In this document: positions 1-64,000 of the stretch, piece by piece
How the letters are laid out: each line of letters starts with the position of its first letter
Numbering within the stretch: the first letter of the stretch is position 1
Assembly: GCF_025717515.1 (NCBI RefSeq)
Contig: NZ_JAJIRN010000002.1
Coordinates: forward strand, 558,001-622,000
Length of the DNA: 64,000 bases
DNA from: Roseateles oligotrophus
GTDB taxonomy: Bacteria > Pseudomonadota > Gammaproteobacteria > Burkholderiales > Burkholderiaceae_C
Direction: 5' to 3'
Position numbers and translations under genes: made by a program
Notes under the pieces: model-generated
The model's database searches: none
Seen by the model: the letters and a program-made list of their open reading frames with translations, nothing else
Told to the model about the DNA's origin: nothing

Positions 1-545
1 GCGCACAAGAAAGAGGGTCGCCCGCCGGGGCGAACTCCCGGCATCGTGGCGCCAAGCAAGATGAACCGAAGGCTAGCTACCCAAGCGCAATTCGTTCAAC
101 GCCTAACGACAGCGTCGCCTGTCCCGGCAACTTGGCCTGATCTTCCCATCACCGCAATGAAATCGCATCCTGTGCAACGTAAATTGGCTGGTCAACCCGT
201 GACATGCGAGGTGCTTGCACAGTGCAGGCGAGTGGCATACGACGAATAGCCGCGAGACTTGCGGCTTGGTTCTTCGCCGCTCGCCAAAACAGAAATCAGC
301 CGGGCTTTTCAGCAGATGCTCTGCCACAAGGGAAAGGCCGGCATTGCCGCAAGCCAGGTCGAAAGCTCGCATCCGATGCGAAAAAACCAAGGAAGCACAT
401 CGGCGCATACCGTCGCCCGTCCCGCCGGCACCGTTGTTCGTCGGAGTCGCGCGGCCGGCGCATCCGGCCTCCAGCACAGTGCCGGTCAAACGCTGCAGCA
501 ACAGCAGCAGCGGCAGCAGCAATAGGCATATACGGAGTCGATGCA
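1..545. other. Left edge without a recognisable gene
   Basis: No protein family was recognised on either strand. One forward frame is open from the window edge to a stop at 247-249 and could be the tail of a gene lying to the left, but its composition (basic, no motif) does not resemble anything I know. The stretch 491-522 is a CAG/CGG-rich low-complexity run. The last 12 bases hold the ribosome-binding site (GGAG at 534-537) of the next gene. The longer overlapping frames on both strands here look like high-GC artefacts. Confidence 0.3.
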
Positions 546-1784
546 ATGACCATCAACAGCAAAGCACTGTCAGCAGCAAGGGCCGCAAAATCAAACGGCG
601 CCGCAAGTTCAAAGTCGATCGCCGACAAGGTGTTGAACATGGCGACACGCACCTGGTTTGTGGTCGCCGTGATCGGCCAGTGGGTGTTTTTGACCTACCT
701 CTTGGGCTTCTACACGCCATCAACGCTGAGCGGGAATTTTCAGCTCTGGGCCAAGAATCCCTTGCTGACAAAAGGCTATGTGGCCGGTGACACGGCAGGG
801 AATCTAGCCTTTGCTGCACACGCTTTGCTGGCCGCCATCATCGCGTTTGGCGGCGCGCTGCAACTGATCCCTCAACTACGCAAGGCGGCGCCGGCCTTCC
901 ATCGATGGAACGGACGCGCGTTTATGTTGACGGCGCTTTGCCTCAGCATCACCGGGCTGTACATGATCTGGTTTCGCGGCAGCAGCCATGTGTCGATTGC
1001 CAATATCGCCATCACGCTGAATGCCTTGCTCATACTCGGTTTCAGCGGGCTCGCCCTACGCTCGGCCATCGGGCATGACATCGCAGCTCATCGCCGGTGG
1101 GCGCTGCGCCTGTACCTGGTTTCGAACGCGCAGTGGTTCACGCGTGTCGGCCTATTCGCCTGGCTTGTCGTCAATCAAGGGCCGGTCGGCATGGGCGCCA
1201 ACTTCGACGGACCAGTCGTCATATTCTGGTCGTTTGGCTGCTACCTTGTTCCTTTGATCGTGCTTGAGCTTTTCCTGCGTACAAAACCGGCTGCGGCCGC
1301 TCAGCGCAAATTCATCATGGCATTCACCTTGTTTATTGCGGCTGCATTGGCCGGTATTGGCACCGTCGGCGTTTCGATGTTTTCATGGATTCCTTCGGTC
1401 AAGGCGATGCATGATCAGCGAATTTCTATCGCCGACACGCTTTCCGCCACCCTGCTCTCCGGCGGCATCGACCAAGCGCTCATTCAGTATCATGAATTGA
1501 AGGCTTCGGCGCCAACCCTCTACAACTTCGATCAAAGTGAGCTGAGAAAATTGGCGAAGAAACTGAGCGCCGATCATCGATTGGATGATGCCATCAGCAT
1601 ATTGCGCCTGAACGTTGAGGCCTATCCGCAATCGGCCAGAGCCTATGCTCGATTGGCCGAGGGCTATTTGGCGGCGGGCAAGCAGGCGGAGGCCCTCATC
1701 AACTGTCAACATGCGCTGAAACTCGACCCAAGTGATGATGTCGCGACCGCGCTATTGCATCAGCTGCGCGCAGCTGGATCTTGA
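546..1784 (+). CDS. Membrane protein (DUF2306-like) fused to C-terminal TPR repeats
   Basis: A 412-residue protein. I chose the ATG at 546 because GGAG at 534-537 lies 8 bases upstream; an upstream in-frame extension reads as low-complexity junk. Residues about 32-280 hold roughly seven hydrophobic helices with FHRWNGR and HRRWALRLY loops, as in DUF2306 integral membrane proteins, whose function is not established. Residues about 330-400 are soluble and read as TPR helices (ARLAEGYLAAGKQAEAL and a second, weaker unit), which suggests protein binding on one face of the membrane. Nothing nearby explains its role. The 3' end runs directly into a phnM relic, so the gene may lie beside a deletion junction. 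Confidence 0.7.
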   Translation: MTINSKALSAARAAKSNGAASSKSIADKVLNMATRTWFVVAVIGQWVFLTYLLGFYTPSTLSGNFQLWAKNPLLTKGYVAGDTAGNLAFAAHALLAAIIAFGGALQLIPQLRKAAPAFHRWNGRAFMLTALCLSITGLYMIWFRGSSHVSIANIAITLNALLILGFSGLALRSAIGHDIAAHRRWALRLYLVSNAQWFTRVGLFAWLVVNQGPVGMGANFDGPVVIFWSFGCYLVPLIVLELFLRTKPAAAAQRKFIMAFTLFIAAALAGIGTVGVSMFSWIPSVKAMHDQRISIADTLSATLLSGGIDQALIQYHELKASAPTLYNFDQSELRKLAKKLSADHRLDDAISILRLNVEAYPQSARAYARLAEGYLAAGKQAEALINCQHALKLDPSDDVATALLHQLRAAGS

Positions 1785-1839
1785 GGACTTGGAGCGGGTT
1801 CGGCGTCAGGTCTTGCCTATATGTTTGAAACCTGACCCT

Positions 1840-2109
1840 CACGGCTTGCGCGCGGGGGTGCTGGATGCGCTGAGTTCCGACGATGTGCCGCCCAGCCTGT
1901 TGAAATCGGCCTGCTTGTTGCGGCGCGATGCGGGTTTCAGCCTGCCCGAAGCGCTGGCCGTCGTCAGCCGAAGGCCGGCCTTGGCTTGCGGGCTGCAAGA
2001 CCGTGGAGAAATCGGATTAGGCTTGCGCGGCGACTTTGTCCGCGTGCGCGAGGTCGCCGGCCAGTCGGTGGTGCGCGAGGTGTTTGTACGGGGGCGGCGG
2101 GTGGCTTAG
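1840..2109 (+). pseudogene. phnM: C-terminal relic of phnM (phosphonate triphosphate diphosphatase)
   Basis: The forward frame ending at 2109 reads GVLDALSSDDVPPSLL, then SLPEALAVVSRRPALACGL, then DRGEIGLGLRGDFVRVRE, closing with VVREVFVRGRRVA. This matches the last quarter of PhnM, the alpha-D-ribose 1-methylphosphonate 5-triphosphate diphosphatase of the C-P lyase pathway, an amidohydrolase of about 380 residues. Only about 90 residues remain. The metal-binding N-terminal and central parts are missing, and the frame upstream passes into the end of the TPR gene. No other phn gene is in the window, so this is best read as the remnant of a lost phosphonate operon rather than a working enzyme. 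Confidence 0.72.
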
Positions 2110-2167
2110 TGAGAGCTAGAAAAGTGAGTCGGCCGGCAAGTTGCCTGACCCACCGAGCCTGACCCGC

Positions 2168-3733
2168 TCAAGCCAGCGCCGGCAACCTCATCATGTAATC
2201 AAAGGCGCCGAGCGCCGCCTTGGCGCCGTCGCCGGTAGCGATGATGATCTGCTTGAAAGGCACGGTTGTCGCGTCGCCGGCCGCGAACACGCCGGGCAGC
2301 GAGGTTTGACCCTTGGCATCGACGATGATCTCGCCCTGCTTGCTCAGCTCGACCACGCCCTTCAACCACTCGGTATTGGGCACCAGGCCGATCTGCACGA
2401 ACACGCCTTCCAGTTCGACATGCCTGGCCTCGCCGCTGACCCGGTCGGTGTAGCTCAGGCCATTGAGCTTGCCGGCGGCACCGGTGAACTCGGTCGTTTG
2501 GGCATTCACATGGATCGTCACGTTAGGCAGGCTTTTCAGCTTGTTGACCAGGACCGCATCGGCGCGCAGCGCATCGCCAAATTCGACCAGCGTGACATGG
2601 GCGACGATGCCGGCCAAATCGATTGCCGCCTCGACACCGGAATTGCCGCCACCGATCACCGCCACCCGCTTGCCCTTGAACAGCGGGCCGTCGCAATGGG
2701 GGCAATAGGCAACGCCCTTGTTCTTGTATTCCTGCTCACCGGGCACGCCGACATGGCGCCAACGCGCGCCGGTCGACAAAATCACCGTCCGGGCCTTCAG
2801 CGCGCCGCCATTGGCCAACTTGATCTCAACCAAGCCGCCGGGCGTGGCGGCCGGAATCAAGGCCTCGGCGCGCTGCAGATTCATGATCTCGACCTCATAT
2901 TCCTTGACGTGAGCTTCCAGCGCGGCGGCGAACTTCGGCCCATCGGTTTCCAGCACCGAGACATAGTTCTCTATCGTCATCGTGTCATTGACCTGGCCGC
3001 CAAAACGCTCGGCGGCAATGCCGGTGCGAATGCCTTTGCGCGCCGCATACACCGCCGCCGCCGCGCCGGCCGGGCCGCCGCCGACGATCAACATATCGAA
3101 GGGCGCTTTCTCGCTCAGCTTGGCGGCGTCACGCGCGGCCGCGCCGGTATCGAGCTTGGCGACGATTTCCTCCACGCTCATCTTGCCGGACGCAAATTCC
3201 TTGCCGTTCAGATAGATGCTGGGCACGGCCATGATCTCGCGCTCGTTGACCTCGGCCTGGAACAGCCCGCCGTCAACAACCACCGTCTTGATCTTGGGGT
3301 TCAACACCGCCATCAGGCTGAGTGCCTGCACCACATCCGGGCAGTTATGGCAGCTCAGCGACATATAGACCTCGAAGCTGAACTCGCCGTCCAGGCTCTT
3401 GATCTGCGCAATCGTCTCGTCCGAGACCTTGGGCGGGTGGCCGCCGACCCACAGCAGGGCCAGCACCAGCGAGGTGAATTCATGGCCCAGCGGGATCGCG
3501 GCAAAGCGCAGCTTCATGTCGGAGCCGGTGCGGTTCAGGCTGAAGGACGGGCGGCGCGCATCCCGGCCGTCGGTCTTCAGCGTGATCTTGTCGGACATCG
3601 AGGCGATGTCCTGCAGCAGACTCAGAAGCTCGGCCGACTCGGGCCGCTGATCGAGGCTGACTTCGATTTCAAACGGGAGGGTGACGCGCTCCAGATAGGC
3701 GTGGAGCTGGGTCTTCAGATGGCTGTCCAACAT
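2168..3733 (-). CDS. ahpF: Alkyl hydroperoxide reductase subunit F
   Basis: A 521-residue flavoprotein disulfide reductase that passes electrons from NAD(P)H to AhpC. It has full family length. The N-terminal tandem thioredoxin-like module carries the redox pair CHNC (residues 128-131). The FAD domain begins at about 212 with [18 protein letters not shown]. The active disulfide is CPHC (residues 344-347), followed by the NAD(P)H-binding [14 protein letters not shown], and a late FAD-contact motif [15 protein letters not shown] lies near 480. All redox cysteines are present, so it should be active. It lies downstream of ahpC on the same strand, separated by 188 bases that contain a hairpin-rich repeat, which may lower its expression relative to ahpC. 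Confidence 0.97.
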
Positions 3734-3840
3734 GGCGGATCCTTTCGTAGGTTTATTCAGGCGTGATGCGTCAAGCCACTCTGAAAAAGCCCGCGAGGAT
3801 CAGGACACTTTCAGCGTAGCTCGGAGGTATTTACCGAGTA

Positions 3841-3919
3841 GAGCCCGTGGAACCGGCTTCGCCGGGCCACAGGGCTCGCCCCCTTGAGGGGGAGCGCCGC
3901 AGGCGCTCCGGGGGTGGGT
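3841..3919. repeat. Hairpin-rich intergenic repeat element between ahpC and ahpF
   Basis: Three successive inverted repeats fill this stretch. The first has GAGCCC/GGGCTC outer arms around CCGGC-TTC-GCCGG. The second is CCCCC-TTGA-GGGGG. The third is GAGCGCC-GCA-GGCGCTC, followed by GGGGGTGGG up to the ahpC stop. Elements of this kind (CCCCCTTGAGGGGG beside a gene-end hairpin) are, from general knowledge, dispersed in genomes of the Comamonadaceae/Leptothrix group. Here it sits between two genes of one operon, where it could stabilise the upstream ahpC message or attenuate ahpF. No second full copy was noticed in this window. Confidence 0.6.
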
Positions 3920-3921
3920 CA

Positions 3922-4485
3922 TCAGATCTTGCCAACCAGGTCCAGCGAAGGCGTAATGGTCTTGGCGCCTTCGTTCCACTTGGCAGGGCAGACCTGACCT
4001 GGGTGGCTCGCGACATACTGGGCAGCCTTGAGCTTGCGCAGGGTTTCCTTCATGTCGCGGGCGATCGCGTTGTCATGCACTTCGGCGGTCTTGATCTGGC
4101 CTTCCGGGTTGATCACGAAGGTGCCGCGCAGCGCCAGGCCTTCTTCTTCGATATGCACGCCGAAAGCGCGGGTCAGCTTGTGGGTTGGGTCACCCACCAG
4201 CGGGAACTTGGCCTTGCCCACGGCGGGTGATGTCTCGTGCCAGACCTTGTGCGAGAAATGGGTGTCGGTGGTGACGATATAGATCTCGGCGCCGACCTTT
4301 TGGAACTCGCCGTACAGGTCGGCCGCGTCTTCAACTTCGGTCGGGCAGTTGAAGGTGAATGCGGCGGGCATGAACACCAGCACCGACCACTTGCCCTTCA
4401 GGCTGGCGTCGGAAACTTCAACGAAATTGCCATTGTGAAAGGCCTCGGTCTTGAAGGGCTGGACTTGCGTATTGATCAGGGACAT
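3922..4485 (-). CDS. ahpC: Alkyl hydroperoxide reductase subunit C (typical 2-Cys peroxiredoxin)
   Basis: A 187-residue cytoplasmic peroxiredoxin reducing H2O2, organic peroxides and peroxynitrite; this is the normal length for bacterial AhpC. The peroxidatic cysteine is C47 in FTFNCPTEVEDAAD and the resolving cysteine is C166 in QVCPAKW; the intermediate THFSHKVWH and GLALRGTFVI segments are typical. FNCP replaces the more usual FVCP, which is tolerated in the family. It is the first gene of the ahpC-ahpF pair. The upstream 180 bases should hold the promoter; a clear four-box OxyR site was not found there by eye. Confidence 0.97.
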   Translation of the reverse strand: MSLINTQVQPFKTEAFHNGNFVEVSDASLKGKWSVLVFMPAAFTFNCPTEVEDAADLYGEFQKVGAEIYIVTTDTHFSHKVWHETSPAVGKAKFPLVGDPTHKLTRAFGVHIEEEGLALRGTFVINPEGQIKTAEVHDNAIARDMKETLRKLKAAQYVASHPGQVCPAKWNEGAKTITPSLDLVGKI

Positions 4486-4665
4486 GACGATTTCCTTGTG
4501 GGTTGAAAAACAAAACTAACGAACGAAAGACACGGTAGAAAACTTGCTATGGACGAATCATAAGAGCAAGTGCCGGTTCGCAGTTTTGATAATTCAAATC
4601 GCCGTCATTGCCTGAGCCTATTGAGGGTGACTATTCATCCCGCGCAGGCGATAGCCACAAAACCC

Positions 4666-5910
4666 TCACAAGTTTTCCAAGGCCAGCAACTCTTCCACCG
4701 TCTGGCGGCGGCGGATCAGGCGCTCGCTGCCGCCCTCCACAATCACCTCGGCCGTCAAGGGCCGACTGTTGTAGTTGCTGGACATCGAGGCGCCGTAAGC
4801 GCCGCTGTCGTGAATCAAGAGCAGATCACCGACCTTGGCCTGCGGCAATTCACGCGGCTCGACCACGCCGCCATCGCCCTGGGTGAACACATCACCGGAC
4901 TCGCACAGCGGCCCGGCCACCACCGAGGCGCGAACAGGGCGCTCCGAGTCGTCGGACGGAATCAGGCTCATCGCGTGATAGGCGCCGTACATGGCCGGCC
5001 GCATCAACTCGCTGAAGCCGGCATCCACCAGCACAAAATGATTGCTGCCGGCGTCCTTGGTGGCGCGCACCTCGGTGATCAAGACGCCGGACTCGGCGAC
5101 CAGATAGCGCCCAGGCTCGATCTCCAGCGCCAGCGCATGGCCAAGCAGCGCTTCGGCCTGCTTGCGGGCCGCGTCCCAGAGGCCGAAGTAATGGGCGGTA
5201 TCGACGCTTGCCTCGCCCTCCCGGTACGGCGTCGACAAACCGCCGCCGCTTGAGATGGCGTGCAAATCATGGCCGGCCGCATGAGCCTGCTTGACCAGGC
5301 CCACCATCGCGCCGCAGACCTCGGACAGATGCCCATAGTCGACGCCGGAGCCGATATGCATATGCAGGCCGACCAGCGTCAAGCCATGCGCGCGCACGGC
5401 GGCCAAGGCATCCAGCAACTCGGTATGCCAGATGCCATGCTTGCTGTGCTCGCCGCCGGTATTGGTCTTGTTGCTGTGGCCATGGCCAAAACCGGGGTTG
5501 ATGCGCAGCCAGACCTTGTGGCCGGGCGATGCCTTGCCCAATTGATGCAGCATGTCGATCGAGCCGGCATTGACCGGAATGCCATGCTCGACGACGGTGG
5601 CCAGCGTCGCGTGGTCGAACAGGTCGGCGGTGAAGACGATTTCGGACGGCTCCCCACCCGCCACAAAGCCAGCCGCCAGCGCCCGCAGAATTTCGCCGCG
5701 CGACACCGCATCGACCTTGACGCCCTGCTCCCGCATCAAGCGCAGGATATGGGTGTTGGAGCAGGCTTTTTGGGCAAAGCGAATGGTGTCAAAAGCGGCC
5801 AAGGCAGCGATCCGCTCGCGGATGGTGGCGGCGTCATAGACCCAGAGCGGCGTGCCGTAGGTGGCGGCCAAAGCTTGGATGCGGGCGGGGGTCAAGGTGG
5901 CAGCGGGCAT
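4666..5910 (-). CDS. lysA: Diaminopimelate decarboxylase
   Basis: A 414-residue PLP enzyme making L-lysine from meso-diaminopimelate, the last step of lysine synthesis. The PLP lysine is K48 in FAQKACSN. SGGGLSTPYR carries the phosphate-binding glycine loop, EPGRYLVAESG follows, and CESGDVF gives the catalytic cysteine of the partner subunit. I chose the ATG at 5910 (protein start MPAATLTP) because the 20 extra residues from 5970 run into the intergenic region and do not look like the family. The gene is divergent from lysR, the same arrangement as in Escherichia coli, which implies LysR activation when diaminopimelate is present. Confidence 0.96.
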   Translation of the reverse strand: MPAATLTPARIQALAATYGTPLWVYDAATIRERIAALAAFDTIRFAQKACSNTHILRLMREQGVKVDAVSRGEILRALAAGFVAGGEPSEIVFTADLFDHATLATVVEHGIPVNAGSIDMLHQLGKASPGHKVWLRINPGFGHGHSNKTNTGGEHSKHGIWHTELLDALAAVRAHGLTLVGLHMHIGSGVDYGHLSEVCGAMVGLVKQAHAAGHDLHAISSGGGLSTPYREGEASVDTAHYFGLWDAARKQAEALLGHALALEIEPGRYLVAESGVLITEVRATKDAGSNHFVLVDAGFSELMRPAMYGAYHAMSLIPSDDSERPVRASVVAGPLCESGDVFTQGDGGVVEPRELPQAKVGDLLLIHDSGAYGASMSSNYNSRPLTAEVIVEGGSERLIRRRQTVEELLALENL

Positions 5911-6002
5911 AGGTCGGGTTCCAGCACAGGTGATGCAAACAAGCCTCGCAGCATGCCAGCCGCCAGGCATTCATACAAATGCTTTGTTTTGTTGAGTCAA
6001 TT

Positions 6003-6015
6003 CATATCTGATATG
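6003..6015. promoter_or_regulatory. Inverted repeat in the lysA/lysR divergent region, likely LysR operator
   Basis: CATATC-T-GATATG is a perfect 6-base inverted repeat placed 7 bases before the lysR start and about 95 bases before the lysA start. LysR-type regulators bind dyads of the T-N11-A type near their own promoter, so the position suits autorepression with activation of the divergent gene. Assignment rests on position and symmetry only. Confidence 0.5.
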
Positions 6016-6022
6016 GTTTGGC

Positions 6023-6970
6023 ATGAGCAATGATCCGATCGGCAGCCCGAGCCAGCGCCTCACGCACAGGCATATCGAAGTCTTTCGCGCCGTCATGACG
6101 GCCGGCAGCGTGACCGAAGCCGCAGCCCTGCTGCACAGTTCGCAGCCGACCATCAGCCGCGAGTTGGCAAGGCTGGAGCACCTGCTCGGTTACGCCTTGT
6201 TCGAGCGCCTGCGCGGGCGCCTCAAGCCCAATGCCCGCGCGCTGGCCTTGTTTGACGAGGTGCTGCGCAGCTACCAGAGTCTGGATCACATCGCGGGGCA
6301 CGCGCGGGCGCTGGGCCGCGCCGAGCAGGCGGTGCGCTTGTCGGTGCTATGCCTGCCGGCCTTGAGTCATGCCTTGCTGCCCGGTGCTTGTGCCGATTTC
6401 ATGGCCAGGCACAGCGGCGTGCAGTTGTCCATCACGCCGCAGGAATCGCCGCTTTTGGAGGAGTGGATGAGCGCCCAGCGCTTTGATCTGGGGCTGACCG
6501 AGCAGGGCCAGCAAGTGGTGGCGGGCACCGAGCTATTGCCGCTCTTGGCGCTGGATGAGGTCTGCGTATTGCCGGCCGGCCACTGCCTGTTGAGCAAGTC
6601 TGTCTTGACGCCGCTTGATTTTGAAGCGCAGGACTTTGTCAGCCTGTCGGCCGAGGACCCTTACCGGGCGCAGCTCGACGCCATTTTTGCGCAGCAGGGG
6701 GTGAATCGACGGCTGCGCCTGGAAACGCATAGCGCGGTGGCGGTCTGCGCGATGGTCAGCGCCGGCATGGGCCTGTCCATCATCAATCCGCTGACCGCCT
6801 TGAGCATGGCCGGGCCGCAGCTGCACTTGCGGCGCTTCACGGTCTCGGTGCCCTTTTGCGTCAATGCGCTGATGCCCTTGTACCGGCCGGCGCAACCCTT
6901 GGTGGAGCATTTGATCGAGTGCTTGAAAGCCGAGGCCTTACGATTGCAAAGCAGGCTGGGCGCGGTATAG
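6023..6970 (+). CDS. lysR: LysR, transcriptional regulator of lysA
   Basis: A 315-residue LysR-type regulator. The winged helix-turn-helix (residues about 15-75) reads RHIEVFRAVMTAGSVTEAA, then SSQPTISREL, and the effector domain includes PQESPLLEEWMSAQRFDLGLTE, LDEVCVLPAGH and ETHSAVAVCAMVSAGMG. These blocks match E. coli LysR closely, well beyond general family similarity, and the divergent lysA neighbour agrees. It is expected to activate lysA in response to diaminopimelate and to repress itself. The ATG at 6023 gives the usual short N-terminal lead. Confidence 0.93.
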   Translation: MSNDPIGSPSQRLTHRHIEVFRAVMTAGSVTEAAALLHSSQPTISRELARLEHLLGYALFERLRGRLKPNARALALFDEVLRSYQSLDHIAGHARALGRAEQAVRLSVLCLPALSHALLPGACADFMARHSGVQLSITPQESPLLEEWMSAQRFDLGLTEQGQQVVAGTELLPLLALDEVCVLPAGHCLLSKSVLTPLDFEAQDFVSLSAEDPYRAQLDAIFAQQGVNRRLRLETHSAVAVCAMVSAGMGLSIINPLTALSMAGPQLHLRRFTVSVPFCVNALMPLYRPAQPLVEHLIECLKAEALRLQSRLGAV

Positions 6971-7025
6971 GCGTTGTCCAATCACAGCCTTGGCGTTCCC
7001 ACGCAAAGCCGCGCAAGGCGCGGGC

Positions 7026-7067
7026 CTATGTGCGCTCTATGCGCGCGCAAGCGCTGTGATTGTGACA
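7026..7067 (-). pseudogene. Relic of the 3' end of a second folE2 gene
   Basis: Read on the minus strand, this stretch encodes CHNHSACARIERT and then TAG. The functional folE2 ends in [13 protein letters not shown] and TAG, only about 75 bases away. Eleven of the 12 residues from HNHSA to the end agree, yet the codons differ at many third positions (for example ATA for ATT, ACA for ACG, AGC for TCG). That pattern suggests an old gene copy rather than a recent DNA duplication. The upstream part is cut by a perfect palindrome. Only a dozen codons remain, so the piece is certainly non-functional. Confidence 0.6.
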
Positions 7068-7098
7068 ACGAACGCATCGCAGTGCGATGCGTTCGTTG
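7066..7098. repeat. Perfect 33-base palindrome (16-base arms)
   Basis: The arms CAACGAACGCATCGCA (7066-7081) and TGCGATGCGTTCGTTG (7083-7098) are exactly complementary around a single G. It lies between the convergent ends of lysR and folE2. No T-run follows on either strand, so it is not a standard intrinsic terminator, although a 16-base-pair hairpin at convergent 3' ends could still stop transcription or protect mRNA ends. It directly abuts the folE2 relic. Confidence 0.7.
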
Positions 7099-7142
7099 CC
7101 CAACCATTCGAGCGCCCAAGGGGCGCAGGCGCGACGCGCCTC

Positions 7143-7937
7143 CTACGTGCGCTCAATGCGCGCGTAGGCCGAATGGTTGTGAATCGACTCAAAATTCTCG
7201 ACATCGACCGCATAACGCCCGATCCGCGCGTCAGCATTCAAACGCAGCGCTACGTCGCGCACCAGATCTTCGACGAACTTGGGGTTCTCGTAAGCATGCT
7301 CGGTGACCCATTTCTCATCGGCGCGCTTGAGCAGCGGCCAGAGTTCGCTCGACGCACTTTCTTCGGCAAAACGGACCAACTCCAACCAACTGATGGGCGC
7401 GCCCGTCAACTCAACCCGGATCGTCACCAAGGAACGCTGGTTGTGCGCGCCATAGTCGGAAATCTCCTTGGAGCAAGGGCACAAGCTCTTCACCGGCACC
7501 GCCACCTCGGCCCACACCGAGGTGAGGCCTCCGCGGGTCTCGGAGATCAAGGCGCCTTGATAGTCCAACAAACTCTCGATGCCCGACACCGGCGCACGCT
7601 TGCGCAGGAAGAAGGCAAACCGCACCTCGATGCGGCCGTCAAGCGCCTCCAGCTTGCTCAACATCTGGCCATGCAGCTCGCGCAAGGAATCCGCCGTCAT
7701 CGGCGCGTTCAAGGCGTCCAGCCAAGCGACGAAGCGGGACATATGGGTGCCCTTCTTCTCCGCCGGCAGCGCCACATCCAAACTCCACAAGCCGACGGTC
7801 GTTTGAGCCTGCTTGCCGACCTGGAGCTGCAGCGGGTAGCGCACATCCTTGACGCCGACGCGTTGGATCATCAAGTGGCGCTCATCGCGTTCGCTTTGGG
7901 TGTCGGGGATATGCAGGGCGCTGGTGACTTGATTCAT
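7143..7937 (-). CDS. folE2: GTP cyclohydrolase FolE2 (type IB)
   Basis: A 264-residue enzyme converting GTP to dihydroneopterin triphosphate, the first step of tetrahydrofolate synthesis (and of queuosine synthesis where present). Family blocks are visible: GTHMSRFV, the metal/active-site cysteine region [20 protein letters not shown], and the C-terminal [14 protein letters not shown]. FolE2 uses metals other than zinc in many bacteria and is unrelated in sequence to FolE. The gene follows dxs on the same strand (gap 104 bases) and may share the isoprenoid transcript. Its extreme 3' end is echoed by a relic on the far side of a palindrome. Confidence 0.95.
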
Positions 7938-8041
7938 GCTGATTGGAAACGGGCCAAGCGGCCCGTGGAAACTGGATTAATTCTGGGCTTCTAGCATGCC
8001 AGCAACTGCCTGGCCTTGTCCCGGCAAGGGCTTGTCACTGC

Positions 8042-9976
8042 TCACTGATTGGCGGCCGGCCGCACCAAACTTGGCCGCGCGCCAAAACGCTTCAAGATCG
8101 ATTGCTCGATCCCCGATGCATCCAGACCCAGCGACGCCATCAAGCTAGGCACATCGCCATGCTCGATATATTCATCCGGCAAACCGAGCTGCAAGACCGG
8201 CAAATTGAAACCGGCTGCCTGCATAGCCTCCATCACGGCCGAACCCGCGCCGCCCATCACGCAGCCATCCTCCAGCGTCACGAACGCATCATGCGTGCGC
8301 GCCAATTCGGCCACCATCGCGTGATCCAGCGGCTTGACGAAACGCATATTGGCAACCGTCGCATCCAACTGTTCGGCCGCCTGCATTGCCGTATAGAGCA
8401 AGGTGCCAAAGCTCAAAATCGCGATTCGCGGCGCCTCCTGTGCCGAGCGCGCCTGCGGCTTGCCGGACTCGCGGCGTATTTCGCCCTTGCCCCAGGCCAA
8501 GGCCGTCATTTCTTTCTCGACCGCAACACCGGCGCCGGCGCCGCGTGGATAACGCACCGTCACAGGCCCCTTGTGCTGATAGGCGGTGAACAAGGCTTGC
8601 CGGCATTCGTTCTCGTCGGCCGGCGTCAGCAGCGCCATATTCGGAATGCAGCGGGTGAAGGCGATGTCGTAATTGCCGGCATGGGTTGCGCCATCGGCAC
8701 CGACCAGACCGGCTCGGTCCAAAGCGAAAACGACCGGCAGATTCTGCAGCGCCACGTCATGAATCAACTGGTCATAAGCGCGCTGCAAAAAGGTCGAGTA
8801 GATCGCCACCACCGGCTTCAAACCCTCGCAGGCCAGGCCAGCGGCAAAGGTCACCGCATGTTGCTCGGCAATGCCGACATCGTGATAGCGGGTCGGGAAA
8901 CGCTTGTGGAAATCCACCATGCCCGAACCTTCACGCATCGCCGGCGTGATGCCGACCAAGCGCAAATCCTGCTCGGCCATATCGCACAGCCACTCGCCAA
9001 AAATCTGGGTGAAGGTGGTCTTGGCCGGCGTGGTCGATTTGACAAAACCAACCGCCGGGTCAAATTTTCCCGGCGCCGCATGGTATTTGACCGGATCGGC
9101 CTCGGCCAGCTTGTAGCCCTGGCCTTTTTTGGTCACCACATGCAGGAATTGCGGACCTTTTTTGGCACGCAGATTCTCCAAGGTCGGGATCAAGGCGTCG
9201 AGGTCATGGCCGTCGATAGGGCCGACATAGTTGAAGCCAAACTCCTCGAAGATCGTCCCCGGCACGACCATGCCCTTGGTGTGCTCCTCGAAGCGGCGCG
9301 CAAACTCATACAGCGGCGTGTTCTTCAGCACCGACTTCGCACCCTCGCGGGCCGAAGAATAGAAATTGCCGCTCATCAAGCGCGCCAGGTATTTGTTCAA
9401 AGCACCGACCGGCGGGCTGATCGACATATCGTTATCGTTCAGGATCACCAGCATATTGCCGAGCAGGCCGCCATGCGGCACGCCGGCATTATTGAGCGCC
9501 TCAAAAGCCATGCCGGCCGTCATCGAGCCGTCGCCGATGATGGCCACCGCGCGGCGGTCTTCGCCCTTGATCTTGGCCGCCATCGCCATGCCATGCGCCG
9601 CCGAAATGGATGTGCTGGAATGGCCGGTGCCGAAGGTGTCGTAAGGGCTCTCGTCACGGCGCGGAAAACCGCTGATGCCGCCCAGATGCCGGATCGTCGC
9701 CAACTGTTCGCGCCGCCCCGTCAGCACCTTGTGCGGATAGGTCTGATGACCGACATCCCAGACCAGCCGGTCTTCGGGCGTGTTGAACACGTAGTGCAGG
9801 GCGACGGTCAATTCGACGGTACCCAAGTTTGAGCCCAGATGCCCGCCGACCTTGGAGTTGGACAAGGTGTCCAGCACATAGGCGCGCAACTCACCGGCCA
9901 GTTTGACCAGTTCGGTGCGCGGCAAACGGCGTAAATCGGCCGGGCTGTCTATGGTTCGCAAGAGGGGGTAATTCAT
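8042..9976 (-). CDS. dxs: 1-deoxy-D-xylulose-5-phosphate synthase
   Basis: A 644-residue thiamine-diphosphate enzyme condensing pyruvate and glyceraldehyde 3-phosphate, the entry reaction of the MEP isoprenoid pathway. The N-terminal domain has [13 protein letters not shown] and [15 protein letters not shown]. The thiamine-diphosphate motif runs from [18 protein letters not shown] to [10 protein letters not shown]. The transketolase-type middle domain has [15 protein letters not shown], and the C-terminal domain has RYPRGAG. I chose the ATG at 9976 ([12 protein letters not shown]), which matches usual family starts; the frame extends upstream only as an artefact across ispA. It follows ispA by 14 bases in the xseB-ispA-dxs operon. 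Confidence 0.97.
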
Positions 9977-9990
9977 CGCTGAGCCCGCTT

Positions 9991-10896
9991 TCAGTTGTCG
10001 CGTTCGACGACCATATCGGCCAATAAGCTCAGCCAAGCGGTGTTGTTCAAGCCGCTGTCTCTCAAGGCCTGCTGAGCCTGGCAACGCAATTGTTGGGCCA
10101 ATTCGCGAGCCGGAGCCAAACCCAAAACGCTGACATAGGTCGGCTTATTGGCGTCCTGATCCTTGCCCGCCGTTTTGCCCAAGACCTCCGAATCCTGGGT
10201 GACATCCAGAATGTCGTCGACCACTTGAAACGCCAGGCCCAAGGCCGCACCGTACTCGGCCAATGCCGCCGTGGCTGTCGCAGAGGTCGGGCCGCAAGCC
10301 GCACCCATCATCACGCTGGCTTGCAGCAAAACGCCGGTCTTGCGGCGATGCATATCTTGCAAGGTCGCTTCATCCAACAGCAGTCCTATGCTGGCCAGAT
10401 CGATGGCCTGGCCACCGGCCATGCCGGCATGGCCGGCCGCACGGGCCAAAAGCGCACAAAGCCTCGCTTGCAGCTCAGGCACCACGCCACTGTCCGGCGT
10501 CAAGACTTCGAAGGCCAAGGCCTGCATCGCGTCCCCGGCCAGCATCGCCTGCGCCTCGCCGAACTGCACATGCACGGTCGGCTTGCCGCGCCGCAGCACA
10601 TCGTCATCCATGCAGGGCATATCGTCATGCACCAGCGAATAGGCATGAATCAACTCGACCGCGCAGGCAGCGCGCATGGCGGCCTCGGGGTCGCCGTCGA
10701 CCGCCTCGCAAGTGGCCAGCACCAGCAGCGGCCGCAATCGCTTGCCGCCGTCAAGCACCGCATAACGCATCGCGACACCCAGACCGACCGGCGCATCAAT
10801 CGGCACGAAGCCATCAAGCGCCGCCTCACACGCAACGAGTGATCGCTGCATCCATTGTTCAAACACACCGGCATCCACGCTTAGGACTCTCCCCAT
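9991..10896 (-). CDS. ispA: Farnesyl diphosphate synthase (geranyltranstransferase)
   Basis: A 301-residue trans-prenyltransferase joining isopentenyl diphosphate to dimethylallyl and geranyl diphosphate to give farnesyl diphosphate. The first aspartate-rich motif is DDMPCMDDD, preceded by [10 protein letters not shown] and HAYSLVHDD; the second is [12 protein letters not shown], followed by the [16 protein letters not shown] block typical of IspA. The ATG at 10896 gives [10 protein letters not shown]; the frame is open for another 99 codons upstream but these overlap xseB. The start overlaps the xseB stop by 16 bases, indicating translational coupling. Confidence 0.96.
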
Positions 10897-11141
10897 TGTT
10901 TCAATTCCTCGCCCTCCAGCACCTTGACTTGTTGTTCTACGGCCTGAAGACGCGAGCGGCAGAATCCCAGCAGTTCTGCGCCCCGTCGATAACTTTCCAG
11001 CAATTGATCCAGCGGCAACTGCCCGGCTTCCATATCGGCGACAAGCCGCTCCAACTCGCCGAGCGCATGCTCGTAGCTGGTGGCGACTGCGTGTTCCGCA
11101 TCTTTCAACGCGGCTTTGGAGGGGCTGCTGGCTCTGGTCAT
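10881..11141 (-). CDS. xseB: Exodeoxyribonuclease VII small subunit
   Basis: An 86-residue small subunit of the XseA/XseB nuclease, which degrades single-stranded DNA in both directions. The body [18 protein letters not shown], then [17 protein letters not shown], is the complete XseB helical hairpin, and the last residues EEL-QWGES are slightly charged as usual. Several XseB subunits coat each XseA. It is first in xseB-ispA-dxs, a common grouping in beta- and gammaproteobacteria; xseA is not nearby. Confidence 0.94.
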
Positions 11142-11441
11142 TACATTCTGCGAAAGCGGCGATTGTAGTCAGTGAGGCCATCGGCACTGTCACAAGGCCG
11201 CCACGTTCGCCCGAACGGCTGTATTGACACAGGACAGAACAGGGATAGCCCTCCTGGGTACAATCGCGCCCTTTCTGGATTCACCTTTGATGGGTCTCCA
11301 GTTTCTTTTTCGCGAACCCGGCACCTGATTGACGCAAGGCCGGCACAGGAATCCTTCCGTTTCGCAAACGGGTCGACCGTAAACTCAGCCAAGCAGGCGC
11401 GAGTGACAAGGTGACTGGATTCTCGGAGAACCGACTGGATC
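11142..11441. other. Divergent promoter region between xseB and the Rieske oxygenase gene
   Basis: This 300-base gap separates two divergent genes and holds no credible gene. TACAAT at 11259-11264, inside GGGTACAATCGCGCCC, looks like a sigma-70 -10 box for the rightward gene with a leader of about 170 bases. A TTGACA at 11224-11229 is too far upstream (29 bases) to pair with it. A weak Shine-Dalgarno GGAG lies at 11425-11428, 13 bases before the next start. The long leader is unexplained. Confidence 0.35.
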
Positions 11442-12554
11442 ATGTCCGACCTGAGTATTTCCCTCTCAGCGCTTGAACGAAGCAAGACGCAGTTACCGGT
11501 AAGTTCCTATTTTGACGAGGCTTTGTTCAGCCAAGAACAGGCCTTGCTCTTTCAGAACGGCCCCCGCTATCTCGGCCACGCCTTGGCGGTGCCAGAGGTT
11601 GGCGACTTTTACGCCCTGCCGCAAGAAGGCGAAGGCCGCGCCTTGGTTCGTACGCCTCAAGGGCTGGAGCTGATCTCCAACGTTTGCCGCCATCGCCAGG
11701 CCGTGATGCTGCGCGGCCGCGGGAATACGCGTAGCAATATCGTCTGCCCGCTACACCGCTGGACCTATGACCTCAAGGGCGAGTTGCTGGGCGCACCCCA
11801 TTTCGAGCAAGACCCCTGCCTGAACCTGAATCGCTACAAGTTGCGGGAATGGAACGGCCTGCTGTTCGAAGACAACGGCCATGACGTCGCGGCCGAGTTG
11901 GCCAATTTGGGTGTCGCCGCCGAGCTGGATTTTTCCGGCTATGTGCTGGACAAGGTCCACGTCCATCAATGCGACTACAACTGGAAGACCTTTATCGAGG
12001 TCTATCTGGAGGACTATCACGTCGGGCCTTTCCATCCCGGCCTGGGTCAATTTGTAAGCTGTGACGATCTGGCTTGGGAGATGGGTCGCAACCACTCGGT
12101 GCAAACGGTCGGTATCCACAAGGACCTGGCCAAGCCCGGCTCGGCCGTCTACCAGCGCTGGCATGATCAATTGCTGAAGTTTCGCGACGGCGAGACCCCC
12201 AAGGCCGGCGCCATTTGGCTAACCTATTACCCGCACATCATGGTCGAGTGGTATCCGCATGTGCTGGTGGTGTCGACGCTCTTCCCCAAGGGCCCGCAAC
12301 AGACCGCCAATATCGTCGAGTTCTACTACCCGGAAGAAATCGCGGCCTTCGAGCGCGACTTTGTCGAGGCCCATCAGGCCGCCTATATGGAAACCTGTGT
12401 CGAGGACGATGAGATCGCCCTTCGCATGGATGCCGGCCGGCGCGCCTTGATGGAGCGCGGCGACAACGAGGTCGGCCCTTACCAGAGTCCGATGGAAGAC
12501 GGCATGCAGCATTTCCATGAGTGGTACCGGCGCGAAATGAACTTCAAAGGCTGA
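11442..12554 (+). CDS. Rieske-type aromatic ring-hydroxylating oxygenase, alpha subunit
   Basis: A 370-residue protein with an N-terminal Rieske [2Fe-2S] domain and a C-terminal non-heme iron domain. Rieske ligands are seen as CRH (in NVCRHRQAV) and CPLH (in NIVCPLHRWTYD). The mononuclear iron motif is YLEDYHVGPFH, giving D-x2-H-x4-H. Such proteins hydroxylate or demethylate aromatic or quaternary-amine substrates using electrons from a separate reductase. No beta subunit, ferredoxin or reductase gene is adjacent, so it is probably a homotrimeric alpha-only enzyme fed by an unlinked reductase. The substrate cannot be predicted. It is monocistronic, with a strong terminator right behind it. 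Confidence 0.88.
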   Translation: MSDLSISLSALERSKTQLPVSSYFDEALFSQEQALLFQNGPRYLGHALAVPEVGDFYALPQEGEGRALVRTPQGLELISNVCRHRQAVMLRGRGNTRSNIVCPLHRWTYDLKGELLGAPHFEQDPCLNLNRYKLREWNGLLFEDNGHDVAAELANLGVAAELDFSGYVLDKVHVHQCDYNWKTFIEVYLEDYHVGPFHPGLGQFVSCDDLAWEMGRNHSVQTVGIHKDLAKPGSAVYQRWHDQLLKFRDGETPKAGAIWLTYYPHIMVEWYPHVLVVSTLFPKGPQQTANIVEFYYPEEIAAFERDFVEAHQAAYMETCVEDDEIALRMDAGRRALMERGDNEVGPYQSPMEDGMQHFHEWYRREMNFKG

Positions 12555-12570
12555 GCCAAAGCTCGAAGCC

Positions 12571-12608
12571 CAACGCCCCGCTCGGTGAATGCCGATCGGG
12601 GCGTTTTT
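12571..12608 (+). terminator. Intrinsic terminator after the Rieske oxygenase gene
   Basis: ACGCCCCG (12573-12580) pairs with CGGGGCGT (12597-12604). The stem continues inward, after one mismatch, with TCGG/CCGA around a TGAATG loop, and it is followed directly by TTTTT. It starts 17 bases after the stop codon. An in-frame ATG at 12585 lies inside this stem, so the next gene must start later. Confidence 0.88.
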
Positions 12609-12623
12609 CATGGGCTGGCCATA

Positions 12624-13541
12624 ATGCCGGCCATGCCTGCACCTTTGCTGATGATCGCCGCCACGTTCTTGTTCGCCACCATGGGTGTGTGCGTTAAGCT
12701 AGCCTCGGAGTTTTACGACGCCGGCGAGATCGTCATGTACCGCGGCGCCATCGGTGCGCTGTTGCTGGCCGGCCTGACCATGGCGCGCAGGAGCAGCCTG
12801 CGCACCCGCGTGCCGGCCATGCATTTCTGGCGCAGCCTGTCCGGCGTGACGGCGCTCTCGCTGTGGTTCTATGCGATCGGCAAGTTGCCGCTGGCCACCG
12901 CGATGACCTTGAACTACATGTCCTCGGTCTGGATGGCCTTGTTCCTGATCGGTGGCGCGGTGATGCTGGGCAGCGCCCGCATTGACGGCAGGCTCGTCGC
13001 GGCGGTCTTGCTGGGCTTTGTCGGCGTGGCCCTGGTGTTGCGCCCCACGCTCGATCAGCAACAACTCTGGCATGGCTTGGCCGGCCTGCTTTCGGGTATG
13101 TTGGCGGCCATGGCCTATTTGCAGGTCACGGCGCTGGGCCGGGCGGGCGAACCGGAAGATCGCATCGTCTTCTATTTTTCGCTCGGCGGCGCCTTGGCCG
13201 GCGCGCTCAGCACCGGTGCGCAAAGCCTGGCGGGTTGGGGCGGCACCCATGGCCACAGTCTCAAAGGTGCGGGCCTGCTGCTGGCCGTGGGCCTGCTGGC
13301 CACCGCCGCGCAGCTCTTGATGACGCGCGCCTATGGCCAGGGCAAGACGCTGGCGATCGCCTGCCTGCAATACCTGGGCATCGTGTTCTCTTTCATCTAC
13401 GGCGCCTGGCTGTTTCGCGACCCCATCACGGTTTGGGCGGCAGGCGGTATGCTTTTGATCATCATCGCCGGCTTGGCCGCCACCTTGTTACGCGCCAGCA
13501 GCACACCACCCGACAGTCAACATCAGGTCAATGAATCATGA
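12624..13541 (+). CDS. EamA/DMT-family transporter
   Basis: A roughly 305-residue inner-membrane protein with ten hydrophobic helices arranged as two EamA repeats, for example LLMIAATFLFATMGVCVKLAS at the start and GIVFSFIYGAWLFRD near the end. Members of the drug/metabolite transporter superfamily mostly export amino acids or other small metabolites. The substrate is not predictable here. Starts at 12624 or 12633 are both possible; the ATG at 12585 was rejected because it falls in a terminator stem. Its stop overlaps the next start (ATGA at 13538), so it is coupled to the sulfurtransferase gene. Confidence 0.85.
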   Translation: MPAMPAPLLMIAATFLFATMGVCVKLASEFYDAGEIVMYRGAIGALLLAGLTMARRSSLRTRVPAMHFWRSLSGVTALSLWFYAIGKLPLATAMTLNYMSSVWMALFLIGGAVMLGSARIDGRLVAAVLLGFVGVALVLRPTLDQQQLWHGLAGLLSGMLAAMAYLQVTALGRAGEPEDRIVFYFSLGGALAGALSTGAQSLAGWGGTHGHSLKGAGLLLAVGLLATAAQLLMTRAYGQGKTLAIACLQYLGIVFSFIYGAWLFRDPITVWAAGGMLLIIIAGLAATLLRASSTPPDSQHQVNES

Positions 13542-14401
13542 AGCAAACCAGCTATCAAACCCTTGTCTGTGCCAGCGAACTCGACGAGTTGAATCGCAGC
13601 GGCCAAGCACCGCTATTGATCGACGCGAGCTTTGATCTGGCCAACACCGACGCCGGCCAAACCGCCTACAAGGCGGCACACCTGCCCGGCGCCCATTACC
13701 TGCATCTGGACCGCGATCTGAGTGGGCCCAAGCTCGACGCGAATGGCCAATTTCGCGGCCGCCACCCCTTGCCCGATCGCACCGACTTTGCCCGTCGCAT
13801 GAGCGAGTTAGGGCTGAGCCCCGGGCGGCAAGTGGTCAGCTACGACGCGCAGGGCGGCATGTACGCGGCCAGGCTTTGGTGGATGTTGCGCTGGCTCGGT
13901 CATGCCAACGTCGCCGTACTGGACGGCGGGCAGCAAGCCTGGCTCGACGCGGGCCTCACCCTCACCGACGCGCTTCCTGCCGTACATGCGGGCAACTTCA
14001 AGCCGACCGATAGCCTGGTCGTCAGCCTGAGCGCGGATGAACTGCTGCCGCGTCTGGGTCAACTCAGGTTGATCGATGCCCGCGCACCCGAGCGCTTTCG
14101 CGGCGAGGTCGAACCCTTGGACAAAAAGGCCGGCCATATCCCCGGCGCCAGCAACCGCCTGTTCAAAAACAATCTGCAGGCCAACGGCTGCTTCAAGCCC
14201 GCGCAGGACTTGCGGGCCGACTTTGAGGCCTTGATCGCACCCCATGACGCCACAAACGTCATCCACCAATGCGGCTCCGGGGTCACCGCCTGCCACAACC
14301 TGCTGGCCATGGCCCATGCGGGCTTGCACGGCTCGATGCTCTACCCCGGCTCGTGGAGCGAATGGTCGGCCGACCCGGCCAGACCTGTCGCCAAAGGCTA
14401 G
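13538..14401 (+). CDS. sseA: 3-mercaptopyruvate sulfurtransferase
   Basis: A 287-residue two-rhodanese-domain protein. The inactive N-terminal domain ends near GGQQAWLDAGL. The C-terminal domain carries the persulfide-forming cysteine C245 in HQCGSGVTACHN. The CGSGVT loop is the mark of 3-mercaptopyruvate enzymes, as opposed to the CRxGxT loop of thiosulfate sulfurtransferases. It transfers sulfur from 3-mercaptopyruvate to thiophilic acceptors such as thioredoxin or cyanide. It is translationally coupled to the upstream EamA transporter, which suggests a shared role in sulfur or cysteine-metabolite balance, though this is inference. Confidence 0.93.
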   Translation: MKQTSYQTLVCASELDELNRSGQAPLLIDASFDLANTDAGQTAYKAAHLPGAHYLHLDRDLSGPKLDANGQFRGRHPLPDRTDFARRMSELGLSPGRQVVSYDAQGGMYAARLWWMLRWLGHANVAVLDGGQQAWLDAGLTLTDALPAVHAGNFKPTDSLVVSLSADELLPRLGQLRLIDARAPERFRGEVEPLDKKAGHIPGASNRLFKNNLQANGCFKPAQDLRADFEALIAPHDATNVIHQCGSGVTACHNLLAMAHAGLHGSMLYPGSWSEWSADPARPVAKG

Positions 14402-14431
14402 CAAACCAAAAGCGGGGGCTGGCGCGCGCCC

Positions 14432-14445
14432 TTGACATAGCGCAA
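14432..14445. promoter_or_regulatory. FNR-like anaerobox upstream of uspA
   Basis: TTGACATAGCGCAA resembles the FNR/ANR consensus TTGAT-N4-ATCAA, with 7 of 10 specified positions matching. It lies 54 bases before the uspA start, a suitable place for activation. Universal stress genes are often FNR-controlled in proteobacteria. The TTGACA inside it could alternatively be a plain -35 box. Confidence 0.4.
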
Positions 14446-14499
14446 GATCGACCCGCCATCGCCGCACGACACTGAAGGCTATTTCAACGGAGGATTGTC

Positions 14500-14934
14500 A
14501 TGTTCAAGCGAATTCTTGTTCCGACCGACGGCTCTGAAATCAGCGCCAAGGCACTCAACACCGCCATCGGCATGGCGCGCATCCACGGCGCCACCTTGTA
14601 CGCGCTCAGCGTCAAGGAGCCCTTCCCCTACAGCGCGGTATCCGAGATGCAGCCGACCCCGCCGCAGGAGTTCTTTGATGTGCAAGAGCGGATTGCCTCG
14701 GCGCGCGTCAAGGAAGCCATGGACGCCGCCAAAGCCGCCGATGTAGCCTGCGAAGGCCACACCATCGAGGCCTTGCACGCCTGGGAAGCCATCATCGAAC
14801 ATGCCAGCAGCAATCAATGCGATCTGGTCGTGATGGCCTCGCATGGCCGGCGCGGCGTGCAGGCGCTGCTACTCGGCAGCGAAACCCAAAAAGTGCTGAC
14901 GCACTGCACGACGCCTGTGCTGGTGGTCCGCTAA
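14500..14934 (+). CDS. Universal stress protein A family
   Basis: A 144-residue single-domain cytoplasmic protein. ILVPTDGSEISAKAL at the start and VVMASHGRRGVQALLLGSETQ near the end supply the G-x2-G-x9-G-S ATP-binding motif, so it is probably an ATP-binding UspFG-type member that forms dimers. Such proteins aid survival under oxygen limitation, starvation or oxidative stress; the exact role is unknown. It has a good Shine-Dalgarno (AACGGAGG, ending 8 bases upstream) and its own promoter region with an FNR-like box. Confidence 0.92.
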   Translation: MFKRILVPTDGSEISAKALNTAIGMARIHGATLYALSVKEPFPYSAVSEMQPTPPQEFFDVQERIASARVKEAMDAAKAADVACEGHTIEALHAWEAIIEHASSNQCDLVVMASHGRRGVQALLLGSETQKVLTHCTTPVLVVR

Positions 14935-14951
14935 GCGCAAACGGGTGTGAC

Positions 14952-15731
14952 TCAATGGCCGTGGTGTGAAACCGCCACGACCATCACCACCAGGCCCAGC
15001 CCGCCGCCCAGCCAGGCGAGTTGCGCAGCCGTCTCGCGCCAAGGCAGGCGGCGCTGCAATTGCGGAATCAAGTCCGCCACCGCCACATAGATAAAACTGC
15101 TGCTGGCGGCCACCAGCAAATAGGGGAACAGGCTCTCCCAGGGCCCGACCAGAAAGTAGCCGACCACGCCGCCTATCACCGCAGCCAAGCCCGACAGCGC
15201 GTTGAACAGCAGCGCCTTCGAGCGCGAGAAGCCGGCATTCAGCAGCACGATGTAGTCACCCACCTCCTGCGGGATTTCATGCGCGATGATGGCCAGCGAG
15301 GTCACCAGGCCCAGATAAGGGTCGGTCAAGAACGCCGCCGCGATGATGATGCCGTCGCAAAAATTGTGGATGCTGTCGCCGACCAGGACGCTGACGCCGC
15401 CCTTGCCCGCCTGCTCACTGTCGAAATGGTGATGATGGTGGTGGCCGTCGCCCTCATGGTGATGGGTATGGCGATACAACTCGGCCTTCTCCAGCAAGAA
15501 GAAGAACATCAGGCCACCCAGCAAGGTCATGAACAGTGACTGCGGGCTGGCGCGGCCATCAAACGCCTCGGGCAAGACCTGCAGCAAGGCAGTTCCGAGC
15601 AAGATGCCGGTGGACAGGCTGACCAGATGTTTGACCACCCGCCCCAGCAGGCTCACGGTCAGGCTGGCGGCGATCAACACCGACAAGAGCCCGCCGGCCA
15701 AGGTCGCCAGCACGATATAGAGAAGAGTCAT
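14952..15731 (-). CDS. ZIP-family divalent metal transporter
   Basis: A 259-residue inner-membrane protein with about eight helices. The variable cytoplasmic loop after helix 3 is histidine-rich (HTHHHEGDGHHHHHH, residues about 88-102). Helices 4 and 5 carry the metal-site motifs HNFCDG and HEIPQE, which are the transport residues of ZIP proteins. Expected substrates are Zn2+ and possibly Fe2+ or Mn2+. It ends 15 bases from convergent uspA and is divergent from ppx. It could be Zur-regulated, but no clear Zur box was recognised. Confidence 0.92.
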   Translation of the reverse strand: MTLLYIVLATLAGGLLSVLIAASLTVSLLGRVVKHLVSLSTGILLGTALLQVLPEAFDGRASPQSLFMTLLGGLMFFFLLEKAELYRHTHHHEGDGHHHHHHFDSEQAGKGGVSVLVGDSIHNFCDGIIIAAAFLTDPYLGLVTSLAIIAHEIPQEVGDYIVLLNAGFSRSKALLFNALSGLAAVIGGVVGYFLVGPWESLFPYLLVAASSSFIYVAVADLIPQLQRRLPWRETAAQLAWLGGGLGLVVMVVAVSHHGH

Positions 15732-15966
15732 GGTTTTCCAGTGAACTGCGCGCCCAAACTAAAACGCGCCCAATTGGCGCGGTTTGCTCAGCTCAGGTTC
15801 CCGCGCATCGCGCAGGCGTGGGACGTATCTTATCAAGCGTGTCAAGTCGCCCACCCAGCAAGCCGATCGAGGCTTTTGTTGTTATCCGGGACAAGCGCCT
15901 TATCTGTGCGCCGAAAGCTCGCCACCTGACCCGAAATTGCCGCCATTTACACCGACAATCGCGCCC

Positions 15967-17493
15967 ATGAATTTGCCTGCCGCTCCTTTGAGTTCCGATA
16001 TTGCCGCTCCGCTCGCCGCCATCGACATGGGCTCCAACAGCTTCCGACTGGAGATCGCGCATATGCCGCGCGGCCAGTACAAGCGCCTCGAATACCTGAA
16101 AGAAACCGTTCGCCTGGGCGCCGGGCTCGACGCCGACGGCATGTTGACCGAGGTCGCCATGCAGCGGGGGCTTGATTGCCTGCGGCGGTTTGCTCAGCGT
16201 TTGAACGGTTTCCCAGCCACTCGAGTGCGCGCCGTGGCCACGCAGACGCTGCGTGAGGCACGCAACCGGAACGCATTTCTGGAACGCGCTAAAGCCGAGT
16301 TGGGCTACCCCATCGAGGTGATCGCAGGCCGCGAAGAGGCCAGACTGATTTTTGCCGGCGTGGCTCGGATGCAGCCGTCCACCCTGCCCCGCTTGGTCAT
16401 CGACATCGGCGGGCGCTCGACCGAGATGATTCTCGGCAAGGGCCGCAAGCCGTTGACGGCAGAATCCTTCCAGGTCGGCAGCGTCAGCCTGTCACTGCGC
16501 TTTTTCCCCGATGGCAAATTCACGGCGGAAGCCTTCCGCGCCGCCCAGGTCGCGGCCGGCGCGGAGCTGGAAGAAGCATTGACCCTGTTCAAACCGGCGA
16601 TGTGGCAAGAGGCACTCGGCTCATCCGGGACGGTCGGTGCGGTCGCGCAGATTCTGGCGGCCAGCGGAGTGACGGATGGCCGCATCACGCCAGCAGCCCT
16701 GCGTTGGTGCATCGAGCAGGCCTTGGCCGCCGGCAGCATGGACAAACTCAAGCTGCCGGGCTTGAAAGAAGACCGCCGCGCCGTCGTCGGTGGCGGCCTG
16801 TGCATCCTCTACACCCTGCTGACGCAGTTCGGCATTGAAGAGTTGCTGCCGGCCAAGGGTGCGCTGCGACAAGGCGTTATTTTTGATCTGATCGAGCGCC
16901 TTGAGGCCGAAAGTGCCGCGGCGCTGGGACTGACCGCGCTGGATATGCGCGACGCCTCGGTGGCAGCCTTGCAGCGACGCTTTTCCGTCGATCTGGCGCA
17001 AGCCGAGCGAGTGCAGACGGTCGCGGCCTCCATTTACGGGCAGTTGCTTGCGCGGGCGCCGCGCGAGCGTCAGCGTGAGTTGGACTGGGCCGCAGCGCTG
17101 CACGAAATCGGCATGATGGTCTCTCACCACGACCACCATCGCCACAGCGCCTATTTGCTGGCCCATGTGGATGCGGCCGGATTCTCGCAAGACCAACTCA
17201 AGCGCCTGGGCGATTTGGCCCTGGGTCAGCGTGGCGGCCTGCGCAAACTCGATGCCTTGCTGGATGACGAGAGCCTGCTCTGGCAGCTGCTGAGCCTGCG
17301 TCTGGCCTTGATCAAATGCCATGCCCGCAGCGCCGTTGATCCGCAGGCCATGCGCCTGAGCCGTCAGGGCCGGCGCGTGCAATTGACCCTGCCCAAGAAC
17401 TGGGCCAGCGAGCACCCGAGAACCAACTTCTTGCTGCAAGAAGAGGCTGCGGCCTGGTCGCGCAGCGGTCTGCTGGACTTGAACCTGGCTTAA
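15967..17493 (+). CDS. ppx: Exopolyphosphatase / guanosine pentaphosphate phosphatase (Ppx/GppA)
   Basis: A 508-residue member of the sugar kinase/HSP70/actin fold. LAAIDMGSNSFRLEIAHM is the phosphate-1 loop; the middle has EVIAGREEARLIFAGV and VIDIGGRSTEMI. The C-terminal HD-like domain has ALHEIGMMVSHHDHHRHSAYLL. It removes terminal phosphates from polyphosphate or pppGpp; IGGRST in place of the common IGGGST is a small deviation. The ATG at 15967 gives the usual short lead. It faces sixA and ppk1, forming a polyphosphate-turnover cluster. Confidence 0.93.
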   Translation: MNLPAAPLSSDIAAPLAAIDMGSNSFRLEIAHMPRGQYKRLEYLKETVRLGAGLDADGMLTEVAMQRGLDCLRRFAQRLNGFPATRVRAVATQTLREARNRNAFLERAKAELGYPIEVIAGREEARLIFAGVARMQPSTLPRLVIDIGGRSTEMILGKGRKPLTAESFQVGSVSLSLRFFPDGKFTAEAFRAAQVAAGAELEEALTLFKPAMWQEALGSSGTVGAVAQILAASGVTDGRITPAALRWCIEQALAAGSMDKLKLPGLKEDRRAVVGGGLCILYTLLTQFGIEELLPAKGALRQGVIFDLIERLEAESAAALGLTALDMRDASVAALQRRFSVDLAQAERVQTVAASIYGQLLARAPRERQRELDWAAALHEIGMMVSHHDHHRHSAYLLAHVDAAGFSQDQLKRLGDLALGQRGGLRKLDALLDDESLLWQLLSLRLALIKCHARSAVDPQAMRLSRQGRRVQLTLPKNWASEHPRTNFLLQEEAAAWSRSGLLDLNLA

Positions 17494-17509
17494 CTGGCTT
17501 AAGCCGAAC

Positions 17510-17971
17510 TCAAAGAAAGTCCGGGGCCTGTACCGCCTGCAGCAGCACCTCGGACTCACCATCCCGCACCCGCGAGCGCAGCCACCAGACGGCAGCCTTC
17601 TTCACGGCCAAGGCATGGTCTTGGCCGGTCAAGAGCCGGGCGGCCAACAAGCCCAAGCTGGGCTGGTGGCCGATCAGCAGAGTCGGCTCGGACGCTTCCG
17701 GCCAGCGCGCTGCGGCCAATAGATCTTCAACGCTGGCATCCGGGGCGATGCTGGCCACGACGCGGAATTCCCGCCCCAATGCCTCGGCCGTGCTGCGGGT
17801 GCGCTGGGCCGGGCTGACCAGCACTCGCGTACTCGCCGTCATACGCTGATTCAGCCAAGCGGCCATGCGCTTGGCTTGACGCTCACCCTTGTGCGTCAGG
17901 CAGCGCTCCAGGTCGGTTTGCCCCAAACGCAGCAACTCGGCCTCGGCATGACGCCACAAGATCAAATCCAT
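17510..17971 (-). CDS. sixA: SixA-like phosphohistidine phosphatase
   Basis: A 153-residue histidine phosphatase-superfamily protein. The catalytic motif is LILWRHAEAE (RHG-type, as RHA in SixA), with LTHKGERQAKRMA, VSPAQRTRSTAEAL and the second histidine in LIGHQPSLG. E. coli SixA removes phosphate from PtsO/HPr or phosphorelay histidines. It is placed 13 bases after ppk1 on the same strand, a conserved neighbour in Burkholderiales, whose meaning is not known; ppk1 itself works through phosphohistidine intermediates. Confidence 0.9.
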   Translation of the reverse strand: MDLILWRHAEAELLRLGQTDLERCLTHKGERQAKRMAAWLNQRMTASTRVLVSPAQRTRSTAEALGREFRVVASIAPDASVEDLLAAARWPEASEPTLLIGHQPSLGLLAARLLTGQDHALAVKKAAVWWLRSRVRDGESEVLLQAVQAPDFL

Positions 17972-17984
17972 TGCGCCTATCCCC

Positions 17985-20036
17985 TCAGTTTTCTAAAAAC
18001 CGCTGCACCAAGGCCTGTTGCGCACTGATGCCGCCATTGCCGACCCGTGAGGAGCGCCCATCGGGCCCGAGTTGCCAAGCGTCCAGCGTGTCGTGCAGAT
18101 AGGGTTGCAGCGCCTCGTCAATGACGCGCTGGCGCAACTTGGCGTCTTGAACCGGCCACGCGATTTCGATGCGGCGGAACATATTGCGGCTCATCCAATC
18201 GGCGCTGGACAAGAAAAGCGCCTCATCCGCCTCCGTTCGGCCCCAGCGAAAATAGGCAATCCGCGTGTGTTCCAAAAAGCGCCCGACCACCGAGCGCACC
18301 ACGATGTTGTCACTGACGCCGGGCAGACCCGGCGGCAACATGCAGGCCCCGCGCACGATCAAATCGATCTTGGCGCCGGCCTTCGCCGCACTCAAGAGCC
18401 CGTTGATCAATTCCGTATCGGTCAAGGCATTGATCTTGATCACGATGCGCGCCGGCCGGCCGTCACGTGCCGCCTGCTCGACCCGCGCCAAATGCTCAAG
18501 CATGCTGCTGTGCAAATTGAACGGAGCCAGCAAGAGCCGGCGCGGCATCTTGATCTTGCCCAGCGAGGCCAATTGACGGAAGACAGAGTCGGCGTCTGCG
18601 GTCAGATCCGGATCGGCGGTCAGATAGCCCAGATCGGTATAAAGCAGCGCCGTCTTGGGGTTGTAATTGCCGGTCGACAAATGGGCATAACGCTTGAACC
18701 GATTGCCCTCACGGCGCGTGATCAGCATCAGCTTGCCATGGGTCTTGAAACCGACAATGCCGTAAACCACCTGGGCACCAACAGCCTCCAGCCGCTCCGC
18801 CCAGTTGATATTGGCCTCCTCATCAAAGCGGGCCTTCAGTTCGACCACGGCCATTACCTCCTTGCCGCGCCGCGCCGCCTCGATCAGCAAATCCATCAGG
18901 ACCGACTTGCTGCCGGTGCGATAGATCGTTAGCTTGATGGCCATCACCGCCGGATCTTCGACCGCCTCGCGCAAAAACTGAACGACCGGATCAAAGCTCT
19001 CAAACGGATGATGCAGCAGCACATCACCCTTGCGGATGCACTCGAAAATCGACTTCTGCCGCGGCAGCGAAGCCTCTGGCCAGACCGGCTCGTGCGGCAC
19101 AAAACGCAGCTCCGGCGCATCCGTCTGGTCGATCAACTCGTTCAGACGCACCAGATTGACCGGCCCATTGACCCGGTACAGCGCCGCTGCCGGCAGCTCG
19201 AACTGCTCCAGCAAGAAGTCCGCCAACTCGGCCGGGCAGCTATTGGTAACTTCCAGCCGCACGGCACGGCCGTAATTGCGCGTCGTCAGGCCCGAGCGCA
19301 GCGCATGGCGCAAATTGGCGATCTCTTCCTCGTCCACCTCCAACTCGGAGTCCCGCGTGACGCGAAACTGCGAGAAGGCCTCGACCTTGCGACCGGAGAA
19401 CAACTCCTCCAGATGGGCACGGACCACGCTGGTCAAGAGCACAAACGCCTGCTGCCCCTCGCTGAGCATGGCCGGCAACTTGATCACACGCGGCAACACC
19501 CTCGGCACCTTGACGATGGCGATGCGGTTGTCGCGCCCGAAGGCATCTTTTCCCGACAGCCGCGCGATGAAGTGCAGCGATTTGTTGGCCACCTGCGGAA
19601 AGGGATGTGCCGGGTCCAGGCCGACCGGCACCAACAAGGGCCGCACCTCGCGCTCGAAAAACTTGGCCACCCATTGCCGCTGCGCCTCGTTGCGATCGGC
19701 GTGGTTGAGGATGACGATCTTCTCGGCCAGCATCTTGGGCGCCAAATGCTCATTGAAGATCGCGTACTGCTCGTCGATCAGGCTGTGAGCGGCGCGCCCG
19801 ACCCGCTCGATATCGCGGTTACTGATCGATGACTGAGGATCGCGCGCGGCGTCCAGCATGTCGGCAAAGCGCACCTCGAAAAACTCGTCCAGATTTGAAG
19901 ACACGATGCAGACATAGCGCAAGCGCTCCAGCAGCGGTACGTCGGGACGTTGCGCTTGCGCCAGCACCCGCCGATTGAATTCAAGAATGGCCTGCTCACG
20001 GCTGAGCAAGGTGACGGCAAGGGTGTTTAGTGTCAT
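17985..20036 (-). CDS. ppk1: Polyphosphate kinase 1
   Basis: A 683-residue membrane-associated enzyme making polyphosphate from ATP. The N-terminal domain begins LLSREQAILEFNRRVLAQA, and RYVCIVSSNLDEFFEVR is the typical dimer and head region. The autophosphorylated histidine is in RYAHLSTGNYNPKTALLYTD, and the second catalytic histidine is in FLEHTRIAYFRWG. Length and domain order are complete. The ATG at 20036 is preferred to the TTG one codon earlier. It probably forms one transcript with sixA. Confidence 0.97.
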   Translation of the reverse strand: MTLNTLAVTLLSREQAILEFNRRVLAQAQRPDVPLLERLRYVCIVSSNLDEFFEVRFADMLDAARDPQSSISNRDIERVGRAAHSLIDEQYAIFNEHLAPKMLAEKIVILNHADRNEAQRQWVAKFFEREVRPLLVPVGLDPAHPFPQVANKSLHFIARLSGKDAFGRDNRIAIVKVPRVLPRVIKLPAMLSEGQQAFVLLTSVVRAHLEELFSGRKVEAFSQFRVTRDSELEVDEEEIANLRHALRSGLTTRNYGRAVRLEVTNSCPAELADFLLEQFELPAAALYRVNGPVNLVRLNELIDQTDAPELRFVPHEPVWPEASLPRQKSIFECIRKGDVLLHHPFESFDPVVQFLREAVEDPAVMAIKLTIYRTGSKSVLMDLLIEAARRGKEVMAVVELKARFDEEANINWAERLEAVGAQVVYGIVGFKTHGKLMLITRREGNRFKRYAHLSTGNYNPKTALLYTDLGYLTADPDLTADADSVFRQLASLGKIKMPRRLLLAPFNLHSSMLEHLARVEQAARDGRPARIVIKINALTDTELINGLLSAAKAGAKIDLIVRGACMLPPGLPGVSDNIVVRSVVGRFLEHTRIAYFRWGRTEADEALFLSSADWMSRNMFRRIEIAWPVQDAKLRQRVIDEALQPYLHDTLDAWQLGPDGRSSRVGNGGISAQQALVQRFLEN

Positions 20037-20072
20037 CAACCTATTTTAAGTTAGCCTGCGCATGGCTCACCT

Positions 20073-20975
20073 TTACGGCCTGCTGCACAGCCGATTTGTC
20101 GCCGGGTGCCCGTGGCGGGCACTCCAATCCAGGATTTCCAGCCGGCCATCGGCATGCTCCACCAAGGCGGTCAGGCTCTCGACCCAGTCGCCATCATTGG
20201 CATAGAGAATGCCGTCGATCTCGCGCAGCTCCGCATGATGGATATGCCCGCAAACGACACCATGCACGCCCCGCTTGCGGGCCTCGCGGGCCACCGCGAT
20301 CTCAAAGTCGGAAATGAAACTGACCGCCCGCTTGACCTTCAGCTTCAGGTATTTGGACAAACTCCAGTAAGGCAGGCCCATGCGAGCACGCAGTCGGTTC
20401 AGGTAACTGTTCAGCTTGAGGGTAAATTCGTAGGCGGTGTCGCCAACATGGGCCAACCACTTCGCGCATTGAATAACGCCGTCAAACAAATCACCATGCG
20501 TGATCCAGAGCTTGCGGCCATCGGCCGTCTCATGGATCCATTCCTCGACGACCTCGATGCCGCCGAAATCATGGTTCAGATATTTGCGCGCAAATTCGTC
20601 GTGATTGCCGGGAATGAAAATCACCCGGCAACCCTTGCGGGCCTTGCGCAAAAGTTTTTGCACCACGTCGTTGTGCGCCTGCGGCCAGTACCAGTTGCGC
20701 CGCAACTGCCAGCCATCAATGATGTCGCCGACCAGAAATAGCTGCTCACATTCAACCTCGCGCAAGAACTCCAGCAAGGCCTCGGCCTGACAGCCGGGCG
20801 TACCCAAATGGATGTCAGAAATCCAGACGGTTCGAAAACGCTGGCTCGGCGCATCAGCGGCGACTGCGCTGTCCGCGTCTTCGGTAGCGGGCTTGGCAAG
20901 GGCGGCGGCGGCGCGCGCCAGGGCGGAGTCGTGCTGCATGGGCGAGAGCTTGACGGTCGGCCATGTCGCCGCCAT
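20073..20975 (-). CDS. LpxH-like metallophosphoesterase (UDP-2,3-diacylglucosamine diphosphatase family)
   Basis: A calcineurin-like phosphoesterase of about 300 residues. Metal ligands appear in order: SDIHLG, FLVGDIIDGW, GNHDEF, THGD and GHIHHAE. Relatives hydrolyse UDP-2,3-diacylglucosamine in lipid A synthesis (LpxH), but this longer form, with WQLRRNWYWP and a basic middle helix, belongs to a subgroup often left as LpxH2-like, whose substrate is less certain. Starts at 20975 (MAATWP) or 20939 (MQHDSA) are both plausible. The first 50 residues are alanine-rich and probably disordered. Confidence 0.85.
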   Translation of the reverse strand: MAATWPTVKLSPMQHDSALARAAAALAKPATEDADSAVAADAPSQRFRTVWISDIHLGTPGCQAEALLEFLREVECEQLFLVGDIIDGWQLRRNWYWPQAHNDVVQKLLRKARKGCRVIFIPGNHDEFARKYLNHDFGGIEVVEEWIHETADGRKLWITHGDLFDGVIQCAKWLAHVGDTAYEFTLKLNSYLNRLRARMGLPYWSLSKYLKLKVKRAVSFISDFEIAVAREARKRGVHGVVCGHIHHAELREIDGILYANDGDWVESLTALVEHADGRLEILDWSARHGHPATNRLCSRP

Positions 20976-21019
20976 GGCAAGTTGGTGAAGCTTGTGTGAC
21001 TGCCGGGATAATCGCGCCC

Positions 21020-21955
21020 ATGCATTTGATGATTCCCCATGCCAGCGCCGTCGGCGAGGCCGCAACTCACACGCTGGCAGAGTTGAGCCTGCCCAATCTG
21101 GCCCAGCTCTTACCGCTGCTGTCCCCCGTCGGCGCGACGCTCGGCAGCGATGAATACAGCTTCAACACGCCCTTCGAGTTGGCTCTGTCCGAACTGCGCG
21201 GCTGCCATGCGCAGGACGGCTGCTTGCCGACCGCCGCCTGGGCCTTGCAAGCCAAACAGTCGTGCAAAGGCGAGGCTTGGGCGCTGTTGACGCCGATCCA
21301 CTTATCGGTCGGCAGTGACCAGATCACCGCCCTGCCGCCGCAGGCACTGGCCTTGACCGAGGCCGAGTCGCGAGCGTTTTTCGAAAGTCTGTCCGAGCTC
21401 TGGCCGGCCGCCGAGGGTTGGATTTCGCACTGGCTGGGCAGCCATCAATGGTTGGTCGCCCATGCCAGCTTTGCCGGCCTGCGCAGCGCCAGCCTGGAGC
21501 GCGTGCTGCATCGCAATGTGGACATCTGGATGCCGCAAGCCAGGCGCTTGCGCACCTTGCAAAACGAGACGCAAATGCTCTTGCACGGCCACCCCTTGAA
21601 CGAGGCCCGCGAGGCGGCCGGCGCCCTGGCGCTGAACTCGGTCTGGATCAGTGGTTGCGGGGTCAACAGCGGCGGCCAACTGCCGGCCGATTTGCAGATC
21701 GAAGCCGCCCTTCAATTGCCGCTGCTGGCCGGCGATTGGCAGGCCTGGAGCCATGCCTGGGTGCAGCTAGATGACGGCCCCGTCGCAGCATTGCTGGCCC
21801 AAGCGCGCCGAGGCGAAACGCCGCTGCGCCTGACTCTATGCGGCGAGCGTCATGCCCGGACCTGGGCCTTGAAGCCAAGATCCAGGTTGGCGCGCCTTTG
21901 GCAAGCAATGCTGCCGCCGCGCAGCGACACGGCCAACTGCCTGGGGGGCTTATGA
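21020..21955 (+). CDS. COG4255-type protein (annotated elsewhere as phosphoglycerate-mutase-like)
   Basis: A 311-residue protein starting at ATG 21020 (MHLMIPHASAV). Recognisable blocks are YSFNTPFELALSEL, HLSVGSDQITALP, VLHRNVDIWMP and LRTLQNETQMLLHGHPLNEAR. They match a betaproteobacterial family placed next to recJ and often named a cofactor-independent phosphoglycerate mutase or regulatory protein, although no catalytic serine or metal cluster of that enzyme can be pointed out here. Its stop overlaps the recJ start (ATGA at 21952), so the two are co-translated. The function is unknown; a link to nucleases or DNA repair is only suggested by the coupling. Confidence 0.7.
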   Translation: MHLMIPHASAVGEAATHTLAELSLPNLAQLLPLLSPVGATLGSDEYSFNTPFELALSELRGCHAQDGCLPTAAWALQAKQSCKGEAWALLTPIHLSVGSDQITALPPQALALTEAESRAFFESLSELWPAAEGWISHWLGSHQWLVAHASFAGLRSASLERVLHRNVDIWMPQARRLRTLQNETQMLLHGHPLNEAREAAGALALNSVWISGCGVNSGGQLPADLQIEAALQLPLLAGDWQAWSHAWVQLDDGPVAALLAQARRGETPLRLTLCGERHARTWALKPRSRLARLWQAMLPPRSDTANCLGGL

Positions 21956-23694
21956 GCGCCAAGCTGAATTTGATCCAGCGCGAACTGGCGCCGCGCGCCG
22001 CTTGGGCGCTCGAACAAGCGGGGCTGTCGCCGCTGCTGGCGCAGCTCTTTGCAACGCGGGGCGTCAAAAGTGCGGATGAGCTGGACGATGGTTTGGCGCG
22101 CCTGCTGCCGCCCAGTGGTTTGAAAGGCATTGCCGATGCGGCGCGCCTGCTGGCCGACTGCATCGAGGCACAGCATGGCATCTGCATCGTCGCCGACTAT
22201 GACTGCGACGGCGCCACCGCCTGCACCGTCGCTTTGCGAGGTTTGGCCTTGTTGGGCGCAAGGCCCGATCGGCTTGGCTATGTGGTGCCGGACCGGGCCA
22301 TCCACGGCTATGGCTTGACGCCCGCCATCGTTGACTTGGCGCTGGCCCAAGGGCCGCGACCCGATCTGTTGATGACGGTTGACAATGGCATTGCCAGCAT
22401 CGCCGGTGTCGCCCATGCCAAGGCTCTGGGCCTCAAGGTGCTGGTCACCGACCATCACCTGCCGGCCATCTTCGACGGCATCACCGAACTGCCGGACGCC
22501 GCTGCAATAGTCAACCCCAGCCAACCGGGCTGCTTGTTTGAAAGCAAGAATCTCGCCGGCGTCGGCGTTGCCTTTTACGTCTTGCTGGCCCTGCGCAGCG
22601 AATTGCGCGCGCGCGGGCGATTTGACGCGAGCAATCAACCCAAGCTCGACGGCCTGCTCGATCTGGTGGCGCTGGGCACCGTCGCCGACGTGGTCAAGCT
22701 TGACGCCAACAATCGGCGCCTGGTCGCGCAGGGTTTGAAGCGCATGCGTGCCGGCCGCGCCCATGCCGGTGTGGCCGCGCTGTTCAGCGCCGCCGGACGA
22801 AACAGCGCCCGGGCCAATGCCTTTGATCTGGGCTTCGCGCTGGGGCCGCGCATCAACGCGGCCGGCCGCCTGTCCGACATGACGCTGGGTATCGAATGCT
22901 TGCTGACGGACGACCCCGGCCGAGCGCTGGATCTGGCCAAGCAACTCGATGCGATCAACCGCGAGCGGCGCGTGATTGAGGCCGATATGCGCGAGCAGGC
23001 CGAGTTCAAGCTCGATGCCTTGCTGCAAGACCCTCGTTTGAACGGCGAGCCGCCGCCGGCGCTGGCCATCTTCGAGGCCGAGTTTCACGAGGGCGTGGTC
23101 GGCATCATTGCCTCCAGGTTGAAGGACCGACTGCACCGTCCGACCTTTGTATTTGCACGCGGCGCGGATGGCCAACTCAAGGGCTCGGGCCGCTCAATTG
23201 CGGGCTTTCATCTGCGTGACGCGCTTGACCTGATCAGCAAGCGCCATCCGGACTTGCTGAAGAAGTTTGGCGGCCACGCGATGGCGGCAGGATGCACCTT
23301 GGCGGACGACGGCTTCGCGAGCTTTGAAGCGGCCTTGCGCCAGGTTGCTGGCGAATGGCTGGACGCCGGCGCGCTGACCCGCACGCTGCGCACCGATGGG
23401 CCCTTGGCGGCCGAGCATTTCAACCCCGTCAGTGTGCGAGCGCTGGAGGAGCAGGTCTGGGGCCAGGCCTTTGAGGCGCCGCTGTTTTGCGATACGGTCG
23501 AGATCATCTCGCAGCGCATCGTCGGCGAGAAGCATATGAAGCTGCGCCTGCGCCAAGCGGGCCAACTCAGAGACGCCATCTGGTTCGGTCATAGCGAGCC
23601 CCTGCCGACCCAGGGCCAGATGGCCTACCGACTCAGCCTGGATGAATATCAGGGGCAGCAGCGGGTGCAAATGATTGTTGAGGCGATGGTCTGA
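21952..23694 (+). CDS. recJ: Single-stranded-DNA-specific exonuclease RecJ
   Basis: A 580-residue DHH-family 5'-3' nuclease working in RecF-pathway recombination, mismatch repair and base excision repair. Motifs: IVADYDCDGATA (I), VDNGIAS (II), DHHLP (III, the DHH signature), GTVADVVKL (IV). The DHHA1 domain has RSIAGFHLRDAL and KFGGHAMAAGCTL. All catalytic residues are present. The ATG at 21952 was chosen for the ATGA coupling with the preceding gene; the frame is open further upstream inside that gene. Confidence 0.97.
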   Translation: MSAKLNLIQRELAPRAAWALEQAGLSPLLAQLFATRGVKSADELDDGLARLLPPSGLKGIADAARLLADCIEAQHGICIVADYDCDGATACTVALRGLALLGARPDRLGYVVPDRAIHGYGLTPAIVDLALAQGPRPDLLMTVDNGIASIAGVAHAKALGLKVLVTDHHLPAIFDGITELPDAAAIVNPSQPGCLFESKNLAGVGVAFYVLLALRSELRARGRFDASNQPKLDGLLDLVALGTVADVVKLDANNRRLVAQGLKRMRAGRAHAGVAALFSAAGRNSARANAFDLGFALGPRINAAGRLSDMTLGIECLLTDDPGRALDLAKQLDAINRERRVIEADMREQAEFKLDALLQDPRLNGEPPPALAIFEAEFHEGVVGIIASRLKDRLHRPTFVFARGADGQLKGSGRSIAGFHLRDALDLISKRHPDLLKKFGGHAMAAGCTLADDGFASFEAALRQVAGEWLDAGALTRTLRTDGPLAAEHFNPVSVRALEEQVWGQAFEAPLFCDTVEIISQRIVGEKHMKLRLRQAGQLRDAIWFGHSEPLPTQGQMAYRLSLDEYQGQQRVQMIVEAMV

Positions 23695-23937
23695 GCGACT
23701 GAGAAGCCGCAACGGTAATTTCGCACGCTCGGCGACGCCTCTCGCCCGCGCGTCATCAAGTTGAAACCCGGCAAACGCCTAATGCGCCCACCGCGCACCT
23801 TGGCAATGGGCCGCTTTTCTACCGAATAGCTTCGGCCCGAGGCCAAAACATTTCCCCCTCGCGCTGGGCCACGCCTCCGGCTGCGCAAGCGCCTGTGCTC
23901 GGCGCTGGTTTGGCGCAAAAAACGTGACAACTCGCAC

Positions 23938-25839
23938 ATGAATTCTCTCAAACCGAGCCGGCAATTGAGCATCAGGACTCTACTCAGCATCATTGGCATG
24001 ATCGCCATGCTTTTGGGCTTGCTGCCGAGCAGCCTGCTGGTGCAGCAATACACCAAGGAACTCGACCTGGTCGAACGCGAAACCATTGGCCTGTCTCTGA
24101 ACGAAAAATGGCATGAAATTCTGCAGTCGCTGCAAACACACCGCAGCTTGAGTGTGGAGTCTTTGTCCATCCGGCCCGACGCCGCCAAAGAGCTGGCAGA
24201 CAATCGCCAATCGACCCGAAATGCGATCGAACAACTGAAGCTGCTGCTGGTCGGCCAACTCGATGGTCGGCATGCCGAGGCGGCCAAGACCCTGGCCGAA
24301 CATCTCGAACTGCTGGGGGCGGATCTGGACGGTCGCAAGCTCGACGTAGCCAAGCTTCTGAACCGTCAACAGGCCTTGTCGGCCGAAGCCTTCCGAGCGA
24401 TTGCCGAGCTGAACGGTGACAGCGGCTTGCTGTTCGACGCCGACGAAGCGAGCTACTTTGCCATCATGGCAGGATTGCAAGCCGCGCCCCATGTCGAAGA
24501 CGCGCTGTCCGAACTCGCCAGTCTGGCCAAGGCCGCAGCGGTCGATGACGTCGGCAACGTCTCCGCCGCCCTCACGCGTTATCGCGAACATAGCAGCAGC
24601 ATGTTGCAATACCTGCAAGCCACTCAAAGGCTTGGCGGAGCCATTGGTGCGGCGCTGGGCCCGCGGGTACAACAGGCATTGATGCAGCGCAAACTGGTGG
24701 ATGACACCATGCAGGCTGCGGCCCTGGATGTGAACTATCCGCTGGATCAGTTGGCCCGTGGCTTCGCCAACGCGGCCCAGTTGCAGGCCGAGCTATCCAG
24801 CCAGGTGCTGAGCACCTTGAAGATCGAGCTGACCCAGCGCCATCAAGCCGCTATCTTCAAGCGCAATTTGCTGCTGGTGTTGATACCGCTGCTGCTCGGG
24901 TTCTTGGGGCTGATCATGCTGCGTTCGATTCGGCAACTGCTGGGGCCTATTGCACAGATCGTAGACATCACCGAACGCATTGCCGGAGGCGACCTCAGCC
25001 ACAGCATTCCCCTTGGCCGCCAGGACGAACTCGGTCGCGTGATGGTGGCCCTGGATCATATGCAGGCCCGTCTGCGAGGCTTGGTTACCGGGATTCAAGG
25101 GGGCGCCAGCAGCATTCGAATGGCGGCGCAGGAAATAGCCGCCGGCAATCAAAACTTGGCCTCACGCACCGAAGAGGCCGCCGCACAGTTGCAAACCACC
25201 AGCTCAAATGTGACGCAACTGAAGCAGACCGTGGCAAACAGCAGCCGCTCGGCGACCGAAGCGACCGTCTTGGCCCGTACCGCCTCCGACCTGGCCGGCA
25301 ACGGTGGTGCCGTGGTTGAACAAGTGGCCAGCACGGTGATCTCGATACACCAAGCGTCCAAACGTATCGCCGACATTACCGGAATGATCGACGGCATCGC
25401 CTTTCAAACCAATATCCTGGCCCTCAACGCTGCAGTTGAGGCCGCCCGAGCCGGTGAGCAAGGGCGCGGATTTGCTGTCGTCGCGGCCGAGGTTCGCCAG
25501 TTGGCTGGCCGCAGCGCCGAGGCCGCCAAGGAGATCAAGCTGCTCATTCAAAGCTCGGTCGAACGGGTTGAGAGCGGCAGTCAGTTGGCAGCACAGGCGG
25601 GCAGTTCGATGCAGCAGATTGTCGGCATGGTGGTGGAAATGACCGAGGTCATCCACAGCATGGAAGAACAAACCTTGGCACAGGCCGACCAAACCAGTGA
25701 TTTGAGCCAAGCCGTTCTTTCGATCGACCGGATGACGCAACAAAACGCCGCATTGGTCGAGCAATCCGCAGCCTCCACCGAATCTCTGCGCAACCAGGCC
25801 GAGCAGATGGACGCGGCGGTGCAGGCCTTCAAGCTCTGA
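23938..25839 (+). CDS. Methyl-accepting chemotaxis protein
   Basis: A 633-residue chemoreceptor. The first membrane segment is residues about 15-38; a long helical periplasmic domain of about 265 residues follows; the second segment is near 305-325, then a HAMP domain (about 326-380) and the cytoplasmic coiled coil. The kinase-contact tip reads [23 protein letters not shown]. The periplasmic part contains [12 protein letters not shown] and resembles NIT-type all-helical sensor domains, although the ligand cannot be named. No C-terminal CheR-binding pentapeptide is seen. The 243-base gap upstream is long enough for its own promoter. Confidence 0.93.
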
Positions 25840-25946
25840 CGGGGAAATCCTTGCCGGCGCGAGGACTTGCAAGAGTGTCACGTGCACCAGAGCCTTGCCC
25901 GAATTGAGGCCAAGCGGACGAGCCCGCAGCGCCTTAAAATCGAGAT

Positions 25947-26837
25947 GTGAAAAACGCCACCCTGAATCAACTCAGCAATGCCGACCTGCATTGCCATTCC
26001 AAGGTATCGGACGGTACGCTGGAGCCCGAAGCGCTGGCGGCTCGGGCCAAGGCCAATGGCGTCAGCCTTTGGGCATTGACCGACCATGACGAGGTCGGCG
26101 GCCAGCAGCGCGCGATGGACGCCGCGCTGGCTCTGGGCCTGCCCTATCTGACCGGGGTCGAGGTGTCCGTCAGTTTTGCCGGCCGCGTCGTCCACATCGT
26201 CGGCCTCGGCTTTGACCATCGCAATGAGGCGCTGGTGGCCGGGCTGAGGGCGACCCGAGGTGGACGCGAGCAACGCGCCCGCGACATGGCGGCGGGTCTG
26301 GCTCAAGTCGGCATCAAGGGCGCTTACGAGGGCGCACTGAAATATGTCGGCAATCCGGAACTGATTTCACGCACCCACTTTGCGCGATTTTTAGTCGAAG
26401 CAGGCCATTGCGGCGACATCTCCGAGGTGTTTCGGCGTTACCTGACCGAGGGTAAGCCAGGTTATGTGGAGCACCGCTGGGCCCGCCTCGGTGATGCGAT
26501 GCGCTGGATCCTCGAGGCCGGCGGCCAAGCGGTGATTGCCCACCCGGCCCGTTACAGTTTCACACCCACCGAGGAATACGCGCTGATCACCGAGTTCATC
26601 GGCCATGGCGGGCGCGGTGTCGAGGTCGTGACCGGGAGCCACAGCGACGCCGATGCGGCCAAGTACACCGAGACCGCGATTGAATTTAACTTGCTGGCAT
26701 CACGCGGCTCGGACTTTCATTCACCCGAAGAAAGTCGTACCGACCTGGGTCAGATGAAGGACTTATCCGGCCGATTGAGTCCGATCTGGCAATTGTTGGA
26801 AACGCGCATCCATTGGCCACCGGCAAGCACACCGTAA
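25947..26837 (+). CDS. rnm: PHP-domain 3',5'-nucleotidase / 5'-3' exoribonuclease (RNase AM, TrpH/YciV family)
   Basis: A 296-residue PHP-fold hydrolase with a GTG start at 25947. Metal ligands are in ADLHCHSKVSDGTL, LTDHDEVGGQ, LTGVEVS, HPARY and GSDFHSP. E. coli YciV (RNase AM) trims 5' ends of ribosomal RNAs and degrades short oligonucleotides; related enzymes dephosphorylate pAp. It is followed 36 bases later by a yciO-type gene. The yciV-yciO pairing is also seen in E. coli, which supports the assignment. Confidence 0.88.
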   Translation: MKNATLNQLSNADLHCHSKVSDGTLEPEALAARAKANGVSLWALTDHDEVGGQQRAMDAALALGLPYLTGVEVSVSFAGRVVHIVGLGFDHRNEALVAGLRATRGGREQRARDMAAGLAQVGIKGAYEGALKYVGNPELISRTHFARFLVEAGHCGDISEVFRRYLTEGKPGYVEHRWARLGDAMRWILEAGGQAVIAHPARYSFTPTEEYALITEFIGHGGRGVEVVTGSHSDADAAKYTETAIEFNLLASRGSDFHSPEESRTDLGQMKDLSGRLSPIWQLLETRIHWPPASTP

Positions 26838-26873
26838 CCGCCATTTGGCCCGCGGCGGGTACACAATTACCGC

Positions 26874-27506
26874 ATGGCCCAATATTTCGAAGTCCACCCC
26901 GACAACCCGCAGCAGCGCTTCCTGAAACAGGCGGCGCAGATCATCAACGCGGGCGGCATTGGGGCAATCCCGACCGACTCCAGCTACGCGCTGGTTTGCC
27001 GACTTGACGACAAGAATGCGGCCGAGTCCTTGCGGCGTATCCGCGGTATTGACGACAAGCATCACCTGACCCTTCTGTGCCGAGATCTCAGCGAGTTGGC
27101 AAGTTATGCCCGCGTCGATAACAGCCAATATCGTCTGCTCAAACTGGCAACACCTGGCCCCTTCACCTTCATTCTTGAAGCCACCAAAGAAGTGCCGCGA
27201 CGGCTCTCGCACCCTTCGCGACGCACCATCGGATTGCGTGTGCCCGAGCACCGAGTGACCCAGGATCTGCTGGCCCTGCTCGGCCAACCGCTGTTGGCCA
27301 CCACGCTGATTGCCCCGGGTGAAACCGAGCCAATGAATGACGCACGCGAAATCTCCGAGCGCTTTGATCGACTACTGCAAGTCATCGTCGATGCCGGAGC
27401 CTGCCCGTTTGAGCCCACCACGGTGATCGATTTGACCGGTGAAGCAGCGCAAATCATTCGATTGGGACGCGGCAATCCAGCTACGCTTGGTCTTGCCACG
27501 GATTAA
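26874..27506 (+). CDS. yciO: YciO, Sua5/TsaC-like RNA-binding protein
   Basis: A 210-residue Sua5/YrdC/YciO-family protein. INAGGIGAIPTDSSYALVCR, KHHLTLLCRDLSELA, LATPGPFTFIL and RTIGLRVPEH are the typical blocks. The KxR-type and SxN-type residues needed for threonylcarbamoyl-adenylate formation are altered as in YciO, so it is probably not the main t6A enzyme; YciO proteins show weak or no such activity. It follows the PHP nuclease gene as in E. coli. Confidence 0.88.
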   Translation: MAQYFEVHPDNPQQRFLKQAAQIINAGGIGAIPTDSSYALVCRLDDKNAAESLRRIRGIDDKHHLTLLCRDLSELASYARVDNSQYRLLKLATPGPFTFILEATKEVPRRLSHPSRRTIGLRVPEHRVTQDLLALLGQPLLATTLIAPGETEPMNDAREISERFDRLLQVIVDAGACPFEPTTVIDLTGEAAQIIRLGRGNPATLGLATD

Positions 27507-27520
27507 ACGAAGGAAAACGC

Positions 27521-27547
27521 TCAAGAAGATTTGAGCGCGGCCGAAGT
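27521..27547 (+). promoter_or_regulatory. Candidate sigma-28 (FliA) promoter of the second chemoreceptor gene
   Basis: TCAAGAAG, 11 bases, then GCCGAAGT fits the flagellar sigma-28 layout (TAAAGTTT-N11-GCCGATAA; TCAAG-type -35 boxes are common in betaproteobacteria) with exact spacing, 74 bases before the MCP start. The same DNA also forms a small hairpin (CGCTCAA-GAAGAT-TTGAGCG) that might end the yciO transcript, but without a T-run. Confidence 0.5.
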
Positions 27548-27621
27548 ATCTGTGGTTGACTGCAATCCACATGGGGTGGAGCGGTGACGCCGCCTGCAGC
27601 GGCATGGAAGAAAGCGCTCTC

Positions 27622-29169
27622 ATGAACTTCCTTAGCAAGCTTCGAATCAGTCAACGCCTGGCATTGAGCTATGGTTTGCTGATTGTCCTGCTCACTATCA
27701 TCGGTGGCTATGGTGCCTATAGCGCCAACCGTCTGGCCAAGGATTTGGATCAGACGGCCAAGCAAAGCTTGGTCAAGATCGCTGGCGCGAACGCGCTTGA
27801 GGGTCAGGTCAACATCGTTGCCAGAGCCTCACGCGATTTGCTGTTGCTGGACTCAGCAGGAGCCATCAAGAAACAAAAGACGCTGATCGACGGCGCCCTC
27901 CAGGAAAGCGAAAAGCAACTCGCTGGTTTGCTGAATAACCCGGACCCCGGGCGTGAGTCCGAGCTGCTCAACCAACTCAAGGACGCACAGGCCAAGTTCT
28001 TTGCCTCGGTGGCCAAATTCCGCAAGGTGCAAGTGGACGGCAGCCCCGACGAGGCGCGCGAAAGCCTGATCACCGATGTCCGCCCGGCCCAGCAAAGCTA
28101 CCAGGAAGGGCTCAAGGGCTTGGTCGACCTGCAATTTGAAAACGCCAACAACCTGGCCCTCTCCGGTGGCGAACTCGCTCGCAGCTCGGTGCTGGTGACG
28201 GTGGTATTGGTGATCGCAGCGATCATCATCGGCAGCGTCGGCGGCCTGGCCATCGTGCGCTCCATCGTGGCTCCGATCAAGCAGGCACAAGCTGCCGCTG
28301 AAGCCATACGTAACGGCGACTTGACCCACGAGTTTGAAGCGGCGGGTTCGGACGAATTGGGCCAGATGCTGGACTCCATGCAGGCGATGCAGCAAGCGCT
28401 CGCCGGTGTCGTCAGCAGCGTTGGGGCTGCGGCCAATGATGTAGCCGAGAGCACCAGCCAAATTGTCGGTGGCAACGTCGATCTGTCTGACCGCACGGCA
28501 CGCTCGGCTTCAAGCCTGCAAACCACGGCCGCCTCGGTCGAGGAGATAGCCGCCAACCTGAGCGGTGCGAGCGAGTTGACGCGCAAGGCCGCAGGCATCG
28601 CCACCAAGGCCCGCAACTCGGCCTCCGCGGGTGGCAAGGTGGTGTCGCAAGTGGTGGCCACCATGCAGGAAATCAGCGCCAGCTCGCACAAGATTGGCGA
28701 CATCATCGGCGTGATTGACGGCATTGCTTTCCAGACCAATATCCTGGCGCTGAACGCCGCCGTCGAGGCCGCAAGGGCGGGCGAGCATGGCCGCGGCTTC
28801 GCGGTAGTGGCCTCCGAAGTGCGGGCCCTGGCCTCGCGTGCCGCCGGTGCCGCCAAGGAGATCAAGGTGCTGATTCAAGAATCGACCGTCAAGGTTGAAA
28901 CCGGCACCGCCTTGGTCAACAATGCCGGGGTCACGATCAGCAGCGTCGTCAATGAGGTCAATGACATGGGTCAGTTGATTGAGGAAATATCGCACTCGGC
29001 GCAAGAGCAGGCGACCGGCGTCGGCGTGGTGAACAACTCCATGAACGAGTTGGATCGCAGCACCCAGCAAAATGCCAGCTTGGTCAGTGCTCTGAGCAAA
29101 TCCACCGAGGCCCTGACCAGCAGCAGTTCCCGTTTGCTGGACGCGGTCGGATTCTTTCGGGTTCACTAG
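27622..29169 (+). CDS. Methyl-accepting chemotaxis protein
   Basis: A 515-residue chemoreceptor. The ATG at 27622 ([18 protein letters not shown]) was chosen because it puts the first membrane helix at residues about 13-33; an upstream extension is not family-like. The periplasmic part (about 35-190) is a four-helix-bundle sensor, with the second helix at about 190-212 ([21 protein letters not shown]), then HAMP and the signalling coiled coil with [23 protein letters not shown]. No ligand can be assigned. A sigma-28-like promoter lies upstream, fitting co-regulation with flagella. Confidence 0.93.
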
Positions 29170-29212
29170 GGCGTCAGCCTTCATAATCGATTACGGCAAC
29201 GCAAGGAAAGCA

Positions 29213-29557
29213 ATGAGAAAATTCAACTCCTCCCTGACTCAATGGTCTCGTGTGGGCCTTGGCCTGCTGAGTGCATTGCTGATCGCCACCAGCGCCGTGG
29301 CCGCGCCCAAGGTATTGAAAAAAGTGCCGCCCGAATTCCCTTCGGCTGCGACCAAGAAGGGCGTTACGTCGGGTTCAGTGAAGGCGCAATTGCTCATCGG
29401 ACCCGATGGCAAGGTGACCGAGGTTGTTATTTTGGAAGCGGCCCCGCCGAAGCTGTTTGACAAGGCCGTGATCGAAGCGCTGATGGAATGGCGCTTCGAG
29501 GGCAATGGCGAAAAGCAGACCCACGAGCTCAAACTCGTGTTCAATAGCGAGGACTGA
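29213..29557 (+). CDS. Short exported TonB C-terminal-domain protein
   Basis: A 114-residue protein. Residues about 1-32 form a signal peptide or anchor (hydrophobic VGLGLLSALLIATSAVA ending in an AxA site). Residues about 38-112 form one TonB C-terminal fold: PEFPSAATKKGVTSGSV, VTEVVILEAAPPKLFDKAV and EWRFEGNG. The proline-rich spacer that lets ordinary TonB span the periplasm is absent, so if cleaved this is a free periplasmic domain. Relatives are named energy transducer TonB, but a role in feeding receptors is unproven. It follows a chemoreceptor gene by 43 bases. Confidence 0.8.
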   Translation: MRKFNSSLTQWSRVGLGLLSALLIATSAVAAPKVLKKVPPEFPSAATKKGVTSGSVKAQLLIGPDGKVTEVVILEAAPPKLFDKAVIEALMEWRFEGNGEKQTHELKLVFNSED

Positions 29558-29564
29558 GTCTGCG

Positions 29565-29590
29565 CTGACAAACCCGGAAGGGTTTGTCAG
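29565..29590. terminator. Perfect 11-base-pair hairpin with GGAA loop after the TonB-C gene
   Basis: CTGACAAACCC (29565-29575) pairs exactly with GGGTTTGTCAG (29580-29590) around a GGAA tetraloop, 8 bases after the stop. No T-run follows (GCTGACG), so it may act as an mRNA 3'-end stabiliser or a factor-dependent stop rather than a classical intrinsic terminator. Confidence 0.55.
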
Positions 29591-29686
29591 GCTGACGAAG
29601 GATTGGGCGCGATACACGCGCACAAGTTGAACTCGCACTGGCGAAGCCGGGAGGCTTTGCTTGGCCGGCGAATGATCAGCCGCTTG

Positions 29687-30103
29687 TCAGCTTCCGCCGG
29701 CAGTCAAGATGTCGATAAGACGCTGCTTGTCGAAGCCCACGACGCGCTGCCCTTTGACCAAGAAGGTCGGCGTGCCCGGCGCCATCTGGGCGCGGTACAA
29801 CGCCGCGCAATCAGCATCGGTTTCGATAAAGCACTCGCTGTAGGCAATCTTCTCGGCATCCAGCCAAGTGCGTGCGCGCAGGCAAAACACACAGTTGCTG
29901 CTGGACAGCATGACGATGTCGCCGGGCCGCACCGTCGACCGCAACTTTTCCGCCTGGCCGCGGGTTTGCCAATGCTGGGCCACTTGAGACCCCCCCCACA
30001 TCAACAAGACAAGCAGCAGCAAGGGACCGAATTCGCGCAGCTTGCGCCAGTAGCGCTCCTGGCTGGTCAGCGCAATAGCTGCGCTTGTCTCGGGCGCGGC
30101 CAT
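29687..30103 (-). CDS. Membrane-anchored glutaredoxin-like protein
   Basis: A 138-residue protein. A single membrane helix (FGPLLLLVLLMWGG, residues about 25-40) is followed by a thioredoxin fold: VMLSSSNCVFCLRARTWLD gives the redox CVFC pair, GTPTFLVKGQRVVGFD gives the cis-proline TPT. The ordering fits a glutaredoxin/thioredoxin-like disulfide reductase held at the membrane, probably with the catalytic domain in the periplasm because the N-terminal side is basic. The partner is unknown. It lies 32 bases downstream of ridA on the same strand. Confidence 0.8.
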   Translation of the reverse strand: MAAPETSAAIALTSQERYWRKLREFGPLLLLVLLMWGGSQVAQHWQTRGQAEKLRSTVRPGDIVMLSSSNCVFCLRARTWLDAEKIAYSECFIETDADCAALYRAQMAPGTPTFLVKGQRVVGFDKQRLIDILTAGGS

Positions 30104-30135
30104 GGGAAACCTGAGCGGGCGCTAGCGGACTGAGT

Positions 30136-30483
30136 TCAGACCGCTGCGGTCACGACGATCTCAACCTTCCACTCGGGCCGGGCCAGTTTGGCCTCAACGG
30201 TAGCGCGCGGCGGCGTGTGGCCGGCCACGACCCAGGCGTCCCAAGCCGCGTTCATGCCGGGGAAGTCGGCTAGGTCGGCAATAAAGATCTGGGCGCGCAA
30301 GATCTTGGTCTTATCGCTGCCGGCGCGCGCCAGCAAGGCATCAATCGCCGCCAAAACCTGCGCCGTCTGCCCGGTGATGTCTTGGCTTGCATCTTCCGGC
30401 ACCTGGCCGGCCAGATAAACCACGCCATTGCAAACCGCCATCTCGGACATACGGGCGCCGACGTCGAATCTCTCGATACTCAT
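30136..30483 (-). CDS. RidA/YjgF-family imine deaminase
   Basis: A 115-residue RidA-family protein starting at ATG 30483 (MSIERFDVG). It has the family arginine in PPRATVEAKLARPEWKVEI, the residue that binds the carboxylate of reactive enamine/imine intermediates, and a final EIVVTAAV strand. Canonical members deaminate 2-aminoacrylate. This one diverges from classic RidA (MSEMAVCNGVVYLAGQVPED) and fits the Rid subfamilies of less certain substrate. The start is one base after the plsY stop, so the two genes are co-transcribed. Confidence 0.88.
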   Translation of the reverse strand: MSIERFDVGARMSEMAVCNGVVYLAGQVPEDASQDITGQTAQVLAAIDALLARAGSDKTKILRAQIFIADLADFPGMNAAWDAWVVAGHTPPRATVEAKLARPEWKVEIVVTAAV

Positions 30484-30484
30484 T

Positions 30485-31201
30485 TCAATTACCTTTTTTC
30501 TTCGGATGTTTATGCGAATGGCCATGAGCTTGCGGACCAAGGCCATGGGGGTGTTTCTTGCTGCTATCGGGCGGTGGCACGGCGCTGCCAGCCTTCTGAC
30601 CCAATCGACTCTCGGTCCCCTTCAGCAGCTTCTTGATATTTTCGGCGTGCCGCCAAACCAAGAGCAGGCCGATCACGATCAAGACGCCGACGATAGGGCC
30701 GCTGCCCCAGATCATCATCTGATAGACCGGCGCAAAGGCAGCGGACACCAGCGCCGCCAGTGAGGAATAGCGCGAGAAGTAGGCAATGATGGCCCAGGTA
30801 GCCAGCGTCGCCACCCCCAATAAGGGGTTCAAAGCCATGATCACGCCGGCTGCCGTGGCGACGCCCTTGCCGCCCTTGAAGCGGAAGAACAGCGGCCACA
30901 GATGGCCGAGAAAGGCCGTCAGTCCCACCAGGGCTGCGCTGCCTTCACCCAGGCCGAAACGTGCGCCGAAGAGCAAGACCAGCAGCACCGCCACATAACC
31001 CTTCAAAGCATCGAACAACAGCGTCAGCACGGCGGCAAGCTTGTTGCCCGAGCGCAGCACATTGGTAGCACCGGGATTGCCCGAGCCATAACTGCGCGGA
31101 TCGGACAGACCCATCAAACGACTGATGATGACGGCAAAGGACAGCGAGCCGATGAGGTAGCCGATGATGCCGGCCAGCAGGGGGAAAAGTAGATCTTGCA
31201 T
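30485..31201 (-). CDS. plsY: Acyl-phosphate:glycerol-3-phosphate acyltransferase with a basic C-terminal tail
   Basis: A 238-residue membrane enzyme transferring an acyl chain from acyl phosphate to glycerol 3-phosphate, the first step of phospholipid synthesis together with PlsX. The three signature loops are [25 protein letters not shown] and the later [10 protein letters not shown] region, between five or so helices. The last roughly 45 residues (after [12 protein letters not shown]) are an extra histidine-, proline- and lysine-rich tail ending [12 protein letters not shown], longer than the usual roughly 200-residue PlsY. Confidence 0.94.
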
Positions 31202-31276
31202 GGGGCGCTATTGTGGCCGCATTGCGCTTAAATTTTTCTCGATCCATCCGACATTGCGGGCGAGCACGCAATGCGC

Positions 31277-31771
31277 CTAGTCTGCACCGGCGCAGCTGAC
31301 CGCCCTCGCTCCCAGCAAATCGGGCAGGATTTTCGGGTCGATGCCGACCAAAAAACCGCGCCGACCGCCGTTGATACAGATGCTGGGCAGCGCCAAAATC
31401 GTCGCCTCAACAAACACCGGCATCGCCTTGCGCAAGCCGAAAGGCGAAGTGCCTCCGACCATATAGCCGCTATGCCGCTGCGCCACCTCGGGCTTGCAGG
31501 GTTCGACCTTTTTACAGGGGATTTGGCGCGCCAAGGCCTTCAAACTGACTTGCGCATCGCCATGCATCAACACGATCAAAGGCTGCGCTTTTTCATCCTG
31601 CATCACCAGGGTCTTGATCACCTGATGCTCGAGCACGCCGAGCTGACGCGCCGACTCTGCGGTACCCCCGCGCTCGACGTAATCGTAAACATGCTCGGCA
31701 AAAGCTATTTTGTGTTGCCGCAGAAATTGCGTCGCCGGCGTCTCGCTGACATGGGTGTTTTTCTTGGCCAT
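31277..31771 (-). CDS. ybaK: YbaK/EbsC-family Cys-tRNA(Pro) deacylase
   Basis: A 164-residue editing protein that hydrolyses Cys-tRNA(Pro), and other misacylated tRNAs, in trans. ATPATQFLRQHKIAFAEHVYDY opens the fold. The conserved lysine lies in HQVIKTLVMQ, and KKVEPCKPEVAQRHSGYMVGGTSPFG is the substrate-pocket block of this family. The ATG at 31771 gives MAKKNTHVS; a further 22 codons upstream look non-coding. It stands alone between plsY and a divergent binding-protein gene. Confidence 0.92.
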   Translation of the reverse strand: MAKKNTHVSETPATQFLRQHKIAFAEHVYDYVERGGTAESARQLGVLEHQVIKTLVMQDEKAQPLIVLMHGDAQVSLKALARQIPCKKVEPCKPEVAQRHSGYMVGGTSPFGLRKAMPVFVEATILALPSICINGGRRGFLVGIDPKILPDLLGARAVSCAGAD

Positions 31772-31869
31772 GGAATGATTTTCGCCCAAGTCGAACAACG
31801 GGCCACCGGACTCAACGTTAGTGCACAATCGTTCCACTTCAACGCCACACGGCTTCAGCGTGCCTCACC

Positions 31870-32607
31870 GTGAAAGCTCATTCTTTTGCGTGCTTTGCCT
31901 TCTTGCTATTGCCCGGTGTGGCCGGGGCGATCGACGTCCGAATGGCATTCGGCGAAAAAATTCCGCCCTTTTGCTTCCCCGAAACGAATTCGGGCATAGA
32001 GCTGGAGGTGATCGGGGAAGCGCTGGCCTACAAAGGCCATGTGCTCAAGCCCGTCTACGTGCCGTTTGCTCGAATTCCCCTGTCATTCAAGGACAAGACC
32101 GTCGACGCCGTCATGACCGATCTGGGCCAAGATCTCGGCTCGGTCGGCGGCCATTACGGCGCGCCGGCGGTCATTTACGACAATGTTTTCATCACCCTGC
32201 AAAGCCGTCAACTGCACCTCAAGAGGCCTGCCAACCTGCAAGGGCTGAGCGTCGTGTCGTTTCGGGGCGCGGCCGCAAGATACCCGAATTGGTTGAGCGA
32301 ATTGCAGGGTTCGAGGCATTACACCGAATTGAATGATCAAGAGGCGCAGGTCAAGACCTTGATGAAAGGTCGCTACGACGTGGTGCTGAGCGACCGCAAC
32401 ATCTTCAAGTACTTTGCCTTGAAGCTGAAAAAAGATGGCTTTGAAGTAGCGCCGGTGCAAGAGCATCCCTTCACGACCGTCAACCCGCAGGACTATCGCC
32501 CGATTTTTCGTGACCCCAAGGTACGCGATGACTTCAATCTGGGCCTCAAACAGCTCAAGGACAGCGGTCGGTTCCAGGCGATCTACGACAAGTATTTGAA
32601 AGAATAA
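31870..32607 (+). CDS. Periplasmic solute-binding protein, family 3 type, without transporter genes
   Basis: A 245-residue protein with GTG start at 31870 and a short signal peptide (FACFAFLLLPGVAGA). Both lobes of an amino-acid type binding protein are present: the first contains VDAVMTDLGQD, the second begins at KRPANLQGLSVVSFRG and includes GRYDVVLSDRNIFKYFAL; it ends with the usual FQAIYDKYLKE. No permease or ATPase gene is adjacent. It might serve an unlinked transporter or be a sensing protein. The ligand is not predictable. Confidence 0.82.
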   Translation: MKAHSFACFAFLLLPGVAGAIDVRMAFGEKIPPFCFPETNSGIELEVIGEALAYKGHVLKPVYVPFARIPLSFKDKTVDAVMTDLGQDLGSVGGHYGAPAVIYDNVFITLQSRQLHLKRPANLQGLSVVSFRGAAARYPNWLSELQGSRHYTELNDQEAQVKTLMKGRYDVVLSDRNIFKYFALKLKKDGFEVAPVQEHPFTTVNPQDYRPIFRDPKVRDDFNLGLKQLKDSGRFQAIYDKYLKE

Positions 32608-32667
32608 AGCGGCTTGCCGTCAGAATCGGGCCTGCGCAAATTCCCCATCATCAAGACCTGAACCTTC

Positions 32668-33747
32668 ATGACAACAGCCAAGCCCGAACTGACCCGCACC
32701 ATGCTCACCGTGCTGAGCATCGCCCTGTTGATGTTCACTTCGCTGTGGATACTGTCGCCTTTCATCGGTTCACTGATCTGGGCCACCATGATCGTGGTGG
32801 CGACCTGGCCCATGATGCGCGCCTTGCAGCGCCGTTTGTGGGGGCGCCGAAGCCTGGCCTCGCTGGTGATGGTGTTGCTGCTGCTGCTGGTCTTGTTTGT
32901 GCCCCTGACGATTGCACTGACGACGGTCGCCGCCCATGCCGACCAGGTGGTCACATTGATCAGCTCATTGAGTGTGGCCGACCTGCCTCAAGCCCCGGAT
33001 TGGCTGGCCTCGGTGCCGCTCGTTGGTGAGAGCCTGACCGTTGTCTGGCACCGTATTACCGTCGACGGCATCGCTCCTTTGGTGGCCCTGGCCAAACCAT
33101 ATATCGGGGTTTCGGTCAAATGGACCGCGGCGCAAGCCGGCAACCTGGGCTTGATCGGATTGCAATTTTTGCTAACTGTCGCCCTCGCCGGCATTCTGTA
33201 CAACAACGGCGAAACCGCCGCTCGCACGGTGCGGGGCTTTGGCCGCCGACTGGCCGGTGAACAAGGCGATGAAATGATGACCTTGGCGGGCCAAGCGATT
33301 CGCGGCGTGGCCATGGGCATTGTCGTGACCGCCTTGGTGCAATCGGTCTTGGGTGGTCTGGGTTTGTGGGTCGCCGGTGTGCCGGTGGCCGGTTTGCTGA
33401 CCGCCGTGATGCTGATGTTGTGCCTGGCGCAGATTGGTGTGTTGCCGGTGCTGGTGCCGGCGGTTGCCTGGCTGTACTGGGGCGGCGACAACGTCTGGGG
33501 CACGCTGCTTTTGCTCTGGACCATGGTGGTCGGCACGATGGACAACTTCCTGCGCCCCTGGCTGATCAAAAAGGGGGCCGATCTGCCGCTGCTCTTGATC
33601 TTCGCCGGCGTCATCGGCGGCCTTTTCGCCTTCGGCCTGGTCGGCCTTTTTATCGGCCCTGTCGTGCTGGCGGTGACCTACACCTTGCTGGACTCCTGGA
33701 TTGGTGACGCCCGGCCTGCAGCGGACATCAACGCTTCAGGGTCTTGA
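32668..33747 (+). CDS. AI-2E-family (PerM/YdiK-like) membrane transporter
   Basis: A 359-residue inner-membrane protein with about eight helices. The N-terminal pair includes LSIALLMFTSLWILSPFIGSL. A cytoplasmic/periplasmic segment (about 90-160) with LPQAPDWLASVPLVGE follows, and the C-terminal part is the conserved VIGGLFAFGLVGLFIGPVVLAVTY block split over the last two helices. Relatives export autoinducer-2 (TqsA) or work as Na+/H+ antiporters; function is uncertain. The 3' end overlaps convergent pbpC by 20 bases. Confidence 0.9.
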   Translation: MTTAKPELTRTMLTVLSIALLMFTSLWILSPFIGSLIWATMIVVATWPMMRALQRRLWGRRSLASLVMVLLLLLVLFVPLTIALTTVAAHADQVVTLISSLSVADLPQAPDWLASVPLVGESLTVVWHRITVDGIAPLVALAKPYIGVSVKWTAAQAGNLGLIGLQFLLTVALAGILYNNGETAARTVRGFGRRLAGEQGDEMMTLAGQAIRGVAMGIVVTALVQSVLGGLGLWVAGVPVAGLLTAVMLMLCLAQIGVLPVLVPAVAWLYWGGDNVWGTLLLLWTMVVGTMDNFLRPWLIKKGADLPLLLIFAGVIGGLFAFGLVGLFIGPVVLAVTYTLLDSWIGDARPAADINASGS

Positions 33748-35863
33748 GCGCCGCACCGCGCACCTCAAAGCGCAGTTGCTGCAAGACCTGACCCTGCGCG
33801 CCCAGCAAACGCAATTGATGCTGGCCCGGCCAAGGCGCCCAAGACCAGTGGCTGCCCGTTCCGAGCACCCGACCGTCCAACTCCCATTGGCCGGCCTGGC
33901 CCTCAAAGCGGATCATTTGGGCCTGTGGCGGGATGTCGGGGTCGAGCGCGTAGATGCTGCCGCCCAGCGGATTGCTGATACCTGATCCGCCATTTGAGCG
34001 CATCAAGGCGGTCGCCCGAATCTGCGTTTGCTCGGTGCCTTTGATGAACCATTCCGGCCGCGCCGGCTCGCGTTCCGCCTCGAACACAAGCTGCCGCTGC
34101 AACACGCCAGGCGGCGGCCGCGGTGGCCTTGAGGCTTGTCCCTGGTGCAAATAGTGAGCCAGCTTGGCCCAGATCGGCGCGGCGCCGCTGACCCCGCTGA
34201 CCCCATGCATCGCCTCGCCGCTGGCATTGCCGACCCAGACACCGATCGTGTAATGCTGCGTGAAACCCAGGCACCAGTTGTCACGCATGTCTTTGCTGGT
34301 GCCGGTCTTGACCGCCGCAAAGCCGGCCGTGGCCAGCACGCTGTCGAAGCCGAAGGTGCGGGCGCGCGCGTTGTTATCGGCCAGCATATCGGCGGTGATG
34401 AAGCTGGCCGCCGCCGTGCTGACACGGCGCGGCGCAGAAGCGCCTCGCTCGCTCAAACGCAGCGGCGTGAACTGCCCTCCATTCGCCATTGAGCGATAGG
34501 CATTACTCAGCGCCAGCAGGCTGACATCGGAGCTACCCAGCGCCAGCGAGAGGCCGTAAAAGCCGCTGGTCTCGGGCAAGGCCAGGCCCAGCGCATTGAA
34601 GCGCTCGAACAGACTTTCAGCACCTAACATCGCCGTCAAGCGCACCGCCGGCACGTTGAGGCTGTTGCCCAAGGCACTGCGGGCCGACACATAACCCTTG
34701 AACTCATGGTCGTAGTTCTGCGGCAGATACAGGCCCGCCGGCGTGCTGATCTGCGCCGGGGAGTCATCCAGCAGGCTGGCCGGCGTGATCAAGCGCTTCT
34801 CCAGCGCCAGTTGGTAGATGAAGGGCTTCAGGGTCGAACCCGGCTGGCGCCTTGCCAGCACCCCGTCAACCTGGGCCGCGCTCGACAGCTCCCCACTGGA
34901 GCCCACCCAGGCCAGCACCTGGCCGCTGGCGTTGTCCAGCACCAACACCGCGCCGTCCTCGACATTGCGGCCCGACAACTCGGCGAGCTGCTGTTTCAGC
35001 AGCGTCATGGCATAGCGCTGCAGGCGCGCGTCGAGGCTGCTGCGTTGCCGGGCCGGGCCGTCGGCGCGCAAGACCTGGCGGGCGAAATGCGGCGCCAGTT
35101 GCTCGCCCAGCGGCTTGGCCGGGCGGCGCGCCAGCAAGGCTTCGGTGTCGCCCTTGAGTGCCGCGCAGCCCTGCGCCTGCGCACGCCCCATCAGCCGCAG
35201 CAAGCCGCAGGCGCGCTGGGCCAAGAGCGCGGGTGAAGCATTCGGCGCGCGCAGCATCGCGGCGGCCAGCGCCGCTTCTTCCGGGCTGAGGCCGACCGGG
35301 TATTTACCGAACAGCGTCTGCGCAAGCGCATTGATGCCGACCAGTTCGCCGCGAAAAGGCACGCTATTCAGGTAGGCCTCAACAATCTGCGCCTTGCTCC
35401 ATTGACGCTCCAGCCGCCCGGCCAGCCAGACCTGGCCGAGCTTTTGAGGCAGGCTGCGCCCGCTCGCCGGGCGGGCCAAACCCGCATCGATCAAGCCGGC
35501 CAATTGCATCGTTAGGGTGGACGCACCGCTGGTGCGCGTATTCCACAAATTACCCCAGGCACTGCGTGCCACCGCGCTCCAGTCAACGCCGCTGTGCTCG
35601 TAAAAACGCTTGTCCTCGCCCAGCAACAAGGCCTGCAACAAGGCCGGCGACAGCTCGTCCAGCCCGACCCAATCGAGTGCGCGGCGTTGGTGATCCAGGC
35701 GCAGCGTCTGCAGGGCCTCGCCGCTCGCCGCCAGCAAGGTGAAGTCCGACACCCGGTGCGCGCTGCGCAACTGCTCGAAGCTGGGCTGGGCCAAGGCCGG
35801 CCCGGTCAGCCCTAGCCCTAGCCCAACCCACAGGGCCAACAGGCCGAACCAGCGTCCGATCAA
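33728..35863 (-). CDS. pbpC: Penicillin-binding protein 1C
   Basis: A 711-residue bifunctional peptidoglycan synthase with signal anchor (LLALWVGLGLGLTGPALA). The glycosyltransferase domain carries LLLGEDKRFYEHSGVDW and EAYLNSVPFRGEL. The transpeptidase has QPGSTLKPF (S-x-x-K), SALGNSLNVP (S-x-N) and AVKTGTSKDMRDNW (K-T-G), and a C-terminal BiPBP_C domain is present. It starts at TTG 35863, and its TTGA overlaps the stop of the macroglobulin gene, so the two are co-translated, as in the E. coli yfhM-pbpC pair; together they are thought to repair cell wall and trap attacking proteases. Confidence 0.95.
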   Translation of the reverse strand: MIGRWFGLLALWVGLGLGLTGPALAQPSFEQLRSAHRVSDFTLLAASGEALQTLRLDHQRRALDWVGLDELSPALLQALLLGEDKRFYEHSGVDWSAVARSAWGNLWNTRTSGASTLTMQLAGLIDAGLARPASGRSLPQKLGQVWLAGRLERQWSKAQIVEAYLNSVPFRGELVGINALAQTLFGKYPVGLSPEEAALAAAMLRAPNASPALLAQRACGLLRLMGRAQAQGCAALKGDTEALLARRPAKPLGEQLAPHFARQVLRADGPARQRSSLDARLQRYAMTLLKQQLAELSGRNVEDGAVLVLDNASGQVLAWVGSSGELSSAAQVDGVLARRQPGSTLKPFIYQLALEKRLITPASLLDDSPAQISTPAGLYLPQNYDHEFKGYVSARSALGNSLNVPAVRLTAMLGAESLFERFNALGLALPETSGFYGLSLALGSSDVSLLALSNAYRSMANGGQFTPLRLSERGASAPRRVSTAAASFITADMLADNNARARTFGFDSVLATAGFAAVKTGTSKDMRDNWCLGFTQHYTIGVWVGNASGEAMHGVSGVSGAAPIWAKLAHYLHQGQASRPPRPPPGVLQRQLVFEAEREPARPEWFIKGTEQTQIRATALMRSNGGSGISNPLGGSIYALDPDIPPQAQMIRFEGQAGQWELDGRVLGTGSHWSWAPWPGQHQLRLLGAQGQVLQQLRFEVRGAALKTLKR

Positions 35864-38800
35864 GGTGCGACCTCCAGCGCCCCCTGCGGCAATTCGCCGA
35901 ACTGCTCCGGCGCGTAAAGCGCTTCGGCACGCGTGCCCGGCAGTAAGAAGCGCCCGGCATTGTTCAGCCGCAAGGTGTACTCGAACTGATGCTTGCCGCG
36001 CGGCAAGAAGTCGAAGTAGCCGCGCCAGGCTTCAAAGCTGCGCTCCTCATAAGTGGGCCGCCGGCCGGTCAACGCCGGCCCGCTTCCAGACGCCTGCAAG
36101 GCCAGGCTCGAATCGCCGCCCAGGCCCGAGCCCATGATCGCAGCGCCGGCCGGCAGCGGGTCGGACAGCACCACCCAAGTCATATCGGCTTGCGCGTCCA
36201 GCTTCAGGCGTACCCGCACAAGGTCGCCGCGTGACCAGCGTCCGGCCAGTTTTTGCTCAACCGGCAGCAACTCCCGCGTGATCCGGTAGCCGGCGCTCAA
36301 GGGTTCCTTCAAAGGCAAGGCGGCCAAGGACTGAATCGTCACCCAGGGCTTGCCCGCACCTTGCTGCCGAAGATTCAACTGCCCCTCGCTCCAGGGCAGC
36401 AGCAAGGCCGCCCCATCGGGTTTGCTGCTCCAGTCCTGCGTCAGCTTGAGCTGGCCAAGCGAAGCCAGCGTCTGACCGGACGGCTTGACCGACTCGAAGC
36501 GTGCCGCGAACTTATCCAGCGCCAACACGCCCCAGAGATTGGCCGTCGTGGTCGCCCAGGCACCCCTAACTTGACGGCCCAGCAGACCTTGCAGCAATCG
36601 CGGCAGCTCGTCCTTCCAGCTCGGATCTTCCATTGCGGCCAGCAGCAAACGCGCCGCGTTGCCGTCAGCACTGTCCATCAGCCACCACCAGGCATCCTCA
36701 TCTTCGTTGCTGAAGCTGAGCCTTGTGCCCGCGTAGTTGAGCCGGCTGCGCAACAGCGCTTGCGCCTCATTGATGCGCTGCTCACGCTGCGGCGCCTTGA
36801 GATTGCGCCGGTGCAAGCTCAGCCAGTCGATCACCGCCGCCGTCGGCCAGGTCGACAAGTTGCGGCCATCGACCGTGCCCATGCCGGCCAGGCTGGCCCG
36901 CCCATAACGCGACAAGGCCTCCAACGCCGCCAAACGCCGCACCTCGCCGTCCAGCTGGGCGCTGCGAGGCGACCAGCTCTTGCGCAAGACGCGGCCCTCG
37001 ACAAAGGCAGTCAGGCCGTCCAGCATGCGCTCTCTTGACGCGGCCGGCAGCTCGCGCCCGGCCTCATGTGCGGCGGCCAGCACATAGGCCGTCAACCTGT
37101 CACTGCCGCCGGCACGCTCGGCCTCGGTCGGCGGGAAGAAGCCGGCCAGCCCGTCGCCGTCCAGATAGCCGGGCAGGCGATTCATCAGCGCCTGCCAGCG
37201 CACAGCGTCATGCAGGCCGATCGCCACCGAGGTCTGTTGCTCAAGGCAGTTGTAGGGGTAGCGCTCGAAGAAACGTTTGGGGCCGGGCAGATCGCCGCCC
37301 AAACGGGCCTGCAACAAGACGTTGACGCCGCCGCGTTTGATGCCGATCGGCGGCCAAGCATCCACCGGCGGCGCCACGGCCTGGCTCATCGCGCCATCCA
37401 GCTGGCTCAGGCTGGCTTGCAAAACTTGCACGGGCACGGCGGGCAACACCCGCTGCTTGACCTTCAACTGATCCCGCGCCGAGCCGCCAATTTCCTGCGC
37501 CTGAGCCTGCCACTCCAGCTCGCCCTCGCCTTCAGGCACTTGGATCTGCCACAGCAGCTCGCGGGCCGCGCCTGCCGCCAGGGTCAGGTCTTGCGCTGGC
37601 AGGCTCTTGACCCGCTCCGAGGCCTGCAAGGTCACCCTCAGCTTCATCTCGCGCGCCGTGCTGTTGCGCAGCGTCAGCGCGCCCTGGAACTGGTCGCCCT
37701 CGCGCACCAAGGGCGGCAGGCCGGACAGCAATTGCAGATCCTGCGTCACCCGCACCGAGGCTTGGCCGCTGCCGAATTTCTGCGCGCCCGCGTCGGCAAT
37801 CGCAACCAGCCTGAAGCTCGTCAGTGAATCGTTCAAAGGCACTTCGATCACCGCCTCGCCCTGCGCGTCAAGCTTAACCACCGGCCGCCACAGCAGCAAG
37901 GTATCGAACAACTCGCGCGTCGGCGCGCGCCCGCCGCCGCCGCCCGCCGCCACCGCCTTGCGGCCGTAATGGCGCCGGCCAATGATTTCACTCTGCGCGG
38001 TGGCCGTCTCCACGCCCCAGCCGCGGCGCTGAATCAGCGCTTGCAACAAATCCCAAGACGCATTGCCGCGCAGCGCCAGCAAGCCCTCATCGACCGCCGC
38101 AAACGCCACTTCGGCATCGGCCAGCGGCCGGCCGTTCTGGCTTACCTTGACGCGCGTCTGCACGGTCTGGCGCACGTTGTACTGCGGCTTGTCGGTCGTC
38201 ACCTTCACTTGCAGCTGATGCTCGGCCAGGCCGACTTGCAGCTCAGCCACGCCGAGCTTGAAGGACGGCTTGGCCAGATCCACCATCGCCGTGGGTGCAG
38301 GCATAGCGCGGCCCTCGCGCCAGGCTCGCCACCAATCCACCGGCGCACGCCAACCCCAGCGGAAGAAGGAATACCAGGGCACTTCAAACACCCGCCCGCG
38401 TAGCGCCAACACGCTGACATAGACGTTAGGCGCCCAAGCCTTGTCAATTTTTAACTCAATGGTGGGGTCGCTGCCGCGCAGCGTCACGACCTTGGTTTCA
38501 ATCACGCCCTCGCGCTCCACCGCCACCAGCGCGGTTGCTTCCCGGAACGGCATGCGCACCTGCAGCCGCGCCGTTTCGCCCGGCTCATAGCGTTTCTTCT
38601 CGGCCAGCACATCGATGCGGTCATCATTGTCTTGCTCGAACCACAGCTCACCCTGGCGGGTCAGCCAAACATTGCTGGCCGCCTGCACCGGCCGGCCTTC
38701 TCCGTCTGCGGCCTGCGCCACCAACTCCACCTCGCCGGCCACCTGCAGCTTGGCCTCGCAGGCCAACAGGCCTTTGTCGTCACTCTTACCGCTGCACAAC

Positions 38801-41757
38801 ACGCCGAGCTCCTTGACCTCGTTGTGGTTGTCATAGGCATAAAAGCCGCCGACCATGCGCTTGCGCGTGCTGATCAATTGATTCAAACGCGCCTTCACCT
38901 CGATCGCCTGGCCGGCCAGCGGTTTGCCCGCCGTATCCAGCGCCAGCGCGCTGAAACTCAGCTTGCCGTCGGCATTACTGACCCAGCCCTTGCTGCGCAT
39001 ACCCAGCACCACCTTGGACGGCCACAGCGGCAGCAGTTGCGCCACCGTCTTGGTCTCCCCGTTCGGGTCTTGATAGCTCAGCTCGGCCAGCAGCTCGCTG
39101 GCGCGCGCTATCTTGGGCAGCGGTTTGAGCAAGAATTCGGCCGCGCCGTTGCGGTCGGTCAAGCCGGCCAGCTTATCGATCACCAATTTGCCGTCGCGTT
39201 GGACCGGGCGCCCTTCGCCCTCGCTTTCGTCTTGTTCCTGATAGCTCGGCTCGGCCGCATTCGCGCCACGTTCACGCGGCGGCTCAAACGAGAATTCTTC
39301 GAAGCCGGCAAAGCTCAAGGCGCGCGGCCGCAACATCGCGCTGAGTTTGAGCGGCGCCTGCGCCAGCCCGCCGCCGGCCATATAGTTCATTTGGGCCGTC
39401 ATGCGCAGCTCGCTCGGGGCCACCGGCAGCGCCTTGGGGCCGCTCAGGCGCGCGTCAATCAAGGGCACGCGGAATTCCTCGACCCTGAACTCGCCGCTGG
39501 GCCAGCTGCGACCGCGCTCTGACCCGCTCTTGCCGCGCTCCAAGCTGATCAAGTAACTGCCCAGTTTGGCGTTAGCCGGAATCTGCCATTGCGAACCGCT
39601 GCTGCGTGCTGTTGGCCAGCTCAGCGGCAGCTCGATCTGCTGCCCCGTGCCTTGATGCGTCAGTTTGGCGCGGTCGGGCAATTGCTCGGGCTTGGCCAGG
39701 CTCAATCCTTGAGCGGTCTCGAGCCGGAAAAAATGCTTCATTGACACCGTCTCGCCGGCGCGCAGCAGGCTGCGATCCAGGACCGTGTGGGCGCGCGCAT
39801 CGGGCTCGGGGCCATTGGAGGTCGGCAGGCCGAAGCGCCAGTTCTCGATGCCACGGTTCCAGTTGCTGAACACGAAAGCCATGTCGGCGGGCTTCTGGAT
39901 ATCGGCATCTGCCTTGCGCGCGGTGATGAAGAAACCCCGGTCGGCCACGCAGCGCCTGTCATTCCAATCCGGCTGCACCAGCGCCAGCGGAACCTTCGCC
40001 AGGCCTTGGCTGTCGGTGCGCCCGCTCCACAGCGGCTTGCCGGCGCAGTCATTGACGACCACATCCGCCTGCGGCACCGGCCGGCCACGGTCCAGCGTGG
40101 TCACCCAGACAACGCTGTTCTCACGCCCCCATTTGAAGTGCACTCCCAGATTGCTCACCAGCACGCCGGTGCGCACATACATCTTTGCTTCCTTGTCCAA
40201 TAAGGAGCGTCCAAGCTTGGCAGAACTCAGCTCGACCACGTGATAACCGGGCTCGGCCAGGGGCAGACCGATCACCTCGAAGGGCCGCGCTTGCGCGTCC
40301 GCGGCCAGCGGCGTTGGCGGCAGCGCCAAGACCTGCGTGCCGGGCTCACGCGGCAGCAACTCAACCTCGCGCGTGTGGACATAGCGCGTATTCGTTTGAC
40401 TATGTGGCTTGCCTGCTTCGTCCACCGTCTTGACCGTCTCCTCCCACAGCGCGGGCGGCAGGCCCAGCTCGCGCGCCGTCATGGTGGCCTCGTGGTAACG
40501 CTTTAGTTTGGCGTACCAGGCCAGCACCTCGGCGTCGGTCTGCAGGCGTTTGACGCGGATTTCACCCGGCGACTTGCCGGCATTTTTGTCGGCGCCCGCC
40601 CAATCGGCCTGCACATGGCGCATCGTGATCGGCAGCAAGGCAGGGCCGTCGGCGTCGCGCTCGATCACGCCAAACGGCGCGGCGGCAAACTTGGCCAAAG
40701 GCGGCGCGGCTCCGGTGGCCAGCTTCAAGGGGAAGCTCGCCGCGTTGCTCAACACGCGGCCGCTGGCATCCTTCAGACCGGCCGGCAACGAGAGCGTGAA
40801 CTGCGCGTTCTCGGCCAAGGGCGCGGGGAAACTCAACTCGCTCAGCTCGGGCGCCTTGTCATCCGCTGCCAACTTGGGCGCCAGCAATGCACCGCTTGCC
40901 GGCTTGAGCCGCACCTGCAGCGCCAACTCGCGCGGCACCGGTTCGCTGAACAGCAGGCGCAGCGGCCGCACCGGGATGCAAGGCGCATTGGCACGCTCAC
41001 GCTCGCAAGAAAAATCCGCCGTGAAGGGGCGGCGCACCTGGTACTGATAGCGCTGGGTTGCGCCCGCCTTGCCATGGCTCCAAACCAGATTCAGTTTGGC
41101 TCCGGCCGGCAGCGGCCGTTGGCAGTGCAGCAGCCAATGCCGTTCGATGTTCTTGACGATCCGCTGCGACTTCATGACAGCTGCTCGCGCGGCGTCGTCC
41201 GCTATCAGCGCCGGCAAGCGCTCACCCAGACCCTCGACTTCGCACCAAGCGCGTTTGGCGACTTCCGCTGCGCTCAAGCCACCGTTCAGCTTCAACAAGA
41301 AATGCTGATCCTCTTCAATCTGGCTGCCCGACCAGGGCCAGGTCTGAAGAACGATCGCTGCGCCAGTGCCAAAGGCAAATTCACGCGGGCCGGTGATGGC
41401 GCTGGCTATCGGTTTGAAGTCGTCCTTCAGCAAGATCTGGCACTTGAGGCCGGCTGCCAAGGGCTCATTCAAGTCGAACAACCATTCACGCGCAGTCGAC
41501 CAACGCGCGCTCCCGCTCGGCTTGACGACACCCGCGGCGTCGCTGCAATGCAAGCTGGCCGGCGCCGGCAAGCGCGGGTCACCGGCGGCCACCACCGCCT
41601 CGGAAAAGCCCAGTCTGATTTGCCTGACTTCGGCCACTTCGCCGCTCGGGCTGACCGTTACCGTGGTGGCGTGAGCGCAAGTGATGGCCAGCAACCAGAG
41701 ACCCAAGCCCTTGAGCAAGGCCGCCACCGCAGAAAATTTTCCATTCCAGCGCATCAT
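35860..41757 (-). CDS. Bacterial alpha-2-macroglobulin (YfhM type) with thioester
   Basis: A 1965-residue periplasmic protease trap. The signal region (VAALLKGLGLWLLAITCAHA) ends in an AHA cleavage site and lacks a good lipobox, unlike the lipoprotein YfhM of E. coli. MG-type beta domains follow; a bait-like region and the A2M core (SLTSFRLVAIADAGAQKFG) lead to the thioester YNCLEQQTS at C1504. The TED helices and a C-terminal receptor-like domain (RGYFDFLPRGKHQFEYTLR) complete it. An intact C-L-E-Q means covalent capture is possible. Starts at 41757 and 41754 are both feasible. It is first in a two-gene operon with pbpC. Confidence 0.94.
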   Translation of the reverse strand: MMRWNGKFSAVAALLKGLGLWLLAITCAHATTVTVSPSGEVAEVRQIRLGFSEAVVAAGDPRLPAPASLHCSDAAGVVKPSGSARWSTAREWLFDLNEPLAAGLKCQILLKDDFKPIASAITGPREFAFGTGAAIVLQTWPWSGSQIEEDQHFLLKLNGGLSAAEVAKRAWCEVEGLGERLPALIADDAARAAVMKSQRIVKNIERHWLLHCQRPLPAGAKLNLVWSHGKAGATQRYQYQVRRPFTADFSCERERANAPCIPVRPLRLLFSEPVPRELALQVRLKPASGALLAPKLAADDKAPELSELSFPAPLAENAQFTLSLPAGLKDASGRVLSNAASFPLKLATGAAPPLAKFAAAPFGVIERDADGPALLPITMRHVQADWAGADKNAGKSPGEIRVKRLQTDAEVLAWYAKLKRYHEATMTARELGLPPALWEETVKTVDEAGKPHSQTNTRYVHTREVELLPREPGTQVLALPPTPLAADAQARPFEVIGLPLAEPGYHVVELSSAKLGRSLLDKEAKMYVRTGVLVSNLGVHFKWGRENSVVWVTTLDRGRPVPQADVVVNDCAGKPLWSGRTDSQGLAKVPLALVQPDWNDRRCVADRGFFITARKADADIQKPADMAFVFSNWNRGIENWRFGLPTSNGPEPDARAHTVLDRSLLRAGETVSMKHFFRLETAQGLSLAKPEQLPDRAKLTHQGTGQQIELPLSWPTARSSGSQWQIPANAKLGSYLISLERGKSGSERGRSWPSGEFRVEEFRVPLIDARLSGPKALPVAPSELRMTAQMNYMAGGGLAQAPLKLSAMLRPRALSFAGFEEFSFEPPRERGANAAEPSYQEQDESEGEGRPVQRDGKLVIDKLAGLTDRNGAAEFLLKPLPKIARASELLAELSYQDPNGETKTVAQLLPLWPSKVVLGMRSKGWVSNADGKLSFSALALDTAGKPLAGQAIEVKARLNQLISTRKRMVGGFYAYDNHNEVKELGVLCSGKSDDKGLLACEAKLQVAGEVELVAQAADGEGRPVQAASNVWLTRQGELWFEQDNDDRIDVLAEKKRYEPGETARLQVRMPFREATALVAVEREGVIETKVVTLRGSDPTIELKIDKAWAPNVYVSVLALRGRVFEVPWYSFFRWGWRAPVDWWRAWREGRAMPAPTAMVDLAKPSFKLGVAELQVGLAEHQLQVKVTTDKPQYNVRQTVQTRVKVSQNGRPLADAEVAFAAVDEGLLALRGNASWDLLQALIQRRGWGVETATAQSEIIGRRHYGRKAVAAGGGGGRAPTRELFDTLLLWRPVVKLDAQGEAVIEVPLNDSLTSFRLVAIADAGAQKFGSGQASVRVTQDLQLLSGLPPLVREGDQFQGALTLRNSTAREMKLRVTLQASERVKSLPAQDLTLAAGAARELLWQIQVPEGEGELEWQAQAQEIGGSARDQLKVKQRVLPAVPVQVLQASLSQLDGAMSQAVAPPVDAWPPIGIKRGGVNVLLQARLGGDLPGPKRFFERYPYNCLEQQTSVAIGLHDAVRWQALMNRLPGYLDGDGLAGFFPPTEAERAGGSDRLTAYVLAAAHEAGRELPAASRERMLDGLTAFVEGRVLRKSWSPRSAQLDGEVRRLAALEALSRYGRASLAGMGTVDGRNLSTWPTAAVIDWLSLHRRNLKAPQREQRINEAQALLRSRLNYAGTRLSFSNEDEDAWWWLMDSADGNAARLLLAAMEDPSWKDELPRLLQGLLGRQVRGAWATTTANLWGVLALDKFAARFESVKPSGQTLASLGQLKLTQDWSSKPDGAALLLPWSEGQLNLRQQGAGKPWVTIQSLAALPLKEPLSAGYRITRELLPVEQKLAGRWSRGDLVRVRLKLDAQADMTWVVLSDPLPAGAAIMGSGLGGDSSLALQASGSGPALTGRRPTYEERSFEAWRGYFDFLPRGKHQFEYTLRLNNAGRFLLPGTRAEALYAPEQFGELPQGALEVAP

Positions 41758-41789
41758 CTGCCCTCCCAGGCCATTCCTGTGCAGCGGCG

Positions 41790-41817
41790 AGTCTAGTGCC
41801 AAGTGGGCCAGCGGCAA
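41790..41817 (-). promoter_or_regulatory. Candidate sigma-70 promoter of the macroglobulin-pbpC operon
   Basis: On the minus strand TTGCCG (41817-41812), 16 bases, then TAGACT (41795-41790) lies 33 bases before the start at 41757. Spacing is acceptable and both boxes are one or two bases off consensus. Confidence 0.35.
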
Positions 41818-42000
41818 AAAAACAATGCGAGCTCTTATCAACGGCTCGCCGGCAAGACATGTCAAGAATTGCGCCTATCGGGTGCAGACCTTCGATGCCC
41901 CCAGCCAATCCGTCGTTCATCGCATAGACACCCGGGAACAGGTTCGAACAATTTAATATGCCCTTTTGCATGTTTCTACCGGCATTTATCCGGTTCCGTC

Positions 42001-42987
42001 ATGTCTAAGTTCACCCCCATTCAAAGACCCAATTTGGGCACCAAGCTGGCGGCCGGCATGGCCATGCTGATGCTGATGCTGATGCTGATGCTGCCCGCTC
42101 TGGCCGCAGCGCCGCAGCGCAAGACGGCCGCGCCGGGCTTTTACACCCACATGCTGGGCGACTTCGAAATAACCGCCCTGACCGACGGCACTTCGCCGCT
42201 GCCCGATGTCGATTTCGCCACCAACCTCAGCCCTGAGGACCGCGACTTGATCTTGGAACGCAACCACTTCAAGCTGCCCAGTCATTTCGCCACCAACGCC
42301 TATTTGATCAATACCGGCGCCAAGCTGGTCTTGGTGGATGCGGGCATGGGGGTCTCCAAGCAAAAAGACTGGGCCATGGGACGCCTGCTCGGCAATCTGC
42401 GCGCCGCCGGCTACGAGCCCGAGCAGGTCGACGAAGTACTGCTCACCCATATGCATCCCGACCATGTCGGTGGCTTGCTGCTTGACGGCAAGCCGCTCTT
42501 CCCCAACGCCCTTGTGCGCGCCGATGTCGAAGAGTTGCCGGCTTGGCAAAAGCGGGCCGAAGCCGGCGACGCCCAGGCCAAGCTGGTGGTGGCGCGGCTC
42601 AAACCCTATGTGGACGCCGGTCGATTCAAGCCCTTCGCCGCGGATACTGCCCAAGCCGAACTGCTGTCCGGCGTCAGAGCAGTCGCGGCGCATGGCCATA
42701 CCGCCGGTCACAGCTTCTTCGCGATCGAAAGCAAGGGGCAAAAGCTGATGCTTTGGGGAGACCTGATTCTGAGCGATGTGCTGCAATTTGCGCGCCCCGA
42801 TCTGCGGCTGGACCTTGAGCATGATGCCGACGCGATCTTGCTGGTCCGCCAGCGCGCCTATGCAGAAGCAGCGGCGCAGGGCTATCTGATAGGTGCCGCG
42901 CATATTTCTTTTCCCGGCCTCGGGCGTTTGCGCGCCGACGGCAATTCCTACCAATGGCTGCCGCTGATCCACAGCAGCCAGCCTTGA
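42001..42987 (+). CDS. Exported metallo-beta-lactamase-fold hydrolase
   Basis: A 328-residue protein with signal peptide (residues about 1-37) whose hydrophobic core is a run of Met-Leu pairs ending ALAAAPQ. The metal motif is [12 protein letters not shown] (H150, H152, D154, H155), with later ligands in [19 protein letters not shown] and AAHISFPG. The fold and order match the glyoxalase II/lactonase-like group of MBL hydrolases, including quorum-lactone hydrolases, but the substrate is not known. It is 25 bases from the molybdenum hydroxylase genes and probably belongs to their operon. Confidence 0.87.
42064..42093 (+). repeat. Five tandem ATGCTG hexamers inside a signal-peptide coding region
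   Basis: ATGCTG is repeated five times without a mismatch, coding (Met-Leu)5 in the hydrophobic core of the MBL-protein signal peptide. Slippage by one unit would add or remove two residues without a frameshift, so export efficiency could vary between cells. Confidence 0.8.
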
Positions 42988-43012
42988 ACGCTTCATCGAA
43001 CACGGCTTCACC

Positions 43013-43477
43013 ATGAAAATTAATTTGAACGTCAACGGCCGGCTGCACCGGGTCGAGGCCGAGGCCGACAAGCCGCTGCTCTGGGTTCTGCGCGAGGATC
43101 TGGGCCTGACCGGCACCAAGTTTGGCTGCGGCGCGGCCCAATGCGGCGCCTGCACCGTGCATGTCGAAGGGGCGGCGCTGCGCAGCTGCGTGATGCCGGC
43201 GCAGGCCGTGGCCGGCAAGCACATCACCACCATCGAGGGCTTGTCCAAAGAGCGCAGCCATGCGTTGCAGCAGGCCTGGATCGCCGGTCAGGTGCCGCAG
43301 TGCGGCTACTGCCAGTCGGGCATGTTGATGGCCGCCGCCGCGCTGTTGGCCGAGCACCCTAATCCCAGCGACGCACAGATCGACGCGGCCATCACCAATC
43401 TATGCCGCTGCGGCACCTACCCCCGCGTGCGCGCGGCGATCCATTCGGCTGCGGCCGCGCTGGGAGCAAAAGCATGA
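43013..43477 (+). CDS. Molybdenum hydroxylase small subunit, [2Fe-2S] type (IorA-like)
   Basis: A 154-residue iron-sulfur subunit. The plant-ferredoxin-type cluster is in [15 protein letters not shown] plus LRSC. The second cluster is in [11 protein letters not shown] and [15 protein letters not shown]. It matches IorA of isoquinoline 1-oxidoreductase and the small subunits of membrane-linked aldehyde dehydrogenases, which pass electrons from the molybdenum centre towards cytochromes. Its stop overlaps the large-subunit start (ATGATG at 43474), so subunits are made in equal amounts. No separate FAD subunit gene is present, as usual for the IorAB type. Confidence 0.93.
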
Positions 43478-45732
43478 TGGCGAACAACTCCCAAAACCAC
43501 CCGCTCGAAAATGAGCCGAGGCGCGACTTTCTGCGCTCCAGTTTCGCCCTCGGCGTCTGGACGCTGGCCGTGGCCGTACCGGCGGCCGAAGCGCAAACAG
43601 CGAGCCCACCCGCCCCGCCGCCCCCCCCCGCCCCGCCACCACTTCACAGCGGCCCCGGCTTTGCGCCCTGGTTGCGCTTCAGCCCCGATGGCCGCCTGAC
43701 CTTGCTCAGCTATGTGGTCGAAATGGGCCAGGGCACGCATACCGGTGTGGCACAAATCGCCGCCGACGAATTGGACCTGCCGCTCGGTTCGATCGGCATC
43801 GAACAAGCCCCGGTGCAGCCCCGCTACGCCAGCCCGCGTCTCAAAAACTACGCCTCTTTTGGCAGCCTCGGCCTGGGCCTGAGCTATCGGGAGATGGGCG
43901 AGGTTTGCGCAGCGGCGCGGGCCTTGCTGATGCAGGCCGCAGCGCAGCGCTGGGCCGTGGCGGCGGATGCATGCCGCACCGAACAGGGTCAGGTCTTGCA
44001 CCCGGATGACCTCACGCGCCTGCCCTATGCGCAACTGCTGGCCGAGGCGGCGCAGCTGAGCGCTGGCGCCAACATCAAACGCAAACCGCGCGCGAATTGG
44101 CAGCAGATGGGCCGCAGCCTCCCGCGTCTGGACATCCCCGCCAAGACCGACGGTTCGGCCATCTTCGGTATCGACGTACGCCGCCCCGGCATGCTGGTGG
44201 CGACGGTGCTGCATGCGCCGCGCTTTGGCGCCGCGTTGATCAGCGTGGATGAGCGCCCGGCCAAGGCGGTGGCGGGCGTGCGCAAGGTCGTCAAACTGCC
44301 GGGGGCCTTGGCCGTCGTGGCGAACAGCTATTGGTCGGCACAAAAAGGCTTGCAGGCGTTGAAGCCCAAATGGTCCGAAGGGCCGCATGGGCGCACCGAC
44401 TCCGAAGCGCTGCGCTCCGAGATGCGCGCCGCAGCGATGCTGGGCCAGGGTGTGCCCTTTGACAAGCTGGATGACCCCCGCATTGACGACGCGGCGGCCG
44501 ATGCAGCCGCGGCAACGGCCAAACATCAGTTGGACATCATCTACGAAGTGCCCTTTCTGGCCCATGCCACCATGGAGCCGATGAACGCGGTGGCCGAGGT
44601 CGGCGTTGGTGGCGTTGGTGGCGTTGGCGGCGCGACGCTCTGGTTGTCGACCCAAAGCGCACAAGACACCCAGCACAGCGTCGCCAAGGCGCTGGGACTA
44701 AAACCCGAGCAAGTCACCGTCCACCCGCAGCTGATCGGTGGCGGTTTCGGGCGTCGGCTGGAGAATGGCTTTGCGGTCGAGGCCGCCCTGATCGCCAAGG
44801 CGGTGGGTCATGGCAAGCCGGTGCAGATGATCTGGTCACGCGAAACCGATATGCAGGCCGGCGGCTACCGGCCGGCGGTGGCGGCGCGCTGGCGCATGTC
44901 GCTAGGCGCTGACGGCATGCCGGTGGCGCTGCGCGTCGATACGGCCAACCCATCCCTCTTGCGCTATAGCGACCTGAGCAATGGCTCACCGAGCCCCGAT
45001 CTGGACTGGAGCGCCATCATGGGCCTGGCCCAGCACGACTACGAGGTGGGACCGCTGCAGGTCAAATGGACAAATGTGGACGCCGGCGTGCCTTGCGGTT
45101 ATTGGCGTTCGGTTGGCGCCTCGCAAAACGGCTTTTTCTATGAATGCACGGTGGACCGGGCGGCCGCGCTGGCCGGCATCGAACCGCTTGCCTATCGTTT
45201 GAAGCTGCTGAGCAAGAAGCCGCAAACGCAGAAGCTCTTGAGCGCGCTGGCCGAGCGGGCCGGCTGGGGCAAGCCGCTGCCGGCCGGGCATTTCCGCGGC
45301 CTCGCCATGAGCGCGGGCAACTCGGCCCGCAGCGCCCACATCGTGCACATCTCGCTGCAAGGCAAGGGCCGCTTCAAGATCGAGAAGATCTATGCCGGCG
45401 TCGATGTCGGCGTGATGATCAACCCGCTGGCGGTCGAGACGCAGATGATGGGCGGAACCTTGTTCGGCCTCTCGGCCGCCCTGGCCGGCGAGATCACCTT
45501 GAAGGATGGCCAGGTACAGCAGAGCAATTTCAACAGCTATCCGCTCGTCGATATGGCCGGCACACCGCCGCTCGATGTGCTGGTGCTGGGCAATGGCGAA
45601 CGCCCACGCGGTGTCGGCGAAGAAGGCCCGGCCTCGATCGGACCCGCCATCGCTAACGCCTTGTTTGCCGCCACCGGCGAGCCGATCACGCGATTGCCGC
45701 TGAACCGTGCCGGCTGGGAAAGGGTGCTGTGA
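43474..45732 (+). CDS. Molybdopterin-binding hydroxylase large subunit (IorB-like)
   Basis: A 752-residue xanthine-dehydrogenase-family subunit with molybdopterin cytosine dinucleotide. The start carries a twin-arginine signal ([14 protein letters not shown]), so the complex is expected in the periplasm. A polyproline linker ([12 protein letters not shown]) follows. Cofactor-binding blocks are [43 protein letters not shown] and [17 protein letters not shown], the last with the active-site glutamate. Substrates of relatives include isoquinoline, nicotinate and aldehydes; the substrate here is open. Positions 44605-44634 contain a short GGTGGCGTT-type repeat coding a Gly-Val run. Confidence 0.93.
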
Positions 45733-46277
45733 GAGCACTGCAGGTTTTGGCCCTGGCCGGCAGCCTGCGCGCGGCTTCGATGAACCGATTGATGCTGGCC
45801 ATGGCGGCCGAATGTGCGCCCGTCGGCATGAAGATTGACATTTTCGACGGCCTCGGCGATTTCCCCCTGTTCAACCCGGACCTGGAGGCGCCCGGCTGCG
45901 TCGAGCCTGCCTCGGTGGCGCGCCTGCGCTTGGCGATTGCCGGCGCCGACGCGGTCTTGATCGCCAGCCCCGAATACGCTCACGGCGTCAGCGGCGTGAT
46001 GAAGAACGCGCTCGATTGGATGGTCGCTAACGGTGTCTTCGTGGGCAAACCGGTCGTGCTTTGGAATGCCTCGCCGCGCGCCTCGATCGCTCTGGCGGCG
46101 CTGCGCGAAACGCTCAGCGTGATGACGGCCGATCTGGTCCGCGAGGCGGAGCTGTGCCTGCTGATCCAAGGTCGCGACGGCTTGCTGCCGAGCAACCCCG
46201 ACCCTTTGGCCATGCAGCAGGCACTGCTCAAGCTCAAGGCCAGGCTCTGCGAGCAGGCGGCTGCAAGCCTACTTTGA
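45729..46277 (+). CDS. NADPH-dependent FMN reductase
   Basis: A 182-residue flavodoxin-fold reductase with GTG start overlapping the preceding stop (GTGA). LALAGSLRAASMNRLML is the FMN-phosphate loop and SPEYAHGVSGVMKNALDW the flavin-side loop, both typical of the ChrR/YieF/azoreductase group. It could reduce quinones, flavins or metals. The tight coupling to the IorAB-type genes suggests that it acts in the same pathway, perhaps on a product, although it would be cytoplasmic while the hydroxylase is periplasmic. It ends with a 9-base convergent overlap with the cyanophycinase gene. Confidence 0.9.
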   Translation: MRALQVLALAGSLRAASMNRLMLAMAAECAPVGMKIDIFDGLGDFPLFNPDLEAPGCVEPASVARLRLAIAGADAVLIASPEYAHGVSGVMKNALDWMVANGVFVGKPVVLWNASPRASIALAALRETLSVMTADLVREAELCLLIQGRDGLLPSNPDPLAMQQALLKLKARLCEQAAASLL

Positions 46278-47711
46278 GACCTCGCCCCGTGCCGGCTCGA
46301 CCGGAGCAGTGCGCCCCGGACCGGGCCAAGCACTGTAGATCGGCTGTGGCATCCGTACCGGTGTGATATCAAGGTAGAGATTGATCACCGTGTACTCCTC
46401 CGGCCCGTTTTCGTCGGTGCTCCAGGCATAGCTGCCCTTGCCCTTGTAGACGCGGAACAAGAAGCCCAGATCCGCGACCGGATCGTCGGCTCGGGCGCCC
46501 GCATCAAAGGTCAGGCCGCGCACCTCGCTGAGCGGGCTGTCGATCAGGTAGTTCATCGAATTGGAGATCGTGGTGTCGCCCAGCATATCGAGGTGGAACA
46601 GCGGCTCGGTGTAATAGGGTTTGTAGTCGGCGGCAGCGGGGTCGAGCTTGTCGCCGCGCAGCTTGATGGCGGACGGCGTGGTCGCGCGGGTCTTCATGCT
46701 GTAGTGATCGCCATGGTCGAGGTAGTTCAGCCGCGCATTGGTCAGGTTGAAGGCGCCCAGGGTTGGGTCGGTCTTCACATCACTCAAATCAACCAACATC
46801 GCGCCCTTGCCGCCAATCACCTCGATGTCATCGCCATGGATGATGGCGGCCGAGTTCTCGTCCACTCCCAGGCCGAGCTTGTAGCCCTTGGCCATCATCA
46901 AGGGGATCATGCGGCCGAAGCGGCCACGCTTCAGAAAATGCTGGTCGACAAACAGGTCCGGGCCGACAAAGCCCAGGCCGCGGTCGATCTGTTTGCCCTC
47001 GACCCATTTGCCCTTCATGATGTTGATGACGCTGGGCGCATCCCGGAACATCACCGTGCTCATGATGGCCGCTCCCGCGCTGGTGCCGGCGACGACGCCG
47101 CCCTTGCGGTAGACCTCCCAGATCGCTTCAAGCATCGGCGTCGGATGGCCGCCGGGCATCAAGACATCGACAATGCGCTCTTGCGAGCCGCCGGTGAAGA
47201 ACACCCCGCGCGCGCCCTTGACCTTGTTGATCAGGGCCGGATCGCGCACCACCTTGTTCAAGTCAACCCAGCCAAACTTGGGCGCCACCGGCAAGGCCTC
47301 CGCCACCGCGCCGCGCCGATGCAGCATCTCGATCGCTTGCTTGGCGCTGGCCTCCGGGTCTTCCGACGCGGTGCCGAAGACGACAAAGCGCGCGCCCTTG
47401 CCGCCGGCCAAGGCGACGATGCGGCCCCAGACCTCTTCGTTGTCGGACTTCAGAGCCCCGCCGATCGGGATCGCGTAGCCCTTGATCAGCGGCTCCGCCT
47501 TGGCTGCGGCGGCTTGCGCCAGCGGCGCGCTCGGCAAGGCCGTGGCTGCGGCATTGGCCGAAGCCGCGCGGGCCGAAGCCGCAGGCGCTCCGCGCACCGC
47601 CTGCGCCGATGCCTGTTCGGCCAAGCCCAGCGACGCGGCAAGCAACAACAAGGCCAACAAACTGGACCCAAACGAATGAGCGCGGGAGCGGAAACTGGAT
47701 CTGATGGTCAT
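46269..47711 (-). CDS. cphE: Exported cyanophycinase (CphE type, peptidase family S51)
   Basis: A 480-residue protein with a clear signal peptide (SSLLALLLLAASLGLAEQASAQA) and an alanine-rich linker up to about residue 70. The S51 core has VVAGTSAGAAIMS with nucleophile S211, VFFTGGSQERIV, and the downstream VGPDLFVDQHFLKRGRFGR and GLGVDENSAAI blocks. Extracellular CphE enzymes cut cyanophycin (multi-L-arginyl-poly-L-aspartate) from dead cyanobacteria into beta-Asp-Arg dipeptides. The C-terminal 110 residues form an extra domain found in secreted members. The divergent neighbour is a TonB-dependent receptor. Confidence 0.9.
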   Translation of the reverse strand: MTIRSSFRSRAHSFGSSLLALLLLAASLGLAEQASAQAVRGAPAASARAASANAAATALPSAPLAQAAAAKAEPLIKGYAIPIGGALKSDNEEVWGRIVALAGGKGARFVVFGTASEDPEASAKQAIEMLHRRGAVAEALPVAPKFGWVDLNKVVRDPALINKVKGARGVFFTGGSQERIVDVLMPGGHPTPMLEAIWEVYRKGGVVAGTSAGAAIMSTVMFRDAPSVINIMKGKWVEGKQIDRGLGFVGPDLFVDQHFLKRGRFGRMIPLMMAKGYKLGLGVDENSAAIIHGDDIEVIGGKGAMLVDLSDVKTDPTLGAFNLTNARLNYLDHGDHYSMKTRATTPSAIKLRGDKLDPAAADYKPYYTEPLFHLDMLGDTTISNSMNYLIDSPLSEVRGLTFDAGARADDPVADLGFLFRVYKGKGSYAWSTDENGPEEYTVINLYLDITPVRMPQPIYSAWPGPGRTAPVEPARGEVSK

Positions 47712-47959
47712 GGGGTCGGCGACGGATTTGCGAAAGTCCTATCAATGTAGCCCAGCGGCGAAATTTGCGCCCTCCCCCACAGGTGCGACCTGTCATATTT
47801 CCAGCCAAAACTTCCAGGCGAAGCCTTGCCCCTCGGCGATTTCGATCCTAATGCCGGCGTTGCGCGCATACGACTCCGCGAGTAAACCCCAGCAAAGCAC
47901 AAAGGTCCACCTTCCTAGACTCGGGCGATTGCATCAAGGCTTGAAGCCAGGGAGAAAAA

Positions 47960-50713
47960 ATGAGCATGGTGAGTCAGCCCAACTACCGAGTGAACAAAAG
48001 CCAGCGCTTTGCGCTGCGCGCCAGCAGCCACGCCGTCTTGCTGGCCCTGGCAAGCTTGCCCGCTTTGCCGGCATTCGCCCAACAAACCGACAGCGCGCCC
48101 GAGAAGAAACTTGAACGGGTAGAGGTGACCGGCTCGGCAATCAAGCGGCTGGCCGATGAAACCGCGCTGCCGATGCAGGTGATCAGCCGGGCGGACATCG
48201 TCAAACAGGGCTTGACCACCGCGTCAGAGATCGTCGCGCGTATCAGCGCCGCCACCAACAATATGACCGATGGCGGCAGCATCGCCTTTGGCGGCTTTCG
48301 CGACCAGATGGGCATGAACGGCGCAAACTTGCGCGGCCTCGGCGTGTCGTCCACCCTGGTGCTGCTGAACGGCCGGCGCATGGCCAATTTCGCCTCGCCG
48401 GGCGACTCCTCCGGCGTGGACCTGAACACGATTCCTGCCGCCGCAATTGAGCGGGTCGAGGTCTTGCTCGACGGCGCGTCGGCCATCTATGGCAGCGACG
48501 CGATCGGCGGCGTGATCAACTTCATCACCCGCAAGGACTACACCGGCATCGAACTCAACGCCAGCTACGGCAACAGCTCCGAGGGCGGCGGTGGCAAAAA
48601 GACCGCCTCGATTGGCGGTGGTCTGGGCGACTTCGACCGCGACGGCTTCAACATCTTTGGCGTGGTGGATCTGCAAAAGACCGCCAGCCTGAACGCCAAT
48701 CAGCGCCAATTCATCAATGATCTGGATATTCCTGGCCGCCTGCCCGACCTGCTGTCCAGCGCCAGCTTCCCCGGCAATATGAGGATCAGCAACAGCCAAC
48801 GCAGAGCGCTGATTGCGGATGGTTTCTCCACCAACGGCAAGACCGTCATCAGCAGCAAGACCATCAACCCGGCCGCGGCCAAGGGCTGCAATGCACCGGC
48901 TTCGCTGTATTTGCCCGAAGGCATCGGCGGCGTGGACGGCTGCACCTACGACTACATGCGCGATATCGAGCTGTATCCCAAGTCGGACAAGACCAGCCTG
49001 TTCGGCCGCGCCATCTTCAATCTGGGCGGTGGCCATCAGTTCTTCGCCGAGGCCGCGCTGAACCGCGCCAAGACCCTCTACTCCGGCACGCCCAACCGCG
49101 TCGACGCGGATATGGATGTCTCCAAGGTGCCCTCACTGGCCGGCACCCGCCTGGCCAAACTGGATGCCGATGACGAAGACCGCATCATCACCGTGCGCAC
49201 ACGCCTCAGCGAAGCCGGCCTGCGCACCAGCGAGCTGGTCTCGAGCGGCCAACGCTATGTGATGGGCGTGAACGGTCTGCTCGCCAATTGGGACTATGAG
49301 CTGGCCTACAACCACAGCGTCAGCACCGTTTCAGACCGCAACTATCAGGGCTATCTGAACGAGCAAATGATCCGCGACGGCTTCGCGGCCGGCACGCTCA
49401 ACCCCTTTGGACCGTCCAATGCGGCCGGTCTGTCCTTGTACGACAAGGCGCAGATTCGCGGCGAGGTGCGCCGTGCCGTGGGCACCATGGACAGCCTGGA
49501 CTTCAGGGCCTCACGTGCGCTCTACGCGCTGCCCGGCGGCGACCTCGCCCTGGCACTCGGCGGAGAATACCGCCGCGAGAAGCAGGACTATCACCAGTCC
49601 GAGGCCTTGGCCAAAGACCTGATCCTGGGTGAGACCTCGCAAGGCCCGGACGCCGACTTCGGACATTCGCGCAAGGTCGCCGCCGCTTTCGCCGAAATCA
49701 ACGCCCCCATCACCAAAGAGCTGGAGTTGCAGGCCGCCTTGCGCTACGAGCGCTACCAGGTCACGGGCAACGCCACCAGCCCCAAGCTGGGCTTGAAATA
49801 TGTGCCGATGAAGGAGCTGCTGCTGCGGGCCTCGGCCGGCGCGGGCTTCCGCGCACCAAGCCTGTCCGACCTGTATCGGCCGGTCAATCAAGGCACGGCC
49901 GCCACGCTGGTCGACCCGGTTTGCCTGGCCAACGACGGCAACGTCACCGACTGCTCGGACACCTGGACCACGCTGACCTATAGCAACACCCAACTCAAAC
50001 CGGAGCGCTCCAAGCAGTTCTCGCTCGGCGCGGTGCTGGAGCCGCGGGCCGGCATGTCGTTCAATCTGGACTATTGGAATATCGAAAAGCGCGATTTGAT
50101 CAGCACGCTGGGCGTGGATTCCATCCTGGCGAACCTCGACAAATACGGCGGCCTGGTGCACCGCGATGAAGACGGCGTGATCGACCACATTGATCTGCGC
50201 AAGGAAAACCGTGGCCGCCAAAAGATCTCCGGGCTGGACCTGGGCGTCACTCTGTCGGGGCTCAAAAGCAGCGTTGGCACCTTCGGCCTGCGGGCCAACG
50301 GCACCTTGACGCTGAACTCCGAGCAGCAAACCGGCAATGGCGACCCGTTCTATAGCAACCTCGGCCATTTCGTCAACGAGGGTGTCGTACAGCGCTGGCG
50401 CCATACGATCAGCCTGGACTGGGAGCAAGCCGACTGGGGTGTCACGCTGAGCAACAGCTATCTGTCGGGCTACACGGACCAAAGCATCTTCGGCAAGGTC
50501 GACCGCAAGGTGAAAGAATATTCGCTGTGGGATCTGACCGGCGCTTGGAGCGTCACACCGGCCATCACCCTGCGGGCCGGCGTCAAGAATCTGCTCGACA
50601 CCTCGCCGCCCTTCTCCCAGCAGGCCTGGTTCTTCCTGTCCGGCTATGACCCCAGCTACACCGACCCCCGCGGACGCTTCCTCTTCCTCAGTGCGCAATA
50701 CAAATTCCGCTGA
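47960..50713 (+). CDS. TonB-dependent outer-membrane receptor
   Basis: A 917-residue receptor. The signal peptide ends at ALPAFAQ (residue about 40); the plug opens with ERVEVTGSAIKR and holds ISRADIVKQG, LRGLGVSSTLVLLNGRRMA and VEVLLDGASAIYGSDAIGG. The remainder is a 22-strand barrel with FRAPSLSDLYRP and the late LWDLTGAWSVTP, GVKNLLDTSPP. A good Shine-Dalgarno (GGAGA at 47951-47955) precedes the ATG. The plug style (GSDAIGGVINFITR) is that of receptors for organic nutrients rather than siderophores. Beside the secreted cyanophycinase it is a fair candidate for import of cyanophycin fragments, but this is inference. Confidence 0.93.
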   Translation: MSMVSQPNYRVNKSQRFALRASSHAVLLALASLPALPAFAQQTDSAPEKKLERVEVTGSAIKRLADETALPMQVISRADIVKQGLTTASEIVARISAATNNMTDGGSIAFGGFRDQMGMNGANLRGLGVSSTLVLLNGRRMANFASPGDSSGVDLNTIPAAAIERVEVLLDGASAIYGSDAIGGVINFITRKDYTGIELNASYGNSSEGGGGKKTASIGGGLGDFDRDGFNIFGVVDLQKTASLNANQRQFINDLDIPGRLPDLLSSASFPGNMRISNSQRRALIADGFSTNGKTVISSKTINPAAAKGCNAPASLYLPEGIGGVDGCTYDYMRDIELYPKSDKTSLFGRAIFNLGGGHQFFAEAALNRAKTLYSGTPNRVDADMDVSKVPSLAGTRLAKLDADDEDRIITVRTRLSEAGLRTSELVSSGQRYVMGVNGLLANWDYELAYNHSVSTVSDRNYQGYLNEQMIRDGFAAGTLNPFGPSNAAGLSLYDKAQIRGEVRRAVGTMDSLDFRASRALYALPGGDLALALGGEYRREKQDYHQSEALAKDLILGETSQGPDADFGHSRKVAAAFAEINAPITKELELQAALRYERYQVTGNATSPKLGLKYVPMKELLLRASAGAGFRAPSLSDLYRPVNQGTAATLVDPVCLANDGNVTDCSDTWTTLTYSNTQLKPERSKQFSLGAVLEPRAGMSFNLDYWNIEKRDLISTLGVDSILANLDKYGGLVHRDEDGVIDHIDLRKENRGRQKISGLDLGVTLSGLKSSVGTFGLRANGTLTLNSEQQTGNGDPFYSNLGHFVNEGVVQRWRHTISLDWEQADWGVTLSNSYLSGYTDQSIFGKVDRKVKEYSLWDLTGAWSVTPAITLRAGVKNLLDTSPPFSQQAWFFLSGYDPSYTDPRGRFLFLSAQYKFR

Positions 50714-51839
50714 AGCGATTCATCGCCGCGCCGCCTTGGGTTGGCTCGGCGGCTTGGCGCTGAGTCCCGCCTGGGCCACCGAGGCAAGTGAAAAAGCGCC
50801 ACTGTCGGAACGCTTCGAAGCCTTGGCGGCCTTAGGGCCCGAGCTGCTGCGGGAGTTGCAGGTACCCGGTGCGGCACTGGTCTTGCTGCGAGAAGGCAAG
50901 CCGCTTTACTCGGCGCAGTTCGGACTGGCCGAAGCTGGCATGCCGAAGGCGATTCAGGCCGACACCGTCTTCGAAGCCGCCTCGATGAGCAAGCCCTTGT
51001 TCGCCTATCTGGCGCTGCATACGGTGCAGGCCGGACAGCTCGATCTGGACCGGCCGGTGCTGCATTACCTGCCGCAAGAGGTCTTCAAGCCGAAACAAGA
51101 ATGGCAGCGCTTGATCACCGCCCGCATGCTCTTGACGCATCAATCGGGCCTGCCCAACTGGCGCAGCGCCGAAGACGAAGTGACGAATTCGCTGCGCATC
51201 GCGTTCGAGCCCGGTCAGCGCTTCAACTATTCGGGCGAGGGCTATTTCTATTTGCAGCGGGTGCTGGAGGCGATCTGGGGCGAACCCTTGCAGACCCGGG
51301 CCGAAAAGCAACTCTTCAAACCACTGGGCATGCGGCACAGCGGCTTCGTGCTGACGCCGCAACTGGACGGCTTGCGGGCCCGTGGCCACGATGTACAGGG
51401 TCGGATCTTGCCGGCCCAGGAGTACAGGCAAGCCAACGCCGCCTACACGCTCTACACCACCGCTGCGGACTACGCGCTATTTCTGGCCGAGATGCTCAAG
51501 CGCGATCGCAGCGCCGCTCATTCGTTGAACCCGGCCAGCCTGCAGGCGATGCTGGCCCACGCCACGCCTGCCACCGACCGCGCGCCCATCGCCAGGCCCG
51601 GTTTGGCCCAAGGTCTGGCGGTATTCTGGGGGCTGGGTTGGGGCATCAACACGACGGCGCAGGGCGATATCGCGTATCACACCGGCACCAACAGCAGCGG
51701 CTTTCGCAACTACTGCCAGTTCTCACCCAGTCGCGAGAGCGGCTTCGTGCTGATGAGCAATGGCCTGAACGGCAATCAGCTCTGGATGCGCTTGATGGCG
51801 CTTCAGGTGATAACTGACAACCAAGTCGGAGCAATCTAG
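50691..51839 (+). CDS. Exported serine hydrolase, class C beta-lactamase fold
   Basis: A 382-residue protein if it starts at GTG 50691, which gives RNTNSAEAIHRRAALGWLGG, a signal with a twin-arginine-like pair; an ATG at 50646 is also in frame. The catalytic S-x-x-K is SMSK (S98, K101) in FEAASMSKPLFAY, and the Y-S-x motif is FNYSGEGYFYLQ. Such folds include D-aminopeptidases, esterases and peptidases. It overlaps the receptor gene by 23 bases, so they are co-translated, suggesting that it processes the same substrate in the periplasm. Confidence 0.85.
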   Translation: MRNTNSAEAIHRRAALGWLGGLALSPAWATEASEKAPLSERFEALAALGPELLRELQVPGAALVLLREGKPLYSAQFGLAEAGMPKAIQADTVFEAASMSKPLFAYLALHTVQAGQLDLDRPVLHYLPQEVFKPKQEWQRLITARMLLTHQSGLPNWRSAEDEVTNSLRIAFEPGQRFNYSGEGYFYLQRVLEAIWGEPLQTRAEKQLFKPLGMRHSGFVLTPQLDGLRARGHDVQGRILPAQEYRQANAAYTLYTTAADYALFLAEMLKRDRSAAHSLNPASLQAMLAHATPATDRAPIARPGLAQGLAVFWGLGWGINTTAQGDIAYHTGTNSSGFRNYCQFSPSRESGFVLMSNGLNGNQLWMRLMALQVITDNQVGAI

Positions 51840-51840
51840 C

Positions 51841-52059
51841 TCAGAGTCCGGTCTTTTCGCCAGCGTCCTTGATCACCACATTCTCTGACGGACGAGGGGC
51901 TTTACGGGGAATACGCGAACCGGTGACGATGTCGCCATCACCACTGCCGCTACTGACCGAGGAGCCACCCTGACCCGAGGCAGCATTCGTGCTCGCGCAA
52001 CCCTGCAAAGTCACCACCGCCACCATTGCAAAACCCAAGCCAATCAATAATTCACGCAT
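51841..52059 (-). CDS. Small lipoprotein with a receptor-like VTGSRIPR motif
   Basis: A 72-residue protein starting at ATG 52059 with Shine-Dalgarno GGGAGA just upstream. The signal ends in the lipobox VTLQGCAST (lipidated C at about residue 22). A Ser/Gly-rich linker (SGQGGSSVSSGSGDGD) follows, then IVTGSRIPRKAPRP and an acidic-basic tail. VTGSRIPR closely resembles the first plug residues of many TonB-dependent receptors (VTGSAIKR in the adjacent one). No known domain is visible. It is tail-to-tail with the serine hydrolase gene, 1 base apart. Confidence 0.72.
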   Translation of the reverse strand: MRELLIGLGFAMVAVVTLQGCASTNAASGQGGSSVSSGSGDGDIVTGSRIPRKAPRPSENVVIKDAGEKTGL

Positions 52060-52256
52060 ATTTTCTCCCTCGAAATCGATATATTCGACGCACCTATCTG
52101 CTGAGCGAAGCTTTGTATTGGATGCTTCGTCTTCAAGAGCAGTATTTGCGACCAGGCCCACACGCAGCAGGCACCCCTCCCAACTTTTGAGGGCTCCGCA
52201 GCCTAACAGCGCAGACCCGGCACCGGGAGATGCCGAAAGTCATGCCGAGACCAAAA

Positions 52257-52910
52257 TCAAGCGTCGTTGACTATGCCCAGCTCGCTCGCCATCCGCTGCA
52301 CCAGTGCCTTCAGGCTTTCCAGCTCGGCATTCATGCGCTGCTGCTCGGCGCGTAAAAAGGCCAGCTCATCGTCACGCGGTAGCGCGCTAACGCCCATTTC
52401 TTGCAGCACCTCGCCACACAAGAGGTGGGCCCAGCGGGCCTCGCGCGCACCCGGCGCGCGCGCCAGCTTGATGACATAGGCGGGCCGCGTTTCGCTCGGC
52501 TCAGCCAACTCTTCGAGAAAGCCTTCGACCGAAGAAAGATCGGCGAAGCGATGCAGACGCTCGGTGTGCAGGCGCAACTCGGCCGTGGTCAGCGGCCCGC
52601 GCAACATCAACAGCGTCAAGCAAGCCAAGGCCGCGCCCGGCACACCCAGGCCCCGCGCGCCGTTGTGCTCAAAGCGCAGCACCCGGTTGCCGCTGACGGT
52701 GTTAACCAGGTGCATGGACTTGAGGTCCTCCAGCGCCTGCAGCACGTCTGGCTCGGTCGCGTTCATCACCGGATCGCGTGCTGTCTTCTGGTTGCAGCCC
52801 AAGGTCAAGGCGTTCAGAGACAGAGGATAACTATCAGGTACGGTGGATGCCTTTTCAACCAGCACCGCCAACACACGCGCTTCCAAGGCGCTCAGGGTTC
52901 GCAAACTCAT
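52257..52910 (-). CDS. yceH: YceH-family (DUF480) protein
   Basis: A 217-residue protein. LSALEARVLAVLVEKASTVPDSYPLS, LNALTLGCNQKTARDPVMN and the second winged-helix block GVPGAALACLTLLMLRGPLT identify DUF480, which forms two winged-helix domains in tandem. C-terminal residues after about 175 form a coiled coil (FLRAEQQRMNAELESLKALV). Its function is unknown; DNA binding is suggested by fold only. It lies 6 bases downstream of the SDR gene on the same strand. Confidence 0.93.
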   Translation of the reverse strand: MSLRTLSALEARVLAVLVEKASTVPDSYPLSLNALTLGCNQKTARDPVMNATEPDVLQALEDLKSMHLVNTVSGNRVLRFEHNGARGLGVPGAALACLTLLMLRGPLTTAELRLHTERLHRFADLSSVEGFLEELAEPSETRPAYVIKLARAPGAREARWAHLLCGEVLQEMGVSALPRDDELAFLRAEQQRMNAELESLKALVQRMASELGIVNDA

Positions 52911-52916
52911 ACTGGC

Positions 52917-53699
52917 CTAAACGCCAAAGCCATCATCGGCCTGAATGATCGCGCCGTTGATGAAGTGACTCTCGTTGGCACACAGCATCAGCAAGGAGGT
53001 GTCCAAGTCTTGCGGTTGGCCGACGCGCTTGCGGGGCAGCAACTCGACCAGCTTCTTGCCCTGCTCGGTGCCCCAATGGTGGTGATTGATCTCGGTGTCG
53101 ATATAGCCCGGGCAGATCGCGTTGACGTTGATGCCGTATTTGCCCCATTCCAGCGCCATCGCGCGCGTCATGTGGATGACGGCCGCCTTGCTCATCGAAT
53201 AGACGCCGATCTGGCTCAGCACCCGCAGGCCCGCCATCGACGCGATGTTGACGATGCGCCCGCCGATAAAGGTGCCGGGCGAGCTGCCCTTGGCGCGCCC
53301 CAACATCCGTTTGCCCACCTCTTGCGCGACGAAGAAAGCACCGCGCACATTGGTGTCCATCACATAGTCGTAGTCATCGCCGCTCACCTCAGTAAGCTTC
53401 TGGGTCGTGCTGACGCCGGAGTTATTGACCAAGATATCGATCGTGCCGACCTCGGTCTCGGCATGGGCGACGGCCGACTTGATGCTGTCCAGATCGGTCA
53501 CGTCCAGCGTCACCACATGAGCATCACCGCCATTGCCTTCGATCTCGCTGCGCAAGGTCTTCAAGCGCTCGGTACGCCGGCCCGCCAACACCACGCAGGC
53601 GCCGGCCACCGCCAGGGTCTTGGCAAACTGCGCGCCGAGGCCGCTGGAGGCCCCCGTCACCAGGGCCACACGGCCCGACAAATCGATGCTGTAACTCAT
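52917..53699 (-). CDS. Short-chain dehydrogenase/reductase (3-oxoacyl-ACP reductase-like)
   Basis: A 260-residue SDR starting at ATG 53699, because AGGAG lies 8 bases upstream; the TTG two codons before is too close to it. Cofactor motif is ALVTGASSGLGAQFAK, the helix-4 motif is LVNNSGV, and the catalytic triad appears as S in NIASMAGL and YSMSK in GVYSMSKAAV. The long C-terminal block NAICPGYIDTEIN and INGAIIQADDGFGV is typical of classical NAD(P)-dependent SDRs in acyl-chain metabolism. It is divergent from the ETF-ubiquinone oxidoreductase gene, which supports fatty-acid metabolism. Confidence 0.9.
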   Translation of the reverse strand: MSYSIDLSGRVALVTGASSGLGAQFAKTLAVAGACVVLAGRRTERLKTLRSEIEGNGGDAHVVTLDVTDLDSIKSAVAHAETEVGTIDILVNNSGVSTTQKLTEVSGDDYDYVMDTNVRGAFFVAQEVGKRMLGRAKGSSPGTFIGGRIVNIASMAGLRVLSQIGVYSMSKAAVIHMTRAMALEWGKYGINVNAICPGYIDTEINHHHWGTEQGKKLVELLPRKRVGQPQDLDTSLLMLCANESHFINGAIIQADDGFGV

Positions 53700-53793
53700 G
53701 TCCAATACTCCTGAATCGCTGTTGGGAAGATTAGCACGCTGGCCGCTATGGACATCAAAATTGCTTGACTAGACTGCCGCCACCAATCAAAAA

Positions 53794-53807
53794 AGCACGA
53801 TCGTTCT
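53794..53807. promoter_or_regulatory. Palindromic operator candidate before the ETF-QO gene
   Basis: AGCACGATCGTTCT has the perfect core ACGATCGT (53797-53804) and a near-symmetric flank. A -10-like TAGAAT lies at 53826-53831, so the palindrome covers the -35 region. ACGATCGT-type palindromes fit TetR-family repressors of fatty-acid catabolism; the regulator is not in the window. Confidence 0.4.
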
Positions 53808-53905
53808 ATTTCAATTTATGACCAGTAGAATGCGGGCCAATTGCTCATAGACGAGTGGGTGCCCAGCTTGCGGGCCCACAAGAACAACCAAGCCAAAGGA
53901 TGGAC

Positions 53906-55591
53906 ATGACCAGCTCCGCATTTGTTGCGCAATACGGCCCACGCGAAAGCATGGACTACGACGTCGTCATCGTCGGCGGAGGCCCCGGCGGCTTAGCCGC
54001 CGCGATCCGGCTGAAGCAGTTGGCGGCAGCGCAAGCGCGCGAGTTGTCGGTCGTGGTGCTGGAGAAAGGCTCGGAGCCGGGCGCGCATATTCTGTCCGGC
54101 GCGGTGATGGACCCGCGCGCGCTGACCGAACTGATCCCCGACTGGCAGCAGCTCGGCGCGCCGCTGAAGCAGGCTGTGACGGCCGATGAGGTCTTGTTCC
54201 TGAACGAGACCGGTGCCACCAGCACGCCGCAATGGCTGATCCCCGATTGCTTTCACAACCACGGCAACTACGTCATCTCGCTGGGCGCGGTAACCAAGTG
54301 GCTGGGCGAACAAGCGGAAGGCTTGGGGGTCGAGATATTCCCGGGCTTCACGGCCGCCGAGATCGTCTACGGCGAAGACGGCTCGGTGCGCGGTGTCGCC
54401 ACCGGCAATCTGGGTGTCGGCAAGGACGGTACCCCGCATGATGGCTTTCAACTCGGCATGGAGTTGCTCGGCAAGTACACGATCTTTGCCGAAGGCGCAC
54501 GCGGCCATCTGGGCAAGCAGCTGATTGCGAAGTTCGGCCTCGACGCCGGCAAGGATCCGCAGAGTTATGCGCTGGGCATCAAGGAGCTGTGGGAAGTGCC
54601 GGCCGCGCAGGCCAAGCCCGGCTTGGTCGTGCACACCGCCGGCTGGCCGATGGACGGCGACACCTATGGCGGCGGCTTCCTCTACCACCTGGAAGGCAAC
54701 CAGGTCACGCTCGGCTATGTGGTCGGCCTCGACTACAAAAACCCCTGGCTTTCGCCGTTTGAGGAAATGCAGCGCTGGAAGACTCACCCCAGCATCCGCG
54801 CCCATCTGGAGGGCGGCAAGCGCATCAGCTACGGCGCCCGCGCGATCACCGCCGGCGGCCTGCTGTCGCTGCCCAAGACGGTATTCCCGGGCGGCGCCTT
54901 GGTCGGCTGCGACGCCGGCTACCTGAACGCCTCGCGCATCAAGGGCAGCCATGCGGCGATCAAGACCGGCATGCTGGCGGCCGAGGCTGCTTTCGAGGCC
55001 GTGGCGGCCAACCGTCAACATGACGAGTTATCCGCCTACCCGGCGGCCTTCGAGCAAAGCTGGCTGCATGCCGAGTTGAACCAGGCGCGCAACTTCAAGC
55101 AATGGTTCAAGAAGGGCAATACCGTCGGCACCTTGATGACCGGCATCGAGCAATGGCTGCTGCCCAAGCTCGGCATCAAGAGCCCGCCCTGGACCATCCA
55201 CCGCAGCGTGCCCGATCATCTCTATCTGAAGCCGGCGGCCGAATGCGCCAAGATCGACTATCCGAAGCCGGACGGCAAGCTGACTTTTGACCGGCTGTCC
55301 TCGGTGTTCGTGTCCAACACCAATCACGAAGAGAATCAGCCGGCGCATTTGACGCTGAAAGATGCTTCGGTGCCGGTGGCCATCAACCTGGCCAAGTTTG
55401 CCGGCCCTGAGAGCCGCTACTGCCCGGCCGGTGTGTATGAGTTCATCAAGACCGACGCCGGCGCCGACAAGCTGCAGATCAATGCGCAGAACTGCGTGCA
55501 TTGCAAAACCTGCGACATCAAGGACCCGACGCAGAACATTGTCTGGATCACGCCCGAAGGCGGCGGCGGGCCGAATTACGCGGGCATGTAA
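53906..55591 (+). CDS. Electron-transfer flavoprotein:ubiquinone oxidoreductase
   Basis: A 561-residue inner-membrane protein moving electrons from acyl-CoA dehydrogenases, through ETF, to ubiquinone. The FAD domain has DVVIVGGGPGGLAAAIRLK and GAHILSGAVMDPRAL. Ubiquinone-binding and membrane-facing parts include PQSYALGIKELWEVP and GGGFLYHLEGNQVTLGYVVG. The C-terminal [4Fe-4S] domain has RYCPAGVYEF and NCVHCKTCDIKDP. The ATG at 53906 was chosen with AAAGGA 5 bases upstream; 53900 is also in frame. Length is normal. Confidence 0.96.
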   Translation: MTSSAFVAQYGPRESMDYDVVIVGGGPGGLAAAIRLKQLAAAQARELSVVVLEKGSEPGAHILSGAVMDPRALTELIPDWQQLGAPLKQAVTADEVLFLNETGATSTPQWLIPDCFHNHGNYVISLGAVTKWLGEQAEGLGVEIFPGFTAAEIVYGEDGSVRGVATGNLGVGKDGTPHDGFQLGMELLGKYTIFAEGARGHLGKQLIAKFGLDAGKDPQSYALGIKELWEVPAAQAKPGLVVHTAGWPMDGDTYGGGFLYHLEGNQVTLGYVVGLDYKNPWLSPFEEMQRWKTHPSIRAHLEGGKRISYGARAITAGGLLSLPKTVFPGGALVGCDAGYLNASRIKGSHAAIKTGMLAAEAAFEAVAANRQHDELSAYPAAFEQSWLHAELNQARNFKQWFKKGNTVGTLMTGIEQWLLPKLGIKSPPWTIHRSVPDHLYLKPAAECAKIDYPKPDGKLTFDRLSSVFVSNTNHEENQPAHLTLKDASVPVAINLAKFAGPESRYCPAGVYEFIKTDAGADKLQINAQNCVHCKTCDIKDPTQNIVWITPEGGGGPNYAGM

Positions 55592-55614
55592 GCCGCGCTT
55601 CAAGCCACTCATTC

Positions 55615-56001
55615 ATGCTCAAGCCATTCATTCACGCCCTATTCACAAGCCAGCGCGGGCGCAGCTTTTGGCGGGCCACTTTCTTTCTGCTGCTGGTCGT
55701 GATCAGCTATCTGGCATTGGCGCCTACGCCGCCAAAAGGTCTGAGCAGCGGCTGGGACAAGCTCAACCACGCCATGGCCTTCGCCAGCCTGGCCTTTTGC
55801 GGCCACTGGAGTCTGAACCATCGGCGCGCGCGCTGGCTGGCTTTGCCGCTGGCCTTGCTGGCCTATGGCGGCGCGATCGAATTGCTGCAGCTTCAAATAC
55901 CTGGCCGCGACGGTGAATGGCTCGATCTGCTGGCCGACGCTATCGGCATCTCCACCGGCTTGTGCGCAGCAGCGTCTCTGAACGCGATGAACAAGGCATA
56001 G
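55615..56001 (+). CDS. VanZ-like small membrane protein
   Basis: A 128-residue protein starting at ATG 55615. Four hydrophobic segments are seen: FFLLLVVISYLALAPTP, FASLAFCG, WLALPLALLAYGGAIEL and DAIGISTGLCAAAS. KLNHAMAFASLAF and GAIELLQLQIPGRDGEWLDLLADAIG are VanZ-family signatures. VanZ proteins confer low-level teicoplanin resistance in Gram-positives; in Gram-negatives the role is unknown. It lies 23 bases after the ETF-QO gene, probably on the same transcript. Confidence 0.85.
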   Translation: MLKPFIHALFTSQRGRSFWRATFFLLLVVISYLALAPTPPKGLSSGWDKLNHAMAFASLAFCGHWSLNHRRARWLALPLALLAYGGAIELLQLQIPGRDGEWLDLLADAIGISTGLCAAASLNAMNKA

Positions 56002-56043
56002 GGGCCGGAACTTCATGCGGTTTTTTTGAATTTGGGCTACCGT

Positions 56044-56202
56044 ATGCTCGCCCCGCCTCCCGGAGACCGACGCGTGAGACCTGACCCCAACGACCAGATT
56101 GACTACAACAGCCGCAGCAAGAAAGCCCGATTTCTGCAAGGGCCGCTGCGCAGCGGCCTGCGCTTGGCTAGTGATCTCCTCGTCAGCAAAGGCAAGGCAT
56201 GA
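56044..56202 (+). CDS. Short ORF coupled to egtD, possible egtB remnant
   Basis: A 52-codon frame (start MLAPPPGDRRV, end LLVSKGKA) whose TGA overlaps the egtD ATG as ATGA. An internal GTG at 56074 is an alternative start. The coupling suggests that it is translated. The piece LRSGLRLASD faintly resembles the FSGLRLARD ending of EgtB, the sulfoxide synthase that usually precedes egtD, so it may be the rest of a deleted egtB that now serves only as a leader. Below usual gene-finder length; no domain is visible. Confidence 0.4.
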   Translation: MLAPPPGDRRVRPDPNDQIDYNSRSKKARFLQGPLRSGLRLASDLLVSKGKA

Positions 56203-57161
56203 CCCCGCCCACGCTGATGAAACCCCTTACCGAGCAAGGCTTTGCGGCCGACTTGCATCGCGCCTTGGCCCAGCCAACACGCAGCATCTCGCCCAAGTAC
56301 TTCTATGACGAACTGGGTTCGGCTCTGTTTGAGCAAATCTGCGAGCTGCCAGAGTATTACCCGACCCGCACCGAGTTCGCCTTGCTGCGCCAGCATGGCG
56401 CCGAGATGGCCGAGCTGATCGGTGCCGACGCGCAGCTGATCGAATATGGCGCCGGCGCCCTCGGCAAGGTCCGCCTGCTGCTGGCGCATGTGGAGCGACC
56501 ACAAAGCTTTGTGCCCATCGACATCTCGGGCCCGCATCTCTTGCAGGCCTGCGCCGCGCTGCAAGCCGAACACCCAGCCTTGAAGATACTGCCGGTGGTG
56601 GGAGACTTCACTCACGCTGTCGCTCTGCCCGCCGCTCCCGAGCCCGGAGCGGGCCAGCGCGTCGGCTTTTTCCCAGGCTCCAGCGTAGGTAACTTCACGC
56701 CGCCACAAGCCCTCAAGTTTCTCGCCATGACGGCCGAGCAATTGCGCGGTGGCGGCTTGCTGATCGGGGTCGATCTGATCAAGGATCCGGCGCTGCTGCA
56801 CGCCGCCTACAACGACAGCCAAGGCGTGACGGCGCGCTTCAATCTCAACCTGCTGGAACGCGCCCGGCGCGAATTCGGCGCGCAATTTGCGGCCGATGGC
56901 TTTAGCCACAGCGCCTTCTATAACGCGCCATTGCGACGCATAGAAATGCACTTGCTGAGCATGCGCCGGCAGATCTTCAGTCTACAGGGCATCGATTATG
57001 AATTTGATGCCGGCGAAACCCTGCACACCGAGAACTCTTACAAATACAGCGTCGCCGGCTTTCAGGCGCTGGCCGAGCGGGCCGGCTATCGGCCCGGCCC
57101 GGTCTGGACCGACGCACAAAACTGGTTCAGCCTGCATTGGCTGCAGGCGCCGCCTCGCTGA
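56199..57161 (+). CDS. egtD: L-histidine N(alpha)-methyltransferase EgtD
   Basis: A 320-residue SAM-dependent enzyme making hercynine (trimethyl-histidine), the first step of ergothioneine synthesis. The start SPKYFYDELGSALFEQICELPEYYPTRTE (split here in two blocks of the family head), SAM loop IEYGAGALGKVRLLL, FFPGSSVGNFTP and GVDLIKDPALLHAAY are characteristic. The substrate-binding segment HTENSYKYSV is near the end. Complete length. The usual partner egtB (sulfoxide synthase) is not adjacent, so ergothioneine synthesis would need an unlinked gene, or only hercynine is made. Confidence 0.94.
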   Translation: MTPPTLMKPLTEQGFAADLHRALAQPTRSISPKYFYDELGSALFEQICELPEYYPTRTEFALLRQHGAEMAELIGADAQLIEYGAGALGKVRLLLAHVERPQSFVPIDISGPHLLQACAALQAEHPALKILPVVGDFTHAVALPAAPEPGAGQRVGFFPGSSVGNFTPPQALKFLAMTAEQLRGGGLLIGVDLIKDPALLHAAYNDSQGVTARFNLNLLERARREFGAQFAADGFSHSAFYNAPLRRIEMHLLSMRRQIFSLQGIDYEFDAGETLHTENSYKYSVAGFQALAERAGYRPGPVWTDAQNWFSLHWLQAPPR

Positions 57162-57250
57162 AGGCGCTGCATTTGGAGGGCTTGGGTCCATCGGCAGGCC
57201 CCGAAACGACCGCTCGGATTAAGCTACAGCCAATCGGCCAGTCGGCCAGA

Positions 57251-57667
57251 TCAAGCCGCAGGACGAGATCTGCTGACCCATTTGCTGCTGCCTTCCTCAA
57301 AGCGATGGGTCAACATAAAGCGGTCGGTTTCCATTTGCATTTGAGCGCTGATGATTTGGTTGACAAGCCGGGGCGCGCCCTGAACAGGGGCCCAAGTCCC
57401 GAGACTGTCATTCCATGTATTCAAGGCCAAGAACTGCTCGCGCAATGCGCTCGCCGCCTCGCGGAGAGCAAGCACTTTGGGCAAGTCGAAGCCAGGCTTT
57501 TCGGTCCAGACGCTGTTCAACGGATCCCAGTCGTGAACTGCCAGAAACAACTCGGTCTCGGTAATCACCTGTTGGCGGGTCAAGCCGGGGCCTTGCGCCT
57601 GTGCCGGCCCGGTCAAGGAGATGAGCAAGCTGCTCAAGGCTAGACAGGCGATGCTAATTTTTTTCAT
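57251..57667 (-). CDS. Small exported protein of unknown function
   Basis: A 138-residue protein starting at ATG 57667. A signal peptide is evident (MKKISIACLALSSLLISLTGPAQAQ). The mature part is about 113 residues, helical, with two related tryptophan motifs: HDWDPLNSVWTEKPG and NTWNDSLGTWAPVQG. These could be two copies of one small motif. I recognise no family. It is convergent with egtD and divergent from the histidine-rich small protein. Confidence 0.65.
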   Translation of the reverse strand: MKKISIACLALSSLLISLTGPAQAQGPGLTRQQVITETELFLAVHDWDPLNSVWTEKPGFDLPKVLALREAASALREQFLALNTWNDSLGTWAPVQGAPRLVNQIISAQMQMETDRFMLTHRFEEGSSKWVSRSRPAA

Positions 57668-57969
57668 AAGGTAATGCTTCAGAGATCGGCTTGGATCTAT
57701 CGGTTTTCGGGAAAGTTCAAAGGGCCGCGCAGCCACACATGCAAAGACTGTGCGCCGCCCTCAATGCGCAGAACTCTACGGTTAGCTGATTGCCGGGGCC
57801 GAAGCTTAGGTCAAGCCAACTTCGGCCACAACCCCTCTTTCGGGGGTAAACCCGCACACACGGAATACCGCTGTTTTGGCGGCTTAGTCACCAAGCCTTC
57901 ACATATGTCGGCCATGCTTGGTTTTGCGGCATGTCGCCGTAACACCTTATCTGAACGGAATATCAAGCC
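57668..57969. other. Divergent spacer of 302 bases between two small-protein genes
   Basis: No credible gene. Contains small hairpins: CCCC-TCTTTC-GGGG near 57833-57846 and CCAAGC/GCTTGG arms (about 57891 and 57915) followed by TTTT. Either could end an outgoing transcript, but both are weak. Promoters for both flanking genes must lie here; no strong -35/-10 pair stood out. Confidence 0.3.
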
Positions 57970-58260
57970 ATGAGCCAAGAGCAAACGCTGGACAGGTCGG
58001 TAAACAACGCCGCCGAGCTGCAGGATGAATTCCATGACGACGAGCTGGACTCGATCGGCGACCACCACCGGATGGCGGCCCACCACTTTTCGCTCGCGGC
58101 CGAACACCATATTGCCGCCGCAGCGGCCGATGACGACGGTGACGACGAAGCCAATGCACGCCACGCCTACCTGGCTTATCGCCATCAACTCAATGCGGTG
58201 CAGTACGCCGAAATCGCCGCGCTCGACAATGATTGCCTGGATGACACGCTGATCGGCTAA
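57970..58260 (+). CDS. Small acidic, histidine-rich helical protein
   Basis: A 96-residue protein with no signal or membrane segment. The middle is a periodic helix, MAAHHFSLAAEHHIAAAAA, then DDDGDDEANARHAYLAYRHQLNAVQYAEIA, in which paired histidines and alanines recur every seven or so residues. The pattern resembles a known but unnamed family of short proteobacterial AAxHH-repeat proteins, here with an acidic insert (DDDGDDE). Metal binding is possible from the histidine/aspartate content, but not shown. It stands alone. Confidence 0.72.
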   Translation: MSQEQTLDRSVNNAAELQDEFHDDELDSIGDHHRMAAHHFSLAAEHHIAAAAADDDGDDEANARHAYLAYRHQLNAVQYAEIAALDNDCLDDTLIG

Positions 58261-58272
58261 GCCCAATAAAGG

Positions 58273-58323
58273 CAAAAAAAACCTGTGAACCGGCCCGCAT
58301 TGGTGTTTGAGCCGTTTCACAGG
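58273..58323 (-). terminator. Intrinsic terminator for the leftward solute-binding protein gene
   Basis: Arms CCTGTGAACCGGC (58282-58294) and GCCGTTTCACAGG (58311-58323) pair at 12 of 13 positions. On the minus strand the hairpin is followed by nine T residues (58281-58273). It lies about 100 bases beyond the stop of the minus-strand gene ending at 58421. Confidence 0.75.
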
Positions 58324-58420
58324 CACCTTGTGAAGGTCGAAGTTGATGCGGTCAACTGAGCAGTAAGGTCCGCATCGGCCGGGCCCTTGAGGCGCCCTAT
58401 TTTTAAAAAGTCTAACCCTC

Positions 58421-59671
58421 CTATTTAGCTGAATGATTGAGGCTGGCCTGCATCTTGGCCGCAGCCTCCGCCGGGCTCAGCTTGCCGGCCAGCACCTGGC
58501 TGTGCACGGCCCAAAAATCGGCCTCCAATGTCGGCCGGCCACGGTTAAGAATCTGGGCATTTAGGCGAATCGTCGATGCACAGGACTTGCGCCAATCCAT
58601 CATCTGTTTGGCGACCGGGTCGAGCACCGGCACCAGGTGATTGGACAAACTGAAAAAGCCCGTCACCTTGTTGGTGTACAGATCGGCGAACTCCTGCGAC
58701 GCCATCCAAGTCAACAGTTTGTAGGCATCCTCCTTGTTTTTGGACCTCGGATTGATGCCGATACCGATGTCCGAGTGATCGGAGATGTGGCAGACACCCC
58801 CCGCCTTGGGCACCGGCGGTGGGAAGGCGCCAAAGTCCAGGCTCTGCGCACGGATCGGGCCAATGTCCCAAGAGCCGGCCGGGTACACCGCTGCACGACC
58901 GAGGCCGAACAGACTTTGAGAGTCGGCATTGGTCTGCGTCGACGCGCTCTTGCTCAGATAGGTTCGCAACCTGGCCATCAATGTCCAGACGGTCTCGAAT
59001 TCGGCGTCGGTCAGTTTCTTTTTTCCAGAGATCAAGGCCTTGCGACCGGCCTCGCCCTGCCAATAGGCGGGGCCCATGCCATTGAAGATCACCTGGTGGG
59101 TCTCCCATTGATCGGCCAAACCCAGGGCCAGGGGCGTGTACTTGCCTTGACTTTTGACGACCTCCAGCAGCCTGAAGAATTCAGCCTCGGTGCTGGGCGG
59201 TTGCAGGTTGAGCTCGGCAAATATCTTCTTGCTGTAGAAGAAGCCATGGATCACCGAGGCGATCGGCATGCAATAGGTTTCGCGGCCATCATCGGTCTGC
59301 CAGGCCAGCTTGGCCGAGGCCGGAAAGTCATCGAGTTGGGCGCGGCCTTGTCCATCCAAACGCTCCAGCAAACCTTTTTTGTACAGATTCAAGGAGGCAT
59401 CAAAAGGGCGGCAAGTGATCAGGTCACCGGCCGTGCCCGCGCTCAGACGTTGCTGCAGACCGGCGTCGTATTCGGTCGGGGCCGTCGGCGCGAACTTGAC
59501 CGCCAGGCCAGGATGCTTGCGCTGAAAGGCCGGAATCAGCACCTCCTCCCACAGCACCTTGTCGTCAACCCGCCAGCTCTCGATCGTCAGGCCTGCGGCC
59601 AGCGAGCTCGCCGGAGAAACCAGCGCGCCCACATAAAGCAGACCAGCGAGCAATCGATGTTGGATGAGCAT
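58421..59671 (-). CDS. Extracellular solute-binding protein, family 1 (carbohydrate type), orphan
   Basis: A 416-residue protein starting at ATG 59671. The signal peptide is LLAGLLYVGALVSPASSLAA. The mature part starts LTIESWRVDDKVLWEE and continues with KHPGLAVKFAPTAPTEYDAGLQQRL and GLGRAAVYPAGSWDIGPIR, the standard order of sugar-binding ABC components. CHISDHSDIGIGINPRSKNKEDAYKLLTW is the late hinge region. No permease or ATPase gene is adjacent. A perfect palindrome is 46 bases upstream. The ligand is unknown; sugar or oligosaccharide is likely from the family. Confidence 0.88.
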   Translation of the reverse strand: MLIQHRLLAGLLYVGALVSPASSLAAGLTIESWRVDDKVLWEEVLIPAFQRKHPGLAVKFAPTAPTEYDAGLQQRLSAGTAGDLITCRPFDASLNLYKKGLLERLDGQGRAQLDDFPASAKLAWQTDDGRETYCMPIASVIHGFFYSKKIFAELNLQPPSTEAEFFRLLEVVKSQGKYTPLALGLADQWETHQVIFNGMGPAYWQGEAGRKALISGKKKLTDAEFETVWTLMARLRTYLSKSASTQTNADSQSLFGLGRAAVYPAGSWDIGPIRAQSLDFGAFPPPVPKAGGVCHISDHSDIGIGINPRSKNKEDAYKLLTWMASQEFADLYTNKVTGFFSLSNHLVPVLDPVAKQMMDWRKSCASTIRLNAQILNRGRPTLEADFWAVHSQVLAGKLSPAEAAAKMQASLNHSAK

Positions 59672-60131
59672 GAGTAGCCTGGCGACGCGCGCTGCGCGGC
59701 AGTTGAATTGCCTGCACGATAAATTTATCGGCCCTGTAACGCAATCTGCGCCAGCGCTGCATGTCAAAAACGAAGAAAACACGGTCGTTGTCAGCCTCCC
59801 ACTAACACCTCATTCAGTCAGATACCACGAGATACCTTGCGAGCCGGGCTGGCCGCGCATTGCTGCATCGGCGCCAGCTCATGGCCAACCGCGAGCGTGG
59901 AACTGTGGCGCGCAGGCGTCGTGTTACGTTATTTAACATCGCGCGCTAAGGCCGCCCTCATGGGGGAGGCCCGCCAAACAAGCCTCCGTCCCAGCAAAAC
60001 CCCCAATCGCCAAGTCTCACGGCCGCCCCCGACAATTGTCACAACAGCGCATCAGCCCTCCTCCCTTGACTTACACAACATCACCGAAGTCCAACGTTTC
60101 TTTGGCCAAGCCCTCACGGTCGCAGGGCAAG
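59672..60131. promoter_or_regulatory. Divergent 460-base regulatory region between two solute-binding protein genes
   Basis: No credible gene. It holds three clean dyads: CGATAAA-TTTATCG (59717-59730, perfect 14-base palindrome), TGTTA-N7-TAACA (59922-59938) and GACAATTGTC (60031-60040, perfect). The first is near the left gene, the third about 90 bases before the right gene. This is more symmetry than seen in other gaps of the window and suggests control by one or more dimeric regulators, possibly the OmpR-type regulator downstream plus a repressor. Confidence 0.55.
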
Positions 60132-61445
60132 ATGGCTCGCATGTTCAATTTCCTCGCCTTGGCTCCGATTGGCCTGATGGCCGCGGCACCTGGAGGCGCG
60201 GCGCCGCAGCCCTCTGCGCCCATGCCCACCGCCATCTCCGACAGTGCTACCGAGCTCAACGTCTTGCACTGGTGGACCTCCACCAGCGAACGAGCAGCGG
60301 CCGACCATGTGGCGGCCCGCATGGCCGAGCTAGGGCTGCGCTGGGTGGATGGCGCGGTGGCGGGCGGTGGCGGCGGGCCGGCGATCAAGGTGCTGAACGA
60401 GCGCACGCTGCGAGGCATGGCGCCCAAGGTCGCGCAACTGAACGGTCAAGCCACCATCGAATGGGCCGAGATGGGCCTGCTGCTGGAGCTGGACGGCGTC
60501 GCCAAGCGTCGGCAATGGGCGCGCACCATGTTCCCGCAGGTGATCGCGCAATTGAATGTGCGCGAGCATGTGGTGGCCGCCCCGCTGGGCATCCACCGCA
60601 TCAACAATCTGTATCTGAACAAGGCCGTGTTTCGCCGCCTCAAGATCGAACTGCCGACGACTTGGGCGGGCTTGCAAAGCGCTGCGCTGGTGCTGCGGGC
60701 CGCTGGCGTTACGCCGGTCGCCTTCAGCGATGAGCCCTGGCAGGTGGCGACCGTGTTCGAGACCCTGTTGCTCGCTGAGGCCGGGCCGGCGCTGTACCGC
60801 AGGATGGTCGAGCAACGCGACCCGCAAGCCTTCAATGACGCCTCGGTGGAGCGTGCTTTTCAGCGCCTGCGGGATTGGCGCAATCTGGCGGCAGGCCCCG
60901 TCGAGCGGCCCTGGACGGCGCTGGTGGCCGACTTTGCCGCCGGCCGCTCCGCCATGCTGATCATGGGCGACTGGGCGCGCGGCGAGCTGGGCACGCTGGG
61001 GCTGGAGGGCGGGCGCGACTTTGCCTGCCAGGCGGTACCCGGCACCACCGGCGTGCATCAGTTCAGTATCGACACCCTGGCCATGCTGGCCGGCAATTAC
61101 GCCGCCCAGGCCGAACAGGAAAAAATGGCCGAGCTGCTGGGCAGCGCGACCTTGCAGCTCGGCTACAACCGCATCAAGGGCTCGGTGCCGGTGCGTCGCG
61201 ACGTACCGGTGGACGAGCTGGATTTATGCGCCCAACAGTCCTATCAACTATTCGCCAACCCGGCAACGGCGCGCGTGCCCAGCCTGGTGCACCGCATGGC
61301 CTTTGATGAGGTCGGCAAAAACGCTTTCATCGAAACCGTTCACCGCTTTGCGCTGGACCCCAAACAAACTCCCGCCGCTGCGCAGCGCAAATTGCAGGGT
61401 CTGCTGCGCGCGCTTGGCCCTAAATCCTTGAAGCCGACACCATGA
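60132..61445 (+). CDS. Extracellular solute-binding protein, family 1, coupled to a two-component system
   Basis: A 437-residue protein from ATG 60132 with AGGG upstream. A signal region (FNFLALAPIGLMAAAPGGAA) is followed by LNVLHWWTSTSERAAADHVA, the usual start of sugar-binding components, then APLGIHRINNLYLNKAVF, FAAGRSAMLIMGDWARGEL and GVHQFSIDTLAMLAG. It is clearly related to, but distinct from, the divergent binding protein. Its stop overlaps the response regulator start (ATGA at 61442). No transporter genes are in the window, so a role as ligand receptor for the kinase is plausible. Confidence 0.88.
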   Translation: MARMFNFLALAPIGLMAAAPGGAAPQPSAPMPTAISDSATELNVLHWWTSTSERAAADHVAARMAELGLRWVDGAVAGGGGGPAIKVLNERTLRGMAPKVAQLNGQATIEWAEMGLLLELDGVAKRRQWARTMFPQVIAQLNVREHVVAAPLGIHRINNLYLNKAVFRRLKIELPTTWAGLQSAALVLRAAGVTPVAFSDEPWQVATVFETLLLAEAGPALYRRMVEQRDPQAFNDASVERAFQRLRDWRNLAAGPVERPWTALVADFAAGRSAMLIMGDWARGELGTLGLEGGRDFACQAVPGTTGVHQFSIDTLAMLAGNYAAQAEQEKMAELLGSATLQLGYNRIKGSVPVRRDVPVDELDLCAQQSYQLFANPATARVPSLVHRMAFDEVGKNAFIETVHRFALDPKQTPAAAQRKLQGLLRALGPKSLKPTP

Positions 61446-62158
61446 CCCGAACCATCTTGATCGTCGATGATGACCAGAAAATCCGCACCCTGCTGAAGAC
61501 CTATCTGGAGAAGAACCAATACGAAGTCCGCCTGGCCCATGACGGCGCCAGCTTCCTGGCCGAGTTCGAGCGCTTCAAGGACGAGATCAGTCTGTGTATT
61601 CTGGACGTCATGCTGCCCGACACCGAGGGCTTCGCGCTGTGCCAGGCGGTGCGCAAGAGATCCGATGTGCCGGTCATCATGCTGACCGCCAGCGCGGACG
61701 AAACCGACCGCATCGTAGGTCTTGAGTTGGGCGCCGATGACTATATCGGCAAGCCCTTCAACCCGCGCGAGTTGCTGGCCCGCATCAAGGCCATCCACCG
61801 CCGCTCCGGCCAGGACCGGGGCCAGACCGCGCGCTACTTCCGCTTCAACGGTTTTTGTCTGGATATTCTCGAGCGCAGCCTGATCGACCCGACCGGGGAG
61901 ACCTCGGCCTTGTCGGGCATGGACTTCCAACTGCTCAAACTTCTTGTCGAGCACCCCGGCGAGGTGCTGGACCGCAGCCGCCTGGCCGAAGTCACGCGCG
62001 GGCGCGACCTCGGCCCGCTCGACCGTTCGCTCGATGTGCAGGTCAGCCGCCTGCGCCAGCGCCTGCATGATGACGGCAAACAGCCGGCGCTGATCAAGAC
62101 CGTGCGCGGCTCGGGTTATGTTTTTTCCACCACGGTCACGGCGGGCAATGCGCCGTGA
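61442..62158 (+). CDS. OmpR-family response regulator
   Basis: A 238-residue regulator. The receiver has the acidic pocket D9-D11 in ILIVDDDQKIR, phospho-acceptor D55 in CILDVMLPD, MLTAS and GADDYIGKPFNPREL with the conserved lysine. The winged helix has SALSGMDFQLLKLLVEHPGEVLDRSRL and DVQVSRLRQRL, ending in KTVRGSGYVF. Start and stop overlap both neighbours (ATGA, GTGA), so binding protein, regulator and kinase are made together. Likely targets are the palindromes of the divergent region upstream. Confidence 0.95.
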   Translation: MTRTILIVDDDQKIRTLLKTYLEKNQYEVRLAHDGASFLAEFERFKDEISLCILDVMLPDTEGFALCQAVRKRSDVPVIMLTASADETDRIVGLELGADDYIGKPFNPRELLARIKAIHRRSGQDRGQTARYFRFNGFCLDILERSLIDPTGETSALSGMDFQLLKLLVEHPGEVLDRSRLAEVTRGRDLGPLDRSLDVQVSRLRQRLHDDGKQPALIKTVRGSGYVFSTTVTAGNAP

Positions 62159-63717
62159 GTTTGGGCCGTGGCATGACTTCGGGCACGATAGGCGGGCGCG
62201 GCTGGGCACAGCGCTTTATCGCCTTCTTGTTCGACAGCCTGCAGGGCCGCTTCGTGTTGGCCATGCTGGGCGGCTTGGTGCTGGTGCAGTTGCTGATCAA
62301 TCTGCTCTGGTACAAGCAACTGGAGCAACGCACCACCCGTCAGACCGAACTGGCCGCACATTTTGTGGCCAGCGGCGCGCTCGGTGCGCTGCGGGCGCTG
62401 CGCGAGTTACCCGCGACCTACCGGCCGCTGCTGATCGAGCAACTGCGCACCATGGGCGGCACGCGGTTTCTGGTTTTCTTCAACAACGCCGAAGTGGCGG
62501 TGCAGCCCTTGCCCGATCAGGCGCTGGCTCGTTTGCTGGAGAGCCGGGTGCGGCAGGAGTTGCTCGGCCAGCTGCCGCCGGGCGCAAAACTGCGCGTCAC
62601 CCTGGCCTCGCCGGTCGGGCTCAAGGTGGCGCCAAGCGGAGCCTTGCTGGCCGATCTGCCAGACAGCTGGGTCGACCCCTCGCTGCTGGACCTTGACCGC
62701 CCCGCCCCTTTCCTGGTGATTCAGGCGGAGACCGAGCCCGGCCAGTGGATGTACCTGAGCAGCGCCATGCCCGACCCCTACTTCTTGGAGCAGTTGGAGT
62801 TCTTCACCTGGCAGCGCATGGCGCCGCAGTTGCTGACCCTGGGGCTGGCCTTGCTGATGACCTTGATCACGGCGCGTGCCTTGACCAGCCCATTGCGAGG
62901 CCTCAGCCGGGCCGCAGCCAAGGTCGGTCGGCGCGCCAACCCCAAGCCCTTGACGGTGACCGGCACGGCCGAGGTCCGGCGGGCCATCGAAGCCTTCAAC
63001 GAGATGCAAGAGCGCATCCGCCGCTATTTGAGTGACCGCGAGCGCCTGTTTGCCTCGATCTCACACGATCTGCGCACTCCCATCACCAGGCTGCGCTTGC
63101 GTAGCGAGTTACTTGACGACCTCGCCGTGCAGGATGAATTCCACGAAGACCTGGACGAGCTTGACATGATGGTCAAGACCGCGCTGCAGATCGTCAAGGA
63201 CACCGATATCCACGAAAACCGGGTGCCGGTACGGATCGACCTGGTCTTGCAGAAAATGGTCCGCGACGCTCGCATGGCGGGTCAGCAGATCGACCTGGTC
63301 GAACAGCCCCTGACCGTCTTCGGCAAGCCCTTGGCGCTCAAACGCGCGCTCGGCAATCTGATCGATAACGCGATGTTCTATGGCGCCAATGCCGATCAAC
63401 ACAGGGCAGAACTGCTGATGAGCGAGGGCAAGATCGGCAGCCCCGAGGAAGGGCTGGTTTTGCTGACCGTGCGCGACTTTGGGCCCGGCGTGCCGGACAG
63501 CGCTTTGGCCAAGCTCGGCCAACCCTATACCCGCCTTGCCCATGGCGCCAAGATGCGCGAGGAAGGCTTGGGCCTCGGTCTGTCCATCGTGCGCGACATC
63601 GTCGCCGACCATGGCGGCGCGCTGCGCTTCAGCAATCATCCACAAGGCGGCTTCGAGGTGCGGGTAGCGCTGCCTCGCTATCCAAGTCAAGCCGCCAGCC
63701 CATTGACGACTCAGTAA
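62155..63717 (+). CDS. EnvZ-type sensor histidine kinase
   Basis: A 520-residue kinase; GTG 62155 overlaps the regulator stop, and an ATG at 62173 is an alternative. Membrane helices are at about 33-53 (FVLAMLGGLVLVQLLINLLWY) and about 222-243. The loop between them, about 170 residues, is periplasmic. HAMP follows, then the dimer helix with the phospho-acceptor histidine in FASISHDLRTPITRLRLRSELL. ATPase boxes are NLIDNAMFYG, DFGPGVPD and EGLGLGLSIVRDIVADHGG. A large periplasmic loop suits docking of a binding protein. Confidence 0.95.
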   Translation: MSLGRGMTSGTIGGRGWAQRFIAFLFDSLQGRFVLAMLGGLVLVQLLINLLWYKQLEQRTTRQTELAAHFVASGALGALRALRELPATYRPLLIEQLRTMGGTRFLVFFNNAEVAVQPLPDQALARLLESRVRQELLGQLPPGAKLRVTLASPVGLKVAPSGALLADLPDSWVDPSLLDLDRPAPFLVIQAETEPGQWMYLSSAMPDPYFLEQLEFFTWQRMAPQLLTLGLALLMTLITARALTSPLRGLSRAAAKVGRRANPKPLTVTGTAEVRRAIEAFNEMQERIRRYLSDRERLFASISHDLRTPITRLRLRSELLDDLAVQDEFHEDLDELDMMVKTALQIVKDTDIHENRVPVRIDLVLQKMVRDARMAGQQIDLVEQPLTVFGKPLALKRALGNLIDNAMFYGANADQHRAELLMSEGKIGSPEEGLVLLTVRDFGPGVPDSALAKLGQPYTRLAHGAKMREEGLGLGLSIVRDIVADHGGALRFSNHPQGGFEVRVALPRYPSQAASPLTTQ

Positions 63718-64000
63718 TGCAACAAGCTCCCCAAACAATCGTGATCGTCGGCGGCGGTACCGCCGGCTGGATGGCGGCCAACCTTTTGGCCCAGCAATGG
63801 GGCCGGCATGGCACGCAAATCACGCTGATCGAATCCAGCGAGATCGGCATCATCGGAGTCGGCGAAGGCTCCACGCCATATCTGCGGCAGTTTTTCAAGC
63901 GCCTCGGCATCGAGGAGCGCGAATGGATGCCGGCCTGCAACGCCACCTTCAAATGCGGCATCCGCTTCCCGGACTGGTCCACACAGCCTGGCTACGAGCA
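63717..64000 (+). CDS. Flavin-dependent halogenase (tryptophan-halogenase family), 5' part
   Basis: The first 94 codons of a gene continuing past the window end. It starts at ATG 63717, sharing one base with the kinase stop (TAATG). TIVIVGGGTAGWMAANLLA is the FAD loop with the GxGxxG-x2-W-style start of halogenases, and IGIIGVGEGSTPYLRQFF is the second family block. Such enzymes use FADH2, O2 and halide to halogenate indoles or other aromatics. Members of this group often sit in TonB-receptor and sugar-utilisation loci without known natural substrate. The catalytic WxWxIP motif lies beyond the edge. Confidence 0.9.
   Translation, partial: MQQAPQTIVIVGGGTAGWMAANLLAQQWGRHGTQITLIESSEIGIIGVGEGSTPYLRQFFKRLGIEEREWMPACNATFKCGIRFPDWSTQPGYE

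Follow-up and report, generated by a model that had tools for sequence, protein, structure and literature searches.

A conserved operon of a sugar-binding protein, a response regulator and a histidine kinase as a candidate amino-sugar sensor in Burkholderiales

Genes and features of the locus

The stretch of DNA analysed here (the window) comprises 64,000 nucleotides of a Roseateles oligotrophus contig (NZ_JAJIRN010000002.1, positions 558,001 to 622,000). Near its right end, three genes encode a family 1 solute-binding protein (SBP), a response regulator (RR) and a histidine kinase (HK), hereafter the trio (Table 1). A sequence-only reading of the window had described these genes as coupled by stop/start overlaps, and both overlaps (ATGA at 61442-61445 for SBP/RR and GTGA at 62155-62158 for RR/HK), read directly from the sequence, agree with that description, as do the open reading frames (ORFs) and the Pfam domains; the word 'fused' in its title was wrong, that is, SBP, RR and HK are separate, overlapping genes. 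A third coupling escaped that reading: the kinase stop TAA (63715-63717) shares 1 base with the ATG (63717) of a halogenase-like gene, forming TAATG. The latter belongs to the tryptophan-halogenase family and carries ATFK and WVWQIP (WxWxIP) motifs. Also overlooked was a second family 1 binding protein gene, SBP2, which is divergent from the sensor SBP gene. Further upstream, several genomes of the genus share a conserved small ORF of 96 aa (57970-58260, plus strand; cluster c12 with 7 members).

Table 1. Features of the trio locus, in coordinates of the window
Feature	Position	Strand	Remarks
SBP2, second family 1 binding protein	58421..59782	-	PF01547 1e-29; likely start 59671
Predicted regulator box	59923..59941	+	PWM score 11.9, best match of the whole window; TTAC, then degenerate half TTAAC
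Second, weaker predicted regulator box	60070..60088	+	Degenerate; 10.1, only other match of at least 9 in the window
Sensor SBP (family 1, GltB/GtsA glucose-binding-protein type)	60132..61445	+	
OmpR-type response regulator (RR)	61442..62158	+	PF00072, PF00486
EnvZ-type histidine kinase (HK)	62155..63717	+	Predicted RisS/Cache-like periplasmic domain, ~residues 53-218
Tryptophan-halogenase-family gene, start	63717..64000, on to about 65234 (L003 1717-3234)	+	Coupled to kinase stop; ATFK, WVWQIP motifs

To the right of the halogenase lies an MFS gene with NagP as its best family match (508 bits, under the NF046060 cut-off of 625), followed by a TonB receptor gene (TIGR01782, 622 bits, over the cut-off of 310) and by genes that resemble, by eye, those of tyrosine/homogentisate breakdown. 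The halogenase-family gene coupled to the sensor kinase also lies close to the TonB receptor, and a second halogenase-family gene and TonB receptor are located near the nag genes of the same genome (L171 17530-19901), where nagA (264 bits, over cut-off) adjoins nagB-II (59% identity).

Conservation of the gene order

The sequence-only reading had suggested searching for the three-gene order across Burkholderiales. Relatives were collected by a one-genome-per-species scan with an alignment of ten SBPs as query, and the best 80 of 170 were kept; 22 loci holding other members of the SBP family, taken from relatives, served as controls. The order SBP-RR-HK on the same strand was found in 77 of the best 80 of 170 loci, the other three (L099, L115 and L119) being interrupted by contig ends, and because order and strand are kept to this extent the arrangement is beyond chance. 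By a mechanical nearest-start estimate, which is biased to short distances, the reading frames of SBP and RR overlap in 40 of the best 80, the overlap being exactly 4 bases in 20 of them, and those of RR and HK overlap in 55. A match to the sensor SBP was present in 23 of 39 relatives searched, and a copy of at least 75% identity in 14 of 18 same-genus genomes, the organism's own included; the nearest named relatives of the locus are Paucibacter and Roseateles.

Importers near the trio have a binding protein of their own

Among the ORFs as far as the end of the contig, 15.6 kb to the right of the window, we found neither an ABC permease nor an ATPase, and none of these ORFs fell in the permease or ATPase clusters. 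The earlier remark that none is visible thus holds beyond position 64000, and no importer matching the sensor SBP turned up where that reading had proposed to look for one. The other pattern it had considered, with homologues beside a permease and the kinase elsewhere, did not appear either, as the SBP adjoins the kinase in 77 of the best 80 of 170 loci, so that its interpretation as a kinase assisted by a binding protein and lacking a transporter of its own is supported. A complete importer (permeases and ATPase, called when the permease was at least 50% identical to that of locus L046) lies near the trio in 41 of the best 80 and brings its own SBP2, and in five loci (L132, L133, L143, L144 and L146) the divergent importer is of the glucose type, again with its own SBP. 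By gene order, the trio SBP was the SBP of a nearby importer in none of the best 80. Given that the importer nearby has its own SBP2, the trio SBP looks like a dedicated sensor rather than an importer component.

None of the 19 Roseateles-group loci (L073-L091) has such an importer permease; 17 of them contain NagP and the TonB receptor, and 13 contain the halogenase. The halogenase occurs in 0 of the 61 other loci among the best 80 and in 3 of the 22 control loci, and by this distribution it is a lineage feature of the Roseateles group. From the distribution of importer, NagP and lone SBP2 across loci, the arrangement in the window can be placed at the end of a series: trio with importer, trio with lone SBP2 and NagP, and trio with NagP alone.

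SBP2 is kept where the importer is missing

SBP2 of the window is an orthologue of the importer SBP of relatives and clusters with SBP2 of the L046 and L048 importers, here without permeases. No close permease was found elsewhere in the same genome, in which the best of 10 matches to the L046 permease PERM1 reached 32%. Likewise, 11 of 11 fetched lone-SBP2 genomes had no orthologous permease elsewhere (best matches 28-32% identity); the same search recovered the permease in both control genomes, at 96% and 82%. That SBP2 is a dying relic is not supported by its dN/dS of 0.080-0.088 (window versus L073-L075), compared with 0.061-0.089 for the sensor SBP, and on these ratios SBP2 is kept under purifying selection after importer loss in the window's genome and the 11 fetched loci. 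A tree of 53 SBP2 proteins, in which the lone proteins have long branches (0.31-0.5), requires three switches between presence and absence of the importer, and hence reads as repeated loss of the importer from beside SBP2; fewer losses and a regain would also fit the tree.

In every lone-SBP2 case, in the 11 fetched loci as in the window's genome, the locus encodes a NagP-like MFS permease, and seven of these loci have the arrangement SBP2-TonB receptor-NagP. It is conceivable, if highly doubtful, that SBP2 has taken on a new importer-free role, either handing sugar to the MFS permease or serving as a further partner in the periplasm, in competition with the sensor SBP or modulating it. We know of no described case of a binding-protein-dependent MFS importer.

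A predicted regulator box moves with the target operon

SBP2 is divergent from the trio SBP in 42 of the best 80 of 170 loci. Dereplication of these SBP2/SBP spacers gave 37 sequences, 26 of which contain a TTAC-N6-TTAC tandem (expected 0.4, mean of 10 shuffles), and all 49 instances of the tandem are oriented on the SBP strand. A matrix (PWM) based on 55 instances of the tandem, drawn from the 42 spacers, was applied to all other sequence. In 11 of 11 loci outside the matrix set with a non-divergent SBP2/NagP operon (L101, L104, L105, L113, L121, L123, L124, L125, L128, L145 and L147, amounting to about four groups of near relatives), a box scoring at least 17 was found ~151-287 bp before the operon. 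It precedes SBP2, but NagP in L105, and is carried on the opposite strand from its target, which is the same relative orientation as in the spacers. The box thus moves with the SBP2/NagP target operon in these 11 loci. Among the best 80 of 170, the non-Roseateles loci had a box of at least 17 in 48 of 61 and none in 13, with 3 matches elsewhere, and the 22 control loci gave 1 match in 421,649 bases.

Both window matches of at least 9 fall in the SBP2/SBP spacer, the better one at a place where stronger boxes occur in L076 and L077, and a match of at least 11 precedes the SBP in 14 of the 19 Roseateles-group loci. No box of at least 9 was found near the promoters of NagP, the TonB receptor, the halogenase or the nag locus. 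In the direction of SBP2, the box reads TGTAA-N5-TGTAA and resembles OmpR/CpxR boxes.

The kinase and its periplasmic domain

The kinase carries HAMP, HisKA and HATPase domains and the regulator a receiver and a Trans_reg_C domain, as in OmpR/EnvZ-type pairs, although the kinase does not reach the 415 bits set as cut-off for the EnvZ equivalog. The hybrid kinase ChiS has a receiver, whereas no receiver domain was found by Pfam in the trio kinase. Its periplasmic loop measures ~166 residues (the first transmembrane stretch extends to ~residue 52 and the second helix starts at 219), close to the ~170 estimated from sequence earlier. Sequence search of the first 300 residues against solved structures gave weak matches only, to HAMP parts and the like. 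With Foldseek, the one match under E 0.001 was an integrative WalK model and RisS came third. The domain is predicted to have a sensor fold of the RisS/Cache kind; to our knowledge, RisS has no SBP partner. Compared with 12 kinases from relatives' loci that hold other members of the SBP family, the domain gave no match under E 0.07.

Docking of the SBP on this loop is plausible. The near-invariant patches at residues 85-105 and 206-211 could be a docking site or a ligand site alike, and the distance correlation between SBP and kinase (0.93, versus 0.90 for SBP and regulator) may be explained by co-inheritance alone. A mirror-tree test was rejected as interaction evidence, since with all parts co-inherited it is uninformative. 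The kinase might instead sense a ligand of its own through the Cache-like domain, the SBP being a mere co-transcribed target or a ligand buffer, and both the predicted fold and the direct 2-ketogluconate sensing proposed for GtrS (PMC4081096) would be in keeping with this. We consider it unlikely, given that the SBP heads the operon in 77 of the best 80 loci while the importer SBP is separate; the near-invariant patches fit either site equally.

Binding pocket, gene neighbourhood and ligand

The sensor SBP has the sequence type of GltB/GtsA and the family fold. Of the twelve glucose-contact residues listed in PMC7927077, 74-75 of 75 sensors retain 9; of the other three, K92 is present in 0, N301 in 2 and G68 in 22 of the 75, and the full set of twelve is not found in the sensor SBPs. 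Because N301 is also altered in 2 of 5 transport-type SBPs, only K92 cleanly separates sensors from transport SBPs.

Searched GlcNAc/chitin genes lie within ~10 kb of the trio in 45 of the best 80 of 170 loci, versus 0 of the 22 control loci. If the SBP2 importer is counted as well, the neighbourhood is of this type in 67 of the best 80; the remaining 13, some of them short, have neither, and the five loci whose divergent neighbour is a glucose-type importer are among these 13. In 17 of the best 80, nagK-, nagA- and nagB-II-like genes follow the SBP2 importer. In these assignments NagA is over its cut-off, NagK-, NagB-II-, NagX- and (as a fragment) NagE-like genes are under theirs, and GH18 and GH20 are over the Pfam cut-offs. 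In the window organism's own genome, a search limited to GH18 and GH20 found neither, for which reason chitin was dropped as its own substrate and chitin breakdown is not claimed for it. At L048 (3081-5351, minus strand), one protein adjoining the trio joins a GH18 domain and a LytTR DNA-binding domain. In L052, L055 and L059, a different kinase-regulator pair adjoins a GltB-type SBP; divergent from them lie a TonB receptor, genes that look beta-glucosidase-like by eye, and an importer that has a separate SBP. The split between sensor and transport SBPs may have arisen more than once.

We conclude that the sensor SBP probably reports amino sugars such as N-acetylglucosamine. The same architecture with glucose or another non-amino sugar as ligand, as for GltB, would agree with the nine kept contacts, with the glucose-bound chains that are the nearest solved structures, with the glucose-type importers beside the trio in five loci and with the lack of GH18/GH20 in the organism's own genome, but the loss of K92 in all 75 sensors and the GlcNAc/chitin gene neighbourhood make this distinctly unlikely. 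Finally, an SBP serving as an ordinary importer component through permeases encoded elsewhere is very improbable, for although the genome encodes several other permeases of the family (the 10 matches above), the nearby importers have SBP2 or a glucose-type SBP and, by gene order, in none of the best 80 loci the trio SBP.

Proposed mechanism and significance

With a probability of roughly 0.6, then, we favour an amino-sugar-sensing operon with an importer-free SBP, and we infer its ligand, binding, docking, activation and direction of regulation as follows. In the periplasm, the secreted sensor SBP would bind a sugar of the GlcNAc type, either GlcNAc itself or a short chito-oligosaccharide, and, once loaded, would dock on the RisS/Cache-like domain and activate the kinase, which would phosphorylate the OmpR-type regulator. 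The regulator would then bind the tandem TGTAA-N5-TGTAA boxes in the SBP2/SBP spacer and raise transcription of uptake genes, namely SBP2-permease-permease-ATPase, often followed by nagK-nagA-nagB-II, in relatives, and SBP2, perhaps with NagP and the TonB receptor, in the window organism. Transcription of the sensor operon itself would rise as well.

If true, this would provide a defined, testable amino-sugar sensor with a predicted regulator box for environmental Burkholderiales, including such chitinolytic or fungus-feeding genera as Chitinibacter, Chitiniphilus, Deefgea and Collimonas, in the last of which two chitinase-and-transport loci are known (PMC4690342). It would also be a clear example from nature of how a binding protein can leave transport for signalling while the importer next to it retains a separate SBP.

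Comparison with known systems

The sequence-only reading knew of no described case of a family 1 sugar-binding protein translated together with an EnvZ-type kinase and followed by a halogenase; that such an SBP working with a kinase is undescribed is not supported, as GltB with GtrS-GltR (PMC7927077) and NagB1 (PMC8233162) precede it. In Pseudomonas, GltB activates GtrS-GltR and the sugar pocket of GltB is required (PMC7927077, section 3.6). The trio resembles the Pseudomonas aeruginosa system in combining an SBP of the glucose-binding-protein type with an RR-kinase pair; SBP role, sugar pocket and kinase contact were shown experimentally there. GltB heads its own importer operon (gltBFGK-oprB) and serves both jobs (PMC7927077), whereas the trio SBP has K92 changed and is not encoded with ABC permeases of its own, the nearby importers carrying another SBP.

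NagB1 of Paenibacillus sp. FPU-7 is a (GlcNAc)2-binding SBP encoded beside a kinase and a regulator, not permeases (PMC8233162), as is the trio SBP in 77 of the best 80 of 170 loci, and its paralogue NagB2 lies next to permeases, much as the trio SBP has SBP2. NagB1 comes from a Gram-positive host, however, with only distant sequence likeness to the sensor SBP (7ehp, E 2.1e-11), and its signalling role is a proposal. In Vibrio cholerae, chitin genes are under the control of a two-component system in which a chitobiose-binding SBP participates (PMC8233162), which is similar in that an amino-sugar SBP is proposed to act with a two-component system, but the Vibrio SBP also serves an importer. No prior description of the Burkholderiales SBP-RR-HK trio was found in the open-licence literature. 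The principle of SBP-assisted two-component sensing is thus already established by GltB-GtrS-GltR (PMC7927077) and NagB1 (PMC8233162); the novelty lies in a GltB-type SBP that is devoted to sensing, has no importer and is paired with a RisS-like kinase, in how widely this arrangement is conserved, in the regulator box and in the lone SBP2.
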